Origin: Dechloromonas hankyongensis
GTDB taxonomy: Bacteria; Pseudomonadota; Gammaproteobacteria; Burkholderiales; Rhodocyclaceae
Assembly: GCF_022012295.1 (NCBI RefSeq)
Contig: NZ_JAKLTN010000002.1
Span: 1,240,001 to 1,304,000 of the forward strand
Direction of reading: 5' to 3'
DNA: 64,000 bases
Part shown: positions 1 through 64,000 of the stretch, piece after piece
Layout of the letters: the number at the start of each line of letters is the position of its first letter
Numbering within the stretch: position 1 is the stretch's first letter
Notes under the pieces: model-generated
Database searches by the model: none
Seen by the model: only the letters and a program-made list of their open reading frames with translations
What the model was told of the DNA's origin: nothing
Translations under genes and position numbers: made by a program

Positions 1-217
1 CGAGCAGCTGAGCCTGCCCGAAGCGGTCTGGAACAAGGTCACGCTGTCCTGGATTGCCTTTTTCACCGTCATGGGCGTACTCAACCTTGTCATCGCCTTC
101 AATTTTCCGACCGACACCTGGGTCAATTTCAAACTGTTTGGCGGCATGGGACTGATGCTCGTCTTCGTGCTCGTTCAGGGCATGCTGCTGTCCAAATACA
201 TCGAGGAAGAAAAATAA
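1..217 (+). CDS. yciB: YciB inner-membrane septation protein, C-terminal part (5' end outside window)
   Basis: The first 217 bases read as the last 71 codons of a small multi-spanning inner-membrane protein of the YciB (intracellular septation protein A) family. The visible part has two hydrophobic segments joined by a short loop holding the family-typical stretch [12 protein letters not shown], and ends in a charged tail (YIEEEK). YciB affects cell-envelope integrity and division; its biochemical role is not settled. The stop codon overlaps the next start (TAATG), so it is translationally coupled to the YciI gene, a common neighbour. The N-terminal half lies before base 1. Confidence 0.85.
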
Positions 218-519
218 TGCTCTACGCCTTTATCGCCGAAGACCGCGCCGGCACCCTGGACCAGCGCCTGTCCGCCCGTCCCGCCCACCTGGAACGCCTG
301 CTGGCCCTGCAGGCCGAAGGCCGCCTGATCATCGCCGGCCCCTGCCCGGCCATCGACTCGCCGGACCCCGGCCCGGCCGGTTTCTCCGGCAGCCTGATCG
401 TCGCCGAATTCCCGTCGCTGGAAGCGGCGCGGGCCTGGGCCGATGCCGACCCCTACATCGCGGCCGGCGTCTACGAAAAGGTCACCGTCAAGCCGTTCAA
501 GAAAGCTTTGCCGGCGTGA
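217..519 (+). CDS. yciI: YciI family protein
   Basis: A 100-residue cytoplasmic protein of the YciI/DGPF-like fold (ferredoxin-like alpha-beta barrel, usually dimeric). It starts [12 protein letters not shown] and keeps the family pattern of an N-terminal strand, a helix with R-x-H-L, the GPCP turn, and the DPY...GVYEKV region near residues 77-90, where the conserved Asp/His-type pocket lies in homologues. The role is not established; members resemble muconolactone isomerase-like enzymes. A GAGGAAG ribosome site lies just upstream, inside the end of yciB. Its own end overlaps the next gene (GTGA), giving a three-gene coupled unit yciB-yciI-bolA. Confidence 0.85.
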
Positions 520-785
520 GTAGCGACACCGTCGAACTGCTGCGCCAGCGCCTGGCGGTCCTGCAGCCGACCGCGCTGGCCATCCGCGACGATTCGCATC
601 TGCATGCCGGCCATGCCGGCGCCCGCAGCGGGGGTGGCCATTACCATATCGACATTGTCGCCGCAGCCTTTGTGGGCAAAAACACAGTCGCCCGCCATCG
701 CATGATTTATGATGCTGCCGGTGACCTGATGCGTGGCCCGGTCCATGCGCTCAGCATCTGCGCCGAAGTACCCAGCGAAGTATAA
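516..785 (+). CDS. BolA family protein
   Basis: An 89-residue BolA/IbaG-type protein starting at GTG inside the stop of the preceding gene. It shows the BolA core: H-x-H near residues 29-31 (SHLHAGH), the strand-turn [17 protein letters not shown], the helix beginning [13 protein letters not shown], and the terminal VHALSI strand. BolA proteins partner with monothiol glutaredoxins through a shared [2Fe-2S] cluster and act in iron handling or morphology. The His in the RHRM segment is the usual cluster-ligand candidate. Whether this is the BolA or IbaG subtype cannot be decided by eye. Confidence 0.85.
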
Positions 786-820
786 TTTTCCAGTTGTTCC
801 CTCCACCCAAGGATAGATAC

Positions 821-1612
821 ATGTTCAAGCTCTCCCGTCTGGCTGCCCTGCTTGTCGCTGGCGCCATTGTTTCCGCCCCGGCCCTCGCCGCCGACAAGGG
901 CAAGGCTTTCGCCACCGTCAACGGCCAGCCGATCTCGCAGTCCGTCTACAACGCCTTCGTCGCCGAGCAGAAAGCCCAGGGTACGCCAGAGTCCCCGGAA
1001 TTGCAGGGCGCCATCAAAGAAGAACTGGTGCGTCGCGAAATCCTCGCCCAGGAAGCCAAGAAGAAGGGGCTGGACAAGAGTGCGAACATCCAGGGGCAGA
1101 TGGAATTGGCCAAGCAGGCCGTCCTGATCCGCGCCTACCTGAGCGAGTACGTCAAGGCCAATCCGATCAGCGAAGCCCAATTGAAGGCCGAGTACGACGT
1201 GATCAAGAACAACCTGGGCAACACCGAGTACAAGTCCCGCCACGTGCTGGTCGAGAAGGAAGAAGACGCCAAGGCCATCATCGCCAAACTGGACAAGGGT
1301 GAAAAGTTCTCCGAGCTGGCCAAGGTTTCGAAGGATCCGGGTTCCAAGGACAAGGGCGGCGATCTGGGCTGGAGTTCCCCAGCCGCCTACGTCAAGCCGT
1401 TCGGCGACGCGCTGGTCAAGCTGAAGAAGGGCGAATATACCAAGACGCCGGTGCATTCCGACTTCGGTTACCACGTCATCATGCTCGACGACTCCCGTCC
1501 GGCCAATCCGCCGCCTTTCGACCAGGTCAAGCAGCAACTGCAGCAGCGCGCCAGCCAGCAGCAGGTCGAAAATCTGGTCAAGGATCTGCGCAGCAAGGCC
1601 AAGGTCGACTAA
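821..1612 (+). CDS. Secreted parvulin-type peptidyl-prolyl isomerase
   Basis: A 263-residue periplasmic PpiC/PrsA-like foldase. I start it at ATG 821 because a good ribosome site (AAGGA) sits 8-12 bases upstream and the protein then opens with a clear signal peptide (MFKLSRLAALLVAGAIV, cut after ALA). An earlier TTG would only add nine residues before the signal. Residues about 30-130 form the SurA/PrsA N-terminal helical chaperone region. Residues about 140-235 form the rotamase domain, with SRHVLVEKEEDAKAII, GGDLGW and the closing FGYHVIMLDD. It probably helps fold outer-membrane or secreted proteins. A strong terminator follows. Confidence 0.92.
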   Translation: MFKLSRLAALLVAGAIVSAPALAADKGKAFATVNGQPISQSVYNAFVAEQKAQGTPESPELQGAIKEELVRREILAQEAKKKGLDKSANIQGQMELAKQAVLIRAYLSEYVKANPISEAQLKAEYDVIKNNLGNTEYKSRHVLVEKEEDAKAIIAKLDKGEKFSELAKVSKDPGSKDKGGDLGWSSPAAYVKPFGDALVKLKKGEYTKTPVHSDFGYHVIMLDDSRPANPPPFDQVKQQLQQRASQQQVENLVKDLRSKAKVD

Positions 1613-1654
1613 AGCAGCGCTCCGCATGCGAAAATTGCCACCGGCGTGTGGCCG

Positions 1655-1681
1655 AAATGCCCACCGACGGTGGGCATTTTC
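1655..1681 (+). terminator. Rho-independent terminator after the parvulin gene
   Basis: A perfect 11-bp stem (AAATGCCCACC / GGTGGGCATTT) with a 3-base GAC loop, followed by TTTTCTTTT. It closes the yciB-to-parvulin group. The next gene starts only 18 bases further on. Confidence 0.88.
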
Positions 1682-1698
1682 TTTTGGGGGAGCGCATC

Positions 1699-3018
1699 AT
1701 GTTCAGTCGCCTGAAAAAACTGCTCGGCAAATCGACCGAGACCACAGTGCCGCCGGCCGCCGGGTCCCCGGCTGAACCCGCCTTCACCGATGCCGCCTTC
1801 GTCCGCCGCGAAGCCATTTTCGACCGCGACAACCGCCTGTCCGCCCACCTGTTCCGCATGCAGCAGGCTACCGCCGTCGCTGACCGCGCCGTGGCTGTCC
1901 AGCGCGATCTCGACCGGCAACTGTTCGATACGCTGAATGCCAGCACCGAGGCCTGGAACCGGACACCGGCCTTTCTGCCGATCAGCTCGGCCAGTCTCGA
2001 CCTCACCGCGCTGGAAACGCTTGCCGGCGACAATGTCGTCCTGCTCCTGCAACTGGCCCCGGACGCCGAGGCCGATCAGGTCTGCGAAGCCATCGAACAA
2101 TTGCGCGAACGCGGTTTCCGGTTTGGCCTGTTCCGCCAGCCACGCCACCCGGCCTACGCCACGGTCATTCAGAAAATCGACTACGCCGCCATCGATGTCG
2201 CCGGCAGCGACGCCGGCTCGATCCGCGACTTTTCGGCTGCCGTGCGGGCCGGGATCCGCCCCACGCCGCTGCAGCTACTGGCCTGCAACGTCGAAACCAT
2301 CGACGATCAACAGTTGTGCTTGCAGTGGCATTTCAACCATTGCCACGGCAAGTTTGCCGAACAGCCGGCTGCCGCGCGGAGCGAACCGAGCGGCGATCCA
2401 CACAAGACACAGTTGCTCAATCTGTTACGCCTCGTCCAGAGCGAAGCCGAAACGGGCGAAATCGCAGCCGCCATGAAGCTTGACCCGTTGCTCAGCTTCC
2501 GCATCCTGCGCTACCTGAATTCGCCCATCCTGGCCCTGACCCGGCAGATCGACTCGCTCGAACAGGCCCTGATGATCCTCGGCCGCCAGCGCCTGACCCG
2601 CTGGCTCGCCGTGCTGCTCTTCTCGGTCCGCGAACCGCAGCTCAGCGACTGGCTGCTGGTCGAGAATGCGCTGACCCGCGGCCGGCTGATGGAAATCCTC
2701 GCCGAGCAGCGCATGCCCGGCCAACCGCACGACCCGCTGTTCCTCACCGGCATCTTTTCCTGCCTGCACCGGCTGCTGCACCGACCGCTGGCCGACATCC
2801 TGCCCACCCTGCCCATCGCCGACGAAATCCGCCAGGCCCTGCTCGAGCGCAGCGGCCCCTACGCCGCACTGCTGGCTGTCGCCGAGGCGGCCGAAGCGGT
2901 GGACCAGAGCGGCCTCGCCGCTGCCGCCCAGACGGCCGGGGTCACTGCCGATGCGGTAAATGGCGCCCTGCTCGCGGCGACCGCCTGGGCCAGCGAAGTG
3001 ACCGAATACTGGGAATAA
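1699..3018 (+). CDS. EAL-like/HDOD domain signalling protein (YuxH type)
   Basis: A 439-residue cytoplasmic protein with the two-part YuxH-like architecture. Residues about 30-215 look like a degenerate EAL domain: it keeps the fold pattern (RREAIFDRDNRLSAHLFR, then GFRFGLF, IDYAAIDVAG) but I see no EAL catalytic motif or metal ligands, so phosphodiesterase activity is unlikely. Residues about 235-435 are an HDOD domain (LLNLLRLVQSEAETGEI..., LDPLLSFRILRYLNSP, ILGRQRLTRWLAVLLF). HDOD proteins usually act as adaptors in regulatory networks. The start is ATG 1699, preceded by GGGGGAG; a longer in-frame start would lie inside the terminator. It is one of three HDOD genes in the window. Confidence 0.82.
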   Translation: MFSRLKKLLGKSTETTVPPAAGSPAEPAFTDAAFVRREAIFDRDNRLSAHLFRMQQATAVADRAVAVQRDLDRQLFDTLNASTEAWNRTPAFLPISSASLDLTALETLAGDNVVLLLQLAPDAEADQVCEAIEQLRERGFRFGLFRQPRHPAYATVIQKIDYAAIDVAGSDAGSIRDFSAAVRAGIRPTPLQLLACNVETIDDQQLCLQWHFNHCHGKFAEQPAAARSEPSGDPHKTQLLNLLRLVQSEAETGEIAAAMKLDPLLSFRILRYLNSPILALTRQIDSLEQALMILGRQRLTRWLAVLLFSVREPQLSDWLLVENALTRGRLMEILAEQRMPGQPHDPLFLTGIFSCLHRLLHRPLADILPTLPIADEIRQALLERSGPYAALLAVAEAAEAVDQSGLAAAAQTAGVTADAVNGALLAATAWASEVTEYWE

Positions 3019-3089
3019 GCCGGCGACTGCCAAAAAACTTGATGCAGGTTGCGGCGCAAGCCTTATGCACATGGCTAAATTGTGCTCCG

Positions 3090-4298
3090 ATGCCCGCCCG
3101 TTTCCTTTTCATCCTCCCGCTGCTACTCAGCCTGGAGGCGTTCGCCGACCAGCCCCTGCAAGCCTGGCTCGACACCGCCCTGCCGGGTAGCGTCTTGCGC
3201 CTGCCCGCCGGCACCTATCGCGGCCCGGGGGTTATCGACAAACCCTTGACGGTGGAAGGCAACGGCAAGGTCGTCATCGACGGCGGCGGCCGGGGCACCG
3301 TACTGACCATCAAGGCCGACCAGGTGACGGTACGCGGCCTGATCCTGCGCGGCAGCGGCGGTTCGCACGACAGCATCGACGGCGGCATCATGGCCGAGGG
3401 CAACCGGCTGCTGATCGAAAACAACGTGCTGGAAGACGTGCTGTTCGGCATTTCACTGCACAAGACCAACGACAGCATCGTGCGCGGCAACCGCATTCGC
3501 TCCCGCCCGGTCGATTCAGCCGACCGCGGCGACGGGCTGCGCCTGTGGTACAGCACCGGCAACCGCATCGAGAACAACGACATCGCCCAGATTCGCGACG
3601 TCACGGTGAGCAACGCGCCGCGCAACCGCTACACCGGCAATACCATCCGCGACAGCCGCCGCGCCTTCAATTTCCTGTTCGCCCACCGCAGTCTGGTGGA
3701 AGGCAACCTGCTGGAAAAGAACTCGACCGGTATTGTCGCCCTGAACTCGGACGGCCTGATCATCCGCAATAACCGCATCGTGCACGCCATGGACGCCTCG
3801 GGAGCAGGGGTCGCGCTCAAGGAAACCTCGGCCGCCCTGGTCCAGAACAACGAAATCGTCCATTGCGCCCATGGCATCATGGCCGATTCCCCGATGAATC
3901 CGATCAACCGCATCGTCTTCATCAACAACACCATTGCCCACAACATCACCGGCGTCTATTTCTACGGCGCCAAGGGCGGCCACATCGCCATCAACAATAC
4001 CTTCAAGAGCAACCTGTGGCCGGTCACCATCGTCGGCGACGGCGACCCGATGAACGACATCTGGTGGGGCAACAGCTGGGATACCTACGAAGGCTTCGAC
4101 CTCGACGGCGATGGCTTCGGCGACCGGCCGCACGAATTGCATGTGTGGGCCGACCGGATCTGGCTGGAAACGCCGAAAGCGGCCTTTTTCCGCAATTCGC
4201 CGGTCCTCGAACTGCTGGATTTCCTCGAACGTCTGGCCCCGTTCTCGGCGCCGTCGCTGGTCCTGCGCGATACCGCACCGCGCATGCGCAAACCGTAA
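3090..4298 (+). CDS. NosD-like periplasmic parallel beta-helix protein
   Basis: A 402-residue exported protein built of right-handed beta-helix (CASH/NosD) repeats. The start ATG 3090 gives a clean signal peptide (MPARFLFILPLLLSLEAFA). Repeated N-x-I/N-N-x-I rungs run from about residue 80 to 320 (LLIENNVLEDVLFGISLHKTN, NRIENNDIAQIRD, LIIRNNRIVHA). The protein ends with the NosD-family signature GFDLDGDGFGDRPHE at about residues 330-345. NosD helps mature the Cu centre of nitrous oxide reductase together with NosF and NosY. No nosZ, nosF, nosY or nosL lies nearby, so a role in N2O reduction is only a possibility; another periplasmic carbohydrate or metal-related role is equally open. Confidence 0.78.
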   Translation: MPARFLFILPLLLSLEAFADQPLQAWLDTALPGSVLRLPAGTYRGPGVIDKPLTVEGNGKVVIDGGGRGTVLTIKADQVTVRGLILRGSGGSHDSIDGGIMAEGNRLLIENNVLEDVLFGISLHKTNDSIVRGNRIRSRPVDSADRGDGLRLWYSTGNRIENNDIAQIRDVTVSNAPRNRYTGNTIRDSRRAFNFLFAHRSLVEGNLLEKNSTGIVALNSDGLIIRNNRIVHAMDASGAGVALKETSAALVQNNEIVHCAHGIMADSPMNPINRIVFINNTIAHNITGVYFYGAKGGHIAINNTFKSNLWPVTIVGDGDPMNDIWWGNSWDTYEGFDLDGDGFGDRPHELHVWADRIWLETPKAAFFRNSPVLELLDFLERLAPFSAPSLVLRDTAPRMRKP

Positions 4299-4320
4299 AT
4301 GGCTGCTGGCTGGCGCCCGA

Positions 4321-5172
4321 TCAGCTCAACCAGTCGAGCAGGTCGTCGATCAGATCATCGACCGCCCCCAGCGACAGATTGAAGTAGGCGCAAACCGATT
4401 CGGCGGCCTTGGTCCATTCCTCTTCGCCCCGACCGGCGTTGTGCAATCGGGTGACGTGTTCGGCCAGGACGTTGATGGCGATCAGCGCACATGAAACATC
4501 GGCCACGCTGCCCGGTTTGCCGAAAACGCCGTAGTCGTGGTGGTAGAGCACCCCCTCGGCGATGAAGTCGGGCAGATGCCAGCGCTTGACCAGGAAGTAG
4601 CCGACCACCGCATGATTGGTTCCCAGCCCCTCTTCCTCGATTTCGGTAAAAATCCGCTCCTCGCTGGCATTGGCCTTGGCCAGCACCTCTTTGGTCTGCG
4701 GGAAACGCTTCATCAACAGCGGGATACCGCAGTCGTGAAACAGTCCGAAGGTATAGGCCACGTCGGGGCGCACGCAGCGCAGGCGCTTGGCCAGTTCGGC
4801 CGACACGCGTGCCGTCAGGGCGGAGCTTTCCCAAAAGCGCTCCATCGTCAGGTCCTGCCCGTCGCTGAGGGCTGCCTTCAGCAGATGGCCGACGACCATG
4901 TTGAAGACGCTCCGCATGCCCAGGACATTGATCGCCTGCATCACCGTAGGCAATTTATGGCCGGTCGAAAAAGCCGGTGAATTGGCCACCAGCATGACGT
5001 GACCGGACAGGGCGACGTCACTGCTGATCAGCCGGCCGACCTCGCGCTGGTCGGGGACATCCTTCTTCAGCTCAGCATCCAGTTCGAGCAGAACGACCGG
5101 ACACGGCGGGATATCCACCCCGTTGAGCATGCTGTGCATGCGTTTTTCTTCTGGGATTGCGTTCATGTGCAC
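4321..5172 (-). CDS. HDOD domain protein
   Basis: A 283-residue single-domain HDOD protein. The core covers about residues 15-215: IPPCPVVLLELDAELKKD, ISSDVALSGHVMLVANSPAF, a VMQAINVLGMRSVFNMV helix, then ARVSAELAKRL and the HDxxxGxP-like FGLFHDCGIPLLM at about residues 143-155, and YHHDYG near 213. It retains an HD pair, but the full metal-binding HD-GYP set is not evident, so it is best called a regulatory HDOD protein. It lies downstream of cysB on the same strand with its own likely promoter, and ends convergently against the NosD-like gene. A start two codons later (MNAIPEEKR) is possible. Confidence 0.85.
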   Translation of the reverse strand: MHMNAIPEEKRMHSMLNGVDIPPCPVVLLELDAELKKDVPDQREVGRLISSDVALSGHVMLVANSPAFSTGHKLPTVMQAINVLGMRSVFNMVVGHLLKAALSDGQDLTMERFWESSALTARVSAELAKRLRCVRPDVAYTFGLFHDCGIPLLMKRFPQTKEVLAKANASEERIFTEIEEEGLGTNHAVVGYFLVKRWHLPDFIAEGVLYHHDYGVFGKPGSVADVSCALIAINVLAEHVTRLHNAGRGEEEWTKAAESVCAYFNLSLGAVDDLIDDLLDWLS

Positions 5173-5233
5173 TCGTCTCGCGGCCGCTGCGGAGCGATCA
5201 CCCCCTGGTGCGGGCTCCTAGCCTGCCAAAGTC

Positions 5234-5242
5234 ATAATACCA
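5234..5242 (-). promoter_or_regulatory. Putative extended -10 promoter of the HDOD gene
   Basis: Read on the minus strand this is TGGTATTAT, an extended -10 (TGN plus a close match to TATAAT) 62-70 bases before the HDOD start codon. No convincing -35 is seen, as expected for extended -10 promoters. It suggests the gene need not depend on read-through from cysB. Confidence 0.4.
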
Positions 5243-5271
5243 GCACGCCGCCAGCATGGGAAAGCCAGCGG

Positions 5272-6213
5272 TTACAGTTGATACTCGTCACCGCCGCCCT
5301 GCATGGCCATTTCGACGACCCGCTTCGACAGATGTGGCGCGAACAGGGCAATCAGGTCGTAGTCGTAACGCCGCAGATAGGTGGCGCGGCGCAAGGCCAG
5401 GCGCGTCGTGTTCGACTCGAACAGGTGGCCGGCGTCGAGCGCCACCAGGCCGGCGTCGCGCTGCGGGTCGACGGCGAGGGCGGAAATGATGCCGAGGCCG
5501 AGCCCGAGGCCGACGTAGGTCTTGATCACATCGGCGTCAAGGGCGGTCAGCGCGATGTTCGGTTGCACGCCGATGCGCTCGAAAGCGCGGTTGATGCGCG
5601 AACGGCCAGTAAAGGCCGTGTCGTAGGTGATCAGCGGCCAGCGCGCCAGTTCGTTCAGTGACAGAGGCTGCGCCTTGAGAATCGGGTGATTGTCCGGGGC
5701 AATGACGCAGTGGCTCCACTGGCGTACCGGCAGGGTGATGAGCTGCGCATACTGGTCGAGTGCCTCGGTGGCAATGCCGATATCCGCCTCGCCGGAGACG
5801 ACCCATTCGGCAATCTGCGTCGGACTGCCCTGGTGCATTTCGAGCTTGACCGACGGATGCTGGGCGACGAAATCGCGGACAACCACCGGCAGGGCATAGC
5901 GCGCCTGAGTGTGAGTAGCGGCGAGTACCAGCCGCCCGCTATCGCCGGTCGCGAATTCGGCGCTGGCCCGCTTGAGGTTCTCGGATTCGCGCAGAATGCG
6001 TTCGGCAATGCTCAACACCACCTTGCCCGGCTCGGTGACCCCGGTAAAACGCTTGCCGCTGCGCTCGAAAATGGCGATACCAAGCTCGTCTTCAAGCAGT
6101 TTGACCTGCTTCGAAATGCCGGGCTGCGAGGTGTACAGGGTTTCGGCGGCCTCCGAGACGTTGAGCCCTTGACGCTGGATTTCGACGATGTAACGCAGTT
6201 GCTGAAGTTTCAT
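5272..6213 (-). CDS. cysB: CysB-type LysR-family transcriptional regulator
   Basis: A 313-residue LysR-family activator of the CysB/Cbl group. I start at ATG 6213, giving the canonical MKLQQLRYIVEI opening. Residues 1-60 are the winged HTH (NVSEAAETLYTSQPGISKQV). Residues about 90-300 are the periplasmic-binding-protein-like effector domain, with the sulfate/acetylserine-pocket pattern THTQARYALP and the GSPTQIAEWV loop near residues 100-140. CysB activates sulfate uptake and reduction genes when sulfur is limiting. It is divergent from the TSUP-cysI-DUF934-cysH operon, and the intervening region holds a box also found upstream of cysD. Confidence 0.93.
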   Translation of the reverse strand: MKLQQLRYIVEIQRQGLNVSEAAETLYTSQPGISKQVKLLEDELGIAIFERSGKRFTGVTEPGKVVLSIAERILRESENLKRASAEFATGDSGRLVLAATHTQARYALPVVVRDFVAQHPSVKLEMHQGSPTQIAEWVVSGEADIGIATEALDQYAQLITLPVRQWSHCVIAPDNHPILKAQPLSLNELARWPLITYDTAFTGRSRINRAFERIGVQPNIALTALDADVIKTYVGLGLGLGIISALAVDPQRDAGLVALDAGHLFESNTTRLALRRATYLRRYDYDLIALFAPHLSKRVVEMAMQGGGDEYQL

Positions 6214-6280
6214 GGATGCCTGCCAGTCCAAAGTTGCTCCTTGGGAGCAAAAAGAAGCCGCAATCGCTTAATAACCAAAA

Positions 6281-6334
6281 TTTATAACAATCTAACCCAA
6301 TATTCTTTTTGATTCAAACCGCCGCTGCTACGAT
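6281..6334 (+). promoter_or_regulatory. Candidate CysB-controlled promoter region (TSUP-cysI operon)
   Basis: An A/T-rich stretch in the cysB-TSUP intergenic gap contains TTTATAACAA (6281-6290), then TTCTTTTTGA (6303-6312), then a -10-like TACGAT (6329-6334) inside GCTACGATGCTGTC. The same elements occur upstream of cysD, with the TTCTT block and the -10 separated by the same 26 bases. The -35 match is weak, as expected for an activator-dependent promoter. Assignment to CysB is inferred from the flanking genes. Confidence 0.55.
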
Positions 6335-6342
6335 GCTGTCCC

Positions 6343-7119
6343 ATGGATTATCTCTATACCCTTTCAGGCTTCGCAGTGGGCGCCATCGTCGGTCTGACCG
6401 GCGTCGGCGGCGGTTCGCTGATGACTCCGCTGCTCGTCCTGCTGTTTGGCGTGCATCCGGCCACCGCGGTCGGCACCGATCTGCTCTATGCAGCGATGAC
6501 CAAGGCCGGCGGCACGGTGGCGCACGGCCGCAAAGGGCATATCGACTGGGCGATTACCGGCCGCCTGGCCGCCGGCAGCATCCCAGCCGCCGCCATCACC
6601 ATTTTTGTCCTGTCGCAACTGCCCAAGGGCAGCAACGCCATCGGCGCCATCGTGTCGCATGGCCTCGGCTTCGCGCTGCTGCTGACTTCCATCGCCCTCG
6701 TCTTCGGCCGCAAGCTGCGCGACTACGCCAGCAAGCATGAGGAATCCGCGCTCCGTCAGTGCTGCCTGGGTAAAATCACGGTCGTCGTCGGCGCCATCCT
6801 CGGCGTGCTGGTGACCATTTCGTCGGTCGGCGCCGGCGCGCTGGGCGTCGCCGCCCTGTTTTTCCTCTACCCAAAACTTTCGCCAGTGAAGATTGTCGGA
6901 TCGGATGTCGCCCATGCCGTTCCGCTCACCCTGGTCGCCGGCCTGGGTCACTGGATGCTCGGTGGCGTCGACTGGTCTTTGCTTGGTGCCCTGCTACTCG
7001 GTTCGCTGCCCGGCATCTGGGTCGGCAGCCATCTTTCAGCCAAGGTGCCGGAGCACATTCTCCGCCGCATCCTGGCCTCCATGCTGGTGCTGATCGGCAC
7101 CAAGCTGGTTTTTGCTTAA
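6343..7119 (+). CDS. TSUP-family (TauE/SafE) membrane permease
   Basis: A 258-residue inner-membrane protein of the TSUP family, with about eight hydrophobic segments in two repeats. Each repeat opens with the glycine-rich pattern typical of the family (VGAIVGLTGVGGGSLMTPLL at residues 12-31; ISSVGAGALGVAALFFLY in the second half). TSUP proteins move small sulfur-containing anions such as sulfite, sulfate or sulfonates. As the first gene of an operon with cysI, DUF934 and cysH, it most likely carries sulfate in or sulfite/thiosulfate across the membrane; direction and substrate are not shown by sequence. cysI starts 9 bases after its stop behind an AAGGA site. Confidence 0.88.
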   Translation: MDYLYTLSGFAVGAIVGLTGVGGGSLMTPLLVLLFGVHPATAVGTDLLYAAMTKAGGTVAHGRKGHIDWAITGRLAAGSIPAAAITIFVLSQLPKGSNAIGAIVSHGLGFALLLTSIALVFGRKLRDYASKHEESALRQCCLGKITVVVGAILGVLVTISSVGAGALGVAALFFLYPKLSPVKIVGSDVAHAVPLTLVAGLGHWMLGGVDWSLLGALLLGSLPGIWVGSHLSAKVPEHILRRILASMLVLIGTKLVFA

Positions 7120-7128
7120 GGACGTTTC

Positions 7129-8802
7129 ATGTACAAATACGATGCCATCGACCGTCAACTGATCAACGAACGCGTTGCCCAGTTCGGCGATCAGGTTCGC
7201 CGCTGGAAAGCCGGCGAACTGAGCGATGACGAATTCCGCCCACTGCGCCTCCAGAACGGCCTCTACATCCAGCGCCATGCGCCGATGTTCCGCATCGCCG
7301 TGCCGTACGGCATGATGAATTCCGCCCAGCTGCGCACCCTGGCCAAGGTCGCCCGTAAATACGACCGCGGCTATGGTCACTTCACGACTCGCCACAACCT
7401 GCAGCTGAACTGGCCCAAGGTCGAAGACGTGCCGGCGATCCTCGCCGAGCTGGCCGAAGTCGAGATGCATGCCATCCAGACCTCCGGCAACTGCCTGCGC
7501 AACATCACCACCGACCAGTTCGCCGGCGTCGCCGCCGACGAGATCATCGACCCCCGCCCGCTGGCCGAGATCATGCGCCAGTGGACCACCTTCCATCCGG
7601 AATTCGCCTTCCTGCCGCGCAAATTCAAGATCGCCATTTCCGGCACCCAGGAAGACCGTGCCGTGACCTGGTTCCACGACATCGGCCTGCATCTGAAGCA
7701 GGTCGACGGCCAGGTCGGCTTCACCGTCATCGTCGGCGGCGGTCTCGGCCGTACGCCGATCCGCGGCGAAATCGTGCGCGACTTCCTGCCCTGGCAGGAC
7801 ATCCTGTCCTACTGCGAAGCCATCCTGCGCGTCTATAACCGCTACGGCCGCCGCGACAACGCCTACAAGGCCCGCATCAAGATCCTCGTCCAGGCGCTCG
7901 GCGTCGATGCCTTCCGCGAGCAGGTCGAAGCCGAATGGGCGCACGGCAGGGGCGGTCCGATGACAATCACCCAGGCCGAATACGACCGCGTCGCCGCCCA
8001 CTTCACCGCCCCGGCCTACGAAACGGTCGGCGCCATCGACCTGCCGGCCGACAAGGCCTTCCAACGCTGGCTGGAACGCAACACCCACGCCCACAAGGCG
8101 GCCGGCTACGCGGCCGTCACGCTGTCGCTCAAGCAGCACGGCGTCGCGCCGGGCGACATCACCTCCGACCAGATGGAAGCCGTCGCCGACCTGGCCGACC
8201 GCTACAGCTTCGGCGAACTGCGCATCAGCCACGAGCAGAACATCATCCTGGCCGACGTCAAGAAATCGGAGCTTTTCGAAGTCTGGGAAAAAGCCAAAGC
8301 CGCCGGCCTGGCGACGCCGAACATCGGCCTGCTGACCGGCATCATCTGCTGCCCGGGCGGCGATTTCTGCGACCTGGCCAATGCCAAGTCCATCCCCATC
8401 GCCACCGCCATCCAGGCCCGCTTCGACGACCTGGACTACCTGTTCGACATCGGCGACATCGACCTCAACATCTCCGGTTGCATGAACGCCTGCGGCCATC
8501 ACCACGTCGGCCACATCGGCGTGCTCGGCGTGGACAAGAACAACGACGAGTTCTACCAGGTCACCCTCGGCGGCCGCCAGGGCAACGACGCCAAGCTCGG
8601 CAAAGTCATCGGCCCGTCCTTCTCGGCCAACGAAATGCCGGATGCCGTCGAGAAGATCATCAAGGTCTACCTCGAAAACCGCCATGCCGACGAGCGTTTC
8701 CTCGACACCTTCGATCGCATCGGCATCGACCCGTTCAAGAACCGCGTTTACGAAGGTCGTGCCCACGGCAAGGCCAAGAACGCAGAAGTGGAGGCCGCAT
8801 AA
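7129..8802 (+). CDS. cysI: Sulfite reductase, siroheme/[4Fe-4S] hemoprotein
   Basis: A 557-residue nitrite/sulfite reductase hemoprotein. Two ferredoxin-like half-domains and two siroheme-binding domains are visible: RNGLYIQRH-type and RHNLQLNW patterns near residues 45-90, then GNCLRNIT near 120. The cluster ligands are C408-x5-C414 (in GIICCPGGDFC) and C451-x3-C455 (in SGCMNACGHH). It reduces sulfite to sulfide with six electrons. Its place between a TSUP permease and DUF934/cysH, next to cysB, argues for sulfite rather than nitrite. No flavoprotein CysJ is in the window; in this gene arrangement the electron donor is likely ferredoxin or an unlinked reductase. Overlaps the next gene by TAATG. 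Confidence 0.93.
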   Translation: MYKYDAIDRQLINERVAQFGDQVRRWKAGELSDDEFRPLRLQNGLYIQRHAPMFRIAVPYGMMNSAQLRTLAKVARKYDRGYGHFTTRHNLQLNWPKVEDVPAILAELAEVEMHAIQTSGNCLRNITTDQFAGVAADEIIDPRPLAEIMRQWTTFHPEFAFLPRKFKIAISGTQEDRAVTWFHDIGLHLKQVDGQVGFTVIVGGGLGRTPIRGEIVRDFLPWQDILSYCEAILRVYNRYGRRDNAYKARIKILVQALGVDAFREQVEAEWAHGRGGPMTITQAEYDRVAAHFTAPAYETVGAIDLPADKAFQRWLERNTHAHKAAGYAAVTLSLKQHGVAPGDITSDQMEAVADLADRYSFGELRISHEQNIILADVKKSELFEVWEKAKAAGLATPNIGLLTGIICCPGGDFCDLANAKSIPIATAIQARFDDLDYLFDIGDIDLNISGCMNACGHHHVGHIGVLGVDKNNDEFYQVTLGGRQGNDAKLGKVIGPSFSANEMPDAVEKIIKVYLENRHADERFLDTFDRIGIDPFKNRVYEGRAHGKAKNAEVEAA

Positions 8803-9308
8803 TGGCGCAACTGATCAAAAACGGCGCCGCCGCGACCGATAGCTGGAATACCCTGGAACTGACCGAAGGCGAAACGCCGGAAACCGTGGCCCTGCCGGCC
8901 GGCGAGGTCATCTTCCCGCTCGCCGTGTGGCAGGCGCGCAAGGCCGAGATCGCCGCCCGGCCGCATATCGGTCTACTGCTGCAATCGGGTGACCGCGTCG
9001 AGGACGTGGCCGACGACCTCGCGTCCTTCGCCGTCATCGCCGTTCATTTCCCGAAATTCGTCGATGGCCGCGGCTATTCGACCGCCGCCCTGATTCGCCA
9101 GCGCTACGGCTACACCGGCGAACTGCGTGCCGTCGGCGACGTGCTGCATGATCAGCTGTTCTTCATGCGCCGCGTCGGTTTCGACAGCTATGCGCTGAAA
9201 GACGGCAAGAACCTGGCCTACGCCCTCGAAGCCGGCTTCACGCCATTCGGCGATGCCTACCAGGGTGCCACCACCCAGCCCCAACCCTATTTCCGCCGTC
9301 GCGCCTGA
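8802..9308 (+). CDS. DUF934 protein linked to sulfite reductase
   Basis: A 168-residue soluble protein of the DUF934 family, nearly always next to cysI and cysH in proteobacteria. Recognisable elements are VALPAGEVIFPLAVW near residue 30, FPKFVDGRGYSTAALIRQRY near 85-105, and GELRAVGDVLHDQLFFMRR with GFDSYAL near 107-135. No cofactor motif is visible. Its function is unknown; co-occurrence suggests an accessory to sulfite reduction (for example electron delivery or assembly), which is inference. The start ATG overlaps the cysI stop (TAATG), indicating tight coupling. Confidence 0.88.
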   Translation: MAQLIKNGAAATDSWNTLELTEGETPETVALPAGEVIFPLAVWQARKAEIAARPHIGLLLQSGDRVEDVADDLASFAVIAVHFPKFVDGRGYSTAALIRQRYGYTGELRAVGDVLHDQLFFMRRVGFDSYALKDGKNLAYALEAGFTPFGDAYQGATTQPQPYFRRRA

Positions 9309-9317
9309 GACCCCGAG

Positions 9318-10037
9318 ATGTCGCCCAGCCTGCTCAATATCACCCCGGAACTGACCGCCAGCGTCGCCACCAAGACCGCCGCCGTCAAGGTGCTGCTCAC
9401 TGACATCGCCGGCAACTGGTCGCCGGCCGCCTTCGCCAACAGCCTGGGCGCCGAGGACATGGTGCTGACCGACCTCATCGTCAAGGCCAAGCTGCCGATC
9501 GAGATCTTCAGCCTGGATACCGGCCGTCTGCCGCTGGAAACCTACGACCTGATCGCCGCGGTGCAAAAGCACTACGACCTGAAGCTGAAGGTCTATTTCC
9601 CGCAGGCCGAGGAAGTCGAAAGCTACGTCCGCCAACACGGCATCAACGCCTTCTACGATTCGGTCACCCTGCGCAAGGCCTGCTGTTATGCGCGCAAGGT
9701 CGAACCGCTGAAGCGCGCCCTGGCCGGCAAGCGCGCCTGGATCACCGGCCTGCGCGCCCAGCAGGCGGCCACACGTGTCGGCCTGCCCTTCCGCGAATAC
9801 GATGAAGGCAACGGCCTGGAGAAATTCAATCCGCTGTCCGACTGGACGGAAAAGGAAGTGTGGACCTACATCAAGCAGCACGCCGTGCCGTACAACGCGC
9901 TGCACGACAAGTTCTACCCCAGCATCGGCTGCGCCCCCTGTACGCGTGCCATTTCGCCGGGCGAGGACGTGCGCGCCGGCCGTTGGTGGTGGGAAAACCC
10001 CGAATCCAAGGAATGTGGACTGCACGTCAAGGCCTGA
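9318..10037 (+). CDS. cysH: Adenylylsulfate (APS) reductase, iron-sulfur CysH type
   Basis: A 239-residue PAPS/APS reductase. The adenylyl-binding region includes SLGAEDMVLTDLI (42-54) and SLDTGRLPLETY (65-76). It carries the cysteine set of the [4Fe-4S] APS-reducing subtype: C122-C123 in RKACCYARK, C205-x2-C208 in GCAPCTR, and the catalytic C233 in ECGLH. That set is absent from the PAPS-only enzymes of enterics, so the substrate is most likely APS, and no APS kinase (CysC) is needed; none is present here. It makes sulfite with thioredoxin as donor, feeding CysI. It ends the operon; a clear terminator follows. Confidence 0.93.
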   Translation: MSPSLLNITPELTASVATKTAAVKVLLTDIAGNWSPAAFANSLGAEDMVLTDLIVKAKLPIEIFSLDTGRLPLETYDLIAAVQKHYDLKLKVYFPQAEEVESYVRQHGINAFYDSVTLRKACCYARKVEPLKRALAGKRAWITGLRAQQAATRVGLPFREYDEGNGLEKFNPLSDWTEKEVWTYIKQHAVPYNALHDKFYPSIGCAPCTRAISPGEDVRAGRWWWENPESKECGLHVKA

Positions 10038-10067
10038 TCGCTGCAACGATCCTCTGCCCGACCGACC

Positions 10068-10096
10068 AAGCCCGGCTCCATGCCGGGCTTTTCTTT
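10068..10096 (+). terminator. Rho-independent terminator after cysH
   Basis: A 9-bp stem AAGCCCGGC / GCCGGGCTT around a 5-base loop (TCCAT), followed by TTCTTTT. It ends the sulfur operon. Confidence 0.85.
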
Positions 10097-10169
10097 TGTG
10101 GGCGGTGATGCGCGCTTGGCGAAACCGATTTACCATGTGTCGCACATGATGCTTTTTCGACCCGGAATA

Positions 10170-10189
10170 CTTGCTATGGATAGAGCAAG
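10170..10189. promoter_or_regulatory. Inverted repeat upstream of the penicillin-binding protein gene
   Basis: CTTGCT-ATGGATAG-AGCAAG, a perfect 6-bp inverted repeat with an 8-base spacer, 52 bases before the start codon. It could be an operator or a leader hairpin. I see no clear -35/-10 pair around it. Confidence 0.35.
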
Positions 10190-10241
10190 GGCCGGTTGAA
10201 AAATTACTCACATAACACTTACAGACGCCCAGCACCCATCG

Positions 10242-13200
10242 ATGTCAGGTATCGCGCCCAACGAAAAAAGCCAGCCTCGACGCTGGAAGCTTTATCTTTC
10301 TGTTTCCGTCCTTGCCCTTGGCGCCGTCGCCGGTACCGTTGCCTGGATCGAGCTGCAGGAGTCCTCCTTCCAGGCCGACTACTTCGCCCGACTGGCCAAG
10401 ACCTCGACGTGGACCGTCGAACCGGGTGAAGACAAGAGCATCTGGCTACCGAGCAGCGGCCCCTACGAACAGCGCCTCGGTTATGCCCAGCTCAAGGGCT
10501 TCCTGCCCCGCATGGCCAGTGCCGGCTTCACCATTACCGCCCAGGCGCGGCAGTCGCAGGGCTTCCGCGACATCGTCAATCAAGGGCATTTCCCGATTTA
10601 TCGCGAAAAGTCGCGGGCCGGCCTGACCATTCTCGATCGCCACGACAAGGCGCTCTACGACAGCCAGTATCCGCGGGTGCAATACGCCGATTTCGAGACC
10701 ACACCTTCCGTGCTGGTCGAAGCCCTGCTCTTCATCGAAAACCGCGACCTGCTCGACCCCAATACCCCGAAACGCAACCCAGCCGTCGACTGGGGCCGGC
10801 TGACCCGGGTCGCTGCCGGCCAGGCTATGCGCCAGGTCAATCTGGGCGGCGGACGGGCCGGCGGCAGCACGCTGGCCACGCAGATCGAGAAATTCCGCCA
10901 TTCCCCCGGCGGCCGCACCCACGACACCGACGACAAGTACCACCAGATGATGTCGGCCGCCCTGCGCGCCTACCAGGACGGCGAGGAAACCCTGGCGGCG
11001 CGCCGCCGCATCGTGCTCGACTTCATCAATTCCGTTCCGCTCGGCGGCATTCCCGGCTACGGTGAGGTCAATGGCCTGGGCGATGGCCTGTGGGCCTGGT
11101 ACGGCCAGGATTTTGCCCGCGTCAATCGTCTGTTGGCCGATCCCAGCGCCGACCTGACCGAACGCGCCCAGGCCTTCAAGCAGGCGCTGTCGCTCTTTGT
11201 CGCCCAGCGCCGCCCGTCCGGCCTGCTCGGCGACACCACCGGGCGCCTCAACGCCCTGACCGACAGCTACATCCGTCTGCTCGCCGAAGACAAGCTGATC
11301 CCCGCCGATTTGCGCGAAGCCGCCCTCCAGGTGGAAATCCACCCGGCACGCCAGGCACGGCCCGGCGAAGAAGTTTCCTTCGTCGAACGCAAGGCGGTCA
11401 ATGACATCCGCAGCACGCTCAGCGACCTGCTCGACGTCGAAAACCTCTACGCCCTCGACCGCTACGACCTGACCGTCCATACCACCCTCGACGGCCCCAG
11501 CCAGCAGGCGGTGACGCGCATCCTCAACCGCCTCGCCGACCCGGCCTTTCTGGCCTGTGCCGGCCTCAAGGAAACCCGCCTGCTCGACAAGGGCGACCCC
11601 AAACAGGTCAATTACAGCCTGACCCTCTACGAGCGCACGCCGAACGCCAACGTGCTGCGCATCCAGGCCGACAACCTCGACCAGCCGCTCGACATCAACG
11701 CCGGCACCAAGCTCGATCTCGGCTCCAGCGCCAAGTTCCGCACCCTGGTCTCCTACCTGCTGGTCGTCGCCGACCTGCACAAGCGCTACGGGAGCATGCC
11801 GACCGAGGAACTGGCCAAGCTGCCGCGTCATCCGGCCGACCGCCTGAGCAACTGGGTCATCGACACCTTGCGTGCCAAGCCGGAGATGACGCTGGAAGCC
11901 CTGCTCGAAGCGGCGATGGAGCGCCGCTACTCGGCCAGCCCCGGCGAAACCTTCTTTACCGGCGGCGGCATCCACCGCTTCAGCAATTTCAAGCACGAAG
12001 ACGACGGCAAGAACCCCAGCGTGGCCGAGGCGCTCGAACAATCGGTCAATCTGGCCTTTGTCCGCATCATGCATGACGTCGTCCATTACCACGCCTACGA
12101 GGCGGTCGATGCCCCGGCGCGCGGGCTGCGCGACAAGACCGACGACGAAACCCGCCAGGCTTTCCTCAACCGCTTCGCCGAACGCGAAGGCCTGGGCTTC
12201 CTGCGCACCTACTGGCACAAGTACCGCGACGTGGCGCCGGAAGATCGCCTGGAAGTGCTCAGCGACTCGGTTCCCGCCCGCCCCGTGCCACAGGCCGCCG
12301 CCTACCTGAGCGTGCTGCCGAAGAGCGACTTCGCCAGCTTCACCGCCTTCATGCGCAAGCAGCTGGGCGACAAGGCCGGCACCGACGCCGGCCTGCGCAA
12401 GCTATTCGACGCCCACGCCACCCGCCAATACAGCCTGGCCGACCAGGGCTACCTGGCCCGCGTGCATCCGCTCGAACTGTGGCTGGTCCGCCACCTGCAG
12501 AGCGAGCCGAAAGCGACGCTCAAGGACATCGTGCCGGCCAGCGTCGAAGCCCGCCGCGATGCCTCGAAATGGCTGTTCGCCCCGCGCTTCAAGCATGCCC
12601 AGCAGGTGCGCATCGACATCGTCGTCGAAGTCGCCGCCTTCGAGCGCATCGCCGAGGAATGGCGACGCCTGGGTTACCCCTTCGAACATCTGGTGCCCTC
12701 GCTGGCCACCTCGATTGGCAGTTCGGCCGACCGGCCGGCCGCACTGGCCGAACTGATGGGCATCGTGGTCAATGACGGCATCCGCCGCCCGACCGTGCGT
12801 ATCGACGAACTGCACTTCGCGACCAACACCCCGTTCGAGACCCGCCTGCAGCGTCAAACCGAAGCCGGCCAGCGCGTGATGCCGGTCGAGGTCGCCCAGG
12901 TCACCCGCCGCGCTCTGCTGCGCGTGGTCAACAGCGGCACGGCGCGCCGCATCAAGGACGCCTACAAGGACAACGAGGAAAAGCCGCTGCTGGTCGGCGG
13001 CAAGACAGGCACCGGCGACCACCGCTCCAAGGTCATCGGTGCCGGTGGCGAAGTGCGCAGCGCCAAGGTGATGAACCGGGCGGCGACCTTCGCCTTCTAC
13101 ATCGGCGACCGCTTCTACGGCGTGGTCACCGCCTTCGTTCCCGGCTCGAAGGCGGCCGGTTACGATTTCACGTCGGCGCTGCCGGTGCAGATCATGAAGG

Positions 13201-13268
13201 AAATGGAACCCGCTCTGCGCCCGCTGATCGCGGACCGCCCCGCCGCGGAAGGCAAGTGCAAGGGCTAA
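10242..13268 (+). CDS. Large divergent class A penicillin-binding protein (GT51 plus transpeptidase)
   Basis: A 1008-residue membrane-anchored murein synthase. One N-terminal membrane helix spans residues 17-36. The GT51 glycosyltransferase region (about 120-300) has the catalytic Glu in FIENRD (E166) and GGSTLATQ (207-214). However, the usual EDRxF reads ENRDL, and the RKxxE element reads DKYHQ, so the second acidic position looks changed. The penicillin-binding domain has all three motifs: SxxK at S495-K498 (GSSAKF), SxN at 601-603 (QSVNLAF), and KTGT at 921-924. About 100 residues precede the GT domain, and the span between SxN and KTG is unusually long. It would polymerise and cross-link peptidoglycan; transglycosylase activity should be treated as unproven. 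It stands alone between cysH and the acetate kinase fusion. Confidence 0.8.
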   Translation: MSGIAPNEKSQPRRWKLYLSVSVLALGAVAGTVAWIELQESSFQADYFARLAKTSTWTVEPGEDKSIWLPSSGPYEQRLGYAQLKGFLPRMASAGFTITAQARQSQGFRDIVNQGHFPIYREKSRAGLTILDRHDKALYDSQYPRVQYADFETTPSVLVEALLFIENRDLLDPNTPKRNPAVDWGRLTRVAAGQAMRQVNLGGGRAGGSTLATQIEKFRHSPGGRTHDTDDKYHQMMSAALRAYQDGEETLAARRRIVLDFINSVPLGGIPGYGEVNGLGDGLWAWYGQDFARVNRLLADPSADLTERAQAFKQALSLFVAQRRPSGLLGDTTGRLNALTDSYIRLLAEDKLIPADLREAALQVEIHPARQARPGEEVSFVERKAVNDIRSTLSDLLDVENLYALDRYDLTVHTTLDGPSQQAVTRILNRLADPAFLACAGLKETRLLDKGDPKQVNYSLTLYERTPNANVLRIQADNLDQPLDINAGTKLDLGSSAKFRTLVSYLLVVADLHKRYGSMPTEELAKLPRHPADRLSNWVIDTLRAKPEMTLEALLEAAMERRYSASPGETFFTGGGIHRFSNFKHEDDGKNPSVAEALEQSVNLAFVRIMHDVVHYHAYEAVDAPARGLRDKTDDETRQAFLNRFAEREGLGFLRTYWHKYRDVAPEDRLEVLSDSVPARPVPQAAAYLSVLPKSDFASFTAFMRKQLGDKAGTDAGLRKLFDAHATRQYSLADQGYLARVHPLELWLVRHLQSEPKATLKDIVPASVEARRDASKWLFAPRFKHAQQVRIDIVVEVAAFERIAEEWRRLGYPFEHLVPSLATSIGSSADRPAALAELMGIVVNDGIRRPTVRIDELHFATNTPFETRLQRQTEAGQRVMPVEVAQVTRRALLRVVNSGTARRIKDAYKDNEEKPLLVGGKTGTGDHRSKVIGAGGEVRSAKVMNRAATFAFYIGDRFYGVVTAFVPGSKAAGYDFTSALPVQIMKEMEPALRPLIADRPAAEGKCKG

Positions 13269-13316
13269 GGCCGCCCCACACTCAGGGAAATCCACACTTT
13301 GCTGCAATGCAACACA

Positions 13317-13340
13317 ATGGTAGCCTAGGCACCATAAAAT
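13317..13340 (+). promoter_or_regulatory. Palindromic operator candidate and -10 element before the fusion gene
   Basis: ATGGTAGCCTAGGCACCAT (13317-13335) is almost perfectly palindromic: an 8-bp palindrome GCCTAGGC flanked by ATGGT and ACCAT, with one extra A. It abuts a -10-like TAAAAT (13335-13340) that lies 24 bases before the start codon of the fusion gene, so it occupies the expected -35/spacer zone. That position suits a repressor or activator site. The regulator is unknown. Confidence 0.45.
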
Positions 13341-13364
13341 AACGCCGTCCAAGCGAGAAACAGC

Positions 13365-15671
13365 ATGAGTGAAATTGATCTGAAGCGCTTCTTCCTCGAG
13401 CAGGTCCGTCTGTTCGAAAACTTCCCGGCCGAAAAGGTCGAGGAAATCGTCATCAAATCGCGGCTGGCCACCTTCGAGGGTAACGAGGCGATCCTCGAAA
13501 CCGGCGACGAGGGCAAGGTTTTCGGCGTGCTGATCAGCGGCCACGCCGAGATTTCGATGACCGACAACACCGGCACGCGCAGCGTGGTTGGCCAGCTCGA
13601 AGCCGGCGACGTGTTCGGCGTGCTGTCGCTGCTCACCGGCGAGCGCGTCACGGCCGATGTGATCGCCGGCAACCGCTGCTTCGCCCTGATGATCCCGCAG
13701 GACGTGTTCAACACGCACATCCTGGCCAATCCGAAGGCCGTCGCCTATCTGTCCCGCCTGCTCGCCGAGCGCACCCGCGCCATTTCGCTCGACCAGGCCA
13801 ATGCCCCGGCCAAATCGGACGACCCCTACGCGCTGTCTCTGCACACCAACCAGCCGGGCAAGGTCGTCGTCCTCAATGTCGGCATCAGCCAGATTCATTT
13901 CGGCATCTACGATACCGAGGAAAGCGGCGCCGACGTCCATGGCATCATCGACCACGCCGACCAGCAGGCCACCCACATCACGGTCATGGTCGGCCCGCAG
14001 CAGAAGAGCATGGAACACGCCCCGTTCAAGCTCTCCGACCTGTTCACGGTGATGCGTGAAGCCACCGCCCTGCTCGGTCCGGCCTTCACCTTCCACCCCG
14101 AGGACGTCACCGCCATCGGCCACCGCGTCGTGCATGGCGGCAACCGCTTCTCCAGCTCGGTGGTCATCACCCCGGCGGTCATCGCCGACATCGAGGAACT
14201 GGCCGTCTTCGCGCCGCTGCACAACCCGGCCAACGTGGCCGGCATCCGCGTCGCCCAGAAGCAATTCCCCAATGTGCCGCAGGTCGCCGTTTTCGACACC
14301 GCCTTCCACCAGACGCTGGCCCCCTACGCCTACCTGTATGGCCTGCCCTACGAGCTGTACAAGCAGCACGGCATCCGCCGCTACGGCTTCCACGGCACGT
14401 CGCACCGCTACGTGTCGCTGAAGTCGGCCGAAGTGCTGAAGCGCCCGTTGGGCGAACTGGAAATCGTCTCCTGCCACCTCGGCATCGGCGCCTCGCTGTG
14501 CGCCATCGACCATGGCCGCTCGATCGACACCACCATGGGCATGACGCCGAGCGACGGCCTGATCATGCCCAGCCGCTCGGGCAGCATCGATCCGGCAGTG
14601 ATGATCCACCTGATGGAACAGCACAACATGTCGCCCGAGCAGCTGTCCACGCTGATCAACAGCGAAAGCGGCCTGAAGGGCATTTCCGGCATCTCGAGCG
14701 ACATCCGCGACATCGAGGCGGCAGCGGCCGACGGTCACCACCGCGCCCTCCTCGCCCACAAGGCCTACTGCTATCAGGTGCGCAAGAATATCGGCGCCTA
14801 TGTCGCGGCCATGGGCGGCATCGACGTCCTGGCCTTCACCGGCGATGTCGGCGAAATCAGCGCCACGGTGCGCAGCCTGGCCTGCCAGGGCCTCGAATTC
14901 ATGGGCATCAAGCTCGACGAGGAAAAGAACCGCAACCTCGGCCGCATCGATGACTACGCGGTGATTTCGACCGACGATTCGCCGGTCACCGTCCTCGTCG
15001 TCACCAACGACGACGAACGCCTGGTGGCTTGGGAAACCTTGCGCGCCATCGAGCGCAACGCCCTGTTGCTGGCCGCCAATGCCGAAGATACGCCGATTCC
15101 GGTCGAGATTTCCGCCCACCACGTGCATCTGTCGCAAGCCGACGTCGAGGCGCTGTTCGGCCCGGGCCACCAGCTGACGCCGAAGAGCGAGCTGTCGCAG
15201 CCCGGCCAGTTCGCCTGCGAGGAGCAGGTCCATCTGGTCGGCCCCAAGGGGCGCATCGCCAAGGTGCGTGTCCTCGGTCCGACCCGTAAGGAAACCCAGG
15301 TCGAGATCGCGATGACCGAGCAGTTCAAGCTCGGCATCCAGCCGCCGATCCGCCAGTCCGGCGACCTGGCCGGCACGCCGGGCATCACGCTCGAAGGCCC
15401 GTACGGATCAACGACCATCGAGCGCGGCGTGGTCTGCGCCCAGCGTCACATCCACATGACGCCGGAAGACGCCATGCGTTTCCATGTCCGCGACAACTAC
15501 GTCGTCCGCGTGCGCATCGAAGGTGAACGCCAGCTGATTTTCGGTGACGTCGTCTGCCGCGTCAGCCCGAGCTTCCGCCTGGCCATGCATATCGACACCG
15601 ACGAAGGCAACGCCGGCAACATCCAGACCGGCATGCTCGGCTACATCGAGGAAATCCAGAGCCGGCACTAG
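13365..15671 (+). CDS. Fusion: cNMP-binding-like domain, acetate kinase-like domain, PduL phosphotransacylase
   Basis: One uninterrupted 768-residue chain with three parts. Residues 8-130 are a cyclic-nucleotide-binding (CRP-like) beta-roll (ILETGDEGKVFGVLISGHAE, GDVFGVLSLLTGE); the usual Gly-Glu and Arg of the phosphate pocket are replaced. Residues about 165-560 are acetate/propionate kinase: N171, R254 in GHRVVHGG, D311 in VFDTAFH, H343/H347 in FHGTSH, R404 in SRSG and E497 match catalytic positions. But the N-terminal loop reads NVGISQIH instead of NAGSSSLK, HLGNG reads HLGIG, and GGIGEN reads GDVGEI. Residues about 578-768 are PduL, with zinc-type HHVHLS (585-590) and QRHIHM (693-698) and the closing HIDTDEGNA. 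Together this could run acyl-CoA to acyl phosphate to acid plus ATP under control of a small ligand. No adhesion or frameshift sign is seen; codon use matches neighbours. Whether all parts are active is unknown. Confidence 0.9.
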   Translation: MSEIDLKRFFLEQVRLFENFPAEKVEEIVIKSRLATFEGNEAILETGDEGKVFGVLISGHAEISMTDNTGTRSVVGQLEAGDVFGVLSLLTGERVTADVIAGNRCFALMIPQDVFNTHILANPKAVAYLSRLLAERTRAISLDQANAPAKSDDPYALSLHTNQPGKVVVLNVGISQIHFGIYDTEESGADVHGIIDHADQQATHITVMVGPQQKSMEHAPFKLSDLFTVMREATALLGPAFTFHPEDVTAIGHRVVHGGNRFSSSVVITPAVIADIEELAVFAPLHNPANVAGIRVAQKQFPNVPQVAVFDTAFHQTLAPYAYLYGLPYELYKQHGIRRYGFHGTSHRYVSLKSAEVLKRPLGELEIVSCHLGIGASLCAIDHGRSIDTTMGMTPSDGLIMPSRSGSIDPAVMIHLMEQHNMSPEQLSTLINSESGLKGISGISSDIRDIEAAAADGHHRALLAHKAYCYQVRKNIGAYVAAMGGIDVLAFTGDVGEISATVRSLACQGLEFMGIKLDEEKNRNLGRIDDYAVISTDDSPVTVLVVTNDDERLVAWETLRAIERNALLLAANAEDTPIPVEISAHHVHLSQADVEALFGPGHQLTPKSELSQPGQFACEEQVHLVGPKGRIAKVRVLGPTRKETQVEIAMTEQFKLGIQPPIRQSGDLAGTPGITLEGPYGSTTIERGVVCAQRHIHMTPEDAMRFHVRDNYVVRVRIEGERQLIFGDVVCRVSPSFRLAMHIDTDEGNAGNIQTGMLGYIEEIQSRH

Positions 15672-15773
15672 GGCGTGGCGCGGTAAGCGATGGGCTGCGC
15701 CGCCCCCTTGCCTTTCAGGTTTGCCCGGGCGCAGTCCCGCCGGCGGCGGTGAACAAACCCCCGTCGGGATGAA

Positions 15774-18656
15774 TCAGTGGCGGGCGCGAGCCAGCCACTT
15801 GGCCAGCACGCTGTAGAGCTCCACCGGATCGACCGGCTTCGGGATGAAGTCGTTCATGCCGGCGGCCAGACAACGTGCCCGATCCTCGGCGAAGGCGTTG
15901 GCGGTCATCGCCACGATGGGAATATCCCGCCCCTTTTCCATGTCGCGCATGTGCCGGGTCGCCGTCAATCCGTCCATGCCGGGCATCTGCATGTCCATCA
16001 GGACCAGGTCGTAATCGCCGCCGACCAGCCGGTCGAGCGCCTCCCGGCCGTCGCTGGCCGTATCGACGCGCAGACCGGTTTCGTCGAGCATGGCGACGGC
16101 GATTTCCCGATTGATCGGCTCATCCTCGACCAGCAGCACCCGACCCCCTGGGCAGGTCTGGCGAATACGCTCACAAGCACTATCCACCGTCAGCAAGGCC
16201 AGATCCCGCTCCGCTTCGCCGTCGGCTGCCGGATGCTTGGCAAAGTGCGCCGTCAGCCAGAAAGTGCTGCCTTGCCCCTCGACGCTGCGCGCTCCGGCAT
16301 CGCCGCCCATGAGCAGCGCCAACTTGTGGGTGATGGCCAGGCCCAGGCCGGTACCGCCGAAACGGCGGGTAATCGAGTTGTCGGCTTGTTCGAAGGCCTG
16401 GAACAGCCCGGGCAGGCGATCGGCCGGGATGCCGATGCCGGTATCGGTCACCTCGAACAGCACGACCAGGCCGCTCTCATCCTCGCTGGCCCGGCGGGCG
16501 GTCAAGCGCACGCTGCCGGTCTCGGTGAATTTGATCGCATTGCTGGTGTAGTTGAGCAGCGCCTGCTGCAGGCGGGTCTGATCGCCCAGCACCGACGGCA
16601 GGCCGGCTTCGCAATCGACCACGAAGGCGAGGTGCTTGGCCTCCGCCTTGTCGGACAGCATGGCGGCGACGTTGGCCAATGCCCGATCGACATGCAACGG
16701 CTCCTGCTCGAGCGCCACCTTGCCGACATCGATTTTGGACAGGTCGAGGATGGCGTTGATCGTTTCCAGCAGGTGCTCGCCGGCCAGCTCAAGCTGCCTC
16801 AGGCGCCCCGACTGTTCCGGCGACAGCTTGCCGCGGCGGATCAGGTAGGACATGCCGGTGATCGCGTTCAGCGGCGTCCGGATTTCATGCGACATGTTGG
16901 CGAGGAAGTTGCTCTTCGCCCGGCTGGCCGCTTCCGCGGCGCGGCGCGCCTCTTCCAGCTCGGCCGTGCGCTGGGCGACGATCTCTTCCAGGCGCAGGCG
17001 ATGGCGGCGCAACTCATCCTCGAAAACAATGCGCTCCGTGATATCGCGGCTGATGCCGAAGATGCCGGCCACGCGGTGCTGGTCATCGAAAAGGGGCCAC
17101 TTGTTGGTAGACACGTAGCCGCGCGTACCCTCGGCGTCGTAATACGGGTCGATCTTGTTGAGCAGCGGCTTGCCCTCGGCAAAGATCGCCTCTTCCTCTT
17201 CCTCGTAGAGGCGGGCGGTATCGGCCGGGAAAACCTCGCTGTCGTGCTTGCCCACCATGTCGCGCCAGTCGGCGTGGCCGGTGATCTCGGCCAGGGTTTG
17301 ACTGCAGAAGCGGAAGCGGCTTTGCGCATCCTTGAAATAGATGAAGTCGGTTGCCTGGTCGAGAAAGGCCTCGAAATCCCGGTTGAAATCCGCCAGTTCG
17401 CGCTGCGCCTGCTTGCGCGCCGTGATGTCGACATGCATGCCGACATAGACGAATTCGCCGCTGTGCTGACCGGGAACGGCAAACAGCGTGGACTCCAGCC
17501 AGCGCACCTGGCCGTCCCTGTCATGCGCCGAGCCCTCGTGAGGCCCGATGGCCGCTCCCGTCATCTTGACGCGCCCGATGGCGTCGGCAAAGGACCGGCA
17601 TTCCGCTTCCGACAGCATGAGCCGATCCAGCGTCTGCCCAACCGCCTCGACGGAAGACCAGCCGAACAGCGTTTCCGAGGCGCGATTCCAGTAGGTCACC
17701 CGACCCTCGTCGTCATACCACTGGACCGCCACGTTCGGTGTCGTCTCGAGCGTTGCCGCCAGTCGTTGGCGGGCCGAATCGGCCACGCTCCCCGCCCGCT
17801 CCACCCGCCGCAGCATGTGTAGCAGCCAGGCCAGCATGCCGAACATCAACACCCCGAGCAGCGCAAAGCCCACACGCAGCCAGCCGTTGTGCGGCGGCAT
17901 GGCCGACCAGCCACCGCGTGGCACGGCGCCCAATTGCCACGCCCCCTGCGGCAAGGGAATTTCGACCAGAACCGGCGATTCGCCAAACACCCCTGGGCGG
18001 CCGAAAAACACGTCGCCGTCCGCCCCCTTGCCATCGCGCCCGCGGATGGCAATTTCGATGCGTTGATCGGCCGGCAGCAGGCCGCTGCGGGAAAACAGGC
18101 TGTCCACGTCGATTACCGCGCTGATCATGCCCCAGAAGCGCTCTTCCTTGCTGCCCGGTTCCGTCAGATAGACGGGAAAGCGGGTAATCAGCCCGACGCC
18201 GCCCTGAACCAGCTGCACCGGCCCGGCCACGACAATCTGCCGACTGCTGCGCGCCCGCTCGAAGGCCTCGAACTGGGCCGGCAGATCGTGATAATCCTTG
18301 CCTACCGCCTTCTCGTTACCGTGCAGGGGATAGATCAGGCTGATCGTGCTCCCTTTGGCCACCGTGATGTTGCGCAGCAAATGACGCCCGGCGAAGAGCG
18401 GCTGGGCGGCCTGTTCGAAACGCGACTGGTCGATTCCTGGCTCCAGGGCGATGACGCTGAACAGGCCGCGCACCAGCTGAATGTCGCTGGTCAGGTTGCT
18501 CTCCAGCGCATCCTTGACCTTGTTCAGGCGCACGACCACGTCGGCCTTGAGGGCTGCGGCGTGTCGCTCGGCGTTGATTTGCTCGGTAAGATAGGTGGCC
18601 AGCAGCAAGCCGCCGGCAAGCAGGACCATGGCGAGATAGAGTATCCGGCGGCTCAC
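15774..18656 (-). CDS. CHASE-PAS-PAS hybrid sensor histidine kinase
   Basis: A 960-residue inner-membrane hybrid kinase. TM1 spans about residues 5-23, followed by a periplasmic CHASE-like sensor (about 40-235) and TM2 at 262-282. Two PAS domains follow (about 300-405 and 415-535, the second with YFKDAQSRFRF). HisKA has phospho-acceptor H580 in ANMSHEIRTPLNAI. The HATPase_c domain (about 680-795) has the N box NYTSNAIKF, DTGIGIP and GGTGLGL. A C-terminal receiver (about 828-945) has D878 in LVLMDMQMPGMDG. It senses an unknown extracellular cue and would pass phosphate to its receiver and then to an unlinked HPt or regulator. No partner gene is adjacent. It faces the fusion gene tail to tail across about 100 bases with no clear terminator. 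Confidence 0.92.
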   Translation of the reverse strand: MSRRILYLAMVLLAGGLLLATYLTEQINAERHAAALKADVVVRLNKVKDALESNLTSDIQLVRGLFSVIALEPGIDQSRFEQAAQPLFAGRHLLRNITVAKGSTISLIYPLHGNEKAVGKDYHDLPAQFEAFERARSSRQIVVAGPVQLVQGGVGLITRFPVYLTEPGSKEERFWGMISAVIDVDSLFSRSGLLPADQRIEIAIRGRDGKGADGDVFFGRPGVFGESPVLVEIPLPQGAWQLGAVPRGGWSAMPPHNGWLRVGFALLGVLMFGMLAWLLHMLRRVERAGSVADSARQRLAATLETTPNVAVQWYDDEGRVTYWNRASETLFGWSSVEAVGQTLDRLMLSEAECRSFADAIGRVKMTGAAIGPHEGSAHDRDGQVRWLESTLFAVPGQHSGEFVYVGMHVDITARKQAQRELADFNRDFEAFLDQATDFIYFKDAQSRFRFCSQTLAEITGHADWRDMVGKHDSEVFPADTARLYEEEEEAIFAEGKPLLNKIDPYYDAEGTRGYVSTNKWPLFDDQHRVAGIFGISRDITERIVFEDELRRHRLRLEEIVAQRTAELEEARRAAEAASRAKSNFLANMSHEIRTPLNAITGMSYLIRRGKLSPEQSGRLRQLELAGEHLLETINAILDLSKIDVGKVALEQEPLHVDRALANVAAMLSDKAEAKHLAFVVDCEAGLPSVLGDQTRLQQALLNYTSNAIKFTETGSVRLTARRASEDESGLVVLFEVTDTGIGIPADRLPGLFQAFEQADNSITRRFGGTGLGLAITHKLALLMGGDAGARSVEGQGSTFWLTAHFAKHPAADGEAERDLALLTVDSACERIRQTCPGGRVLLVEDEPINREIAVAMLDETGLRVDTASDGREALDRLVGGDYDLVLMDMQMPGMDGLTATRHMRDMEKGRDIPIVAMTANAFAEDRARCLAAGMNDFIPKPVDPVELYSVLAKWLARARH

Positions 18657-18745
18657 ATGGCTCCCTGTCCATGGCGCATTTCGATAAACGATTGTACGCA
18701 GGAAGTGCGGGAGTCACCAAATCCCCCATGGCCAACATGGTGATC

Positions 18746-18777
18746 GGAAAGGCCGCCCCGGAAATGGCAGCCTTTCC
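18746..18777 (-). terminator. Weak inverted repeat after sodC
   Basis: GGAAAGGC / GCCTTTCC with a 16-base spacer lies just downstream of the sodC stop (minus strand). There is no T-run, so it is at best a weak terminator or an mRNA-end hairpin. Confidence 0.3.
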
Positions 18778-18784
18778 GGGCGGA

Positions 18785-19306
18785 TCAGCGGGAGGCGATT
18801 ACTCCGCAGGCGACACGCTTGCCGGAATTGCCGGCCGGCTGCGACTTGTAGTCGTCGGGATCGGCATGAATGACGATGCTGCGCCCCAGTACGCCCGTCG
18901 CCCCACTCAGACTCAGGCCGTCGATTTCAGCCGAGATACTGGCCTCGCCATTGGCGTTGGCGACCAGGTTGGGCATATCGCCGCCGTGATGCTCAGGACT
19001 AGCATGATGGCCATGCGCCTTGCCGGCCGGATTGAAATGCCCCTTGGCCGTACTGGCGTCGGGCGCGCTGCAGTCGCCGGCCTCATGGATATGGAAGCCA
19101 TGCTCGCCCGGCGTCAGGCCGGCCACTTGGGCATCGACCCGCAGACGCCCGTTCGTTTCACTGAAGCTGACCTTGCCGCTCACCGCGCTGCCCGAACGCG
19201 CCTGCAGATCGGCGCTGGCCATGGGCCCCGCCGCCGGCGTGGCGCAAGCCCCGAGCAGCACGGCCGACAATGCAGTCAAGGCCAAACCGGCATGTGTTTT
19301 TTTCAT
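18785..19306 (-). CDS. sodC: Periplasmic Cu-Zn superoxide dismutase (lipoprotein)
   Basis: A 173-residue SodC. The N-terminus is a lipoprotein signal with lipobox LLGAC, so it is probably membrane-anchored in the periplasm. Copper and zinc ligands are visible: HGFHIHE (about 69-75), GHFNPAGKAHGHH, HHGGDMPNL with the zinc-binding His and Asp, and the copper-binding His in IVIHADPDDY. The disulfide pair is probably Cys in AGDCSAP and Cys in RVACGVI near the end. It converts superoxide to H2O2 and oxygen. It is transcribed away from cysD across a 203-base gap and has a good GGTAGGAGAAG ribosome site. Confidence 0.95.
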   Translation of the reverse strand: MKKTHAGLALTALSAVLLGACATPAAGPMASADLQARSGSAVSGKVSFSETNGRLRVDAQVAGLTPGEHGFHIHEAGDCSAPDASTAKGHFNPAGKAHGHHASPEHHGGDMPNLVANANGEASISAEIDGLSLSGATGVLGRSIVIHADPDDYKSQPAGNSGKRVACGVIASR

Positions 19307-19380
19307 GTTCTTCTCCTACCTGAATTGAATTGTGTGAACGATAGCCCCTCTCGGGCAATTGAACGGACAGGACAAAAGCA

Positions 19381-19390
19381 TGAACGTTCA
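19381..19390. promoter_or_regulatory. Palindrome TGAACGTTCA between sodC and cysD
   Basis: A perfect 10-bp palindrome in the sodC-cysD gap, itself enclosed by the arms GCATGA (19378-19383) and TCATGC (19396-19401). It could be a regulator site for sodC, cysD or both. No regulator is assigned. Confidence 0.3.
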
Positions 19391-19407
19391 AACGGTCATG
19401 CAGATTG

Positions 19408-19474
19408 TTTATAACAAATCGAGATAACAAGATGATCACTGGTTCTTAATTGAGCATTAAGCTCTTGCTACAAT
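19408..19474 (+). promoter_or_regulatory. Candidate CysB-controlled cysDN promoter
   Basis: Contains TTTATAACAA (19408-19417), TTCTTAATTGA (19443-19453) and a -10-like TACAAT (19469-19474) within GCTACAATGCTGAC. These match the elements before the TSUP-cysI operon, with the same 26-base distance between the TTCTT block and the -10. The rest of the 203-base sodC-cysD gap shows only short inverted repeats. Confidence 0.55.
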
Positions 19475-19509
19475 GCTGACATTCGACAATCCCAGCGGAT
19501 TACCCAGCA

Positions 19510-20439
19510 ATGAATCAACGCTCTACCCTCTCCCATCTGGACTGGCTCGAAGCCGAAGCCATCCACATCATGCGTGAAGTGGCCGGTCAGTGTTCCAATC
19601 CGGTCCTGCTCTTCTCCGGCGGCAAGGACTCCATCTGCATGCTGCGTATTGCCGAAAAGGCTTTCCGCCCGGGCAAGTTCCCCTTCCCGCTGATGCACAT
19701 CGACACCGGCCACAACTATCAGGAAGTCGTCGCCTTCCGCGACAAGCGCGCTGCCGAACTAGGCGAGCGCCTGATCGTGCGCTCGGTCGAGGACTCGATG
19801 AAGCGCGGCACCGTGGTGCTCAAACACGAAGGCGAATCGCGCAACAAGCACCAGTCGGTGACCCTGCTCGAAGCCATCGAGGAATTCGGCTTCGACTGTT
19901 GCATCGGCGGCGCCCGCCGCGACGAGGAAAAGGCCCGCGCCAAGGAACGCATCATGAGCTTCCGCGACGAGTTCGGCCAATGGGACCCGAAGAACCAGCG
20001 CCCGGAACTGTGGAACCTGTACAACGCGCGCAGCCACAAGGGCGAGAACATCCGCGCCTTCCCCATCTCCAACTGGACGGAAATGGACGTCTGGCAATAC
20101 ATCGAGCGCGAAGGCCTCGAACTGCCGTCGATCTACTTCGCCCACAAGCGCCCGGTGGTCATCCGCCAGGGCGCCATCGTGCCGGTCAACGTGCCGCTGG
20201 TTTCCGGCGAGCTGACCAATGTTGCCAAGCCGGGTGAAGAGATCATCGACCTGCAGGTCCGTTTCCGCACCGTCGGCGACATTTCCTGCACCGCCCCGGT
20301 TGAGTCCGATGCCGACGACGTCGCCAAGATCGTTCTCGAAACCGCCACCACCACCATCACCGAGCGCGGCGCTACTCGTCTGGACGACCAGACCAGCGAA
20401 GCCTCCATGGAACAACGCAAGAAAGAGGGTTACTTCTGA
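19510..20439 (+). CDS. cysD: Sulfate adenylyltransferase subunit 2 (ATP sulfurylase)
   Basis: A 309-residue CysD of the PAPS-reductase-like ATP-pyrophosphatase fold. The PP-loop SGGKDSICML (about 36-45), LMHIDTGHNYQEV (60-72), GGARRDEEKARAKERIMSFR (about 133-152) and the C-terminal basic tail are all present. With CysN it makes APS from ATP and sulfate, GTP hydrolysis driving the reaction. The product goes to the APS-type CysH at 9.3 kb. It overlaps cysN by TGATG. Confidence 0.96.
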   Translation: MNQRSTLSHLDWLEAEAIHIMREVAGQCSNPVLLFSGGKDSICMLRIAEKAFRPGKFPFPLMHIDTGHNYQEVVAFRDKRAAELGERLIVRSVEDSMKRGTVVLKHEGESRNKHQSVTLLEAIEEFGFDCCIGGARRDEEKARAKERIMSFRDEFGQWDPKNQRPELWNLYNARSHKGENIRAFPISNWTEMDVWQYIEREGLELPSIYFAHKRPVVIRQGAIVPVNVPLVSGELTNVAKPGEEIIDLQVRFRTVGDISCTAPVESDADDVAKIVLETATTTITERGATRLDDQTSEASMEQRKKEGYF

Positions 20440-21707
20440 TGTCCGCCCAAGTTGAAGATCACGGCCTGCTGCGCTTTCTGACCTGCGGCAGCGTCGACGA
20501 CGGCAAGAGCACGCTGATCGGCCGCCTGCTGTTCGACACCAAGACCATCCTCGCCGACACGCTGTCCGCCATCGAACGCACCTCCCAGAAGCGCGGCATG
20601 GGCGCTGTCGACCTGTCGCTGCTCACCGACGGCCTGCAGGCCGAGCGCGAACAGGGCATCACCATCGACGTCGCCTACCGCTACTTTTCGACCGGCACGC
20701 GCAAGTACATCATCGCCGATGCCCCGGGCCACGAGCAGTACACCCGCAACATGGTCACCGCCGCCTCGACCGCCAACCTGGCCATCATCCTGATCGACGC
20801 ACGCAAGGGCGTGCTGACCCAGACCCGCCGCCACTCCAAGCTGGCGGCATTGGTCGGCATCCCGCATCTGGTCGTCGCCATCAACAAGATGGACCTCGTC
20901 GACTATTCGCAGGAAACCTACGAGAAGATCAAGGCCGACTACCTCGACTTCGCCGCCAAGGTCGGCATCGAAGACATCCGCTTCCTGCCGATGTCGGCAC
21001 TGAACGGCGACATGATCGTCGACCGCGGCGAATCGCTGAACTGGTACGACGGCCCGACCCTGCTCGACATCCTCGAAGCCGCTCCGGCCGCCCACACCGA
21101 GCACACCGAGAAGTTCCGCTTCCCGGTCCAGTACGTCTGCCGCCCGCAGGATTCGGCCAATCCGGACCTGCACGACTACCGCGGCTTCATGGGCCGCGTC
21201 GAGTCTGGCGCTATCAAGGTCGGCGACAAGGTCACCGTGCTGCCGAACGGTCTCGAATCGACCGTCAAGGCCGTGCAACTGGGCGGTGTGGACATCGGCA
21301 CTGCCTTCACCGAGCAGTCGGTCACCCTGCTGCTGGCCGATGAAATCGACACCTCGCGCGGCGACATGATCGTCAAGTCGGACGAGGCACCGGCCGCCGT
21401 CAAGGAAATCCGCGCCACCGTCTGCTGGATGTCGGAAACTCCGCTCGACCGCGCCCGCACCTACCTGATCCGCCACACGACGCGCGACTCGAAGGCCAAG
21501 CTGACCGGCATCGACCACCGTCTCGACGTCAATACGCTGGAAAAAGTGCCGGCTGACAAGCTGGCGATGAACGACATTGCCGAAGTGAGCTTCAAGCTGG
21601 CCCAGCCCCTGTTTGTCGATCCTTACCTGGAAAACCGCGGCACCGGCGCTTTCATCGTCATCGACGAGAGCAACAACAATACGGTCGGCGCCGGGATGAT
21701 CCTGTAA
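20439..21707 (+). CDS. cysN: Sulfate adenylyltransferase subunit 1 (GTPase)
   Basis: A 422-residue EF-Tu-like GTPase subunit. G1 is GSVDDGKSTLIG (17-28), with the switch region near REQGITIDVAYRYF. G3 is DAPGHEQYTRNM (about 93-104) and G4 is NKMDLVD. Beta-barrel domains follow, ending EESNNNTVGAGMI-like. It lacks a fused APS kinase (CysC) domain, which fits a pathway that reduces APS directly rather than PAPS. It is translationally coupled to cysD and followed by a strong bidirectional terminator. Confidence 0.96.
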   Translation: MSAQVEDHGLLRFLTCGSVDDGKSTLIGRLLFDTKTILADTLSAIERTSQKRGMGAVDLSLLTDGLQAEREQGITIDVAYRYFSTGTRKYIIADAPGHEQYTRNMVTAASTANLAIILIDARKGVLTQTRRHSKLAALVGIPHLVVAINKMDLVDYSQETYEKIKADYLDFAAKVGIEDIRFLPMSALNGDMIVDRGESLNWYDGPTLLDILEAAPAAHTEHTEKFRFPVQYVCRPQDSANPDLHDYRGFMGRVESGAIKVGDKVTVLPNGLESTVKAVQLGGVDIGTAFTEQSVTLLLADEIDTSRGDMIVKSDEAPAAVKEIRATVCWMSETPLDRARTYLIRHTTRDSKAKLTGIDHRLDVNTLEKVPADKLAMNDIAEVSFKLAQPLFVDPYLENRGTGAFIVIDESNNNTVGAGMIL

Positions 21708-21733
21708 GGCAGGAATTTCCGGCTCCGCACATC

Positions 21734-21764
21734 AAAACGCCTCCCGACCGGAGGCGTTTTCATT
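21734..21764. terminator. Bidirectional terminator between cysN and the YfiR-like gene
   Basis: An 11-bp perfect stem AAAACGCCTCC / GGAGGCGTTTT with a 5-base loop. A/T tracts on both sides let it serve cysN (plus) and the convergent YfiR-like gene (minus), whose stop codon begins right at the stem. Confidence 0.88.
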
Positions 21765-22275
21765 TTCCGTCGAAAGATTTGCGCACACTGCGCGCCAGTT
21801 CGAGCAATGTCGGCTTCGCCTTGAGATTGATGCGCTCGCAATGCTCGAGATTGACATCGAACATCAGGCGCTTGTTTTCCAAGGCCAGCGCAATCCCCAC
21901 CGACTGCAACGCCCCCCTTTCGGTGACCGTCAGGGTCGGCTGATTGCCTAGTATCGATCTGATTTTCGGCAGATTGACCACCTCGCCGGTCCCGACGTAA
22001 AGGATGTCGCACAGGCGGATCGGCGTCGGCGTGTTCAGCCGGGCGATGACCATGCGTTGCCCGTTGACGCGCCGCTCGTCGTAGCCCTGCAGCGCGGCGC
22101 CGACCTCATCGTCGCCGAGTACGCAGATGTGGAAATTGGCTCGCTTCGATTCCGGCCACTCGAAGAGATGCGCGAAGTTGTACAGGTAGGCAGCTTTCAT
22201 GTCGGGCTCGGCCACCACCTGGGCATAGGCTGCCTGGCTGATCCAGAACAAGAACAGAGCGAGAAGGGCGCGCAT
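21760..22275 (-). CDS. YfiR-family (DUF4154) periplasmic protein
   Basis: A 171-residue exported protein with signal peptide MRALLALFLFWISQAAYA. The start is ATG 22275, 8 bases after the stop of the upstream receptor gene. DUF4154 features: MKAAYLYNFAHLFEWP (about 26-41), FHICVLGDDEVGAAL, the CDILYVG strand, LTVTERGALQSVGIA and the final NLEHCERINLKAKPTLLELA. In Pseudomonas YfiR is a periplasmic repressor of the YfiN diguanylate cyclase. Here no YfiN-like gene is adjacent; the partner is a TonB-dependent receptor, a frequent pairing whose meaning is unclear. Two Cys (in FHICVL and RLCDIL) and one in LEHCER are available for disulfides. Confidence 0.87.
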   Translation of the reverse strand: MRALLALFLFWISQAAYAQVVAEPDMKAAYLYNFAHLFEWPESKRANFHICVLGDDEVGAALQGYDERRVNGQRMVIARLNTPTPIRLCDILYVGTGEVVNLPKIRSILGNQPTLTVTERGALQSVGIALALENKRLMFDVNLEHCERINLKAKPTLLELARSVRKSFDGK

Positions 22276-22283
22276 GGTCGGGC

Positions 22284-24278
22284 TCACAGATCGTAATTGA
22301 GCTGCAGCCAGTAGGTGCGGCCATCCATGCGCAGGCTGTCGATGCCGGTACCCGGGGCCCAGGTAAAGGGCGACACGACTTCGTAATCCCGGTCGAACAG
22401 GTTGCGGATGCTGAATGATGCCGACAGGCCATGCCAGTTCCGCTCGCTGGAGAAGGTCAGGTTGGCCAGCGCCACGCCGCCCAGCCGGCGCCGCTCGGCG
22501 GTCAGCCGCGAACCGACGTACTGGGCTTCCAGACCGGCCCGCACCCAATCGCCGGGCAATGGCGCGGTAAGCTGAAACTTGCCCAGCACATTGGGCGAAT
22601 TCACGGCATCCTGGCCATTGGTGTCGGACGAGTTCTGCCAGGCGCCGCTGCTGCGGGCACGCACCCCGTTATCCCAGCGTGCCTCGAATTCGAGCTCCAG
22701 GCCGCGCGACAGGCTGTTGCCGACCGGTGCGTAGTGCCCCAGGCCATCGACATACACCTGCTGCTTGCTGCGCCGGTATTCATAGAGCGACCCGGTCAGC
22801 CGCATGCGGCGATCCAGATCGTGCTGGACGACGAATTCCTTGGCCGCAACGTACTCGGGTACCGCATCCGAGCCGTAGAACGAGCGATCGTCGGCATTGG
22901 GCATGCGGAAAGCTTCACTATAGGAAGCCTTAAGCGTGGTACGGAAATCCGGCTGGTAGATCAGCGCCAGGCGTGGACTCCAGTTGGCTTCGAGATCGTT
23001 TGCCTTGTCGTAGCGAGCACCGACATTGATCCGCCAGCGTTCATCGAAACGGTATTCGTCGGCCAGGTAAACGCTGTTCGTGCTGCGCGCGTACGCTTGC
23101 TTGACGCTGCCGGCGCTGTTGATGCTCCCATCGGGATAGAAATAGGCACGGCTCAGGTACTGGCTGTAATCATTGCGATATTCCATGCCGAGCATCAGCG
23201 AATGGTTGGCAAACCACTTGCCGACGAATTTCTGATCGACGCCCCACCAGTCCGCCCCGTGCTTCCGCTGGGCGAAAGGCGTCGGATCGTCGATGACCCG
23301 GTGGCCTTCGTGCGCGTAATGGCCGTAGTAAAAACGCGATGCGGAATACAGATACAGGCCGAGATCCGTTTCGTAACCAGCATTCAGGTAGCTGTTCTCG
23401 TCGTCGATGGTAAAAGGCGTGTTGAAGACCGAGTACTGGGTCGCTTTGGTCGGCACCGTTTTGTTGCGGTCGACATAACCGGCTTCGACAGTCAGGCCGT
23501 CGTAGGAAAACTTGCCGAAAAAGCGCTTGTTACGCTCGTCGTCGATGCCGTTCGCCCAGCCGTGGTTGGTGATCGGCGTGTCGTAGGCCGGGAAGTAGAG
23601 GTTCTGCCCCTGCGAAGTCAGCGCCGAAGCCGAGAGCAGCAGATCGGCACCATTGTCGAAACGCTTGCCGAAGGTCGCGCGTTGCCGGTAGGTGTCGTAG
23701 CTGCCCGCTTCGCCGGACAGTTGCAGGGTGTTGAAGTTGCCGCCCTTGCGGGTGACGATGTTGATGATGCCGAGCATGGCATTGTTGCCATAGGTCACCG
23801 AACCGGTGCCTGGCACGTATTCGACGCGCTCGACCAAGGCGAGATCAATCAGGCCGGATTCGTCGATATAGGCCTGGTTGAACACGCTGTCCTGCGTCAC
23901 ATAGCCGTCGATGAGGACCATGATGCGGCCGGTATAGTCGCCTGGCGCCCCGAAACCGCGGCCGCCCATGTACTGATAGCGCCGGTCGGAAGTGGTGTAC
24001 AGGCCCCGCATGCTGCCGATCACGTCGGCGATCGTCCGGTAGCCATAGGCACGGATATCGGCGGCGGTCACGATGGCGACGGCCGACGGCGAATCGCTGA
24101 TCTGGCGCACCAGTTCCGAGCCGGAAACGACTTCCCGCTGAACCAGTTGATCGAAGGGCACCGCGGCCAGGTCGGCACCGCCGGCGTGCGCCGTCCCCCC
24201 CAGCAGTGCGGCGAGGCAGAAGACCCATGGCCGCAGGCGTTTAGTCGATATAGGGACGGGCGAAACAGAAAAGCGCAT
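22284..24278 (-). CDS. TonB-dependent outer-membrane receptor
   Basis: A 664-residue outer-membrane beta-barrel receptor. With ATG 24278 the N-terminus is a signal peptide ending GGTAHA. The plug domain (about 35-165) has SDSPSAVAIVTAADIRAYG and VERVEYVPGTGSVTYGNNAM, followed by INIVTRKG. The rest is amphipathic barrel strands, closing with the outer-membrane type end TYWLQLNYDL. The ligand cannot be read; the plug resembles the colicin I/cobalamin-like (CirA/BtuB) group often seen with DUF4154 proteins. It forms an operon with the YfiR-like gene and is divergent from the RND adaptor gene. Confidence 0.92.
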   Translation of the reverse strand: MRFSVSPVPISTKRLRPWVFCLAALLGGTAHAGGADLAAVPFDQLVQREVVSGSELVRQISDSPSAVAIVTAADIRAYGYRTIADVIGSMRGLYTTSDRRYQYMGGRGFGAPGDYTGRIMVLIDGYVTQDSVFNQAYIDESGLIDLALVERVEYVPGTGSVTYGNNAMLGIINIVTRKGGNFNTLQLSGEAGSYDTYRQRATFGKRFDNGADLLLSASALTSQGQNLYFPAYDTPITNHGWANGIDDERNKRFFGKFSYDGLTVEAGYVDRNKTVPTKATQYSVFNTPFTIDDENSYLNAGYETDLGLYLYSASRFYYGHYAHEGHRVIDDPTPFAQRKHGADWWGVDQKFVGKWFANHSLMLGMEYRNDYSQYLSRAYFYPDGSINSAGSVKQAYARSTNSVYLADEYRFDERWRINVGARYDKANDLEANWSPRLALIYQPDFRTTLKASYSEAFRMPNADDRSFYGSDAVPEYVAAKEFVVQHDLDRRMRLTGSLYEYRRSKQQVYVDGLGHYAPVGNSLSRGLELEFEARWDNGVRARSSGAWQNSSDTNGQDAVNSPNVLGKFQLTAPLPGDWVRAGLEAQYVGSRLTAERRRLGGVALANLTFSSERNWHGLSASFSIRNLFDRDYEVVSPFTWAPGTGIDSLRMDGRTYWLQLNYDL

Positions 24279-24412
24279 GGCTGAAATTCGCGGACACCTG
24301 CCGACAGCTGCCTGTCGCGCCGCAGGAAATGTCAAAAGGATAGATTCTGCCAGCCTTATTGACTGCCGTTAATCCCAAAAGCGAAAAGAGTCGCAAAATC
24401 GTGAATCCCCAG

Positions 24413-24426
24413 GCAGTTGTAACTGC
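24413..24426. promoter_or_regulatory. 14-bp palindrome in the receptor/efflux divergent gap
   Basis: GCAGTTGTAACTGC, six-base arms around a central GT, in the 272-base gap between the TonB receptor and the RND adaptor. A weak -35/-10 pair (TTGTAA 24418-24423, GACAAT 24442-24447) overlaps it. It is a candidate operator for one or both units; no regulator gene is adjacent. Confidence 0.4.
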
Positions 24427-24550
24427 AATGACGACCTCACGCGACAATGGCAAAATAGCATTTTTCCCGTTTTTCGGTCATTTCCGCACCGAACAGCGCA
24501 AATCCCTGCTTTACCCTGCCGCCATCCAGCCCTCGCTCCGGTTTCCCTCG

Positions 24551-25702
24551 ATGAACAAAATCAAAAGATTGCCCCTCGCCCTTGGTCTGGCCGCCGTGAT
24601 CGGCGGTTTCTGGTACTGGAGCGGCAAAAAGCCATCGGCCACCACCGCGAGCACGGCGAGCACGCCGGTGTCGGTGGTCGTGGCCCGGGCCCAGAGCGGC
24701 GAGATGCCGGTATTCCTGAATGTCGTCGGCCGGGCCGAGGCTTACGAAGGTGTCACCATCAAATCGCGGCTGGACGGCCAGATCCTGAGCGTCAATTTCA
24801 CCGAAGGGCAGGCCGTCAAACAGGGCGACCTGCTGGTCCGGCTCGATCCGGGCGATTTCAACGCCCGCGTGGCGCAGGCCGAAGCGGTGGTGGCCAAGGA
24901 TCAGGCCCAACTCGCCAAGGCGCAAGCCGACCAAGTCCGCTACCTGGGCCTGAAGGCGCGCGGCTTCGTGTCCGACGAAAAGGTCAATGAAGTGCGCACC
25001 ACCGAAGTCGCTGCCGCCGCCACCCTGAAGGCTGACCACGCGGCGCTCGAACTGGCCCGTCTGCAACTGTCCTACACCGCCATCCGCGCCCCCTTCTCCG
25101 GCGTCGTCGGCGCCCGACTTGTCTTTCCCGGTTCGACCGTCAAGATCAACGACACCGCCCTCGCCGTGGTCAATCGCGTCGATCCGCTCTACGTCAGCTT
25201 TGCGGTGCCGGAGCGCCACCTGCAGCGCCTGCGCGACGCGGTCAGCAAGGGGCCGATGAATGTCCAGATCGCCGTGCCCGGCGACAACAGCGCCAGCTTC
25301 GCGGGCAAGGCCAGGTTCATCGACAACGCGGTCGATACGACCACCGGCACCATCCAGATGAAGGCGCTGCTCGACAACAAGAGGGGCAAATTGACCCCCG
25401 GCCAGTTCCTGAATGTCAGCATGGTGCTCACTACAGTCAGCAATGCCGTCCTGGTGCCCAACGAGGCGATCCAGCAGGGCACCGACGGCAATTTCCTCTA
25501 CGTCGTGAAGGCCGACAATACGGTCGAAGTCCGCAAGCTCGACATCATCGCCAGCTACCAGGGCAAGACGGCCATCGCCAAGGGCGTCACCATCGACGAA
25601 ACGGTGGTCACCGACGGCCAGCTGCGCCTGACCCCGGGCGCCACCGTCCAGGCCGGCAACGGCGAAGCCCAGCCGGCGACGTCCGCTGCACCGGCCAAGT
25701 AA
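24551..25702 (+). CDS. RND efflux periplasmic adaptor (membrane fusion protein)
   Basis: A 383-residue HlyD/AcrA-type adaptor. The start ATG 24551 gives an N-terminal anchor (LPLALGLAAVIGGFWYW) rather than a lipobox. Order: barrel-sandwich half (VTIKSRLDGQILSVNFTEGQAVKQG), a short coiled hairpin (about 105-165), second lipoyl half (YTAIRAPFSGVVGARLVFPGSTV), beta-barrel, and C-terminal membrane-proximal domain. It bridges the RND pump to an outer-membrane channel; no TolC-like gene is in the window. It is most like MdtA/OqxA-type adaptors. The pump gene starts 9 bases downstream. Confidence 0.92.
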   Translation: MNKIKRLPLALGLAAVIGGFWYWSGKKPSATTASTASTPVSVVVARAQSGEMPVFLNVVGRAEAYEGVTIKSRLDGQILSVNFTEGQAVKQGDLLVRLDPGDFNARVAQAEAVVAKDQAQLAKAQADQVRYLGLKARGFVSDEKVNEVRTTEVAAAATLKADHAALELARLQLSYTAIRAPFSGVVGARLVFPGSTVKINDTALAVVNRVDPLYVSFAVPERHLQRLRDAVSKGPMNVQIAVPGDNSASFAGKARFIDNAVDTTTGTIQMKALLDNKRGKLTPGQFLNVSMVLTTVSNAVLVPNEAIQQGTDGNFLYVVKADNTVEVRKLDIIASYQGKTAIAKGVTIDETVVTDGQLRLTPGATVQAGNGEAQPATSAAPAK

Positions 25703-25711
25703 GGGACACGC

Positions 25712-28700
25712 ATGACCCTGCCCGAACTGTGCATCCGCCGGCCGGTGATGACCACCCTGATGATGGTGGCGCTCCTCATTTTCGGCATCATCGGCTATCG
25801 CGCCCTGCCCGTCTCCGAACTGCCGGCGGTTGATTTCCCGACCATCTCGGTCACCGCCAACCTGCCCGGCGCCTCGCCGGAAACCATGGCGGCGGCCGTC
25901 GCTACGCCGCTCGAAGGACAGTTCTCGACCATCGCCGGCCTGGATTCCATGACCTCGACCAGCGCCCAGGGCTCGACCACCATCACGCTGCAGTTCGCCC
26001 TCGACCGCAACATCGATGCCGCCGCACAGGACGTCCAGTCGTCCATCGCCGCCGCCCTGCGCAAGCTGCCGCCCAACATGCCGACGCCGCCGTCGTTTCG
26101 CAAGGTCAATCCGGCCGATTCGCCCATTTTCTACATCGCGATGTCGTCGCCGACCCTGCCCCTGTCGCTGGTCCATGAATACGCCGAAACCCAGCTCGCC
26201 CAGCGCTTGTCGACCGTTCCCGGCGTCGCTCAGGTGCAGATCTACGGCTCGCAGAAATTTGCCGTCCGTGTCCAGGCCAACCCGGACCAGCTAGCGGCGC
26301 GCGGCGTCGGCATCGACGAACTTCAGCAGGCCATCGCCCAAGGCAACGTCAACCAGCCGGTCGGCCAGCTCGACGGCAGCCGCCAGACCTTCGCGCTGAA
26401 GGACAACGGCCAGTTGAACAACGCCGCTGCCTACCGACCACTCATCGTTACCTGGCGTAACGGCGCACCAGTCCGCCTGGAAGACGTGGCGACGCCGATC
26501 GACAGCGTCGAGAACACCCGCATCGCCAGCTGGAACGTAGACAAGCGCGCCATCGTGCTCGCCGTCCAGCGCCAGCCGGGCGCCAACACCATCGAGACCG
26601 TCGATTCCATCAAGCGCATCCTGCCGTCCTTCCAGGCCAAGCTGCCAGCCGCTGTGACGATGAAGATCCTGTTCGACCGCAGCACCTCGATCCGCCACGC
26701 CATCGACGACGTGCAGTTCACGCTGGTGCTGTCCGGTTTCCTGGTCATCCTGGTCATCCTGCTCTTCCTGCGCAACCTGTCGGCCACCGTCATCCCCAGC
26801 CTGGCGCTGCCCATCTCGGTGGTCGGCACCTTCGCCATGATGTCGGTCCTCGGCTACAGCCTGGACAACCTGTCGCTGCTCGCCCTGACCCTGTCGGTCG
26901 GCTTCGTCGTCGACGACGCCATCGTCATGCTGGAAAACATCGTCCGCCACGTCGAGGCCGGCGAACCGCCCTTCCAGGCAGCGATCAAGGGGGCGAAGGA
27001 AATCGGCTTCACGATCATCTCGATGACCATTTCGCTGATCGCCGTGTTCATTCCGGTGCTCTTCATGCAGGGCATAGTCGGCCGCCTGCTGCACGAATTC
27101 GCCGTCACCATCTGCGTCGCCATCCTGGTCTCCGGCTTCGTTTCGCTGACCCTGACGCCGATGCTGTGCAGCCGCTACGTCCGGCATGCCGAACCGGCTG
27201 CCCACGGCCGCATTTTCCAGTTGTTCGAGCGCTTCTTCGATGCGCTGCTCTCCGGCTACGAAAAAACACTGAAGATCGCCATTAGCCATCCGCGCCTCAT
27301 CTTGGCCAGTTTCGCCGCCACGCTGCTGCTCACCGGCCTGCTGTTCACCCAGGTGCCCAAGGATTTCATCCCGAGCGGCGATTCCGGGCAGATCATCGCC
27401 TTCACCGAAGGCGCGCAGGATGCGTCCTTCGTCTCGATGGTCGCCCATCAGCGCGCCGTCGCCGACATCGTCGCCCAGGATCCGGACATCGCCTCCTTCA
27501 TGTCCTCGGTCGGCGCCGGCGGCATCCGGCCGACCGCCAATACCGGCACCGTGTTCATGATCCTCAAGCCGGCCAGCGAGCGCAATTCGACGCCCGACCA
27601 GATCATCCAGCGCCTGCGCCCCAAGCTCGCCGAGGTGCCGGGCATCAAGGTGTACATGCAGAACCCGCCGGTTATCCGCATCGGCGGCCAGCTCACCGCG
27701 GCGCAGTATCAATACACGCTGCAGGACACCGATCTCAACGAGCTGTACCAGTGGACGGCGACGCTGACCGACAAGATCCGCCTGTTGCCCGGCTTCATCG
27801 ACGTCACCAACAACCTGAACAACCTGAGCCCGGTGGTCGGCGTCGATATCGACCGCGACAAGCTGTCCGCGCTCGGCCTCAGCTTCGGCCAGGTCGAGGA
27901 CGCGCTGCAGAGCGCCTTCAGCGCCCGCCAGGTATCGACCATCTACGGCTCGACGGCGCAGTATCAAGTCATCCTCGAAGTCGCCCCCGAGTACCAGGCC
28001 GATCCGCAGGCCCTGTCGCGCATCTACGTGCGTGGCAACGGCAAGCTGATCCCGCTCGACACCGTCGCCCATTTCAGCCGCAAGACCCAGGCGCTGACCG
28101 TCAATCACCAGGGCCAGTTGCCGTCGGTCACCATCTCCTTCAACCTGCTGCCCGGCGTGTCCCTTGGCGATGCGGTCGATCGCATCAAGGCGCTGGAGCG
28201 CGACACCCGCGTCCCCGTTTCGCTGACCACCAGCCTGCAGGGCACCGCCCAGGCCTTCCAGTCCTCGCTGCAGGGCCTCGGCGTACTGCTGCTGGTCGCC
28301 GTGCTGGTCGTCTATCTGGTCCTCGGCGTGCTCTACGAGAGCTTCATCCACCCGCTGACCATCTTGTCCGGCCTGCCCTCGGCCGGCCTCGGCGCGCTGA
28401 TCACCCTCTTTCTGTTCAAGGTCGATCTCAGCCTCTACGCCTTTGTCGGCGTCATCATGCTGATCGGCATCGTCAAGAAAAACGCCATCATGATGATCGA
28501 CTTCGCTCTCGAGCGGCAGCGCAAGGACGGCATGGCGCCGGGTGAGGCCATCTTCCAGGCCAGCCTGATCCGCTTCCGGCCGATCATGATGACGACCATG
28601 GCCGCTCTCGTCGGCACCCTGCCCATCGCGCTCGGCATCGGCGCCGGCGCCGAGGTCCGCCAGCCGCTCGGCCTGGCGGTGGTCGGCGGTCTGATGCTGT

Positions 28701-28813
28701 CACAGGTGCTGACGCTGTACCTGACCCCGGTCGTCTATGTCTATCTCGACCGTTTCACCGACAAGTCCGGCGATCCGGTCGCTATCGAAGCGGCTGCCAA
28801 TCCGGTCAACTGA
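25712..28813 (+). CDS. RND efflux pump inner-membrane subunit (HAE1 type)
   Basis: A 1033-residue proton-driven RND pump, the usual length. It starts with the pump-typical IRRPVMTTLMMVALLIFG, and twelve membrane helices with two large periplasmic loops can be traced. The proton-relay residues are present: the Asp pair in GFVVDDAIVMLENI (TM4) and Lys in IGIVKKNAIMMIDF (TM10). The loop motif VPKDFIPSGDSGQ is also seen. It is closest in pattern to MdtB/MdtC-type transporters, so it probably exports drugs, bile-like compounds or other amphiphiles. It forms an operon with the adaptor. Confidence 0.94.
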   Translation: MTLPELCIRRPVMTTLMMVALLIFGIIGYRALPVSELPAVDFPTISVTANLPGASPETMAAAVATPLEGQFSTIAGLDSMTSTSAQGSTTITLQFALDRNIDAAAQDVQSSIAAALRKLPPNMPTPPSFRKVNPADSPIFYIAMSSPTLPLSLVHEYAETQLAQRLSTVPGVAQVQIYGSQKFAVRVQANPDQLAARGVGIDELQQAIAQGNVNQPVGQLDGSRQTFALKDNGQLNNAAAYRPLIVTWRNGAPVRLEDVATPIDSVENTRIASWNVDKRAIVLAVQRQPGANTIETVDSIKRILPSFQAKLPAAVTMKILFDRSTSIRHAIDDVQFTLVLSGFLVILVILLFLRNLSATVIPSLALPISVVGTFAMMSVLGYSLDNLSLLALTLSVGFVVDDAIVMLENIVRHVEAGEPPFQAAIKGAKEIGFTIISMTISLIAVFIPVLFMQGIVGRLLHEFAVTICVAILVSGFVSLTLTPMLCSRYVRHAEPAAHGRIFQLFERFFDALLSGYEKTLKIAISHPRLILASFAATLLLTGLLFTQVPKDFIPSGDSGQIIAFTEGAQDASFVSMVAHQRAVADIVAQDPDIASFMSSVGAGGIRPTANTGTVFMILKPASERNSTPDQIIQRLRPKLAEVPGIKVYMQNPPVIRIGGQLTAAQYQYTLQDTDLNELYQWTATLTDKIRLLPGFIDVTNNLNNLSPVVGVDIDRDKLSALGLSFGQVEDALQSAFSARQVSTIYGSTAQYQVILEVAPEYQADPQALSRIYVRGNGKLIPLDTVAHFSRKTQALTVNHQGQLPSVTISFNLLPGVSLGDAVDRIKALERDTRVPVSLTTSLQGTAQAFQSSLQGLGVLLLVAVLVVYLVLGVLYESFIHPLTILSGLPSAGLGALITLFLFKVDLSLYAFVGVIMLIGIVKKNAIMMIDFALERQRKDGMAPGEAIFQASLIRFRPIMMTTMAALVGTLPIALGIGAGAEVRQPLGLAVVGGLMLSQVLTLYLTPVVYVYLDRFTDKSGDPVAIEAAANPVN

Positions 28814-28848
28814 GTTGCCTGGTGCAGCGTTTAAGCTATAACGAAACC

Positions 28849-29433
28849 ATGCACCGGATAATTCTCCCCCTTCTGGCCTGCCTGCTGCTCGCCCAGCCGG
28901 CCGCCGCCGAAATCTACAAATGCCGCCTGCCCGGCGGCAAGACTGAGATTTCCAATTCGCCCTGCCCCGGCGGCAGCGGCACGATTGCCGTGCGCCCCGA
29001 CGAATCGGTCCCCGAAGCTAACCGCCAGCAGGCCGAGCGCGACGTCGAACGCATGCGCACCTACGTCGAGAAACGGGAAAATGCCCAGCGTGCCGACGCC
29101 GCGGCCGAACGCCAGGCGCAAAGCCAGCGTCCGGTAACCGCCGCCGCGCCGTCGCGCCACTACGGCGACCCGGATGCCTGCCTGCGCGACCTTGCCACGC
29201 GGGCGCTGGAAGCGGCACAGCGGGCGCAACTGGAAGCCGAATGCCGCAGCCTGACCAAGCCACCCGAAGCGCAGGTGCCGGTCTATGTGCCGGTCTACGG
29301 CGTTCCCGCCCAAATTCATCCACAACCCGTGCCGCGCCACCCCCATCCACATCCGTCTCCGGCAACCGACCAGGCCTTCACCCCGCCGCCGACGATGGTC
29401 ATCTGCGCCCCGGGCAAACCGTGCAAACGCTAG
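28849..29433 (+). CDS. DUF4124-containing secreted protein
   Basis: A 194-residue exported protein starting at ATG 28849, with signal peptide MHRIILPLLACLLLAQPAAA. Right after cleavage comes the DUF4124 motif EIYKCRLPGGKTEISNSPCPG with its two Cys. The middle is a charged helix (about 50-95, Arg/Gln/Glu-rich). After a second Cys-bearing helix (about 110-135), the C-terminus is Pro/His-rich (QPVPRHPHPHPSP) and ends CAPGKPCKR. Function is unknown; DUF4124 proteins are common small envelope proteins of beta- and gammaproteobacteria. It follows the RND pump by 35 bases and may be read through from it. Confidence 0.8.
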   Translation: MHRIILPLLACLLLAQPAAAEIYKCRLPGGKTEISNSPCPGGSGTIAVRPDESVPEANRQQAERDVERMRTYVEKRENAQRADAAAERQAQSQRPVTAAAPSRHYGDPDACLRDLATRALEAAQRAQLEAECRSLTKPPEAQVPVYVPVYGVPAQIHPQPVPRHPHPHPSPATDQAFTPPPTMVICAPGKPCKR

Positions 29434-29522
29434 CCGGGCAAGGATGAAAGCGCCGGTCGTTATCGCTAGCCGGATTACCTGAACTTGCAAGAAACCCCGC
29501 AATAATTGCCAGAAAGCCTTCC

Positions 29523-29559
29523 GAACAGGCATGAATAAGTCATAAAATACTGCCTGTTC
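29523..29559 (+). promoter_or_regulatory. Operator-like inverted repeat around a -10 element
   Basis: GAACAGGCA (29523-29531) and TGCCTGTTC (29551-29559) form a perfect 9-bp inverted repeat. The 19-base spacer holds a -10-like TAAAAT (29543-29548). A protein bound to both arms would cover the promoter of the response-regulator gene starting at 29630. The rest of the 29434-29629 gap shows nothing else. Confidence 0.5.
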
Positions 29560-29629
29560 AGGGTGTATTTACGTGCCGGCCAACCGGATGCGACGCAATT
29601 AAATGGTCGCCGCAGCACAAGGGGACAAG

Positions 29630-30205
29630 GTGGGAATACTCGATCAAATCAAGGCCCTGTTCGGGCGCCCCGAAGGCACCGAAGCAGCGACGCCGTCGAC
29701 GGTCGTAGTGACCGGGATCACGACCGAAGCCATGGTCGAGCGCCGCAAGCGGGCCCGCGTCAATGCCCGGGAAGGTACTCGCGTCCTGATCATCGACGAC
29801 TCGAAGACCATCGTGGCAGCGCTGCGGAAATTCCTACGCTCGGCCGGCTACGAAACTCTCGAAGCCCTTGATGCCGAATCCGGTCTGCAATTGCTGCATG
29901 AGCAAAAACCCGACCTGATCTTTCTCGACATCGTCCTGCCCGGAATGAACGGCTTTGCCGCCTTGCGCGCCATCCGCCGTGACCCGGTGACCCGTGACAC
30001 GCCGGTGATCATGATGAGCGGTAACGAGCAGGCGATGGAACAGTTCTTCGGCACCCGCATCGGGGCCGACGATTTCATGAAAAAACCGTTCTCGCGCTAC
30101 GAAATTTTCTTCCGCATCGAGCGCCTGCTCGACGAAAACCTCGTTCCCCGCCGCGCCACCGCACACGCCGAAGCGCGCACTGCCGACCTGAGCAGCGCTG
30201 GCTGA
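29630..30205 (+). CDS. Single-domain response regulator with N-terminal extension
   Basis: A 191-residue protein with a CheY-like receiver at about residues 50-170. It has the acidic pair in VLIIDDSKT, phospho-acceptor D100 in LIFLDIVLPGMNG, the Thr/Ser position in VIMMSGN and Lys in FMKKPFSRYE. The first 50 residues (GILDQIKALFGR..., then an Arg/Lys-rich stretch) have no known domain, and no DNA-binding output follows. I chose GTG 29630 because AGGGGAC lies just upstream; ATG 29603 in the same frame has no ribosome site. It probably works in a twitching- or chemotaxis-like relay (PilG/PilH style); its kinase is not in the neighbourhood. Confidence 0.85.
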   Translation: MGILDQIKALFGRPEGTEAATPSTVVVTGITTEAMVERRKRARVNAREGTRVLIIDDSKTIVAALRKFLRSAGYETLEALDAESGLQLLHEQKPDLIFLDIVLPGMNGFAALRAIRRDPVTRDTPVIMMSGNEQAMEQFFGTRIGADDFMKKPFSRYEIFFRIERLLDENLVPRRATAHAEARTADLSSAG

Positions 30206-30214
30206 TCAGGTGGC

Positions 30215-30238
30215 GGCTCCAGGCCCGGGCCGGGAGCC
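30215..30238. terminator. Possible bidirectional hairpin between convergent genes
   Basis: GGCTCC (30215-30220) pairs with GGAGCC (30233-30238) around a G/C-rich, self-complementary centre (GGCCCGGGCC). It lacks T-runs, so termination is uncertain. Confidence 0.3.
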
Positions 30239-30247
30239 TGAATACAT

Positions 30248-30565
30248 TCACTCAGCTGTTTCGTGCTGGCTGCCGTCCTTGCTCTGGCTGCCAAGGGTCA
30301 GTTCTGTGTTCTCGCTGAGCGCGAAGAAAAAGGCTTCCACCGCCTTGGGATCGCCGGACGCGGCAAAGGTGGTGTGGCCGCACTCGCACTGGCCGACCCA
30401 GATGGCATCCAGACCGCGCAGGCCGCGCGTGCTGACCGGGTTGATCTGCGTGACGTCGGCGCTGCAATGGTTGCACACCAGCTTTTCCGGGCGTGTGGCC
30501 TCGATCTTGGCTTGTGCCGCGGCAACCCGCTGCGCCAGGGAACCCCGTTGTTTGGCCTGTCCCAT
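30248..30565 (-). CDS. Small zinc-ribbon-like protein of unknown function
   Basis: A 105-residue protein opening MGQAKQRGSLAQRVAAAQAK, a start shared by a set of uncharacterised proteobacterial proteins. The middle carries two cysteine knuckles, C-x2-C (VCNHCSADV) and C-x-C (GQCECGHTTF), about 30 residues apart, which look like a zinc ribbon. The remainder is a short acidic tail. I do not recognise a function. ATG 30565 is preferred because it yields the conserved opening. It lies convergent to the response regulator and downstream of the diguanylate cyclase. Confidence 0.7.
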   Translation of the reverse strand: MGQAKQRGSLAQRVAAAQAKIEATRPEKLVCNHCSADVTQINPVSTRGLRGLDAIWVGQCECGHTTFAASGDPKAVEAFFFALSENTELTLGSQSKDGSQHETAE

Positions 30566-30633
30566 ACCCCACCTCCGCAATTTTCAAAGGCAAGCAGGAT
30601 ACATGAGTTTGCGTCCAGCCGAAGCAGTCGGGC

Positions 30634-31776
30634 TCACAGGCCCATGTCGGCAAAACGGTGACAGCGCTTGCCGTCTGCCTTGGCCTGGTACATGGCGAGG
30701 TCGGCGCAGCGGATGATGCTGTCAGGCGTATTGGCCAGATCGGCGCGCGGGAACAGGCAAATGCCGATGCTCGCGCTGAGCGCGTGGTGCCCCGGTACTT
30801 CGGGAATCGGCTGCTCGATCACGGCAATCAGCTTTTCTGCCAGGTGCGCCGCGCTGTCGCAGGAGCCGATGTCCTGGACGAGCAGGAAGAACTCGTCACC
30901 GCCGATGCGCGAAATGGTGTCGGTTTCCCGCATCACCGACTCCAGCCGGCGGGCGACGCAGCGCAGGACGATGTCGCCGTGGTCGTGCCCGAGGCGGTCG
31001 TTGATATTCTTGAAGCCGTCGAGATCGACAAAAAAGCCGGCATGGCGCGCCGAATCCCGCCGCGACAGCGCCAGCGCCTGCTGGATGCGGTCGTCGAGCA
31101 GGTCACGATTGGGCAGGCCGGTCAGCCGGTCGTGCAGCGAACGATTCAGATGCAGCTGCCGTTCGTCGTCGAGCTGGATTTCGCGCAGGAAGAGCTGCCG
31201 GCGGTAGTACTCGGACAGGTAGCCGGCGGCGCCGCCGATCAGGTTGGCCGAGATCATGAAAAAGTTCTGGCTGAGCAGGACGGGTTCCGGAAAGGGACGG
31301 AAATGGCCGAACAGCACGTTGTAGAGAACCAGGACCAGGACGTTGATCACCAGGGCATGGAGGAAACGCGTTCCAATCAGGTTGTAGGTGTAGAAGGTCG
31401 CCAGCATCATCCCCGGGTAATAGTAGGCGCCGCTTTCGACTGGCATATGCCAAAGCATGGCAATCAGCCCGAGGGCGGCCGCCAGGCCGACCAGGGCGAG
31501 CGGCAGCTGATTGTATTTTTCAAACAAGGGCAGGTAGGTGAGGGCCAGCACGCCCGCCGGAACGACCAACGCAGCCACCCGTATGACCCAGACCAGCCCG
31601 AGTTGATGCAGGGGAACGAACAGGTGGTCGAGCGCCCCGTAGAGAAAGTAGACGAAGCAGCCGACGACGATGGCTGCCCTGCCCTGCAAGCGTAGACGCG
31701 GCAAGATATGGCTCACGAACGCCCGCTCCGTGGCGGCGTCGTGAAAACCGAGCGTCAGCAGGTGCATTTTTCTCAT
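30634..31776 (-). CDS. Membrane-bound GGDEF diguanylate cyclase
   Basis: A 380-residue inner-membrane protein. Residues about 30-205 hold roughly six hydrophobic helices (VVGCFVYFLYGAL, VIRVAALVVPAGVLALTYL, LVGLAAALGLIAML and others), a membrane sensor region of no named family. A short linker leads to a GGDEF domain (about 220-375) with DRLTGLPNRDLLDDRI, FVDLDGFKNIND and the intact active site IGGDEFF. Synthesis of c-di-GMP is therefore likely. I see no clear RxxD inhibitory site in the usual spot. ATG 31776 is used because upstream codons in the frame lack a ribosome site and look non-coding. Confidence 0.9.
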   Translation of the reverse strand: MRKMHLLTLGFHDAATERAFVSHILPRLRLQGRAAIVVGCFVYFLYGALDHLFVPLHQLGLVWVIRVAALVVPAGVLALTYLPLFEKYNQLPLALVGLAAALGLIAMLWHMPVESGAYYYPGMMLATFYTYNLIGTRFLHALVINVLVLVLYNVLFGHFRPFPEPVLLSQNFFMISANLIGGAAGYLSEYYRRQLFLREIQLDDERQLHLNRSLHDRLTGLPNRDLLDDRIQQALALSRRDSARHAGFFVDLDGFKNINDRLGHDHGDIVLRCVARRLESVMRETDTISRIGGDEFFLLVQDIGSCDSAAHLAEKLIAVIEQPIPEVPGHHALSASIGICLFPRADLANTPDSIIRCADLAMYQAKADGKRCHRFADMGL

Positions 31777-31922
31777 TATCGATGCGCCTCGAACTTTCTC
31801 TTGTCGGGTGATCCCGCGTTCATGACGGCGAGATTCGCCAAACAGAATAGAGGCTATGACCCGGGGCGCGGCGGCGGGTTTCCCCAATATCGCAAGCTCC
31901 GGCGATGTGGCAATATGCCGGA

Positions 31923-32615
31923 ATGCATGCCTTGCCCCATCTTGCCGCCATCGATTGGCTGGCGCTGGTCGTCTTCTTTGCCTGCTGGGCCGGTTATGCC
32001 TGGTATTCCGAACACAGCCAGTGGGGCGTCGGCGGGCTGATCCGCACCAGCCAGCACTATCGGCTGTCCTGGGCCTACCGCATGCTGGAACGCGAAGTGC
32101 GCGTCGCCGACTCGACCTTGATCGGCAATCTGGTCACCAGCGTCTCCTTCTACGCCAACACCACCATCTACATCATTGCCGGCCTGGTCGCCGCGCTCGG
32201 TGCCTCCGACAAGTTGATCAGCTTTACCGCCGACCTGCCATTCGGCAATACCGGCAATCGCGAACTGCTCGAAATCAAGCTGATGCTGGTCCTCGCCAGC
32301 TTCGTCTTCGCCTATTTCAAGTTCACCTGGTCCCTGCGCCAGTTCAACCTGCTATCTATCCTGGTCGGCGCCGCCCCTTTTGGCAAAACCGGCGAGCCGG
32401 CCATCGACAGCTACGCCCGGCGCGTCGCCGGCGCCAACAACCTGGCCGGCGACGACTTCAACCGGGGCATCCGCGCCTACTATTTCGGCCTCGCCGCCTC
32501 CGGCTGGCTGCTCAACTCGGCCGTGCTCGGCCTGTTGTCTATCGTCGTGCTCATCGTGCTGTTCCGGCGCGACTATCGTTCGCCCGCCCTCCACATCCTG
32601 CGCGACCAGCCCTGA
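31923..32615 (+). CDS. DUF599 membrane protein
   Basis: A 230-residue inner-membrane protein of the DUF599 family, with four hydrophobic segments at about residues 8-25, 60-85, 110-130 and 190-215. The family-typical WGVGGLIRTSQHYRLSWAY follows the first helix. Function is unknown. The start could be ATG 31905 (six residues longer); 31923 is used because GCCGGA stands close before it, but the choice is weak. It is followed after 7 bases by rarD and then a SpeE-like gene, an apparent three-gene unit. Confidence 0.8.
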   Translation: MHALPHLAAIDWLALVVFFACWAGYAWYSEHSQWGVGGLIRTSQHYRLSWAYRMLEREVRVADSTLIGNLVTSVSFYANTTIYIIAGLVAALGASDKLISFTADLPFGNTGNRELLEIKLMLVLASFVFAYFKFTWSLRQFNLLSILVGAAPFGKTGEPAIDSYARRVAGANNLAGDDFNRGIRAYYFGLAASGWLLNSAVLGLLSIVVLIVLFRRDYRSPALHILRDQP

Positions 32616-32622
32616 TCAAGTC

Positions 32623-33510
32623 ATGACCCCCCATTTTCCGCTGGCCGGCATCGGCTACGGCCTGCTCGCTTACGTCATCTGGGGCTTCTTCCCGCTCTAT
32701 TTCCGGCAGCTGGGCCATGTTTCCCCCATGGACATCCTGTCCAACCGCACGCTGTGGGCCTTCGTCTTCGTGGCGCTGCTGCTCACCCTCCGCCGCCGCT
32801 GGTCCAGCGTCCGCGGCCTGTTCGCCCAGCCGCGCCATGTCATCCGCCTGAGCGCTGCCGCCCTGCTGCTCGGCAGCAACTGGCTCGGCTTCCTGTGGGC
32901 CGTCGATCACCAGCAGGTCGTCGCCGCCAGCCTGGGCTATTTCCTGACCCCGCTGGTCAATGTGCTGCTCGCCCTGCTCGTGCTGAAGGAGCGCCTGAAC
33001 GGCAAGGAATGGCTGGCCATCGCGCTGGCTGTCGTCGCCGTCGGCAACGAACTGGTGTCGCTCGGCACGCTGCCCTGGATATCGCTGTTCCTGGCCGCCA
33101 CTTTCGGCTGCTACGGCTTGCTGCGCAAGCAGGTGCCGATCGACGCGATTTCCGGGCTGTGGCTGGAAACCCTGGCCATGCTGCCGATCTGCCTGTTCTA
33201 CGCGGCCTGGCAAGGCGCCCACGGCCATGCCGTATTCACCGTGGCCGCCGATTCGAGCACGGCACTGCTCATCGGGGCCGGCATCCTGACTGCCCTGCCC
33301 CTGATGGCCTTTGCCGCCGCCACGCAGCGCCTTGATCTGGCCACCGTCGGCATGCTGATGTACATCAACCCGACCATGCAGTTCCTGACCGCCGTCTACT
33401 TGTTCGGCGAGCCGCTGCAGACCGCCCGCCTGGTCAGCTTTGCCCTGATCTGGATCGGCCTCTTCATCTTCAGCTGGAGCGCCTGGCAGAAATACCGGAA
33501 AGCCGGCTGA
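32623..33510 (+). CDS. rarD: RarD-type EamA transporter
   Basis: A 295-residue ten-helix DMT-superfamily permease of the RarD subgroup. It shows the RarD start pattern GIGYGLLAYVIWGFFPLYF, the conserved ILSNRTLWAF, and LLLGSNWLGFLWAVDHQQVVAASLGYFLTPL split over helices 3-4. It was named for chloramphenicol sensitivity, but the natural substrate is not known. Its stop overlaps the next start (TGATG), so it is coupled to the SpeE-like gene. Confidence 0.9.
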   Translation: MTPHFPLAGIGYGLLAYVIWGFFPLYFRQLGHVSPMDILSNRTLWAFVFVALLLTLRRRWSSVRGLFAQPRHVIRLSAAALLLGSNWLGFLWAVDHQQVVAASLGYFLTPLVNVLLALLVLKERLNGKEWLAIALAVVAVGNELVSLGTLPWISLFLAATFGCYGLLRKQVPIDAISGLWLETLAMLPICLFYAAWQGAHGHAVFTVAADSSTALLIGAGILTALPLMAFAAATQRLDLATVGMLMYINPTMQFLTAVYLFGEPLQTARLVSFALIWIGLFIFSWSAWQKYRKAG

Positions 33511-34853
33511 TGTCGCGCCTTCTCCTCTACGCCATCGTTTTCATCGAAGGATTCTGCTCGCTCGGCGCCGAAGTCATCGCCCTGCGCCGGCTACTGCCCC
33601 ATGTCGGCAGCTCCATCGTGGTCACCGCACCGACCATCGGCTTCTTCCTGCTCGCCCTGGCCCTCGGCTACGCTGCGGGCGCTCAGGTCAGCGCCGACTA
33701 CCGCCGCATCGTCGCCCGCAACTTTCTGATCTCCGCGATGCTGGCCGGATTGGGCCTGGCCGGCCTGAGCGTGGACTGGATGTTCGCCCATCTGCAACCG
33801 GTCCTGATTGCCTACCTGTGCTTCATTGCTGCCATCCTGTGCCCCATCGCCTGGCTGCTCGGCCAGACCGTGCCTATCCTGACCAACCTGATGCAAACGC
33901 AGCGCACCGGCGAAGCGAGCGGCATGGCGCTCTACTGGTCAACGCTCGGCTCCTTCCTCGGCTCGCTCACGCTGTCGCTGGTGGTCATGCAATGGCTGGG
34001 CGTTTCCGCGGCCGTTGCCGCGTGTGCTTTCGGTTTGCTGATCGGCGTCCTGCTGCTGGCCGGCCGGCAAGCGACAGTGGTGGCGCTCGCGCTGGCCACC
34101 GCCGGCCTGGTCGCCGCCATCAACCTCCTGCATGACCTGACGGCCGACACGGCCTACGCCGACTATGTCGTAAACGCCGTCGAAATCGAGGGGCAGCAGG
34201 ACGCGCGGGCCTTCATGGTCAACAAGTCGCTGGCTTCGCTGATCGATGCCAGCGAACCGCCACATTACACGCGCTACATCGAGCACCTGCGCCGGATATT
34301 GCGCGACGACCTTGGCTTCCGCGATCGGGATATCTTGGTCCTTGGCGCCGGCGGTTTCACGCTGTCGCACCGCGAGCCGGCGAACCGCTATACCTACGTC
34401 GACATCGATCCCAAAATTCGCGATGTCGCCGAACAGCACTTCCTGCACGACAATGCGCGTGGCGAATTCATCGCCGACGACGCCCGCCGCTTCATCGCCA
34501 CCACGGAGCGGCGCTTCGATGCCGTGGTCGTCGATGTCTACAGCTCGCACACCTCGATTCCCGGCCACCTGGTCACCCGCGAATTCTGGAGCGGCGCCCG
34601 CCGGGTGCTGAAGGCGGACGGTGTCCTGCTCGCCAACCTGATCCTCGACGGCAAGCTGGAGACGCCCTACGCCCGCAACCTGCTGGCGACCATAGAGAGC
34701 GTTTTCGGCCGCTGCGCGGTGGATGTGCTGCACAAGGGCAAGCCGCTGGCCAATGTCGAGGTCGCCTGTTTCGCCAGCAGCCAGCCGGCGTCGGTGCAGA
34801 TCTATCGCGACGAGAAGAACCGCGCCGATCTCGACCGCGCCCGTTCGCGGTAA
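33510..34853 (+). CDS. Membrane-fused spermidine synthase-like protein
   Basis: A 447-residue protein whose first 210 residues form about six membrane helices (FIEGFCSLGAEVIALRRLLP, TIGFFLLALALGYAAG, and others). Residues about 220-430 form a spermidine-synthase-like Rossmann methyltransferase fold: PHYTRYIEHLRRIL, DILVLGAGGFTLS (nucleotide loop), YVDIDPKI, and FDAVVVDVYSSH. Such fused proteins occur widely, but few have a proven product; aminopropyl transfer is only one possibility. The coupling with the RarD transporter is suggestive of making and moving one compound. It ends 46 bases from the convergent rlmB. Confidence 0.8.
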   Translation: MSRLLLYAIVFIEGFCSLGAEVIALRRLLPHVGSSIVVTAPTIGFFLLALALGYAAGAQVSADYRRIVARNFLISAMLAGLGLAGLSVDWMFAHLQPVLIAYLCFIAAILCPIAWLLGQTVPILTNLMQTQRTGEASGMALYWSTLGSFLGSLTLSLVVMQWLGVSAAVAACAFGLLIGVLLLAGRQATVVALALATAGLVAAINLLHDLTADTAYADYVVNAVEIEGQQDARAFMVNKSLASLIDASEPPHYTRYIEHLRRILRDDLGFRDRDILVLGAGGFTLSHREPANRYTYVDIDPKIRDVAEQHFLHDNARGEFIADDARRFIATTERRFDAVVVDVYSSHTSIPGHLVTREFWSGARRVLKADGVLLANLILDGKLETPYARNLLATIESVFGRCAVDVLHKGKPLANVEVACFASSQPASVQIYRDEKNRADLDRARSR

Positions 34854-34899
34854 TGCGGTGCGCCGCCGGCCAGCCCCCTGACCGACGGACTATCGCGGC

Positions 34900-35631
34900 T
34901 CAAGCCAGCCGACGTCGCGCCTCGAACAGGCATACGCCGGCCGCCACCGAGACGTTCAGGCTCTCGACGCTGCCGTGCATGGGAATCTTGACCAACTGGT
35001 CGCAGTTTTCGCGGGTCAGGCGACGCATGCCTTCGCCTTCCGCCCCCAGCACCCAGGCGGTGGCCTTGGGCCATTCGGCAGCGTAGAGATCGCTCTCCGC
35101 CTCGCCAGCCGTGCCGATCACCCAGATGTCGCGCTCCTGCAGTTCGCGCAGCGTCCGCGCCAGATTGGTGACCATCACGTAGGGCACCGTCTCGGCAGCG
35201 CCGCAGGCTGTCTTGGCCGCCACGTCGGTCAGGCCGACTGCCCGGTCCTTGGGGGCGATGACGGCATGGACGCCGGCCGCATCGGCAACCCGCAGGCAGG
35301 CGCCGAGGTTGCGCGGATCGGTGATGCCGTCGAGCATCAGCAGGAAAGCCGGCTCCTCGAGCGTATCGAGCACGTCGTCGAGATGGGCCACCTTGCGGCC
35401 GCCCTCGATGCGCGCCACCACGCCCTGGTGCTTGCCATCCGGCGCCATGCCGTCGAGCCGCTTGCCGTCGGTGGCGATGATGCGGATATCCTGCAATTCG
35501 GCGTGCTTGAGCAGGTCGCGGGCACGGGCATCCTGACGCGTCGCATCGACCATGATTTCCTTGATCGAACCCGGATCGTGGCGGAGTTTGGAGATGACGG
35601 CGTGGAAACCGTAGATCAGACGGGAGGACAT
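34900..35631 (-). CDS. rlmB: 23S rRNA (guanosine-2'-O-)-methyltransferase
   Basis: A 243-residue SPOUT methyltransferase. Residues 1-75 are the L30e-like substrate-binding part (SSRLIYGFHAVISKLRHD). Residues about 90-240 are the knotted catalytic domain with the three SpoU motifs: ITDPRNLGACLRVADAAGV, LGAEGEGMRRL and MHGSVESLNVSVAAGVCLFE. It methylates the 2'-O of G2251 in the P-loop of 23S rRNA. In many betaproteobacteria rlmB follows rnr; here rnr lies 2 kb away on the same strand, separated by the hemerythrin and HDOD genes. Confidence 0.94.
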   Translation of the reverse strand: MSSRLIYGFHAVISKLRHDPGSIKEIMVDATRQDARARDLLKHAELQDIRIIATDGKRLDGMAPDGKHQGVVARIEGGRKVAHLDDVLDTLEEPAFLLMLDGITDPRNLGACLRVADAAGVHAVIAPKDRAVGLTDVAAKTACGAAETVPYVMVTNLARTLRELQERDIWVIGTAGEAESDLYAAEWPKATAWVLGAEGEGMRRLTRENCDQLVKIPMHGSVESLNVSVAAGVCLFEARRRLA

Positions 35632-35690
35632 GACTGCTTTCAGAATTCAGGATGGCGGATTCTACCGCGTCGCCAGCCTCGCTCGCTAAA

Positions 35691-35710
35691 CGGCCGGGCT
35701 TTGCCGGCCG
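35691..35710 (-). terminator. Possible terminator after the hemerythrin gene
   Basis: A 7-bp stem CGGCCGG / CCGGCCG around a 6-base loop, followed on the minus strand by only TTT. It is a weak candidate. Confidence 0.35.
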
Positions 35711-35714
35711 CCTT

Positions 35715-36278
35715 TCAACCGTGGTCGATCAGCGCGTCGCTACGGGCCACCCAGCGAGCGAGCAACATATCGTGCAGGGAAATGTGGTTGTTGACCCAGC
35801 GCGACAGCAAGGCGTCCAGATCGCGGATGCGCGAAACGATATGCGAGGTGTCCAGCGCCGAAACGATTTCCTGGACCTTGGCGGCGATTTCGGCGTGGTC
35901 TTCCATGTGGGCCTCGCACACGTCGCGATCGACCACCTGCATCAGGGAATCGCGCATGATCGCCTCTTCGTTCTTGAAGTGATCGAGGATAAACGCGAAG
36001 ACGTCGCCGAGCAGGCCGATCAGGCTGCCCTCACAGCGCTCCTGCATCGACTTGGCGCACTCGGCGCAATCCTTGAACGACAGATAATCGCCACAAACCT
36101 TGCGCAGGTTGGCAATGGCACCGATCAGAAAGCGGTGCTCGAAGTCGATCAGCTTATGCCCGGTGACCAGTTCCGGCGGCAAAGCCCCCGCTTCCAGCCA
36201 ATGACCGACGGCATCCGATAACGAATCGACAGAACCGCCTCTCATGTCATGAATCGGCACGCTCCGCAGTTTCGTCAT
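35715..36278 (-). CDS. Hemerythrin-like di-iron protein with four-cysteine insertion
   Basis: A 187-residue bacteriohemerythrin-type protein with ATG 36278 as start. All di-iron ligand positions can be matched: H41 (with D45), H100-x3-E104, H124-x3-H128 and H165-x4-D170. That predicts reversible O2 binding or O2/NO sensing. Unlike plain bacteriohemerythrins (about 130 residues), it has a 40-residue N-terminal extension. It also has an enlarged helix A-B connection with cysteines C62, C71, C74 and C82 (C-x8-C-x2-C-x7-C), which could bind zinc or a cluster or form redox disulfides. It is transcribed away from an HDOD signalling gene across a 119-base A/T-rich gap. Confidence 0.85.
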   Translation of the reverse strand: MTKLRSVPIHDMRGGSVDSLSDAVGHWLEAGALPPELVTGHKLIDFEHRFLIGAIANLRKVCGDYLSFKDCAECAKSMQERCEGSLIGLLGDVFAFILDHFKNEEAIMRDSLMQVVDRDVCEAHMEDHAEIAAKVQEIVSALDTSHIVSRIRDLDALLSRWVNNHISLHDMLLARWVARSDALIDHG

Positions 36279-36397
36279 GGCCACCCCGCTATTTGGATAA
36301 CGCGGTATTTTAATTCGAAACGGATGAAATATGCTCAACGGGATACAGTTTTTGAATATCTAACCGTTAATGACTAATCAGGGCATGCGAGAGCAAG

Positions 36398-37264
36398 ATG
36401 CTTAAGGAAAACCAGAAACGTTGGGGCGTCGATCAATGGGCTGCCTACCTGAGCAACCATGATCTCCCTTGCATGCGGCGCTCGAAAACCCGCCTGCTTG
36501 AACTGGAAGCCGAGCGCGGGGAAAAATTATCGGCGCGCGACCTTGCCGACATCGCTGCCGCCGATCCTTTCCTGTGCCTTCGCCTGCTCCGGGAGGCCGA
36601 AGCGCATCGCGTGCAGCGCCTGGGGCACGAAACCACGACGCCGCTCGCCACGGTCATGCAGTTGGGTAGCGATACCGTCCACCAACTGCTGTTGAATTGC
36701 CCGGAAACCGATGAAACGAATGCCGGCCTGGCCGAATGCGAGGCGCGTGCGCACCTGGCCAGCCGCCTGGCGCTGCGCTGGGGAAGCGCGCGCGCCGACG
36801 TGTCGCCGGACGAGGTGGCCATGGCTGCCCTGTTATCGGAAATCGGCGAATTGCTGCTCTGGTCCTTTGCCCCCGACCTGCCATTGAACGCCCTCGCCGC
36901 GCTGCACTCCGGGCATTCCTCCCGCTCGCTGCAGGCTCAGGTCGATACCTGCGGCTTCCGCTTCAAGGACCTGACCCTGAAATGCGCCACCATATGGCAT
37001 CTGCCGTCGCTGCTCACGCAATTGATCCGCGGCATCGACAACACCCGGGCCAATTTGTCGCGCCTGTGCATCGACACGGCCCGCCACATCCTGACCGAGG
37101 GCGGCAGCAGCCCCGCCCTGCCGTCGGATATCGCCGAAGCCGGGCAGATCATTCCCGGCACCAGCCTGGCGTGGCTCGCCGAGCAACTGCCCGGCCTGGA
37201 CGAAACGCACATCGCCGGCATCGTTGCCAAGGCGGAAGACCTGCTCAATCCCAGCCATCCGTAG
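36398..37264 (+). CDS. HDOD-like signalling protein
   Basis: A 288-residue protein with a single divergent HDOD domain at about residues 20-220: LPCMRRSKTRLLELEAERG, DPFLCLRLLREAEAH, TPLATVMQLGSDTVHQLLLNCP, and MAALLSEIGELLLWSFAPDL. The HD residues of the ancestral phosphohydrolase site are absent (SEIGE instead of HDxG), so it is probably a non-catalytic adaptor. It pairs divergently with the hemerythrin gene, which hints at an oxygen- or redox-linked role. It ends 18 bases before the convergent end of rnr, with no terminator between them. Confidence 0.75.
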   Translation: MLKENQKRWGVDQWAAYLSNHDLPCMRRSKTRLLELEAERGEKLSARDLADIAAADPFLCLRLLREAEAHRVQRLGHETTTPLATVMQLGSDTVHQLLLNCPETDETNAGLAECEARAHLASRLALRWGSARADVSPDEVAMAALLSEIGELLLWSFAPDLPLNALAALHSGHSSRSLQAQVDTCGFRFKDLTLKCATIWHLPSLLTQLIRGIDNTRANLSRLCIDTARHILTEGGSSPALPSDIAEAGQIIPGTSLAWLAEQLPGLDETHIAGIVAKAEDLLNPSHP

Positions 37265-37282
37265 CGACGCGCAAGTCCTGGG

Positions 37283-39724
37283 TCAGCGCTGTTTGGCGGG
37301 CTGCTTGCGCGACGGTTTCGCTGCCACAGCCTTGGTCCGTCCGGCAGTCGGCTTGGCAGCGCCGGCCTTGGCGGACACTTTGGCCGATTTCGCCTTGGCT
37401 TTCGGTTTAGCTGCTGGCTTGGCTGCCGGTTTGATTGCCCGTTTTGCCGCTGGTTTGGCGGCAGGTTTGGCCACCGGCTTCACCATCGCCGCCGGTATTT
37501 TGGCACTGTCCGCCTTGGGCGCGGCTTTGCGGCCGGCCAGCCGGCGTTCGTCCTGGGCCAGCACGAAATCGATCCGGTTCGATTCAAGATCGGCCCTGAC
37601 CAGCTTGACGCGCACCCGGTCGCCCAGACGGAAACGCTGGCCGGTCCGTTCGCCCAGCATCTGGTGCTTGATGTTGTCGAACTGGAAATAATCCGACCCC
37701 AGTTCGGACACATGCACCAGGCCTTCGATGTAGATCGCGTCGAGCGCCACGAAAATGCCGAAGGCGGTCACCGCCGAGATCGTACCGTCGAACTCCTCGC
37801 CGATGCGCTCCTTCATGAAGAAACATTTCAGCCAGTTCTCGACGTCGCGCGTCGCCTCGTCGGCACGGCGCTCGGTGGCCGAACATTGCAGGCCGATATC
37901 GTCCCATTCGCGCTCCGGCACGTATTTCTCACCTTCCAGCACGGCCTTGATGGCGCGATGGACCAGCAAGTCGGGATAGCGCCGGATGGGCGAAGTGAAG
38001 TGGGTGTAATGGTCGTAGGCAAGGCCGAAGTGACCGACGTTGTCCGGGCTATACATCGCCTGCTTCAGCGAACGCAGCATCACCGTCTGCAGCAGTTGGA
38101 AGTCCGGTCTCTGCTTTACCTTCTCGAGCAGGATGCCGTAATCCTTAGCGCGCGGATCGTCACCGCCACCCAGGGCGAGACCGAATTCGCCGAGAAAGGC
38201 GCGCAGGTTCTTCAGTTTGTCCTCGGACGGGCCTTCGTGGACGCGATACAGGCAGATCTGCTTGTGCTTCTCGAGGAAAGCCGAGGCACACACGTTGGCG
38301 GCCAGCATGCACTCCTCGATGATGCGGTGGGCGTCGTTACGCACGACGGGCACGATGTTCTCGATCTTGCCCTGGTCGTTGAACAGCATCATCGTCTCGG
38401 TCGTCTCGAAATCGATGGCGCCGCGCTCGGCCCGTGCCTTGTGCAGCGCGCCGAAAAGCTTGTAGAGATTCTGCACGTGCGGCAGAACGGCCTGATGCGC
38501 CTCGGTTTCGGGCTTTTTTTCACCAGACAGCCAGGACCACACCAGGTTGTAGGTCAGTCGGGCATGCGAGCGGAAGACGGCAGGATAAAAACGGTACTTG
38601 CCGATCTTGCCCGCCGCGCTGATGTCCATGTCGCACACCATGGCCATCCGCTCGACATCCGGATTCAGCGAACAGATGCCGTTCGACAGCTTTTCCGGCA
38701 GCATGGGGATGACCCTGCGCGGGAAATAGACTGAATTGCCGCGCTCCAGCGCCTCACGGTCGAGCGCCATGCCCGGCTTGACGTAATGCGACACGTCGGC
38801 GATGGCCACCACCAGCCGCCAGCCGCGCCCCTTCTTTTCACAGAACACGGCATCGTCGAAATCGCGTGCCGTCTCGCCGTCGATGGTGACCAGCGGCAAT
38901 TCACGCAAATCCTCTCTGCCCTTCAGGTCGGTCTTGCGCACCTTGTCCGGCAGTTTCTTGTTCTCTTCCAGCGCTGCCCGTGAAAATTCGAAGGGCAGGT
39001 CATGCTTGCGCAGGGCGATCTCGATCTCCATGCCGGGATCGGCATAGTTGCCGAGCACTTCGATGATCTTGCCGATCGGCTGCGAATACTTGCTCGGCTG
39101 CTCGATGATCTCGACCATCACCACCTGCCCGGACAGCGGCTTGTCCTTGGCCTTCTTTTCCGGCGGCACCAGGATGTCCTGTGAAATGCGCTTGTTCTCG
39201 GGCACCACGACCACCACGCCATGCTCGACGAAAACCCGGCCGACCACGCGCGTATTCACCCGCTCGGTCACTTCGACGATGCTGCCCTCCGGACGCCCCT
39301 TGCGGTCGATGCCGGTGACCCGGACCAGCGCCCGGTCGCCATGCAGCACCTTGCCCATCTGGTGCTGGTCGAGAAAGATGTCGGCACTGCCGTCATCGGG
39401 AATCAGGAAGCCGTACCCGTCCGGATGGCCCTGGATCTTGCCCGGCGTCAGGCTGGCCCGCTCGGGCAGGATGTAAGCGCCCTTGCGGTTGCGCATAAGC
39501 TGCCCTTCGCGCTCCATGGCCCCCAGGCGGCGCTGGAACATCTCGCGCTCGCTGCCGGCGATATCGAGCAATTCGGTCAGTTCGATGAAACTGAGCGGCC
39601 GCCCCTCATCGGCCAGCATTTGCGAAACATACTCGCGCGACGGCAGGGGGAAGTCGTAGCGCGCCGACTCGCGCTCGAAAAATGGATCGGCCCGACGGAC
39701 CTTGGACAGCTTCTTTCTTGACAT
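37283..39724 (-). CDS. rnr: Ribonuclease R
   Basis: An 813-residue 3'-5' exoribonuclease. Order: N-terminal HTH (about 25-90), two cold-shock/OB domains, RNB catalytic core (about 255-590) with the metal site in ETARDFDDAVFCEK and the YTHFTSPIRRYPDLLVHR motif, and an S1 domain (about 640-720). It ends in an unusually long Lys/Ala/Pro-rich tail of about 80 residues made of imperfect AAKPAAKP repeats. It degrades structured RNA and helps rRNA and tmRNA quality control; the basic tail probably binds RNA or ribosomes. The start ATG 39724 overlaps the -35 of the oppositely oriented tRNA-Leu promoter. A longer frame upstream would run antisense through the tRNA gene and is rejected. Confidence 0.95.
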   Translation of the reverse strand: MSRKKLSKVRRADPFFERESARYDFPLPSREYVSQMLADEGRPLSFIELTELLDIAGSEREMFQRRLGAMEREGQLMRNRKGAYILPERASLTPGKIQGHPDGYGFLIPDDGSADIFLDQHQMGKVLHGDRALVRVTGIDRKGRPEGSIVEVTERVNTRVVGRVFVEHGVVVVVPENKRISQDILVPPEKKAKDKPLSGQVVMVEIIEQPSKYSQPIGKIIEVLGNYADPGMEIEIALRKHDLPFEFSRAALEENKKLPDKVRKTDLKGREDLRELPLVTIDGETARDFDDAVFCEKKGRGWRLVVAIADVSHYVKPGMALDREALERGNSVYFPRRVIPMLPEKLSNGICSLNPDVERMAMVCDMDISAAGKIGKYRFYPAVFRSHARLTYNLVWSWLSGEKKPETEAHQAVLPHVQNLYKLFGALHKARAERGAIDFETTETMMLFNDQGKIENIVPVVRNDAHRIIEECMLAANVCASAFLEKHKQICLYRVHEGPSEDKLKNLRAFLGEFGLALGGGDDPRAKDYGILLEKVKQRPDFQLLQTVMLRSLKQAMYSPDNVGHFGLAYDHYTHFTSPIRRYPDLLVHRAIKAVLEGEKYVPEREWDDIGLQCSATERRADEATRDVENWLKCFFMKERIGEEFDGTISAVTAFGIFVALDAIYIEGLVHVSELGSDYFQFDNIKHQMLGERTGQRFRLGDRVRVKLVRADLESNRIDFVLAQDERRLAGRKAAPKADSAKIPAAMVKPVAKPAAKPAAKRAIKPAAKPAAKPKAKAKSAKVSAKAGAAKPTAGRTKAVAAKPSRKQPAKQR
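37286..37500 (-). repeat. Imperfect Lys/Ala/Pro codon repeats in the rnr tail
   Basis: The 3' end of rnr consists of short degenerate repeats encoding variants of AAKPAAKP and KAKAKSAK. This low-complexity stretch is prone to length change by slippage or recombination. Confidence 0.6.
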
Positions 39725-39743
39725 TAACGGTATTTCCTCTAGA

Positions 39744-39745
<2 letters not shown>
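39718..39745 (+). promoter_or_regulatory. Promoter of first tRNA-Leu gene
   Basis: Consensus -35 TTGACA (39718-39723), a 16-base spacer and -10 TAGAAT (39740-39745), followed by the discriminator GCGCGC and the tRNA 20 bases later. The -35 hexamer overlaps the rnr start codon (39722-39724, minus strand), so RNA polymerase here and rnr translation signals share DNA. Confidence 0.75.
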
Positions 39746-39892
<147 letters not shown>

Positions 39893-39974
39893 TTTTCGGC
39901 TCCCGCCGAACGGCTGACCGAATTGTCTCACAGCGTCCGCAAAAATCCCGAATGCAATCTCTGTGCGAAAAATG

Positions 39975-40002
39975 TTTACAGCGGGCGAAAATCATGTAAA
40001 AT
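39975..40002 (+). promoter_or_regulatory. Promoter of second tRNA-Leu gene
   Basis: -35 TTTACA (39975-39980), a 16-base spacer and -10 TAAAAT (39997-40002). The upstream half is not part of the duplicated unit. Copy 2 therefore has a -35 of different origin but the same spacing as copy 1. Confidence 0.7.
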
Positions 40003-40021
40003 GCGCGCTCTTCGCACCTGT

Positions 40022-40106
<85 letters not shown>

Positions 40107-40121
40107 GCGATTTTGATTGAA

Positions 40122-40147
40122 GGCTTCGAGCGATCGAAGCCTTTTTT
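40122..40147 (+). terminator. Terminator of tRNA-Leu copy 2
   Basis: Same GGCTTCGA / TCGAAGCC stem as copy 1, followed by TTTTTT. Confidence 0.88.
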
Positions 40148-40283
40148 CATTTCTGCGCATGGCATTCCCGTACCCCGCCGACCGCTGTAACAATTGCTAA
40201 CAGAAGCGTACACAGCATCGGTAATCGCCCCCCTGCCATGACGCGTTATTCGGCTTGTTCCAACGACAATCACGAGCCGAATC

Positions 40284-40658
40284 ATGAAAAAGACTGCCAC
40301 CCTCTGCCTAGCTGCCGCCCTTGCCATGACCGTCAACACGTCGGCACAGGCCGACTGGGGGCGCCACCGCGGCGATTTCCGCCCGCCGATGCACGAACAC
40401 CATCACGGCGGCGGCAGTTGGGTAGGCCCGGCTGCCGTGCTGGCCATCGCCGGCCTGGCCATCGGCGCCGCCGCCTACAGCAACGCCTACGCGCAACCGG
40501 CGCCGGTCTATAGCGCACCGGTGTACGTCCCTCCTGCCCCGGTTTACAGCGCCCCTCCAGCGCGTAGTGACGTCTGGTACTACTGCGGCTCGTCCGATCA
40601 GTACTACCCCTACACCAACGCCTGCCCGGAAGGCTGGCAGGCCGTCCCGGCCCGCTAA
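40284..40658 (+). CDS. Small secreted Pro/Tyr-rich protein
   Basis: A 124-residue exported protein with signal peptide MKKTATLCLAAALAMTVNTSAQA. A His-rich stretch (MHEHHHGGG) is followed by a hydrophobic, glycine-rich segment (residues 46-66) that could sit in a membrane. A YSAPVYVPPAPVYSAPP repeat comes next. The tail has two Cys in WYYCGSSDQYYPYTNACPEGW, a pattern seen in other small proteobacterial envelope proteins of unknown role. It stands alone between the tRNA pair and purA. Confidence 0.75.
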   Translation: MKKTATLCLAAALAMTVNTSAQADWGRHRGDFRPPMHEHHHGGGSWVGPAAVLAIAGLAIGAAAYSNAYAQPAPVYSAPVYVPPAPVYSAPPARSDVWYYCGSSDQYYPYTNACPEGWQAVPAR

Positions 40659-40664
40659 AAACAA

Positions 40665-40685
40665 AACGGGCCCGCCGGGCCCGTT
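40665..40685. terminator. Bidirectional terminator between the small secreted gene and purA
   Basis: A 9-bp stem AACGGGCCC / GGGCCCGTT with a 3-base loop, AAAACA on one side and TTATT on the other. It serves both convergent genes. Confidence 0.8.
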
Positions 40686-40710
40686 ATTCATTGCCTCCGC
40701 TGAATGCGGA

Positions 40711-42018
40711 TTACTTGAACGGATGCTGCTTGAGGATGGTCTCGTCGCGCTCCGGACCGGTCGACACGATGGCGATCGGCACTTCGCACAGCTGTTCCAG
40801 ACGATTCAGGTAGGCCTGAGCATTGACCGGCAGGTCTTCCCAGCGCTTGACGCGGAAGGTGGTGCCCTCCCAGCCCGGCATCGTCTCGTAGATGGGCACG
40901 CAACGCGCCACATCATCGGCCCCAATTGGCAGCAGGTCGACCACCTTGTCGCCAAGCTGGTAGCCAGTGCAGATCTTGATTTCCTTCAGACCATCGAGCA
41001 CGTCCAGCTTGGTGATGCACAGCCCGGTCAGGCCGTTGATGCGGGCCGAACGGCGCAGCAGGGCGGCGTCGAACCAGCCGCAACGGCGCTTGCGCCCGGT
41101 CACCGTGCCGAATTCCTTGCCGACGCTGAACATCTGGTGGCCCGGCGTACCTTCGGTGTCGATATCCAGCTCGCTCGGGAACGGACCGCCACCAACGCGG
41201 GTGCAGTAGGCCTTGGTGATACCCAGCACGTAATGCAGCATGCCCGGGCCGATACCGGCGCCGGCTGCCGCCTGGCCGGCCACGCAGTTCGACGAGGTGA
41301 CGAACGGATAGGTGCCGTGGTCGATGTCGAGCAGGGTGCCCTGGGCGCCTTCGAACAGCATGTTCTGACCGGCCTTGTTGGCATCGTAGAGCGCCGCGGA
41401 GACGTCAACAACCAGCGGCTTGATGTATTCGGCATCGGCCATCGCCTGGTCGTAGACCATCTGGAAATCGACCGGATCGGCCTTGAAGTACTGGGTCAGC
41501 ACGAAATTGTGATATTCGAGGACTTCCTTCAGCTTCTCGGCAAAGCGCTCCGGATGGAACAGGTCATAGACGCGCAGGCCGCGGCGGGAAACCTTGTCCT
41601 CGTAAGTCGGGCCGATGCCCTTGCCGGTCGTACCGATCTTCTTGTCGGCGCACTTGGCGCCCTCGCGAGCCTTGTCGATGGCCGAATGGTACGGCAGGAT
41701 GATCGGACATCCCGGGCTGATCTTCAGGCGTGAACGAACGTCGATACCGCCCTTTTCCAGTTCGGCGATTTCGGAAATCAGGTGATGGATGTCGAGCACG
41801 ACACCGTTGCCGATGTAGCAATCGACGCCGTCACGCACGATGCCGGACGGCACCAGGTTCAGCTTGTAGACGTTTTCGCCGACAACCAGGGTATGGCCGG
41901 CATTGTGGCCGCCTTGGAAACGCACGACCCCGCTGGCGTGATCGGTCAGCCAGTCGACGATCTTGCCCTTACCCTCGTCGCCCCACTGGGTGCCCACCAC
42001 GATGACATTCTTGGCCAT
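40711..42018 (-). CDS. purA: Adenylosuccinate synthetase
   Basis: A 435-residue PurA. The GTP/IMP-binding start [17 protein letters not shown] (residues 7-23), the GGHNAGHT loop, [14 protein letters not shown] with RRGLRV, and the IGVGPFP-like [10 protein letters not shown] region are intact. It makes adenylosuccinate from IMP, aspartate and GTP for AMP synthesis. It is the last gene of the hfl-hisZ-purA run; only 3 bases separate it from hisZ. Confidence 0.97.
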
Positions 42019-42021
42019 TTT

Positions 42022-43176
42022 TTAGTCCTCTTGTATTGCTTCAATAATCCAGTGTTCGCCGACCAGCGCCAGTTTGCGGTCGCAGAACGGCCCCTCGCAG
42101 GCAGTTTCGCCCGGCAAGAGTTCGACGACGATCTCCCCCTGCTCGCGCAGGGTCGCGATATGGGTTGCCAGTCGTACATCCTTGCCGACATGCGGCGCCA
42201 GGATGGCGCCGACGCTCTTGCCGGCCGGCACCAGGCGCGCGACTTCGCGCAGGTCCATCGAGAAGCCGGTGGCGGGACGCGCCCGCCCGAACGCCTTGCC
42301 GGCACCATCGTAACGCCCGCCGAGGGCGATCGCCGCCGGGTATCCATCGCAGTAGGCGGCGAAAACCACCCCGTTGTGATAGTGGTAACCGCGCAGGTCA
42401 GAAAGGTCGATCGAGAACGGCAGCTCCGACGCCCCGGCCAGCAGATGGCGCAAGCCATTCAGCGCTTCGGTAATCGCCGGCAAAGCAGGCAGTTCAGCCG
42501 CCGCTCGGTCGAGAACCTCTACGCCACCGTAGAGTTGCGGCAAACGCTGCAGCGCCTCGCGGTACGGCGACGGGACGTCGGCGCAGGCGTCGATCAGGCC
42601 CGGCACATCCTTGGCCTGGAGCAGGCTGAGCAGGTTGTCCTCGGCCTCCTGAGGCAAGCCGGCCGCTTCGGCCAGGGCGCGGAAGATACCGACATGCCCG
42701 AGATCGATACGGCTGAGCGGCAGCTTGATTTTGTCAAAGGCGCCTGCCATCAAACGCACGACCTCCAGATCGGCCGCGATGCCGGCATAGCCGTAGAGTT
42801 CGGCGCCGATCTGCAAGGGCTCGCGACTGGCGGAGATCGTTGCCGGCAAGGTATGCAGCACGCTATCGCAGTAGCACAGGCGGGTGACGCCCTGATGGTT
42901 GAGCAGGTGCGCATCGATGCGCGCGGCCTGCGGCGTGATATCGGCACGTACGCCCAGCGTGCGGCCAGTCAATTGATCAATGAGCTTGAAGGTGCGCAGC
43001 TTGAGGTCTTGCCCGGCCCCGGTGAGGAGCGATTCAAGGTATTCCAGCATGGGCGGCATGACCAGTTCGAAACCGCGACTGCGGAAGTGGTCAAGCACCG
43101 TGCGGCGCAAACGCTCGATGCGGGCCGCCTCGGCGGGCAGTGCATCGGCCAGGTATTCAGGTAACAGCCAGTTCAT
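42022..43176 (-). CDS. hisZ: ATP phosphoribosyltransferase regulatory subunit
   Basis: A 384-residue class II aminoacyl-tRNA-synthetase-like protein without the HisRS anticodon domain. Motif-2-like features ([30 protein letters not shown]) are relaxed and the tRNA-charging residues are not kept; the end is [20 protein letters not shown]-like. HisZ pairs with the short form of HisG to give histidine feedback control, so a short hisG should exist elsewhere. The upstream DUF2065 gene overlaps it by ATGA. Confidence 0.93.
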
Positions 43177-43358
43177 GAGAAAAGCATCAGAAGGATCAGG
43201 CCGATCAGCATCGACGTCAGGCCGACGAAGCGGATCTGCCCATCCGAAAATTGAGTAAGACGGCGAAAGGTTTCACGCCATGCCGCCGGCGCAATGAAAG
43301 GCATGGCGCCTTCGAGCACCAGCATCAGCGCGAAGGCGAGGAGCAGCGTAGACGTCAT
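43173..43358 (-). CDS. DUF2065 (YjeT-like) small membrane protein
   Basis: A 61-residue protein with two membrane helices ([18 protein letters not shown] and [18 protein letters not shown]) joined by a basic loop ([11 protein letters not shown]). This is the DUF2065 family. It keeps the place of E. coli yjeT, between hflC and purA. Function is unknown; the constant location suggests a link to HflKC. It overlaps both neighbours by 4 bases. Confidence 0.9.
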
Positions 43359-44245
43359 TTGCCCTTGTCGTTGCCACGCCCGGCACTCTTCATGTACTTG
43401 AAGAATTCGGAACCCGGTTCGACGACCAGCACGTCGTTCCGGCTCTTGAAGCTGCCGCGATAGGCTTCAAGGCTGCGGTAGAAGGCGTAGAACTCCGCAT
43501 TCTGGCCAAAAGCCTGGGCATAGGTATTGGTCGCCTTGGCATCGCCCTCGCCCTTGATCTTCTGGGCATCGCGGTAGGCTTCGGCGACGATGATTTCGCG
43601 CTGGCGGTCGGCATCGGCACGGATCTTCTCGGCCTCGGCAGAACCTTCGGAACGCAACTCGTTGGCGACCCGCTTGCGCTCGGCTTCCATGCGGCGATAG
43701 ACCGCTTCGCTGACCTCGGTCGGCAGCTCGACGCGCTTCAGGCGGACGTCGACGATCTGGACGCCGATCTTGCGCGCATCGGCATCGGCCTTTTCGCGCA
43801 TCTTGTCCATGATCTTCTCACGTTCGCCGGACACCACGTCATGCACCGTCCGCTTGCCGAATTCTTCGCGCAAACCGGCGTTGACCGTCTGGTTCAGACG
43901 CGTCTTGGCACGCGACTCGTCGCCGCCCACCGAAATGTAGTACAGCTTGGGATCGACGATGCGCCACTTGATGTAGGAGTCGACCAGCACGTTCTTCTTC
44001 TCGGAGGTGATGAAACGCTCCGGTTCGGCATTGTCCAGCGTAATGATGCGCTTCTCAAAATAGCGCACGTTCTGAACCATCGGCACCTTGAAATAGAGGC
44101 CCGGTTCAGCAATCGCCCGCTTGACTTCACCGAGCTGGAAAACCACGGCGTACTGGCGTTGATCGACGGTAAACATCGACATCGCCAGAATGACCAGAAC
44201 GGTCGCGGCCAGCGCGCCCAACAGATTGATGCGCGAGCTCATCAA
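43355..44245 (-). CDS. hflC: HflC, membrane protease modulator
   Basis: A 296-residue SPFH/band-7 protein: one N-terminal membrane helix (about 6-23), the SPFH domain (about 25-190, YAVVFQLGEVKRAIAEPGLYFK), and then a long charged coiled coil rich in EAEKIRADADRQREII-type repeats. With HflK it forms the large periplasmic cage around FtsH and tunes its proteolysis. It overlaps hflK by 4 bases. Confidence 0.95.
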   Translation of the reverse strand: MMSSRINLLGALAATVLVILAMSMFTVDQRQYAVVFQLGEVKRAIAEPGLYFKVPMVQNVRYFEKRIITLDNAEPERFITSEKKNVLVDSYIKWRIVDPKLYYISVGGDESRAKTRLNQTVNAGLREEFGKRTVHDVVSGEREKIMDKMREKADADARKIGVQIVDVRLKRVELPTEVSEAVYRRMEAERKRVANELRSEGSAEAEKIRADADRQREIIVAEAYRDAQKIKGEGDAKATNTYAQAFGQNAEFYAFYRSLEAYRGSFKSRNDVLVVEPGSEFFKYMKSAGRGNDKGK

Positions 44246-45558
44246 CGGCCCTCCCGATCACGCGAACGCAACGAACCGTCGCGCGAAGTAGACGAATACG
44301 AACCACCACCGACCTTAGGCGCATTTTCCATCTGCGGCGGCGCATCGGACGACAGGGGGGCCGATGGGCGGGCCGTCGACGGGGCGACCGACGCTTCCGG
44401 TGCCGCCTGGGCGGCGGTGGCGGCAGCGGTAGCCTGCATCAGCTTGTCGAGCGGCAGGTAAAGCAGGTTGCCCTGCCCCTTGGCATCCACGAGAACCTTG
44501 CTGGTATTGGCGAAAATCTGCTGCATGGTATCCAGGTACATGCGCTGACGCGTCACTTCCGGCGCCTTGGCGTATTCGGTCACCACCTGCTTGAAGCGCG
44601 AGGCATCGCCCTCGGCCGTCGAAATGACGCGCTGCTTGTAACCGTCGGCTTCCTGCAGCAGGCGTGCCGCCGTACCCTTGGCCTTGGGGATCACGTCGTT
44701 GGCATAGGCCTGGCCTTCGTTCTTCTGGCGCTCGCGATCCTGGCCGGCCTTGACAGCGTCGTCGAAAGCAGCCTGGACCTGCTCCGGAGGCTGGGCGTTC
44801 TGCATGGTGACCTTGGAAATCAGGATGCCGCTTTGGTAGCGATCCAGGATGTCCTGCATCAGCTTGGCCGCCTGGGTGGCGATCTGCTCGCGACCTTCAT
44901 ACAGTACGTAGTCCATCTTGCTCTTGCCGACGATTTCGCGGACTGCGGTTTCGGCGGCGCCCATCACCGCTTCGTCGGTCGACCGGTTGTTGAACAGGTA
45001 ATCGACCGGATCCTTGAGGACATACTGAACGGCGAACTGGATGTTCACGATGTTTTCGTCATCGGTGAGCATCAGCGCTTCCTTGAGCACCTTGTTGCGC
45101 TCGCTACCCCGGTAACCGATTTCGATGGTACGCACGCCGGTCAGGTTGACCAGTTCGTGCGACTGGATCGGATAAGGCAGGCGCCAGCGCAGGCCGGGCT
45201 CGGTCGCTTCCTTGAAACTGCCGAACTGAAGGACCAGACCGCGTTGCGAGGCATCGACGATATAGAAGCCGGAAGCCAGCCAGACAATCGCTGCCAAACC
45301 GAGCAGCAGCCCGATACCGCCGCCCAGGAAGCGCGGATTGAAATCAATCTGCGGCATGCGCGGACCGTCGCCGCTGCCATTTCCGCCGCCACCGCCGCCG
45401 CGCTTGTTACCGAACATGCCATTCAGCCGGCGGTTGAAATCGCGCCAGAGATCTTCCAGATCGGGGGGGCCGTCATTAGGGCGACGCGGGCCGTTGCTGC
45501 CCGGTTTGTCACCGTCATCACCACCACGGTTGCCCCACTGCGGGTCATTGAGCGACAT
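44242..45558 (-). CDS. hflK: HflK, membrane protease modulator
   Basis: A 438-residue SPFH protein. ATG 45558 gives the usual opening MSLNDPQWGNRGGDDG, followed by a Gly/Asn-rich cytoplasmic segment (about 5-70), one membrane helix (about 78-98), the SPFH domain (VLQFGSFKEATEPGLRWRLPYP onward) and a coiled coil. The C-terminal tail is Ala/Ser/Pro-rich and disordered. It partners HflC in the FtsH complex. Codons upstream of 45558 belong to the hflX-hflK junction. Confidence 0.94.
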   Translation of the reverse strand: MSLNDPQWGNRGGDDGDKPGSNGPRRPNDGPPDLEDLWRDFNRRLNGMFGNKRGGGGGGNGSGDGPRMPQIDFNPRFLGGGIGLLLGLAAIVWLASGFYIVDASQRGLVLQFGSFKEATEPGLRWRLPYPIQSHELVNLTGVRTIEIGYRGSERNKVLKEALMLTDDENIVNIQFAVQYVLKDPVDYLFNNRSTDEAVMGAAETAVREIVGKSKMDYVLYEGREQIATQAAKLMQDILDRYQSGILISKVTMQNAQPPEQVQAAFDDAVKAGQDRERQKNEGQAYANDVIPKAKGTAARLLQEADGYKQRVISTAEGDASRFKQVVTEYAKAPEVTRQRMYLDTMQQIFANTSKVLVDAKGQGNLLYLPLDKLMQATAAATAAQAAPEASVAPSTARPSAPLSSDAPPQMENAPKVGGGSYSSTSRDGSLRSRDREGR

Positions 45559-45593
45559 GAAAATACCTATGGTCGGAATCATGAATATCGGGG

Positions 45594-46748
45594 TCAATTA
45601 ATATAGTCGTTTTGAGCTTCGCGTTCAGCCTGGTCCAACGCTTTCTGTCGGGCCTCGGCCTTGGCGCGCGCATATTCGGCCAACGATTCGCGCAGCAGAT
45701 CGAGCCCTTCACCTGACCGTGCACTGACACGAACGCGCGCGATATTACCATACTCGTCCGCCTCGACTCCCGGCGAAGCTTCGGTCAGGTCGATCTTGTT
45801 CCAGACCACGACCTGCCGAACGCGATCGGCGCCAATTTCCGCCAGCACCTTGTTGACCTCACTCATCTGCTCATCCCGGGCATGACTGGCACTATCGACC
45901 ACGTGCAACAGGACATCGGCATCGGTCGCGGCTTCCAGTGTCGCATGAAACGCATCGACCAGTGAGTGCGGCAGGTCACGTATAAAACCGACGGTATCGG
46001 AAATGACGATATTGCCGGCTCCCGCGATCCACAGTTTGCGCGACGTCGTATCGAGCGTGGCAAACAACTGGTCCGCCGCGTACACGCCGGCATGAGTCAG
46101 GGCATTGAACAGCGTGGATTTCCCGGCGTTGGTATAGCCGACCAGGGAGACGCTGAGCACGTCGCCCCGCATCCGGGCCTTGCGCTGCACACCGCGCTGG
46201 CGGGTCAGTTTGGCCAGCCTATCCTTCAGCAACTTGACGCGGTTGCCGAGCAGGCGACGGTCAGTTTCCAGCTGCTTTTCACCCGGGCCGCGCATGCCGA
46301 TACCGCCGCGCTGCCGTTCAAGGTGAGTCCAGCCGCGCACCAGCCGGGTAGACAAATGCTCGAGCTGGGCCAGTTCGACCTGCAACTTGCCCTCGGCACT
46401 GGAAGCGCGCAAGGCGAAGATATCGAGGATCAGGCTGGTGCGGTCGATGACCCGGCACTTCAGTGCCCGCTCCAGATTGCGCTGCTGCGCCGGCGATAGA
46501 TCGTGGTTGAAGATAACCAGATCGGCGTCACCGGCCGCCAGCATGGCACCGATTTCATCGACCTTGCCCTTGCCGGCATAGGTCTTGGGGTCGGGGCTCT
46601 GGCGACGCCCGTAAACCTCGGCTACCACGATGCCGCCCGCCGATTCGGCGAGCAGGCGGACTTCTTCCAGTTGATCCTCGAGATCGGGCTGGCCGAAGTC
46701 GAGCTGAACGATCACCGCGCGTTCACCGGCGGCGGGTCGTTCAATCAT
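45594..46748 (-). CDS. hflX: HflX ribosome-associated GTPase
   Basis: A 384-residue HflX. Residues 1-190 are the N-terminal ribosome-binding domain with GKGKVDEIG and the coiled linker (GGIGMRGPGEKQLETDRR). The G domain follows: G1 GYTNAGKSTLFNAL, G2 in TTSRKLW, G3 DTVGFI and G4 NKIDL. It splits stalled or 100S ribosomes under stress. ATG 46748 is chosen because the protein then starts in register with homologues (MIERPAAGERAVIVQLDF). It sits directly after hfq, as in E. coli. Confidence 0.95.
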   Translation of the reverse strand: MIERPAAGERAVIVQLDFGQPDLEDQLEEVRLLAESAGGIVVAEVYGRRQSPDPKTYAGKGKVDEIGAMLAAGDADLVIFNHDLSPAQQRNLERALKCRVIDRTSLILDIFALRASSAEGKLQVELAQLEHLSTRLVRGWTHLERQRGGIGMRGPGEKQLETDRRLLGNRVKLLKDRLAKLTRQRGVQRKARMRGDVLSVSLVGYTNAGKSTLFNALTHAGVYAADQLFATLDTTSRKLWIAGAGNIVISDTVGFIRDLPHSLVDAFHATLEAATDADVLLHVVDSASHARDEQMSEVNKVLAEIGADRVRQVVVWNKIDLTEASPGVEADEYGNIARVRVSARSGEGLDLLRESLAEYARAKAEARQKALDQAEREAQNDYIN

Positions 46749-46811
46749 GGGCGTTTCCGGGAGAGAGAAGCGCAACCCCGCCAGAACGGCGGGGCGCTGA
46801 ACAGGGGCAGA

Positions 46812-47048
46812 TTATTCGGCCGCCTGTTCCTGCTGGAGGTTGACCGGACGGGCCGGCACCACCGTGGAAATGGCGTGCTTGTAAACCATCTGGGTAACCG
46901 TGTTCTTGAGAAGAACGACGTATTGGTCGAAAGACTCGACCTGGCCCTGCAGTTTGATGCCGTTCACCAGATAAATAGACACTGGCACATGTTCGCGACG
47001 AAGCGCGTTGAGGAAGGGGTCTTGTAACAGTTGCCCTTTGTTGCTCAT
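46812..47048 (-). CDS. hfq: RNA chaperone Hfq
   Basis: A 78-residue Sm-like protein forming a hexameric ring. The Sm1 segment ([22 protein letters not shown]) and Sm2 signature ([11 protein letters not shown], residues 55-65) are intact. The proximal-face residues Q8, F42-type and the K56-H57 pair needed for sRNA U-tail binding are kept. The C-terminal tail is short (NLQQEQAAE). It mediates small RNA-mRNA pairing. An 80-base gap separates it from der upstream. Confidence 0.97.
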
Positions 47049-47128
47049 GGTGTGGACTCCATGGTGGTAGTTGTTATGAGGGTCCTAATGTACCCAAATT
47101 CAGGGGGTGATGCCAAAAAATTTGCAGA

Positions 47129-48460
47129 TTATTTCTTGTCTTTGTCGGCAAACGGGTTCTTCGCCGCCACAAACTGGATACGCAACGGCGTTCCCTGCAA
47201 CTTGAACGCTTCGCGGAAAGTGTGTTCGAGATAACGGCGATAGCTGTCGGTGATATGGTCGACCGCATTGCCGTGCACCACGATGATCGGCGGATTGGAA
47301 CCGCCCTGGTGGGCGTAGCGCGGCTTCGGCCGGAACATGTTGTGCTTGGCCGGCGCCTGCTTGGCCACGGCATCGATCAGCACGCGCGTCAGGCGCGGCG
47401 TGGACATCTTGGCCATGGCTGCCGAATAGGCGGCATCAACCGACTTGAAGAGATTACCCAAGCCGATGTTCTCAAGCGCCGAGACGAAGTGGAACTTGGC
47501 GAAATCGAGGAATTTCAGCTTGCGCTGCAGGATCTGGCGGGTCTGTTCGCGGGTGTAGGCATCCAGACCATCCCACTTGTTGACCGCGACGACCAGCGCC
47601 CGCCCCGATTGCACGATGAAATCGGCGATGTGCGCATCCTGATCGGAGACGTCAGCCTGGGCATCGACCATCAGGATCACGACATTGGCGCCTTCAATGG
47701 ACTTCAGCGTCTTGACCACCGAGAACTTCTCGATCGCCTCGAAAACCTTGCCCCGCTTGCGCATGCCGGCGGTATCGACGAGCACGTACTTACGGCCGCC
47801 GCGCTCGAAATCGATTTCGATGGAATCGCGGGTGGTGCCCGGCGCATCGAAGGCGATGACGCGCTCTTCGCCGAGCAGGGTGTTGATCAGGGTCGACTTG
47901 CCGACGTTCGGGCGGCCGACGATGGCGACGCGTACCGCATCGGAATGCCATTCGTCGTCTTCCGGCTCGGGAAAGCTCTCGAGGGCCATTTCGACCAGCC
48001 CGCGCACGCCTTCGCCGTGGGCGGCGGAAATGGCATTCGGTTCACCCAGGCCCAGTTCATGGAAATCGGCCTCGACCATGCCGGCATTCATGCCTTCGGC
48101 CTTGTTGACCGCGACGAAGACCGGGCGGTCGATGCGGCGCAGCTTGTTGGCGATTTCCTTGTCGTGCGGCGTCAGGCCGGTACGGCCATCGACTACGAAA
48201 ATGATGGCGTCGGCTTCGGCGATGGCCTGCTCGGTCTGGCGCGCCATTTCGTGCAGGATGCCCTCCTTGACCAGCGGCTCGAAACCGCCGGTATCGACCA
48301 CCAGATAAGGCTTCTTGCCCAGCTTGCCGTGGCCGTAGTGACGGTCGCGGGTCAGGCCCGGCAGGTCGGCGACGATGGCGTCGCGCGACTTGGTCAGCCG
48401 GTTGAAGAGCGTGGACTTGCCGACATTGGGACGGCCAACCAGGACGAGCGTAGGTTTCAT
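47129..48460 (-). CDS. der: Ribosome-assembly GTPase Der (EngA)
   Basis: A 443-residue protein with the diagnostic two tandem G domains: [12 protein letters not shown] at residue 8 with DTGGFE and NKAEG, and [12 protein letters not shown] near 183 with DTAGMRK and NKWDG. A C-terminal KH-like domain (about 355-440) follows. It acts in 50S subunit maturation and is essential in most bacteria. It overlaps bamB by 4 bases (ATGA), matching the E. coli order bamB-der. Confidence 0.97.
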
Positions 48461-49617
48461 TGCACCTCGAATGCGCTCACTTCGCCACCGGTGGTCTGGA
48501 CCAGGATGGAGGAACCAAGCATTTGCAGCGGCGCGCGAACCGGCGTGCCATCGGTTTTCTGGCGCGCGGCGAAGCTGCCATCATCGCGGGACAGGAAATG
48601 GACGATCCCTTCGCCGTCGGCGACAGCCACCAGGCCGCGGCGGATGGTCGGCGCCGACAGCCGGCGGCCTTTCAGCTTGTCCTGTTTCCATAGGCTGCTG
48701 CCGGACAGGCGATCCAGACCATAAACGACACCCTTGTCGTCGGTGATGAACAGATAGCGACCATCGGTGACCAGACCGCTGACCGACGAGATGTCGCGCG
48801 ACCAGACCATGGCCCCGCCCTGCCCCATGTCGAAGCAGGCGACCCGGCCCTGGAAGGCGACGGCGCAGATCTGGGTGCCATCGACCAGGGGCGCGGCGAC
48901 GACATCGGCCACGCGATCGAGTTCGGTCGCCCCCTTGGGAGAAGCAACGGCGCCTTCCCAGACCGGCGCACCGTTCTGCAAGGCCAGGGCGACCAGCTTG
49001 CCGCCCGGATAGCCGACGAACAGGTAGCGATCGGCGAACACCGGCGAACCGGCACTGCGCACCGACAGCGGCGGCGTCGAGCGCTGGTAGGCCCACTTGC
49101 GGCCACCATCGGCAGCATCGAACAGGAAAACCTGGTTGTCGCCGCTCTTCACGGCGACGCCATCATCACCGACCACCGGGGCGGCGAGCACTTCGCTCGA
49201 CACCTTGGCTTTCCACAAAGCCTTGCCGTCATCGGCCGAGAAAGCGAGGACCTCGCCCTTCGGCGTGCCGACAACCACCAGCTTTCTGTTGGCGCCCACA
49301 CCGGCCGACAGCGGCTGGCCGGCATCAATTTTCCAGATGGTCTTGCCATCCTCGATCCGGCTGACCGTACCCTTGGCGCTGGCGGCATAAACCGCGCCCT
49401 CGACCACGGCCGGGGTAAAGGCATAATCGCCCGCCTTGCCGATACTGGCCGACCAAGCGGCACGCACGTCGGCCGTCGGCTTCAGCGGCGCCAGCACCGG
49501 CATCTTGGGAGCCGAGCTGGAGAACGGGTTGATCGCGTCCAGACCATCGGAAATGGTCGCGCAACCAGCCGTCAGCAGGCCGGCGGCGATGAGCAGCAGA
49601 AGCAGGCGGCGCGACAT
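48457..49617 (-). CDS. bamB: Outer-membrane assembly lipoprotein BamB
   Basis: A 386-residue lipoprotein: signal with lipobox LLTAGC (Cys19) followed by an eight-bladed PQQ-like beta-propeller, with repeated W/GK-type blades ([38 protein letters not shown]). It is a subunit of the BAM complex that inserts outer-membrane proteins. It overlaps both der and the YfgM gene by one to four bases. Confidence 0.95.
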
Positions 49618-50255
49618 CAGGCGGCCTCGCCCAGGCTGTCGAGCTTCTGTTGCAGCAGTTCACGACCGGCCGACGGCTTGTCGGCCGATTTGTCGAGCGC
49701 CGACTTGTAGGCGGCGCGGGCGTCGGCCTTCTTGCCCTGAGCGGTCAGCACATCGCCTTTCAGTTCCAGGAAGCGGATGTCGAATGCCGCCGCATGGCTG
49801 GACTCGAGCTGCTTCAAGGCTTCGTCGTAGGCCTGCTCGTCGAGCTGCACGGCAGCCAAGCGCAAACGGGCCAGATCGCGGATTTCATTCTTGCCGTTCT
49901 CGGCCACCCAGGCGAGTTGGGTCTTGGCGGTTTTCAGGTCGCCGGCGTCGAAGGACTGCTTGGCCGCGACCATGGCGCCCAGCGATGCGTAGGCGGTACG
50001 GCCGAACTTCTCGGCCAGTTCACCGGCCGCCGCCTTGACCTTCTGGGCGTCGCCGACGCCGGCAGCCTGCTCGAGCACGCCATAGACCGCCGCCGCCTGG
50101 GCCGACTGCCCACCCTGATACCAGTGCCAGCCCTGCCAACCGACGACGCCCAGCGAAGCGGCCATGACCACCCCGGTGACGAGGTTGCCATACATCTTCC
50201 ACCAGGTTTTCAGGGTATCGATCTGTTCCTGTTCTTCGAGGTCGTAATGCGCCAT
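49617..50255 (-). CDS. yfgM: YfgM-family tetratricopeptide membrane protein
   Basis: A 212-residue ancillary SecYEG/periplasmic chaperone-network protein. It has a short cytoplasmic N-terminus (YDLEEQEQIDTLKTWWKMYG), one membrane helix (about 21-42) and periplasmic TPR-like helices (about 60-205). The family-typical LEEQEQIDTLKTWWK lies just before the helix. The place between hisS and bamB is the same as in E. coli. Confidence 0.92.
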   Translation of the reverse strand: MAHYDLEEQEQIDTLKTWWKMYGNLVTGVVMAASLGVVGWQGWHWYQGGQSAQAAAVYGVLEQAAGVGDAQKVKAAAGELAEKFGRTAYASLGAMVAAKQSFDAGDLKTAKTQLAWVAENGKNEIRDLARLRLAAVQLDEQAYDEALKQLESSHAAAFDIRFLELKGDVLTAQGKKADARAAYKSALDKSADKPSAGRELLQQKLDSLGEAA

Positions 50256-50260
50256 GCTGC

Positions 50261-51550
50261 TTATTCCTCTTCGTCCGAATCAATCAGTTGGCCGATGATG
50301 GCGTCGGCCAGATCATCGACTTTCAGTTTACGTTGTTCCACGCCTTCTTCGCGCAGGTACTTCAGCTGGGCCTCGCCAGTAGCCGCCTCGTCGTCGCCGA
50401 TGACCACCGCGAAGGTGGCGCCGCTACCGTCGGCCTTCTTCATTTGCGACTTGAAGGAGCCGCCGCCGCAGTGCAGCAGCACGTCGATACCGTGATCGCG
50501 CAAGCCTTCGGCGACGCGGAAAGCCAGCCGGGAAGCCGCCTCGCCTTGATGCACCAGATAAACGTCCGGGGCCGGCGCAGCCGGTTCGCCGCCCGATTCC
50601 TTGATCAGCGCGATCAGGCGCTCGACGCCCATGGCGAAACCACAGGCCGGCGTCGACTTGCCACCCAGTTGTTCGACCAGGCCATCGTAACGACCGCCGG
50701 CGCAGACCGTGCCCTGGGCGCCGAGCTTGTCGGTGACCCATTCGAAAACGGTCAGGTTGTAGTAGTCCAGGCCGCGCACCAGACGCGGATTGATGACGAA
50801 GGGCACGCCGGCGTCGCGCAGCACGCGCTGGACGCCTTCAAAGTGGGCCAGCGACGCTTCGCCGAGATAGTCGATCAGCTTCGGCGCGGCGGCGCACATA
50901 TCCTGCAAGGCCGGGTTCTTGGTGTCGAGTATGCGCAGCGGGTTGGTGTACAGGCGACGCTTGGCATCCTCGTCGAGGATTTCGGCATGCTCTTCGAAAT
51001 AGGAAATCAGTGCCGCACGGTGCTGGGCGCGCTCTTCGGGCTGACCGAGGCTGTTGATCTGCAATTCGATGCCATCGAGGCCGAGATCGGCCCACAGACG
51101 GGCGCCCATCAGGATCATTTCGGCGTCGATATCCGGCCCGGCGAAGCCGATGGACTCCACGCCGACCTGGTGGAACTGCCGGTAGCGGCCCTTTTGCGGC
51201 CGCTCGTGGCGGAACATCTGGCCGATGTAATAGAGACGGCGCGGCACCTGGTTGGCCAGACCGTGCTGGATAACGGCGCGCACGCAACCGGCCGTGCCTT
51301 CCGGACGCAGCGTCAGTTGTTCGCCGTTGAGGCTGTCCTCGAAGGAGTACATTTCCTTCTCGACGATGTCGGTGACTTCGCCGATGGCACGCTTGAACAA
51401 CGGCGTCGGCTCAACGATGGGCATGCGGATCGGACGATAGCCGTAGCCCTTCAGCCACGAACGGATGGTATCTTCGAATACTTCCCAGAATTCGGCTTCA
51501 TCCGGCAGGATGTCGTTCATCCCGCGCACGGACTGGAGGGTCTGACTCAT
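50261..51550 (-). CDS. hisS: Histidyl-tRNA synthetase
   Basis: A 429-residue class II synthetase. ATG 51550 gives the standard opening [13 protein letters not shown]. Motif 2 ([22 protein letters not shown]), the HisA motifs ([29 protein letters not shown]) and motif 3 ([13 protein letters not shown]) are present. An anticodon-binding domain follows (about 330-425). It charges tRNA-His. It overlaps ispG by 4 bases and is distinct from the HisZ paralogue at 42-43 kb. Confidence 0.97.
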
Positions 51551-52776
51551 GCTTGCAGTTTCTTCTTGTAGCTGCGCTGGACGTAGCGCTCGATGATGTC
51601 CTTGAATTCGGCGGCGATGTTGTCGCCCTTCAGCGTGACGGTCTTCTGGCCGTCCTCGTAGACCGGCGCCGACGGTGCCTCGCCGGTGCCCGGCAGCGAA
51701 ATGCCGATATTGGCGTGCTTCGATTCGCCCGGCCCGTTGACGATGCAGCCCATGACAGCCAGCGTCATGTTCTCGGCGCCGTCGTATTGCGCCTTCCATT
51801 CCGGCATTTTGGCGCGGACGAAATCCTGCACCTCGCCGGCCAGTTCCTGGAAGAAGGTGCTGGTCGTCCGGCCGCAGCCGGGACAGGCCGCAACCATCGG
51901 GGTGAAAGCGCGCAGGCCCATGGTCTGCAGGATTTCCTGGGCGACGATGACTTCCTGCGAACGCGAGCCGCCCGGTTCCGGCGTCAGCGAGACACGGATG
52001 GTGTCGCCGATGCCTTCCTGGAGCAGCACGGATAGCGCTGCGGTCGAGGCGACAATGCCCTTGGAGCCCATGCCGGCCTCGGTCAGGCCGAGGTGCAGCG
52101 CGTAGTCGGCGCGCTGCGCCAGCTGGCGGTAGATGGCGATCAGGTCCTGCACACTCGACACCTTGCAGGACAGGATGATCTTGTCGCCGGCCAGACCAAC
52201 TTCCTCGGCCTTGGCGGCCGATTCCAGCGCCGAAGTGACCATCGCATGGCGCATCATCTCGGTCGCATCGAGCGGCTCGGCCCGCTTGCTGTTCTCGTCC
52301 ATGATGCGGGCCAGCAGCTCCTGATCGAGGCTGCCCCAGTTCACGCCGATGCGTACCGGCTTGTCGTATTTGCAGGCCAGCTCGACCATCTGGGCGAACT
52401 GCTCATCCTTCTTCTTGCCGAAACCGACGTTGCCCGGATTGATTCGGTACTTGGCCAGCGCCTCGGCACAAGCCGGATGCTCGGTGAGCAGGCGATGGCC
52501 GTTGTAGTGGAAGTCGCCGATCAGCGGCACGTTGCAATTCATCTTGTCGAGATGATCGCGAATCTTCGGCACCGCGGCGGCGGCTTCCAGCGTATTGACC
52601 GTGATGCGCACCAGCTCGGAGCCGGCGCGCGCCAGTTCGGCACACTGGATGGCCGTGGCCAGGTAATCGGCGGTATCGGTGTTGGTCATCGACTGGACGA
52701 CGACCGGCGCGGCACCGCCGATCCTGACGTGCGCGATGGACGTGGCCCGCGTCGGGCGCTTGCTAACTGCAGTCAA
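51547..52776 (-). CDS. ispG: 4-hydroxy-3-methylbut-2-enyl-diphosphate synthase
   Basis: A 409-residue IspG (GcpE) of the MEP isoprenoid pathway, converting MEcPP to HMBPP. The TIM-barrel starts with [16 protein letters not shown]. The C-terminal [4Fe-4S] domain has ACPGCGRTT (Cys pair near residues 295-298) and CIVNGPGES (Cys near 341), plus the conserved Glu. It lies three bases after rodZ and overlaps hisS. Confidence 0.96.
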
Positions 52777-52779
52777 CGA

Positions 52780-53721
52780 TTACTCCAGAACCAGACGGGC
52801 GACATCGCCCTTGGTATGCGGCGCCAGATCGACCGGCTGGCCGCGCCAGAACAGGCGGACCCCCGGCGCGTAACCGATGGTCAGCGACAGCGGCCCCTGG
52901 CCGGAAACGGCCTGTTCGGCGCCGCTGGTCAGACGCTGCGAGAAGACGACCTTGTTGTCGCGGTCGCGCACTTCGACCCAGGCGTCCTTATCGACCACAA
53001 AGCGGAGTTGCGGCTGCGCCGCGGCCGGTGCGGCATTTTCCGCAGAGGGAGCGGCGGGCGCCGCGGGAGCCGCCGGCGTCTCGGCCGGCACCAACGCCTG
53101 CGGATACATGGTCTGCTGTTGGGTCGAGCCCGGCGGGAATACCGGCTCGTTGCCGGCCGGCTGTCCTGCTGCCTGACCTGCGGGCTGTGCATCGGGGGCC
53201 GCGGCCGGCTCTGGAGCTTCCTTGCGGGCGACCGAATCGAGCAGCGATTGCACGCTGCTGCGCAAGGCGGACAGATCGGACGGGATCAGGAAATAGACCA
53301 GCGCCGCCGCCACGACCAGGCCGGCACCAATCGACATGACTTGGCGGTCGCGCCGCGACGCGCCGGCACTGCTGGAACTCGGCATGGGCGCCGGGCCGCT
53401 GTCCTGCTTGCCGAGATTATCGACCGGTTTCTCAAGGACGCTGTCGAGCTGGGCCATCATCGGAGCCGGGTCGAGCTGCAACAGCCGGGCGTAGTTGCGC
53501 ACGAAACCGCGAATGAAGGTATGGCCGGGCAAGCCGTTCCAGTCGCCGCTTTCCAGCGCTTCGACCTGGCGCGGGCCAAGCTTTAGCGTCTGCGAAATAT
53601 CAGCGATCTGCAGGCTGCGCGCTTCGCGTGCCTGGCGCAACTGCTCGCCGACCGGCGTTTCGAAAGCGACCGCGGCGTCTGCGTCGCTTACCGGGTCGGG
53701 GCTACTAACCTGCTCGTTCAT
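52780..53721 (-). CDS. rodZ: RodZ-like cytoskeletal/helix-turn-helix membrane protein
   Basis: A 313-residue RodZ-type protein: an N-terminal Xre-like HTH (about 25-95, EARSLQIADISQTLKLGPRQ, then LPGHTFIRGFVRNYARLL), a membrane helix (about 132-150, SIGAGLVVAAALVYFL), a long Ala/Pro/Gln-rich periplasmic linker, and a C-terminal DUF4115 beta domain (about 235-310). RodZ ties MreB to the cell-wall synthesis machinery and sets rod shape. It lies between pilW and ispG, as in many beta- and gammaproteobacteria. Confidence 0.9.
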   Translation of the reverse strand: MNEQVSSPDPVSDADAAVAFETPVGEQLRQAREARSLQIADISQTLKLGPRQVEALESGDWNGLPGHTFIRGFVRNYARLLQLDPAPMMAQLDSVLEKPVDNLGKQDSGPAPMPSSSSAGASRRDRQVMSIGAGLVVAAALVYFLIPSDLSALRSSVQSLLDSVARKEAPEPAAAPDAQPAGQAAGQPAGNEPVFPPGSTQQQTMYPQALVPAETPAAPAAPAAPSAENAAPAAAQPQLRFVVDKDAWVEVRDRDNKVVFSQRLTSGAEQAVSGQGPLSLTIGYAPGVRLFWRGQPVDLAPHTKGDVARLVLE

Positions 53722-54524
53722 TCAAAATTACCCTTCAGGAACTCCTGATACTCGGCCGAAGACGGATAACGGCTGCGCAGCTGGGAAGCAAAACCGCCTT
53801 CCGCCACCTTATTGCCCAGCTTGCGCTCGATGCGCAGGCCCAGCCAGATCGCCTCAGCCGACGGCGGCTCCATCATCTTCAGCGCATCGTTCAGATAGAT
53901 GCGCGACTCTTCCAGAATATTGCGCTTGTAGAACAGCTTGGCCAATTCCAGGCGGGCCGGCATGGCACCGTCACGCGACATTTGCAGGGCCTTGAGCAGG
54001 TAGTTCTGCGCCCCCTCCAGATCGCCCGCCTTCTGGGCACAGGTGCCGGCATTGGTATAAGCGCGGTCCGGCGTCTCGTAGAGCGGGCTCTTCAGGGCGT
54101 TGAGGAAGTAGGCGATGGACTGGCGCTCCTTGCCCGTTTCGCACAGGTACCAGCCGTAGTTGTTGTTGACCTCGGGGTCGTTCGGCGCAATGTCCAGCGC
54201 CCGGCGGAAGTCGCTTTCCGCCTTGTCGTTTTCCTTGAGCGCCGTGCGCACCAGGCCGCGGATGCTGTACGCCTGGTAGTAGCTGGAATCGGCGTTGAGC
54301 GCGATCTGCAGTTCGTCGAGGGCGACGGCGTAGCTACCGGCCTGGAAATACATGGCGCCCAGTTCGGTGTGAATCCGGGCACGGTTGCGCGGATCGGTAT
54401 TCTTCTGCTCCTGACCGCCGGAACTGTTGTTGATCTGGTATTGCTGCTGCGCCTGCACCGTGGCAGCGCAGCACGCCACCAGGCCGAGGCCCACGGTCAA
54501 TCGCTTCAGGGATTGCACAGTCAC
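53718..54524 (-). CDS. pilW: Type IV pilus biogenesis TPR protein PilW/PilF
   Basis: A 268-residue exported protein. The N-terminal signal ([17 protein letters not shown]) has Cys residues but no perfect lipobox at the expected spot, so lipoprotein status is uncertain. About six tetratricopeptide units follow ([56 protein letters not shown]). PilW/PilF serves as pilotin for PilQ secretin assembly. It overlaps both rlmN and rodZ by 4 bases. Confidence 0.92.
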
Positions 54525-55615
54525 GATCTAGTCTCCACCAGGGGAATCACGCGTCCGGAAGTACGTTTGGTCTTGTCCTTGACCTGCCCGGCCAACTGGC
54601 CGCAGGCGGCGTCGATGTCGTCACCGCGCGTCTTGCGCGTCGTGGTGACGATGCCGGCCTGCATCAGGATGTCGGCAAAGCGGCGCACACGCTCCGCGGG
54701 CGAACGCTTGAACGGCGAGCCCGGGAAGGGGTTGAACGGAATCAGGTTGAATTTGCACGGCACGTAATTGACCAAGGCCAGCAGTTCGCGGGCATGGCCT
54801 TCGGAATCGTTGATGCCGTCGATCATTGTGTATTCGAAGGTGATGAAATCGCGCGGCGCCTTTTCCAGGTAACGCTGGCAGGCGGCCATCAGCTCCTTCA
54901 ACGGGTATTTCTGGTTGATCGGCACCAGTTCGTCGCGCAGCTTGTCGTTCGGCGCGTGCAGCGACACGGCCAGGGCCACCGGGCATTCCTCGCGCAGGCG
55001 GTCCATGACCGGGACCAGCCCCGACGTCGAGACCGTGACGCGGCGGCGCGACAGGCCGTAGGCGTTGTCGTCGAGCATCAGCTTGAGCGCGGCGACGGTA
55101 TTTTCAAAATTGGCGAGCGGTTCGCCCATGCCCATCATGACGACGTTGGAGATGACGCGCTCGTCACCATGCACGACGCCCAGGGCGTTGTTGGCCTGCC
55201 ATAGCTGGCCGATAATTTCCGCCACCGTCAGGTTGCGGTTGAAGCCTTGCTTGCCGGTCGAGCAGAAGGCGCAGTCGAGGGCGCAGCCGGCTTGCGTGGA
55301 AATGCACAGGGTGCCGCGATCGTCTTCGGGGATGAACACCGTTTCGACGGCATTGCCATTGCCGACATCAATCAGGAACTTGCGCGTGCCGTCCTCCGAC
55401 AGTTTGTCGGAAACCACGACAGGCGGCGCCACGACCGCCCTCGCCTTGAGCTTTTCACGCAAGCTCTTGGCGATGTCGGTCATGGCATCGAAGTCCGCCA
55501 CGCCGGAACGATGCATCCAGCGCAAGACCTGCCGGGCGCGGAAGGGCTTTTCGCCCTGCTCGGCAAACCAGGCAGTCAGGCTATCGGCATCGAAATCCAG
55601 CAGGTTGACGGTCAT
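54521..55615 (-). CDS. rlmN: Dual 23S rRNA/tRNA adenosine C2-methyltransferase RlmN
   Basis: A 364-residue radical-SAM methyltransferase. The cluster motif C-x3-C-x2-C is in [20 protein letters not shown]. The two mechanistic cysteines are recognisable in GTLCISTQ and near the C-terminus in [14 protein letters not shown]. It methylates A2503 of 23S rRNA and A37 of some tRNAs. It is 22 bases downstream of ndk. Confidence 0.96.
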
Positions 55616-55637
55616 CGCTTGCTACTTCAGCTCTGGA

Positions 55638-56066
55638 TTAGCGGCCGGAGTAGGTGTTCATGCCCGGGAAGAAGAAAGCAACTTCCACAGCGGCGGTTTC
55701 CGGAGCGTCGGAACCATGAACGGCGTTGGCGTCGATGGATTCGGCGAAATCAGCGCGGATGGTGCCCTTGTCGGCCTTCTTCGGGTCGGTGGCGCCCATC
55801 AGTTCGCGGTTCTTGGCGATGGCGTTTTCGCCTTCCAGAGCCTGGATCATAACCGGACCGGAGGTCATGAAGGAGACCAGATCCTTGAAGAAGGGGCGTT
55901 CTTTGTGCACGGCGTAGAACTGGCCAGCTTCCTGCTCGGACAGCCAGGTCATGCGGGCAGCGATGACCTTCAGGCCGGCGCCTTCGAAACGGGAGTAGAT
56001 CTGGCCGATCACGTTCTTCTTGACGGCGTCCGGCTTGATGATGGAAAGGGTGCGTTCGATAGCCAT
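55638..56066 (-). CDS. ndk: Nucleoside diphosphate kinase
   Basis: A 142-residue NDK, full length. It starts with [20 protein letters not shown]. The catalytic His is in [12 protein letters not shown] (residues about 115-126), and the Kpn-loop region ANFAES-like RADFAES is present. It balances NTP pools. It heads the run ndk-rlmN-pilW-rodZ-ispG-hisS-yfgM-bamB-der. Confidence 0.97.
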
Positions 56067-56138
56067 GGGTTTGCTCCGAGAAAGCTAGTCAGTTGAAAAA
56101 CGGATAATTTTAGCAGACTCGGCGCCCGAGCGCCCGCC

Positions 56139-56837
56139 TCACCGCCCAGCCTGGTTTTCGACCGCCGCCTTGGTCAGCGGTTCGCGCAGCCAGGCAAAAT
56201 TGCGCGGCGCGACGTACTGCAGCAACTCCTTGCCGTCGGCATCGACGGTGACGTCGAGCCCCTTGTCGGGATAGAGCAGATGGACGCGCTTGTCCGACAC
56301 CGCCAGGCGTTCGCCGGGCTGGCCGAAGCGCTGGACCACCGTCATCTCGTCCAGGTTGACCGTCGGGATGATGGCGATGGCACGGATGGGCAGGCTCTCG
56401 GCTGCCGCCAGATCGTCCGCGTGCAGCGTGATCTTGCGCGTCGTGCTTTCCATATGCTCGGCCTTGACGGCGCGCTCACGCATGGCGGTAACCTTGGCGG
56501 CATCGGCCTCCAGGGTCAGGACGACGCGCGCCAGCACGAAGCCGAGCGGCACCTGGGCGAAATAGGCTTCCAGCGTGCCTTCTTCGTCCGGCCGGGCGAT
56601 GATGGCGATCTGCACGTCAGCACCGAAGATTCGACGCGCCTCGGCCAGGGTGCTGACGCCCGGCTTCAGAGCGAATACGGTGCTGCCGCCCTGGCCGTCG
56701 AGAGTGATCTGCCACGGCAGGTTGGCATTGGGATAGACCCCTTCCTGCTTGCCGGCACCGGGAAACAGGAAGGGCAGCAGCAATGCGGCAAGCACGAAGG
56801 CGACAAGATAGAGAGCGAATTTCACGGGGTGGAACAT
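56139..56837 (-). CDS. Hypothetical membrane-anchored protein
   Basis: A 232-residue protein with one N-terminal membrane helix (FALYLVAFVLAALLLPFLF, residues 6-24) and a predicted periplasmic body of alternating strands and helices. No family is recognised. The body includes LPWQITLDGQGGSTVFALKPG near residue 40 and two repeated beta-type units about 70 residues each. ATG 56837 is used so that the helix comes first. It lies upstream of ndk and may be co-transcribed with it across a 72-base gap. Confidence 0.7.
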   Translation of the reverse strand: MFHPVKFALYLVAFVLAALLLPFLFPGAGKQEGVYPNANLPWQITLDGQGGSTVFALKPGVSTLAEARRIFGADVQIAIIARPDEEGTLEAYFAQVPLGFVLARVVLTLEADAAKVTAMRERAVKAEHMESTTRKITLHADDLAAAESLPIRAIAIIPTVNLDEMTVVQRFGQPGERLAVSDKRVHLLYPDKGLDVTVDADGKELLQYVAPRNFAWLREPLTKAAVENQAGR

Positions 56838-56983
56838 CCTCGAAAACGGCAACCGGGACGGTTGCAGCGAACAATGCGGCGACCGGCGCTGGAGCGCGTT
56901 CCGGCGCGGGCATTGTAGTCGAATGTCGCGAGCCGGGCGCCGACTTCCGGCGGCCGGCAGGCTGGGCTCTTCCCGGATGGGCG

Positions 56984-57946
56984 CTAGGTGCCGCGCACCG
57001 GCAGCAGCAGTTCGGTCAGCGTATCACCCAGATAGCGCTCGACCGGCGGAATGGCCGGATCGGGCTGGCAGTCGTCGATACGCAGGCGCTGCATGGCTTC
57101 GTACCAGGCGATGTCGAGTGCGGCGCGATCGCCGCTCAGGCGGACGACCCAGGCGCGATGCGCCGGCGTCGTCGCCGTTTCGAGCGCGACGACCTCATCG
57201 GCGACCGGGATGCCGATGCGACACGCCGTCGTTCCCTGCTTGACGTTGGTACGCTGAAAGGCCGCCACCGGCTCGCCGGCCGGTGCAATAGCGGCCGCGG
57301 CAAGGCGTTGGCGCAAGCGGCCCACGGCACCGTCGACCGCCGTGCGCAGTCCGGAAATCGGCCCTTGCCAGCTTTCGCTCACCTGCCGCGACGCCGGCAC
57401 GTCGCGCAAACCGAGATACTCGATGCGATAGGCAGCGCCCTGGCCGCCGCGCTCCAGTTGCCCGGCCAGCTTATCCAGACCGTAGCGCAGATCGAGTTCC
57501 AGGGCGCCGCGCACGGTAGTCATGAAGGCGCGCAAGGCAAAGGCGACGCGGCCCTTGATGCGCCAGGTAACCAGCGTCCGCCCGTCGCGCTCGGTGAATT
57601 CCCAGTGCATCTGCCCGGCGTAGCGGAAGGGTTCGCGCGACACGATGCGCTGCACAATCCGCCGCCCCGGCTCGGCAATCCGCTGCACGATCTCGTAATC
57701 GCCGGCCGGCGCCGTCCGCCACGAACAGCGCTGCCCGGCCAACTGCAGCACGATGGCAGGATCATGCTCCAGCCACGGACACCAGCCCGGCCAGGTCGCA
57801 AAATCAGCAACCGCCGCATAGACCTCGGCGAGCGGCGCGGCGATTTCTCGGCTGCGCTCGACGCGCAGCCGGCCGCTGTAACGCCCGACGTAGGCCAGGA
57901 AGGCGATCAGGATCAGCGCAAGGGCGAACAGCAAAGGCATGGGCAT
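56984..57946 (-). CDS. SRPBCC (polyketide cyclase/START-like) membrane-anchored protein
   Basis: A 320-residue protein: an N-terminal helix (residues 4-22), an SRPBCC domain (about 30-170, VERSREIAAPLAEVYAAVADFATWPGWCPW opening, broken by family-typical strands), and a C-terminal GyrI/effector-binding-like region (about 215-315, GQRTN..., VADEVVALETATTPAHRAWVVRLSG). The same two-domain layout occurs in uncharacterised proteins that bind hydrophobic small molecules; no ligand can be named. It lies just downstream of the dctM terminator on the same strand. Confidence 0.72.
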   Translation of the reverse strand: MPMPLLFALALILIAFLAYVGRYSGRLRVERSREIAAPLAEVYAAVADFATWPGWCPWLEHDPAIVLQLAGQRCSWRTAPAGDYEIVQRIAEPGRRIVQRIVSREPFRYAGQMHWEFTERDGRTLVTWRIKGRVAFALRAFMTTVRGALELDLRYGLDKLAGQLERGGQGAAYRIEYLGLRDVPASRQVSESWQGPISGLRTAVDGAVGRLRQRLAAAAIAPAGEPVAAFQRTNVKQGTTACRIGIPVADEVVALETATTPAHRAWVVRLSGDRAALDIAWYEAMQRLRIDDCQPDPAIPPVERYLGDTLTELLLPVRGT

Positions 57947-57972
57947 CGGGGAATCCCTGGAGCGAAACGGTG

Positions 57973-57998
57973 AAAAAAAGCCCGGCCGAAGCCGGGCT
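57973..57998 (-). terminator. Terminator of the dctPQM operon
   Basis: On the minus strand AGCCCGGC-TTCG-GCCGGGCT followed by TTTTTT. It lies 20 bases past the dctM stop. Confidence 0.88.
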
Positions 57999-58018
57999 GA
58001 TTCAGGAACGGTGCAGGT

Positions 58019-59302
58019 TTACATCATCCCCATCGCCTGCGGCAAGACCAGGGTCAGCCACGGCCAGTAGGTAACGATGACCAGGAAGACCACCATGGTT
58101 CCCAGCCAGGGCAGCACCGCCTTGGTCAGCTCGGTGATGCCGAGACGCGAGATGCCCGAAGCGACGTACAGGTTCAGGCCAACCGGCGGGTGACAGAGGC
58201 CGACTTCCATGTTGACGTCGATCAGGATGCCGAAATGCACCGGATTGATGCCGAGCCGGACCGCCGCCGGGAAGAAGATCGGCGCCATGATCAGGATGAT
58301 CGACGACGGCTCCATGAAGTTGCCGGCCATCAGCAGCACGATGTTAACCAGGAACAGGAAGCCGTCCTGGCCCAGGTTCTTGTCGAGCAGCCATTCGGCC
58401 AGCTGGTTGGGCAGGTTCTCGTTGGCCAGCACGAAGGAGAACAGCACGGCGTTGGTGATGATGTAGAGCAGCATCGCCGACATGTTGGCCGAGTCGCGCA
58501 GCACCTTGGGCACGTCCTTCATGCCGAGGTCCTTGTACACGAAGATCGACACCCAGAACGAATACACCGCCGCCATGGCCGCCGCTTCGGTCGCCGTGAA
58601 GGCGCCGGAGTAGATGCCGCCGACGATGATGACGACCAGCATCAGGCCCCAGACGCTTTTGCGGAAAGCGACCCAACGGTCCATCCAGCCGGCCCTGGGC
58701 AGGCGCGGATAGTCGTTCTTCTTGGCCAGGTACCAGGTCGTGCCGCACAGCATGATGGTGAGCAGGATGCCGGGCAGCAGTCCGGCGACGAACAGCGCAC
58801 CGATCGAGGTGTTAGTCGAGATGGCGTAGATGACCTTCGGGATCGACGGCAGCATCAGGATGCCGAGCGAACCGGCAGTGATGATGACACCGGCGCCGAA
58901 GCGCATCGGGTAGCCGTGGGCGACCATGGCCGGCAGCACGATGGAGCCGATGGCGACCACCGTCGCGACGCTCGAGCCGCAAACCAGCGCGAACATCGCG
59001 CAGGCCAGGATGGAAGCCAGTGCCAGACCGCCATGGAAGTGGCCGACCAGCGAGGTGGCGAAGTTGATCATGCGCCGCGCCACACCGCCGTGGGTCAGGA
59101 AATTGCCGGCCAGAATGAAGAAGGGCACGGCCATGATTTCCCACTTCTCGATGCCGGTGAACAGCTTGAGGGCCACCGATTCCAGCGGCACGTGCGTCAT
59201 GGTCAGGATGAAAGTGAGCACGGTCAGGCCGAGCGAGATGGAAATCGGCATCCCGGTCAGCATCAGGGCGATCAGCAGCCCGAAAATGATGGCAGCGTTC
59301 AT
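58019..59302 (-). CDS. dctM: TRAP transporter large permease DctM
   Basis: A 427-residue twelve-helix TRAP permease of the DctM type. The start is IFGLLIALMLTGMPISISLGL; FTATEAAAMAAVYSFWVS and the late VNMEVGLCHPPVGLNLYVAS (residues about 350-370) are family-typical. It carries the Na+-coupled substrate path together with DctQ and receives the ligand from DctP. It overlaps dctQ by 4 bases and ends at a strong terminator. Confidence 0.95.
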   Translation of the reverse strand: MNAAIIFGLLIALMLTGMPISISLGLTVLTFILTMTHVPLESVALKLFTGIEKWEIMAVPFFILAGNFLTHGGVARRMINFATSLVGHFHGGLALASILACAMFALVCGSSVATVVAIGSIVLPAMVAHGYPMRFGAGVIITAGSLGILMLPSIPKVIYAISTNTSIGALFVAGLLPGILLTIMLCGTTWYLAKKNDYPRLPRAGWMDRWVAFRKSVWGLMLVVIIVGGIYSGAFTATEAAAMAAVYSFWVSIFVYKDLGMKDVPKVLRDSANMSAMLLYIITNAVLFSFVLANENLPNQLAEWLLDKNLGQDGFLFLVNIVLLMAGNFMEPSSIILIMAPIFFPAAVRLGINPVHFGILIDVNMEVGLCHPPVGLNLYVASGISRLGITELTKAVLPWLGTMVVFLVIVTYWPWLTLVLPQAMGMM

Positions 59303-60024
59303 GAGCGATCTCCCTTGTCGTCACGATCGGCTTTTGGTGGATGGTCTTTTTCCCATTCCTTGTCCGACTTGCCCATGCGGGCGTGCTCCATCCCCTCGCC
59401 CTCGGCGAACGTCTCACCGACCAGCGGCGGATGCGCCTCGTCCATGCCTTCGACGTGAGCATGATCGTGGTGCGGCAATTCGCCGGTCTTCCAGAACGCC
59501 ACGCAGACCTGCAGGAAGCGATAGCACATCAGCGACGAGCCGAGCGGGATGGCCGAATAGACCATCCAGGTCGGCCATTCGAGATCGGGCGTGGTCGGGC
59601 CTTCGAAGACCTCGCCGGTGTCCATGCCCAGGGCGTGCATGAAGGCGTAGTGGGCGCCGTTTTCCCACACGAAACGGCCGCCCAGAATGCCGATGGAACC
59701 GGTGAACAGGGCGCCGGCCAGCAAGCCGAAGATGATGAAGCGGCCCCGTGTCCGCTCGTCCATACGGTTGATCACGACGTCGACGCCGACGTGGATGCCG
59801 GTGCGCACGCCGTAGGCGGCGCCGAACTTGGCCATCCAGACGAACATGATGATGCACAACTCCTGCGCCCAACTGAAATTCAGCCCGAGCAGCCAGTCCT
59901 GCAGGCCGGGAATCGGCAGGCCGGACATATAGCGGTGGATGACCGACAGGAAAATGAGCAAGGTGGCGCCACCGATGAAGAAGGCGATCAGCCATTCCTC
60001 CAAGTGATCGAGAAATTTATTCAT
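59299..60024 (-). CDS. dctQ: TRAP transporter small permease DctQ
   Basis: A 241-residue four-helix subunit, somewhat longer than typical (about 170-220) because of a hydrophilic, His/Asp/Glu-rich C-terminal tail (about 195-241) and a loop with GMDTGEVFEGPTTP. It shows the DctQ features WLLGLNFSWAQELCIIMFVWMAKFG (in parts) and VVINRMDERTRG. It braces DctM. The start lies 78 bases after the dctP stop. Confidence 0.92.
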   Translation of the reverse strand: MNKFLDHLEEWLIAFFIGGATLLIFLSVIHRYMSGLPIPGLQDWLLGLNFSWAQELCIIMFVWMAKFGAAYGVRTGIHVGVDVVINRMDERTRGRFIIFGLLAGALFTGSIGILGGRFVWENGAHYAFMHALGMDTGEVFEGPTTPDLEWPTWMVYSAIPLGSSLMCYRFLQVCVAFWKTGELPHHDHAHVEGMDEAHPPLVGETFAEGEGMEHARMGKSDKEWEKDHPPKADRDDKGDRS

Positions 60025-60059
60025 TGCAACCCCCTTCGGGTGTTATCCGACGGTACTGC

Positions 60060-60089
60060 AGGCGCATCCTCCCCTTGCCGGACGCGCCT
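60060..60089 (-). repeat. Inverted repeat between dctP and dctQ
   Basis: AGGCGC (60060-60065) and GCGCCT (60084-60089) can form a hairpin just after dctP. Such intercistronic hairpins often let the binding-protein gene be expressed above the permease genes. Confidence 0.35.
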
Positions 60090-60103
60090 CCCCGTGCCAA
60101 GGA

Positions 60104-61108
60104 TCAGAGGCTGTCCGGACGGAAACCGGTTTCCTTGTAGACGGCCTGAATCGTATCCTTGCCGACCCGCCCTTCCATCTTCTGATGCACCGGCACCATG
60201 GCCTTCTTGAAGGCAAGGCGCTCGTCCTTGGTCGGCACGTAGACCGTGGTGCGGCCGCTCTTCTTCACCGCATCGAGCGCGGCGTCGTTTTCGACCTTGG
60301 CGATCTGGTTGGCGTAGCGGGTCGACTGTTCCATCGCGTCTTCCAGCTGCTTGCGAATATCGGTCGGCAGGCCATCCCAGAACTTCTTGTTCACGATCAC
60401 CGCATAGCCCAGGTAGCCATGCTCGGTCAGGGTCAGATGCTTCTGCACTTCATGCATCTTCTGGGTATACAGGTTGGAAATCGGATTCTCGGTGCCATCG
60501 ACCACGCCCGTCTGCAAGGCCTGATAGACCTCGGAGAAGGCCATCACCTGCGGCATCGCGCCGACCGAGCGCATCTGTTCCTCGAGCACCTTGGACGACT
60601 GGATGCGCATCTTCTTGCCCTTCAGGTCAGCCGGCGTCTTGATCGGCGAATTGGCCGAGAAGGACTTGAAGCCGTTGTCCCAGAAAGCCAGGCCGCGGAT
60701 ACCCTTGGGCTCAAGCTTGGCGAGCAGTTGCTTGCCCACGGCGCCATTGGTCACTTTGTGCAGGTCGTCGTAGTTGCCGAAAATGAAGGGCAGGTCGAAC
60801 ACCTCGAATTCCTTGACGCCGAGCGGGCCGAACTTGGCCAGCGACGGAGCCAGCATCTGGACAGCCCCCAACTGCAGTGCCTCCATTTCCTCCTTGTCCT
60901 TGTAGAGCGTGGAGTTGGCATAAACCTCGACCTTGACCTTGCCATGTGTCAGTTCGGCCGCTTTCTTGGCAAACATTTCGGCCGCCTTGCCCTTCGGCGT
61001 ATCGGCCGCCACCACGTGGCTGAATTTGATGACAATGGGTTGCTGGGCATAGGCCCCGAACGAGATGGCACAGGCAAACAGGCCGGCCAGAATATTTGAA
61101 ATTTTCAT
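60104..61108 (-). CDS. dctP: TRAP transporter solute-binding protein DctP
   Basis: A 334-residue periplasmic binding protein with signal peptide MKISNILAGLFACAISFGAYA. DctP signatures: IKFSHVVAADTPKGKAAEMF (28-47), and the carboxylate-clamping Arg in KKMRIQSSKVLEEQMRS (about 160-176). VVDGTENPISNLYTQKM and the following GYLGYAVIVNKKFWDGLP are also present. It probably binds succinate, fumarate or malate. An AGGAGG site precedes the start, and a palindrome shared with the dctA/dctS region lies 70 bases upstream. Confidence 0.94.
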   Translation of the reverse strand: MKISNILAGLFACAISFGAYAQQPIVIKFSHVVAADTPKGKAAEMFAKKAAELTHGKVKVEVYANSTLYKDKEEMEALQLGAVQMLAPSLAKFGPLGVKEFEVFDLPFIFGNYDDLHKVTNGAVGKQLLAKLEPKGIRGLAFWDNGFKSFSANSPIKTPADLKGKKMRIQSSKVLEEQMRSVGAMPQVMAFSEVYQALQTGVVDGTENPISNLYTQKMHEVQKHLTLTEHGYLGYAVIVNKKFWDGLPTDIRKQLEDAMEQSTRYANQIAKVENDAALDAVKKSGRTTVYVPTKDERLAFKKAMVPVHQKMEGRVGKDTIQAVYKETGFRPDSL

Positions 61109-61177
61109 GGGTCTCCTCCTAGAAAGGTCGTTTATTACGACTTATTGAAAGTATTACGAAATGGATAATCCGGGCGT

Positions 61178-61195
61178 ATTGTGGAAATCCACAGT
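61178..61195 (-). promoter_or_regulatory. Palindromic operator candidate upstream of dctP
   Basis: ATTGTGG-AAAT-CCACAGT, 7-base arms with one mismatch, about 70 bases before the dctP start. It matches the perfect ATTGTGG-AAAA-CCACAAT in the dctA/dctS gap, so a common dicarboxylate regulator (DctR-like) is inferred. Confidence 0.6.
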
Positions 61196-61202
61196 GCCGA
61201 CA

Positions 61203-61238
61203 CCCAAAAACAAAAACCGCCGGACTGGCCGGCGGTTT
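61203..61238 (-). terminator. Terminator of dctA
   Basis: On the minus strand a 10-bp stem AAACCGCCGG / CCGGCGGTTT with a 5-base loop, then TTTTTGTTTTTGG. It separates dctA from the downstream dctPQM operon. Confidence 0.88.
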
Positions 61239-61260
61239 CTTTATTGCGTTGTGCGCAGGA

Positions 61261-62610
61261 TCAGTTGTGCTCGGTGATCGGCCGCGGCGAATGGGGGATC
61301 ACCATATCCGGCGCATCGTCCAGAACCAGTTCGGGATTGTCGGCCTCGTCCGGAGTCTCGTTGTTGAGCACAGCGTTCATGCGATCGACGTCGAGGGCCT
61401 TGCACCACTTGGCGACGACCAAGGTGGCCACGCTGTTGCCGATGAAGTTGGTCAGCGCACGGGCTTCCGACATGAAGCGGTCGATGCCGAGGATCAGCGC
61501 AAGACCTGCCACCGGGACGGTACCGACAGCCGAAAGCGTGGCGGCCAGCACGATGAAGCCGGAACCGGTAACGCCGGCGGCGCCCTTCGAGGTCAGCAGC
61601 AGGATGACCAGCAGGGTGATCTGGTGCTGCAGGTCGAGCGGGGTATTGGTGGCCTGGGCGATGAACACGGCAGCCATGGTCAGGTAGATCGAGGTGCCGT
61701 CCAGGTTGAACGAGTAGCCGGTCGGCACGACCAGGCCGACCACCGACTTCTGGGCACCGGCATTTTCCATCTTGGCCATCAGGCGCGGCAGGGCCGATTC
61801 CGACGACGAGGTACCAAGGACCAGGAACAGCTCTTCCTTGATGTACTTGATCAGCTTGATGATCGAGAAACCGTGGAACTTGGCGATACTGCCGAGCACG
61901 ACGAGGATGAAGATCACGCAGGTCAGGTAGAAGGCCCCCATCAGGTTGGCCAACTGGACCAGGCTGCCGACGCCATGCTTGCCGATGGTATAGGCCATGG
62001 CACCGAAAGCGCCGATCGGGGCAACCTTCATGATTACGCCGACGATACCGAACAGCACGTGCGACAGCTTCTCGATCAGGTCGAACACCGGCTTGCCGCG
62101 CTCGCCGAAGGCATGCATGGCGTAACCGAACAGGATGGAGAAGAACAGCACCTGCAGCATGTCGCCCTTGGCAAAGGCGTCCACCACGCTGGTCGGAATG
62201 ATGTTCATCAGGAAATCCGTCGTCGTCTGCATCTTGCCCGGGCCGACGTACTTGTCGATGCCCTTGGTGTCGAGCGAAGCCGGATCGACGTTCATGCCCG
62301 AACCCGGCGCCCAGACGTTGACCACGATCAGGCCGATGATCAGGGCGATGGTGCTGACCACTTCGAAATACAGCACGGCATATCCGCCGGTCTTGCCGAC
62401 CTTCTTCATGTCTTCCATGCCGGCGATGCCGACGACGATGGTGCAAAAGATGATCGGGGCGATGATCATCTTGATCAACTTGATGAAGGCATCACCGAGC
62501 GGTTTCATGTCGGCGCCGGCCGACGGATAGAAGTGCCCCAGCGTCACGCCCAAGGCGATGGCGATCAGGACCTGCACATATAGACTTTTGAATAACGACT
62601 TCTTGGCCAT
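61261..62610 (-). CDS. dctA: C4-dicarboxylate symporter DctA
   Basis: A 449-residue DAACS-family cation symporter. It starts [21 protein letters not shown]. The family's serine-rich reentrant loop is present ([15 protein letters not shown], about 265-280), as are [11 protein letters not shown] (about 305-315) and the helix-8 segment [21 protein letters not shown]-like ([20 protein letters not shown]). It takes up succinate, fumarate, malate and probably orotate aerobically. It is divergent from the DctS-like kinase and tandem with dctPQM, giving two importers of different affinity. Confidence 0.96.
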
Positions 62611-62677
62611 GAGTTTGTCTCCGAAATGGCTTATTTAAATTTCACGCGCAGTATTCCCGCTCGCTGCCCTTTCGACC

Positions 62678-62710
62678 ATTGTGGCTATCCGAATTGTGGA
62701 AAACCACAAT
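62678..62710. promoter_or_regulatory. Operator cluster between dctA and dctS
   Basis: ATTGTGG occurs at 62678-62684 and again at 62693-62699, 15 bases apart. The inverted CCACAAT at 62704-62710 makes a perfect palindrome with the second copy around AAAA. The cluster lies about 83 bases before dctA and 38 before the kinase gene, and matches the site before dctP. Confidence 0.6.
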
Positions 62711-62717
62711 CGGTTCC

Positions 62718-62732
62718 TCACGAAAAACGTGA
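62718..62732. promoter_or_regulatory. Inverted repeat TCACG-AAAAA-CGTGA before dctS
   Basis: A perfect 5-bp inverted repeat 15 bases before the sensor-kinase start codon. It could be an operator or a leader hairpin affecting translation. Confidence 0.3.
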
Positions 62733-62747
62733 TGTACCATTTTCGTC

Positions 62748-64000
62748 ATGAAACCATTGATTCCCGCATCGCCAAATAGTTCGCGCCGTATCCGCTGGCT
62801 GCTGGCCCTGCCCAAGCTTGGCCTCGTCCTGCTTTTGCTGGCGCTCGTTTCGCTGCTTTGGTTGCTCCATCTCAACGAAGCGGAAGAGGACAAGGCGGCG
62901 CTAATCAAGGATGTCCTGTGGCTGGAACAGAGCCTGCAATTCCACCTGAACAGCAACGAGGAACAACTCCAGCAACTGGCCCTCGACATGGGCAATCCGC
63001 TCGACCGGCGCAAAACGTTTCGCCTGCGTGCCGAACACATGCTCAAGAACTCGCCCGAAATCGCGCAGATCCTGTGGCTAGACACCAAACGGCAGGTCAT
63101 CGACGCCTTACCCAACACCACCCCGCCCGACCAGGAAATCGAATCCTTCGGCCCGTCGGCGACGAGCAAGGCCTTCGACGTCGCTGTGCGCCTTGGCAAG
63201 CCGCACTACAGCGAGCCCTTCTTTCTCGAAGGCAACCGGGCGCACATCGAGTTGATCATGCCCGTCTACGGGGAAAATCGGCGCATCACGAGCATGCTGG
63301 CGCTCCTCATGCCGCTCGACACCCTGCTCGCCAACCAGGTGCCGTGGTGGTTTACCGAAAAATACAAAGTCGAGATCATCGACGACAACGACCTGCTGTA
63401 CGCCACCAAGACGCGCATCGAAGGCAAAGGAGACCAACGCTACGTAATCCCCTTCGATCCGCCGGGGTCTGGTCTGCTCCTGCGCGTCACCAGCTACCGA
63501 TCGCCCGACAATTCACTGCAGCGCATCCTGGTCGCCGCCATCGTCCTGCTCGCGGCCGGCGTGTTCTGGAGCCTGTGGCTGGTGCGCGACCTGATGAAGA
63601 AGCGCAGCCAGGCCGAAGAAGCCTTGCGTGCCGAACACGCCTTCCGGGCCGCCATGGAGGACTCGTTGACGGTCGGCATGCGCGCCCGCGACCTGGAGGG
63701 GCGTGTCATCTACGTCAATCCGGCCTTCTGCAAGATGACCGGCTTCAGCCCGGAAGAACTGGTCGGCGCTACCCCGCCCATGCCGTACTGGGCGCCGGAA
63801 CAGCTCGAAGAAAGCTATGCCATGCACCAGACCGTACTGGCCGGCGAGGCCCCGGTCGACGGCTTCGAAATGACCTTCATGCGCAAGAACGGTGAGCGCT
63901 TCAACGCCCTGGTCTATGAAGCCAAGCTGATCGATGGCAAGGGCAACCACACCGGCTGGATGGCCTCGGTGCTCGACATCACCGAACGCAAGCACGCCGA
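62748..64000 (+). CDS. dctS: DctS-like PAS sensor histidine kinase, N-terminal part (3' end outside window)
   Basis: The first 417 codons of a membrane sensor. TM1 spans about residues 21-41 (WLLALPKLGLVLLLLALVSL), a periplasmic sensor domain covers about 45-260, and TM2 about 264-284 (ILVAAIVLLAAGVFWSLWLV). A coiled linker and a PAS domain follow (about 300-415, GRVIYVNPAFCKMTGFSPEE ... DITERKHA). The layout and its divergence from dctA match DctS of the DctSR dicarboxylate two-component system. The kinase core and a likely DctR lie past the right edge, so the kinase call is inference. Confidence 0.82.
   Translation, partial: MKPLIPASPNSSRRIRWLLALPKLGLVLLLLALVSLLWLLHLNEAEEDKAALIKDVLWLEQSLQFHLNSNEEQLQQLALDMGNPLDRRKTFRLRAEHMLKNSPEIAQILWLDTKRQVIDALPNTTPPDQEIESFGPSATSKAFDVAVRLGKPHYSEPFFLEGNRAHIELIMPVYGENRRITSMLALLMPLDTLLANQVPWWFTEKYKVEIIDDNDLLYATKTRIEGKGDQRYVIPFDPPGSGLLLRVTSYRSPDNSLQRILVAAIVLLAAGVFWSLWLVRDLMKKRSQAEEALRAEHAFRAAMEDSLTVGMRARDLEGRVIYVNPAFCKMTGFSPEELVGATPPMPYWAPEQLEESYAMHQTVLAGEAPVDGFEMTFMRKNGERFNALVYEAKLIDGKGNHTGWMASVLDITERKHA

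Follow-up and report, generated by a model that had tools for sequence, protein, structure and literature searches.

Acetate kinase (AckA) together with Pta or PduL forms the textbook route of substrate-level phosphorylation, and AckA is taken to imply ATP. Acetyl phosphate is a donor of both phosphoryl and acetyl groups. A gene of Dechloromonas hankyongensis encodes cNMP-like, AckA-like and PduL domains on one chain. Does the kinase half of this chain make ATP in the ordinary way, and if it does not, what might it do with acyl phosphate?

A three-domain gene and its family

The gene occupies 13365..15671 on the + strand of the window (i.e., the whole 64,000-nucleotide stretch of DNA that was analysed). 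It begins with an ATG at 13365, ends with a TAG at 15669-15671 and has no in-frame stop between them, which confirms the single uninterrupted frame of 768 codons (plus stop) given in a preliminary description of this DNA. The Pfam search proposed there placed cNMP_binding at residues 36-117 (E 2e-14), Acetate_kinase at 166-555 (E 8e-135) and PTAC at 579-753 (E 2e-78), the predicted order, and NCBIfam models for the ackA subfamily and phosphate propanoyltransferase both scored over cut-off. The AckA profiles gave 450 bits for PF00871 (cut-off 22) and 432 bits for TIGR00016 (cut-off 293), the PTAC profile PF06130 gave 262 bits, and the motifs HHVHLS, QRHIHM and HIDTDEGNA were all found as described. 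In Foldseek, an AlphaFold model of moderate quality (mean pLDDT 76, pTM 0.55) matched AckA 1g99 with a target-length TM of 0.84 and PduL 5cuo with 0.93, as well as cyclic-nucleotide-binding domains. A promoter scan of 13200-15850 revealed no sigma-70-like site and is uninformative.

The three-domain protein is a conserved family. We collected 78 distinct members (84 before removal of 6 duplicates, with ORFs of <300 residues left out), and of 297 genomes sampled from Rhodocyclaceae, the family to which the window belongs, 60 encode it. For distant relatives the counts are minimum figures, since the contig scan used six short peptide patterns taken from the query. The Dechloromonas agitata homologue is 94% identical to the window protein. 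Named carriers include Dechloromonas agitata, D. hortensis, D. denitrificans, Zoogloea ramigera, Thauera phenolivorans and Rhodocyclus purpureus, and the carriers Dechloromonas, Azonexus, Zoogloea and Thauera are environmentally important; some Dechloromonas are reported as polyphosphate storers in passages of PMC8630035. All 78 proteins have this three-domain frame open, and median dN/dS lies at 0.11-0.18 in each domain (window gene versus 37 partners), ruling out a frameshift, an assembly error or a chance ORF. We divided the family by column 331 (MtACK numbering), which is Asp, Glu or Gln in 67/67 proteins of the window's type; the remaining 11 make up the other type.

The PduL/PTAC domain (residues 579-753, 15099..15623, +; Pfam PF06130 and alignment to 5cuo) retains the zinc ligands His586, His588, Glu647, His695, His697 and His742 and the phosphate-binding Arg641. 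These were mapped by hand on the 5cuo alignment and correspond to rPduL His48, His50, Glu109, His157, His159, His204 and Arg103, numbered as in the relevant part of PMC4784909. Six of the seven are present in 78/78 three-domain proteins and His742 in 77, the remaining row being truncated. With its complete two-zinc and phosphate site, the PduL end looks active and should interconvert acyl-CoA plus phosphate with acyl phosphate plus CoA.

Residues kept and replaced in the kinase domain

The acetate-kinase-type ASKHA domain (residues 166-555, 13860..15029, +; Pfam PF00871 and motif comparison) keeps its acyl-phosphate side and is altered on its nucleotide side. Arg91, His123, Asp148, His180 and Arg241, which serve acyl-phosphate binding and phosphoryl transfer, are retained in 78/78 three-domain proteins. 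The changes fall in four loops of the + strand: PHOSPHATE1 (NVGISQIHF, residues 171-179, 13875..13901), where Ser10 is replaced by Ile, Ser12 by Gln and Lys14 by His; PHOSPHATE2 (CHLGIGAS, residues 370-377, 14472..14495), with Asn211 to Ile; LOOP3 (MPSRSGSIDP, residues 401-410, 14565..14594), with Gly239 to Pro and Arg241 retained; and ADENOSINE (FTGDVGEIS, residues 491-499, 14835..14861), with Gly331 to Asp and Asn335 to Ile. Ser407 was given no weight, because MtACK also carries Ser at this position.

On the ATP side, MtACK Ser10, Ser12, Lys14, Asn211, Gly239 and Gly331 are all replaced in 67/67 window's-type proteins, and the substituting residues are conserved in turn (Gln in 66, His in 66, Pro in 64, Asp in 63, Ile in 61). 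At these columns standalone AckAs have the canonical residue (Gly331 in 47/47, Asn211 in 46/47), a comparison from which kinase stretches of <300 residues (L008, L085) were dropped and in which PHOSPHATE1 was unreadable in 10-11 of the 47 standalone AckAs and in 2 of 4 two-domain fusions. Columns conserved within both types that differ between them number 1/81 in PduL and 16/128 in the kinase. Conserved columns were lost at 10/29 positions within motifs versus 7/81 elsewhere (Fisher p 0.002), a descriptive figure only, with motif limits set post hoc. The kinase domain has a median dN/dS of 0.157 and is therefore not decaying; together with the conserved replacements, this rules decay out.

On a kinase tree, all window's-type rows placed (19 of the 67) fall in one clade, so the 67 proteins count as roughly one evolutionary event. 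Two or three lines have an altered nucleotide side: the clade of the window, the Chloroflexota proteins L081 and L082, and L091, which is placed next to that clade with weak support. The tree was built quickly and its deep branches are weak; the standalone AckA of the window's genome has a very long branch on it.

The preliminary description had read this domain as an AckA-like kinase forming ATP. Profile, fold and acyl-phosphate residues uphold the first part; the assumed step from acyl phosphate and ADP to acid and ATP is doubtful because the standard ADP/ATP-side residues are lost. Passages of PMC4390882 report that MtACK mutants at Asn211, Gly239 or Gly331 lose about 6 to 200-fold in specific activity, and describe Gly331 as completely conserved among ACKs, E. 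histolytica excepted. These comparisons suggest that the kinase half of the window's type is probably ADP/ATP-independent and not an ordinary ATP-making enzyme.

Possible roles of the middle and N-terminal domains

Might the window's type still be an ordinary channelled bifunctional enzyme, converting acyl-CoA, phosphate and ADP to acid, CoA and ATP at an ATP site that is changed yet functional? The retained transfer residues and the strong kinase match would fit, and channelling is proposed in passages of PMC4784909. Compensated ATP use is possible because MtACK mutants at these residues still used ATP slowly (parts of PMC4390882 and PMC5517563). We nevertheless consider this reading doubtful, since all six ATP-side positions, including Gly331, are replaced in every window's-type protein and since a further AckA was found in 39/39 tested genomes with a window's-type fusion. 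A Pta-family match was likewise present in 39/39. In the window's genome, the separate AckA has canonical motifs and adjoins a Pta-like gene, and this pair could carry the ordinary ATP-linked route.

Among genomes carrying the other type of fusion, 6 of 11 show no other AckA, and all six of their fusions are canonical at the six positions. The canonical fusion is the sole AckA found there, and the architecture may therefore well serve the normal pathway in those genomes. One fusion with canonical motifs is the Planctomycetota protein L083. Where the other-type fusion is changed, a further AckA-family match was found in 3/3 genomes; one of these matches is a fragment lying at the end of a contig. 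Outside the window's clade (n = 11), changed motifs occur in 3/5 genomes with a further AckA versus 0/6 without (Fisher p 0.06).

Gene neighbours point to no pathway. The three annotated immediate neighbours encode a sulfite reductase, a transglycosylase/transpeptidase and a sensor kinase, with no microcompartment gene among them, and hence no sign of a microcompartment role among these few. Among chosen representatives (10, 10 and 7 proteins annotated), no conserved neighbourhood supporting a pathway was found: flanks recurring in the window's relatives are mostly sulfate assimilation genes, a penicillin-binding protein and sensor kinases, and those of distant relatives are unrelated. An operon or pathway role read from neighbours was accordingly dropped.

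If ADP and ATP are set aside, the kinase domain may have become a non-catalytic binder of acyl phosphate and regulate PduL by feedback, in which case the whole would be a self-sensing acetyl-phosphate enzyme. This tentative reading is consistent with the retention of acyl-phosphate residues in all 78 proteins despite alteration of the nucleotide side in two or three lines, with Ala or Trp in place of the Mg2+ ligand Glu384 in L081 and L082, and with the further AckA-family match in every tested genome that has a changed fusion. Several retained residues would be superfluous for a mere binder, namely Asn7 (65/67), Asp148 (67/67) and the acidic pair 384/385. Because Glu384 is Asp in 66/67 and Glu385 is retained in 67/67 window's-type proteins, a still-catalytic domain fits better than a pure sensor. 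The Fisher p of 0.06 for the link with a further AckA outside the clade also weighs against it.

A kinase domain with a non-nucleotide phosphoryl partner, such as the phosphate or pyrophosphate used by the Entamoeba histolytica enzyme, is a somewhat less likely reading. Lys14, Asn211, Gly239, Gly331 and Asn335 are altered as in the E. histolytica enzyme, and the transfer residues and acidic 384/385 are retained. The replacing residues differ, however, and in the E. histolytica enzyme both Ser10 and Ser12 are retained and PHOSPHATE2 is one residue longer. Closing the pocket of MtACK gave no phosphate or pyrophosphate use (passages of PMC5517563). Positive charges are lost (His for Lys14, and His for Arg285 in 60/67, the window protein itself keeping Arg) and an acid is gained, which also counts against phosphate or pyrophosphate.

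The N-terminal cNMP_binding-type beta-roll (residues 36-117, 13470..13715, +; Pfam PF00027 and fold match) has a non-canonical pocket, VFGVLSLLTGERVTADV, in which residue 95 is not Arg. Aligned by hand, residue 95 takes the position of PKA RIalpha Arg209, the usual cAMP-phosphate arginine, and is Arg in 0/78 three-domain proteins. The FGE glutamate (residue 86) is kept in 4/67 proteins of the window's type (Val in 58) versus 10/11 of the other, and residue 98 is Asp in 66/67 of the window's type. In trypanosomatid PKA, loss of the phosphate arginine accompanies binding of nucleosides in place of cAMP, according to passages of PMC10959531. The idea, raised in the earlier reading of this gene, that cAMP or cGMP binds here and switches the enzyme is thus weakened; it draws on the cNMP_binding score, the fold match and the glutamate of the other type, and we regard it as improbable. 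For the window protein, cAMP control is unlikely, and an Arg at adjoining residue 94 in 59/78 proteins, which could substitute, leaves some doubt. The beta-roll may instead have a scaffolding role or sense a ligand other than a cyclic nucleotide.

Taken together, we lean towards a three-domain acyl-phosphate enzyme in which PduL works and the middle domain, in the window's lineage, would handle the acyl phosphate that PduL makes or uses, without ADP or ATP as its ordinary partner. For that domain's action, sensing or gating of acyl phosphate beside PduL is the leading, still tentative, reading, and a phosphoryl partner other than ADP/ATP, e.g. phosphate, comes next. It is possible, if speculative, that the protein is a self-sensing enzyme, with PduL making or draining acetyl phosphate under the tuning of an ADP-independent former acetate kinase and of a beta-roll that no longer binds cyclic nucleotides, or else a nucleotide-free bacterial acetate kinase.

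Window's-type proteins are likely labelled acetate kinase by automatic annotation despite their replaced ATP-side residues, and if our preferred reading is true, metabolic models that score them as ATP-forming would be wrong. A self-sensing enzyme would be a dedicated regulator of the acetyl-phosphate pool that arose in two or three lineages, and the family would offer a natural series from canonical to rebuilt fusion in which to trace the loss or exchange of a kinase's nucleotide.

Comparison with known systems

No characterised protein of this three-part order was found in the open-licence PMC literature, covered mostly at title and abstract level, and among 60 matched PDB sequences none had its best stretch in more than one domain, a few-residue overhang aside; the preliminary description's statement to that effect stands within this scope. 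The AckA-PduL fusion and the idea that it channels are not new: passages of PMC4784909 already describe fusion homologues without encapsulation peptides and give channelling as a possible purpose. A feature that the preliminary description did not note is the kinase-like domain with its ATP-side residues replaced and its acyl-phosphate residues kept.

Two-domain fusions such as Polaromonas naphthalenivorans WP_011798166.1 (annotated as an acetate/propionate family kinase) likewise carry AckA-type and then PduL-type domains on one chain. Unlike the window protein, WP_011798166.1, the one fusion scanned, has no cNMP-like domain, and unlike the window's type, L006, L007, L086 and L087 are canonical at Gly331, Asn211 and Gly239 (4/4). 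The kinase tree, weak in its deep branches, separates six two-domain rows from the three-domain group, and two-domain fusions were set aside as direct ancestors with that caveat.

Among single enzymes, Rhodopseudomonas palustris PduL (5cuo; 47-48% identity in the fold match) shares the zinc ligands and phosphate arginine, whereas the window's PduL sits in a fusion. The fold of the N-terminal domain is that of cyclic-nucleotide-binding domains. The phosphate arginine is also missing from the cAMP-independent PKA regulatory subunit of trypanosomatids (passages of PMC10959531), whose nucleoside-binding Glu aligns by hand to window residue 88, Ser or Ala in 76/78 proteins. Methanosarcina thermophila AckA (1g99/1tuy) has the fold and the acyl-phosphate and transfer residues in common with the window protein, in which its PHOSPHATE1, PHOSPHATE2, LOOP3 and ADENOSINE residues are replaced. 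Entamoeba histolytica ACK (4h0o; 29% identity in the fold match) was in 2017 the only ACK known to use phosphate/pyrophosphate and not ATP, according to part of PMC5517563. By hand alignment it is altered at the same five positions as the window protein, with Thr in its chain at Lys14 where the window protein has His, and it is a single-domain enzyme.

Architecture and the two end domains

The window's protein is encoded by a single 768-codon frame at 13365-15671 (+), which runs from ATG to TAG and is stop-free internally, as the preliminary description had read it. The order proposed there for this one chain (sensor-like, AckA, PduL) was recovered by Pfam, which placed cNMP_binding at residues 36-117, Acetate_kinase at 166-555 and PTAC at 579-753, each over its curated cut-off. 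An AlphaFold model built from a 26-sequence alignment (mean pLDDT 76, pTM 0.55; weakest stretches 142-154, 312-342 and 391-409) matched AckA, PduL and cyclic-nucleotide-binding folds. For each of the 60 PDB sequences matched, the best-matching stretch stayed within a single part, barring a few-residue overhang. PMC4784909 reports PduL domains within larger proteins of several domains, most of which carry an Ack annotation, and suggests that AckA-PduL fusion may serve channelling. Open-licence PMC titles and abstract beginnings, which leave subscription journals mostly uncovered, yielded no characterised three-domain protein, and the earlier statement that none is known stands within that scope. 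The three-domain architecture is real and conserved, and is a variant of an already known fusion.

Scanning genomes from 84,980 species for sequence patterns turned up 70 loci; with genome searches, 84 three-domain ORFs were gathered, or 78 once duplicates were removed. We aligned the PduL end to Rhodopseudomonas palustris PduL (rPduL, 5cuo), numbered by hand from PMC4784909. The window's protein has the zinc ligands His586, His588, Glu647, His695, His697 and His742 and the phosphate arginine Arg641. These site residues were present in 78/78 proteins (His742 in 77, one row being truncated), and judging from this conservation PduL activity is likely intact.

The N-terminal domain was aligned by hand to PKA RIalpha, with Arg209 numbering from PMC10959531. 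Residue 95, the phosphate-arginine position, was Ile, Val, Thr, Leu, Met, Ser, Asn or Ala, and Arg in 0/78. The FGE glutamate of the phosphate binding cassette was Glu in only 4/67 proteins of the window's type (Val in 58/67) and in 10/11 of the other type, both defined below. Residue 94 was Arg in 59/78, which counts against a non-cyclic-nucleotide reading. In trypanosomatid PKA, replacement of the arginine goes with loss of the cAMP response and with nucleosides being bound (PMC10959531). Given residue 95, the FGE changes and this precedent, a cyclic-nucleotide switch is unlikely on sequence grounds, and the cyclic-nucleotide control of the pathway raised earlier is weakened; the domain may bind a different ligand or have a structural role.

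Two types of three-domain protein and their genomes

The 78 proteins split by the residue at the Gly331 position of Methanosarcina thermophila acetate kinase (MtACK): 67 with Asp, Glu or Gln (the window's type) and 11 with Gly or Trp (the other type). The window's type came from Dechloromonas, Azonexus, Zoogloea, Thauera, Rhodocyclus and one Sulfuritalea MAG, the remainder being broadly labelled MAGs or genomes from the window's family; in the NCBI taxonomy, Dechloromonas and Zoogloea belong to Rhodocyclales and Sulfuritalea to Nitrosomonadales. Within the family the protein occurred in 60/297 sampled genomes and 17/68 genera, including at least 12 genomes of the window's own genus (12/12 among those listed). 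The MAGs that carry the other type are labelled as Myxococcota or Deltaproteobacteria, Bacteroidota, Planctomycetota, Chloroflexota and Pseudomonadota.

Several gene arrangements were also recorded. In Rhodocyclus purpureus the three-domain gene occurs twice in tandem (L063:5346-7844 and 7848-10319), and one further genome (G609) likewise has a tandem pair. In an Anaerolineae MAG a gene for a Na+-transporting decarboxylase beta subunit immediately precedes the fusion (L082:6775-7977), in the same orientation. Polaromonas plasmid pPNAP02 bears a two-domain AckA-PduL fusion (L124:6833-8614) flanked by fabI and a DUF3141 gene, with a polyphosphate kinase 2 gene nearby. The AckA-PduL match of Sinorhizobium meliloti RU11/001 (L126:5998-7795) is annotated as two adjoining genes, of which the second is a PduL/EutD piece only 189 bases long. 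The window itself holds tandem tRNA-Leu genes (39765-39849 and 40022-40106), both with a CAG anticodon.

Companion kinases were sought in 39 of the 60 fusion-bearing family genomes, mostly the more complete ones, and 39/39 had one or more additional acetate-kinase matches as well as one or more Pta-family matches. Motifs were read in 20 of the additional kinases, each from a different genome: PHOSPHATE1 and ADENOSINE were canonical in 20/20, and the Asn211 position held Asn in 18 and Ser in the other 2. The window genome's further AckA (393 aa, canonical motifs) starts directly after a 481-aa Pta-like frame (L188:2088-3533); this phosphotransacylase may be fused or of a variant kind, because its PTA_PTB match is confined to positions 102-319. 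The fusion was the only AckA found in 6/11 other-type genomes, MAGs in which absence is not proof, vs 0/39 for the window's type (Fisher p 3e-5, the 39 being closely related rather than independent genomes).

Altered ATP-side residues in the kinase

Numbered after MtACK, the window's protein has Ile, Gln and His for Ser10, Ser12 and Lys14 in PHOSPHATE1, and elsewhere Ile for both Asn211 and Asn335, Pro for Gly239, and Asp for both Gly331 and Glu384. All 67 proteins of its type were altered at six ATP-side positions: Ser10 (Ile/Leu/Val/Met, 67/67), Ser12 (Gln, 66/67), Lys14 (His, 66/67), Asn211 (Ile 61, Val 4, Gln 1, Ala 1), Gly239 (Pro, 64/67) and Gly331 (Asp 63, Glu 3, Gln 1, a circular count because this column defines the type). 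Glu384 was Asp in 66/67, and Arg285 was His in 60/67, the window's protein retaining Arg. Arg91, His123, Asp148, His180, Arg241 and Glu385 were retained in 67/67 and Asn7 in 65/67, the two Asp exceptions being the Rhodocyclus purpureus tandem copies. By comparison, 47 standalone AckAs had Gly331 in 47/47, Gly239 in 47/47 and Asn211 in 46/47, with PHOSPHATE1 readable in 36 or 37.

Columns conserved within each type yet differing between types numbered 16/128 in the kinase, 1/81 in PduL and 1/14 in the cNMP domain. In a comparison with 62 other kinases (the 11 other-type fusions plus 51 with one or two domains), the window's type had lost 17/110 conserved columns, 10/29 in ATP-side motifs vs 7/81 elsewhere, with motif limits drawn post hoc. 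Median dN/dS against 37 partners was 0.157 for the kinase, 0.11 for PduL and 0.178 for the cNMP domain; all three parts are therefore under purifying selection.

In a quick IQ-TREE kinase tree (57 rows, motif columns left out, midpoint root), all 30 three-domain rows lay on one side of a branch (SH-aLRT 90), and the 19 window's-type rows formed one clade (SH-aLRT 100) on a long stem of 0.68. Six two-domain rows fell elsewhere in two groups, and deep branches were weak. This grouping suggests that the three-domain chain arose once and that its kinase was rebuilt later in the window's line.

Outside that clade, two Chloroflexota loci (L081, L082) have Glu for Asn211 and Val or Pro for Gly239, and L091 has Trp for Gly331, possibly a repeat of the same change. 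The genomes of all three have further AckA matches (for L081 a contig-end fragment only), and the six sole-AckA fusions are canonical at all six positions; changed positions thus occur in 3/5 other-type genomes with a further AckA vs 0/6 without (p 0.06).

Comparison with characterised acetate kinases

In MtACK, Asn211 is in contact with both Gly239 and the beta-phosphate, Gly331 with the alpha- and beta-phosphates, and Arg285 is planar to adenine; single changes at Asn211, Gly239 or Gly331 lower specific activity ~6 to 200-fold, and ATP use remains (PMC4390882). We lean towards the view that the middle domain is something other than a conventional ADP/ATP acetate kinase. It may serve acyl-phosphate sensing, use another partner or make ATP slowly. 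The surprise lies in a coordinated ATP-side replacement with the acyl-phosphate side and PduL end intact and an ordinary AckA still in the genomes.

PMC4390882 describes Gly331 as completely conserved among ACKs, Entamoeba histolytica excepted. The acetate kinase of E. histolytica uses phosphate/pyrophosphate, and Gln-Met at its 331-332 positions may shut the pocket; the same swap in MtACK lowered ATP use and gained no pyrophosphate use, and pocket access is considered not the sole determinant (PMC5517563). In our hand alignment, the E. histolytica chain (4h0o) has Lys14 to Thr, Asn211 to Thr plus one extra Gly, Gly239 to Ser, Gly331 to Gln and Asn335 to Glu, and retains Ser10 and Ser12. Many altered positions are common to this enzyme and the window's type, but the replacing residues differ.
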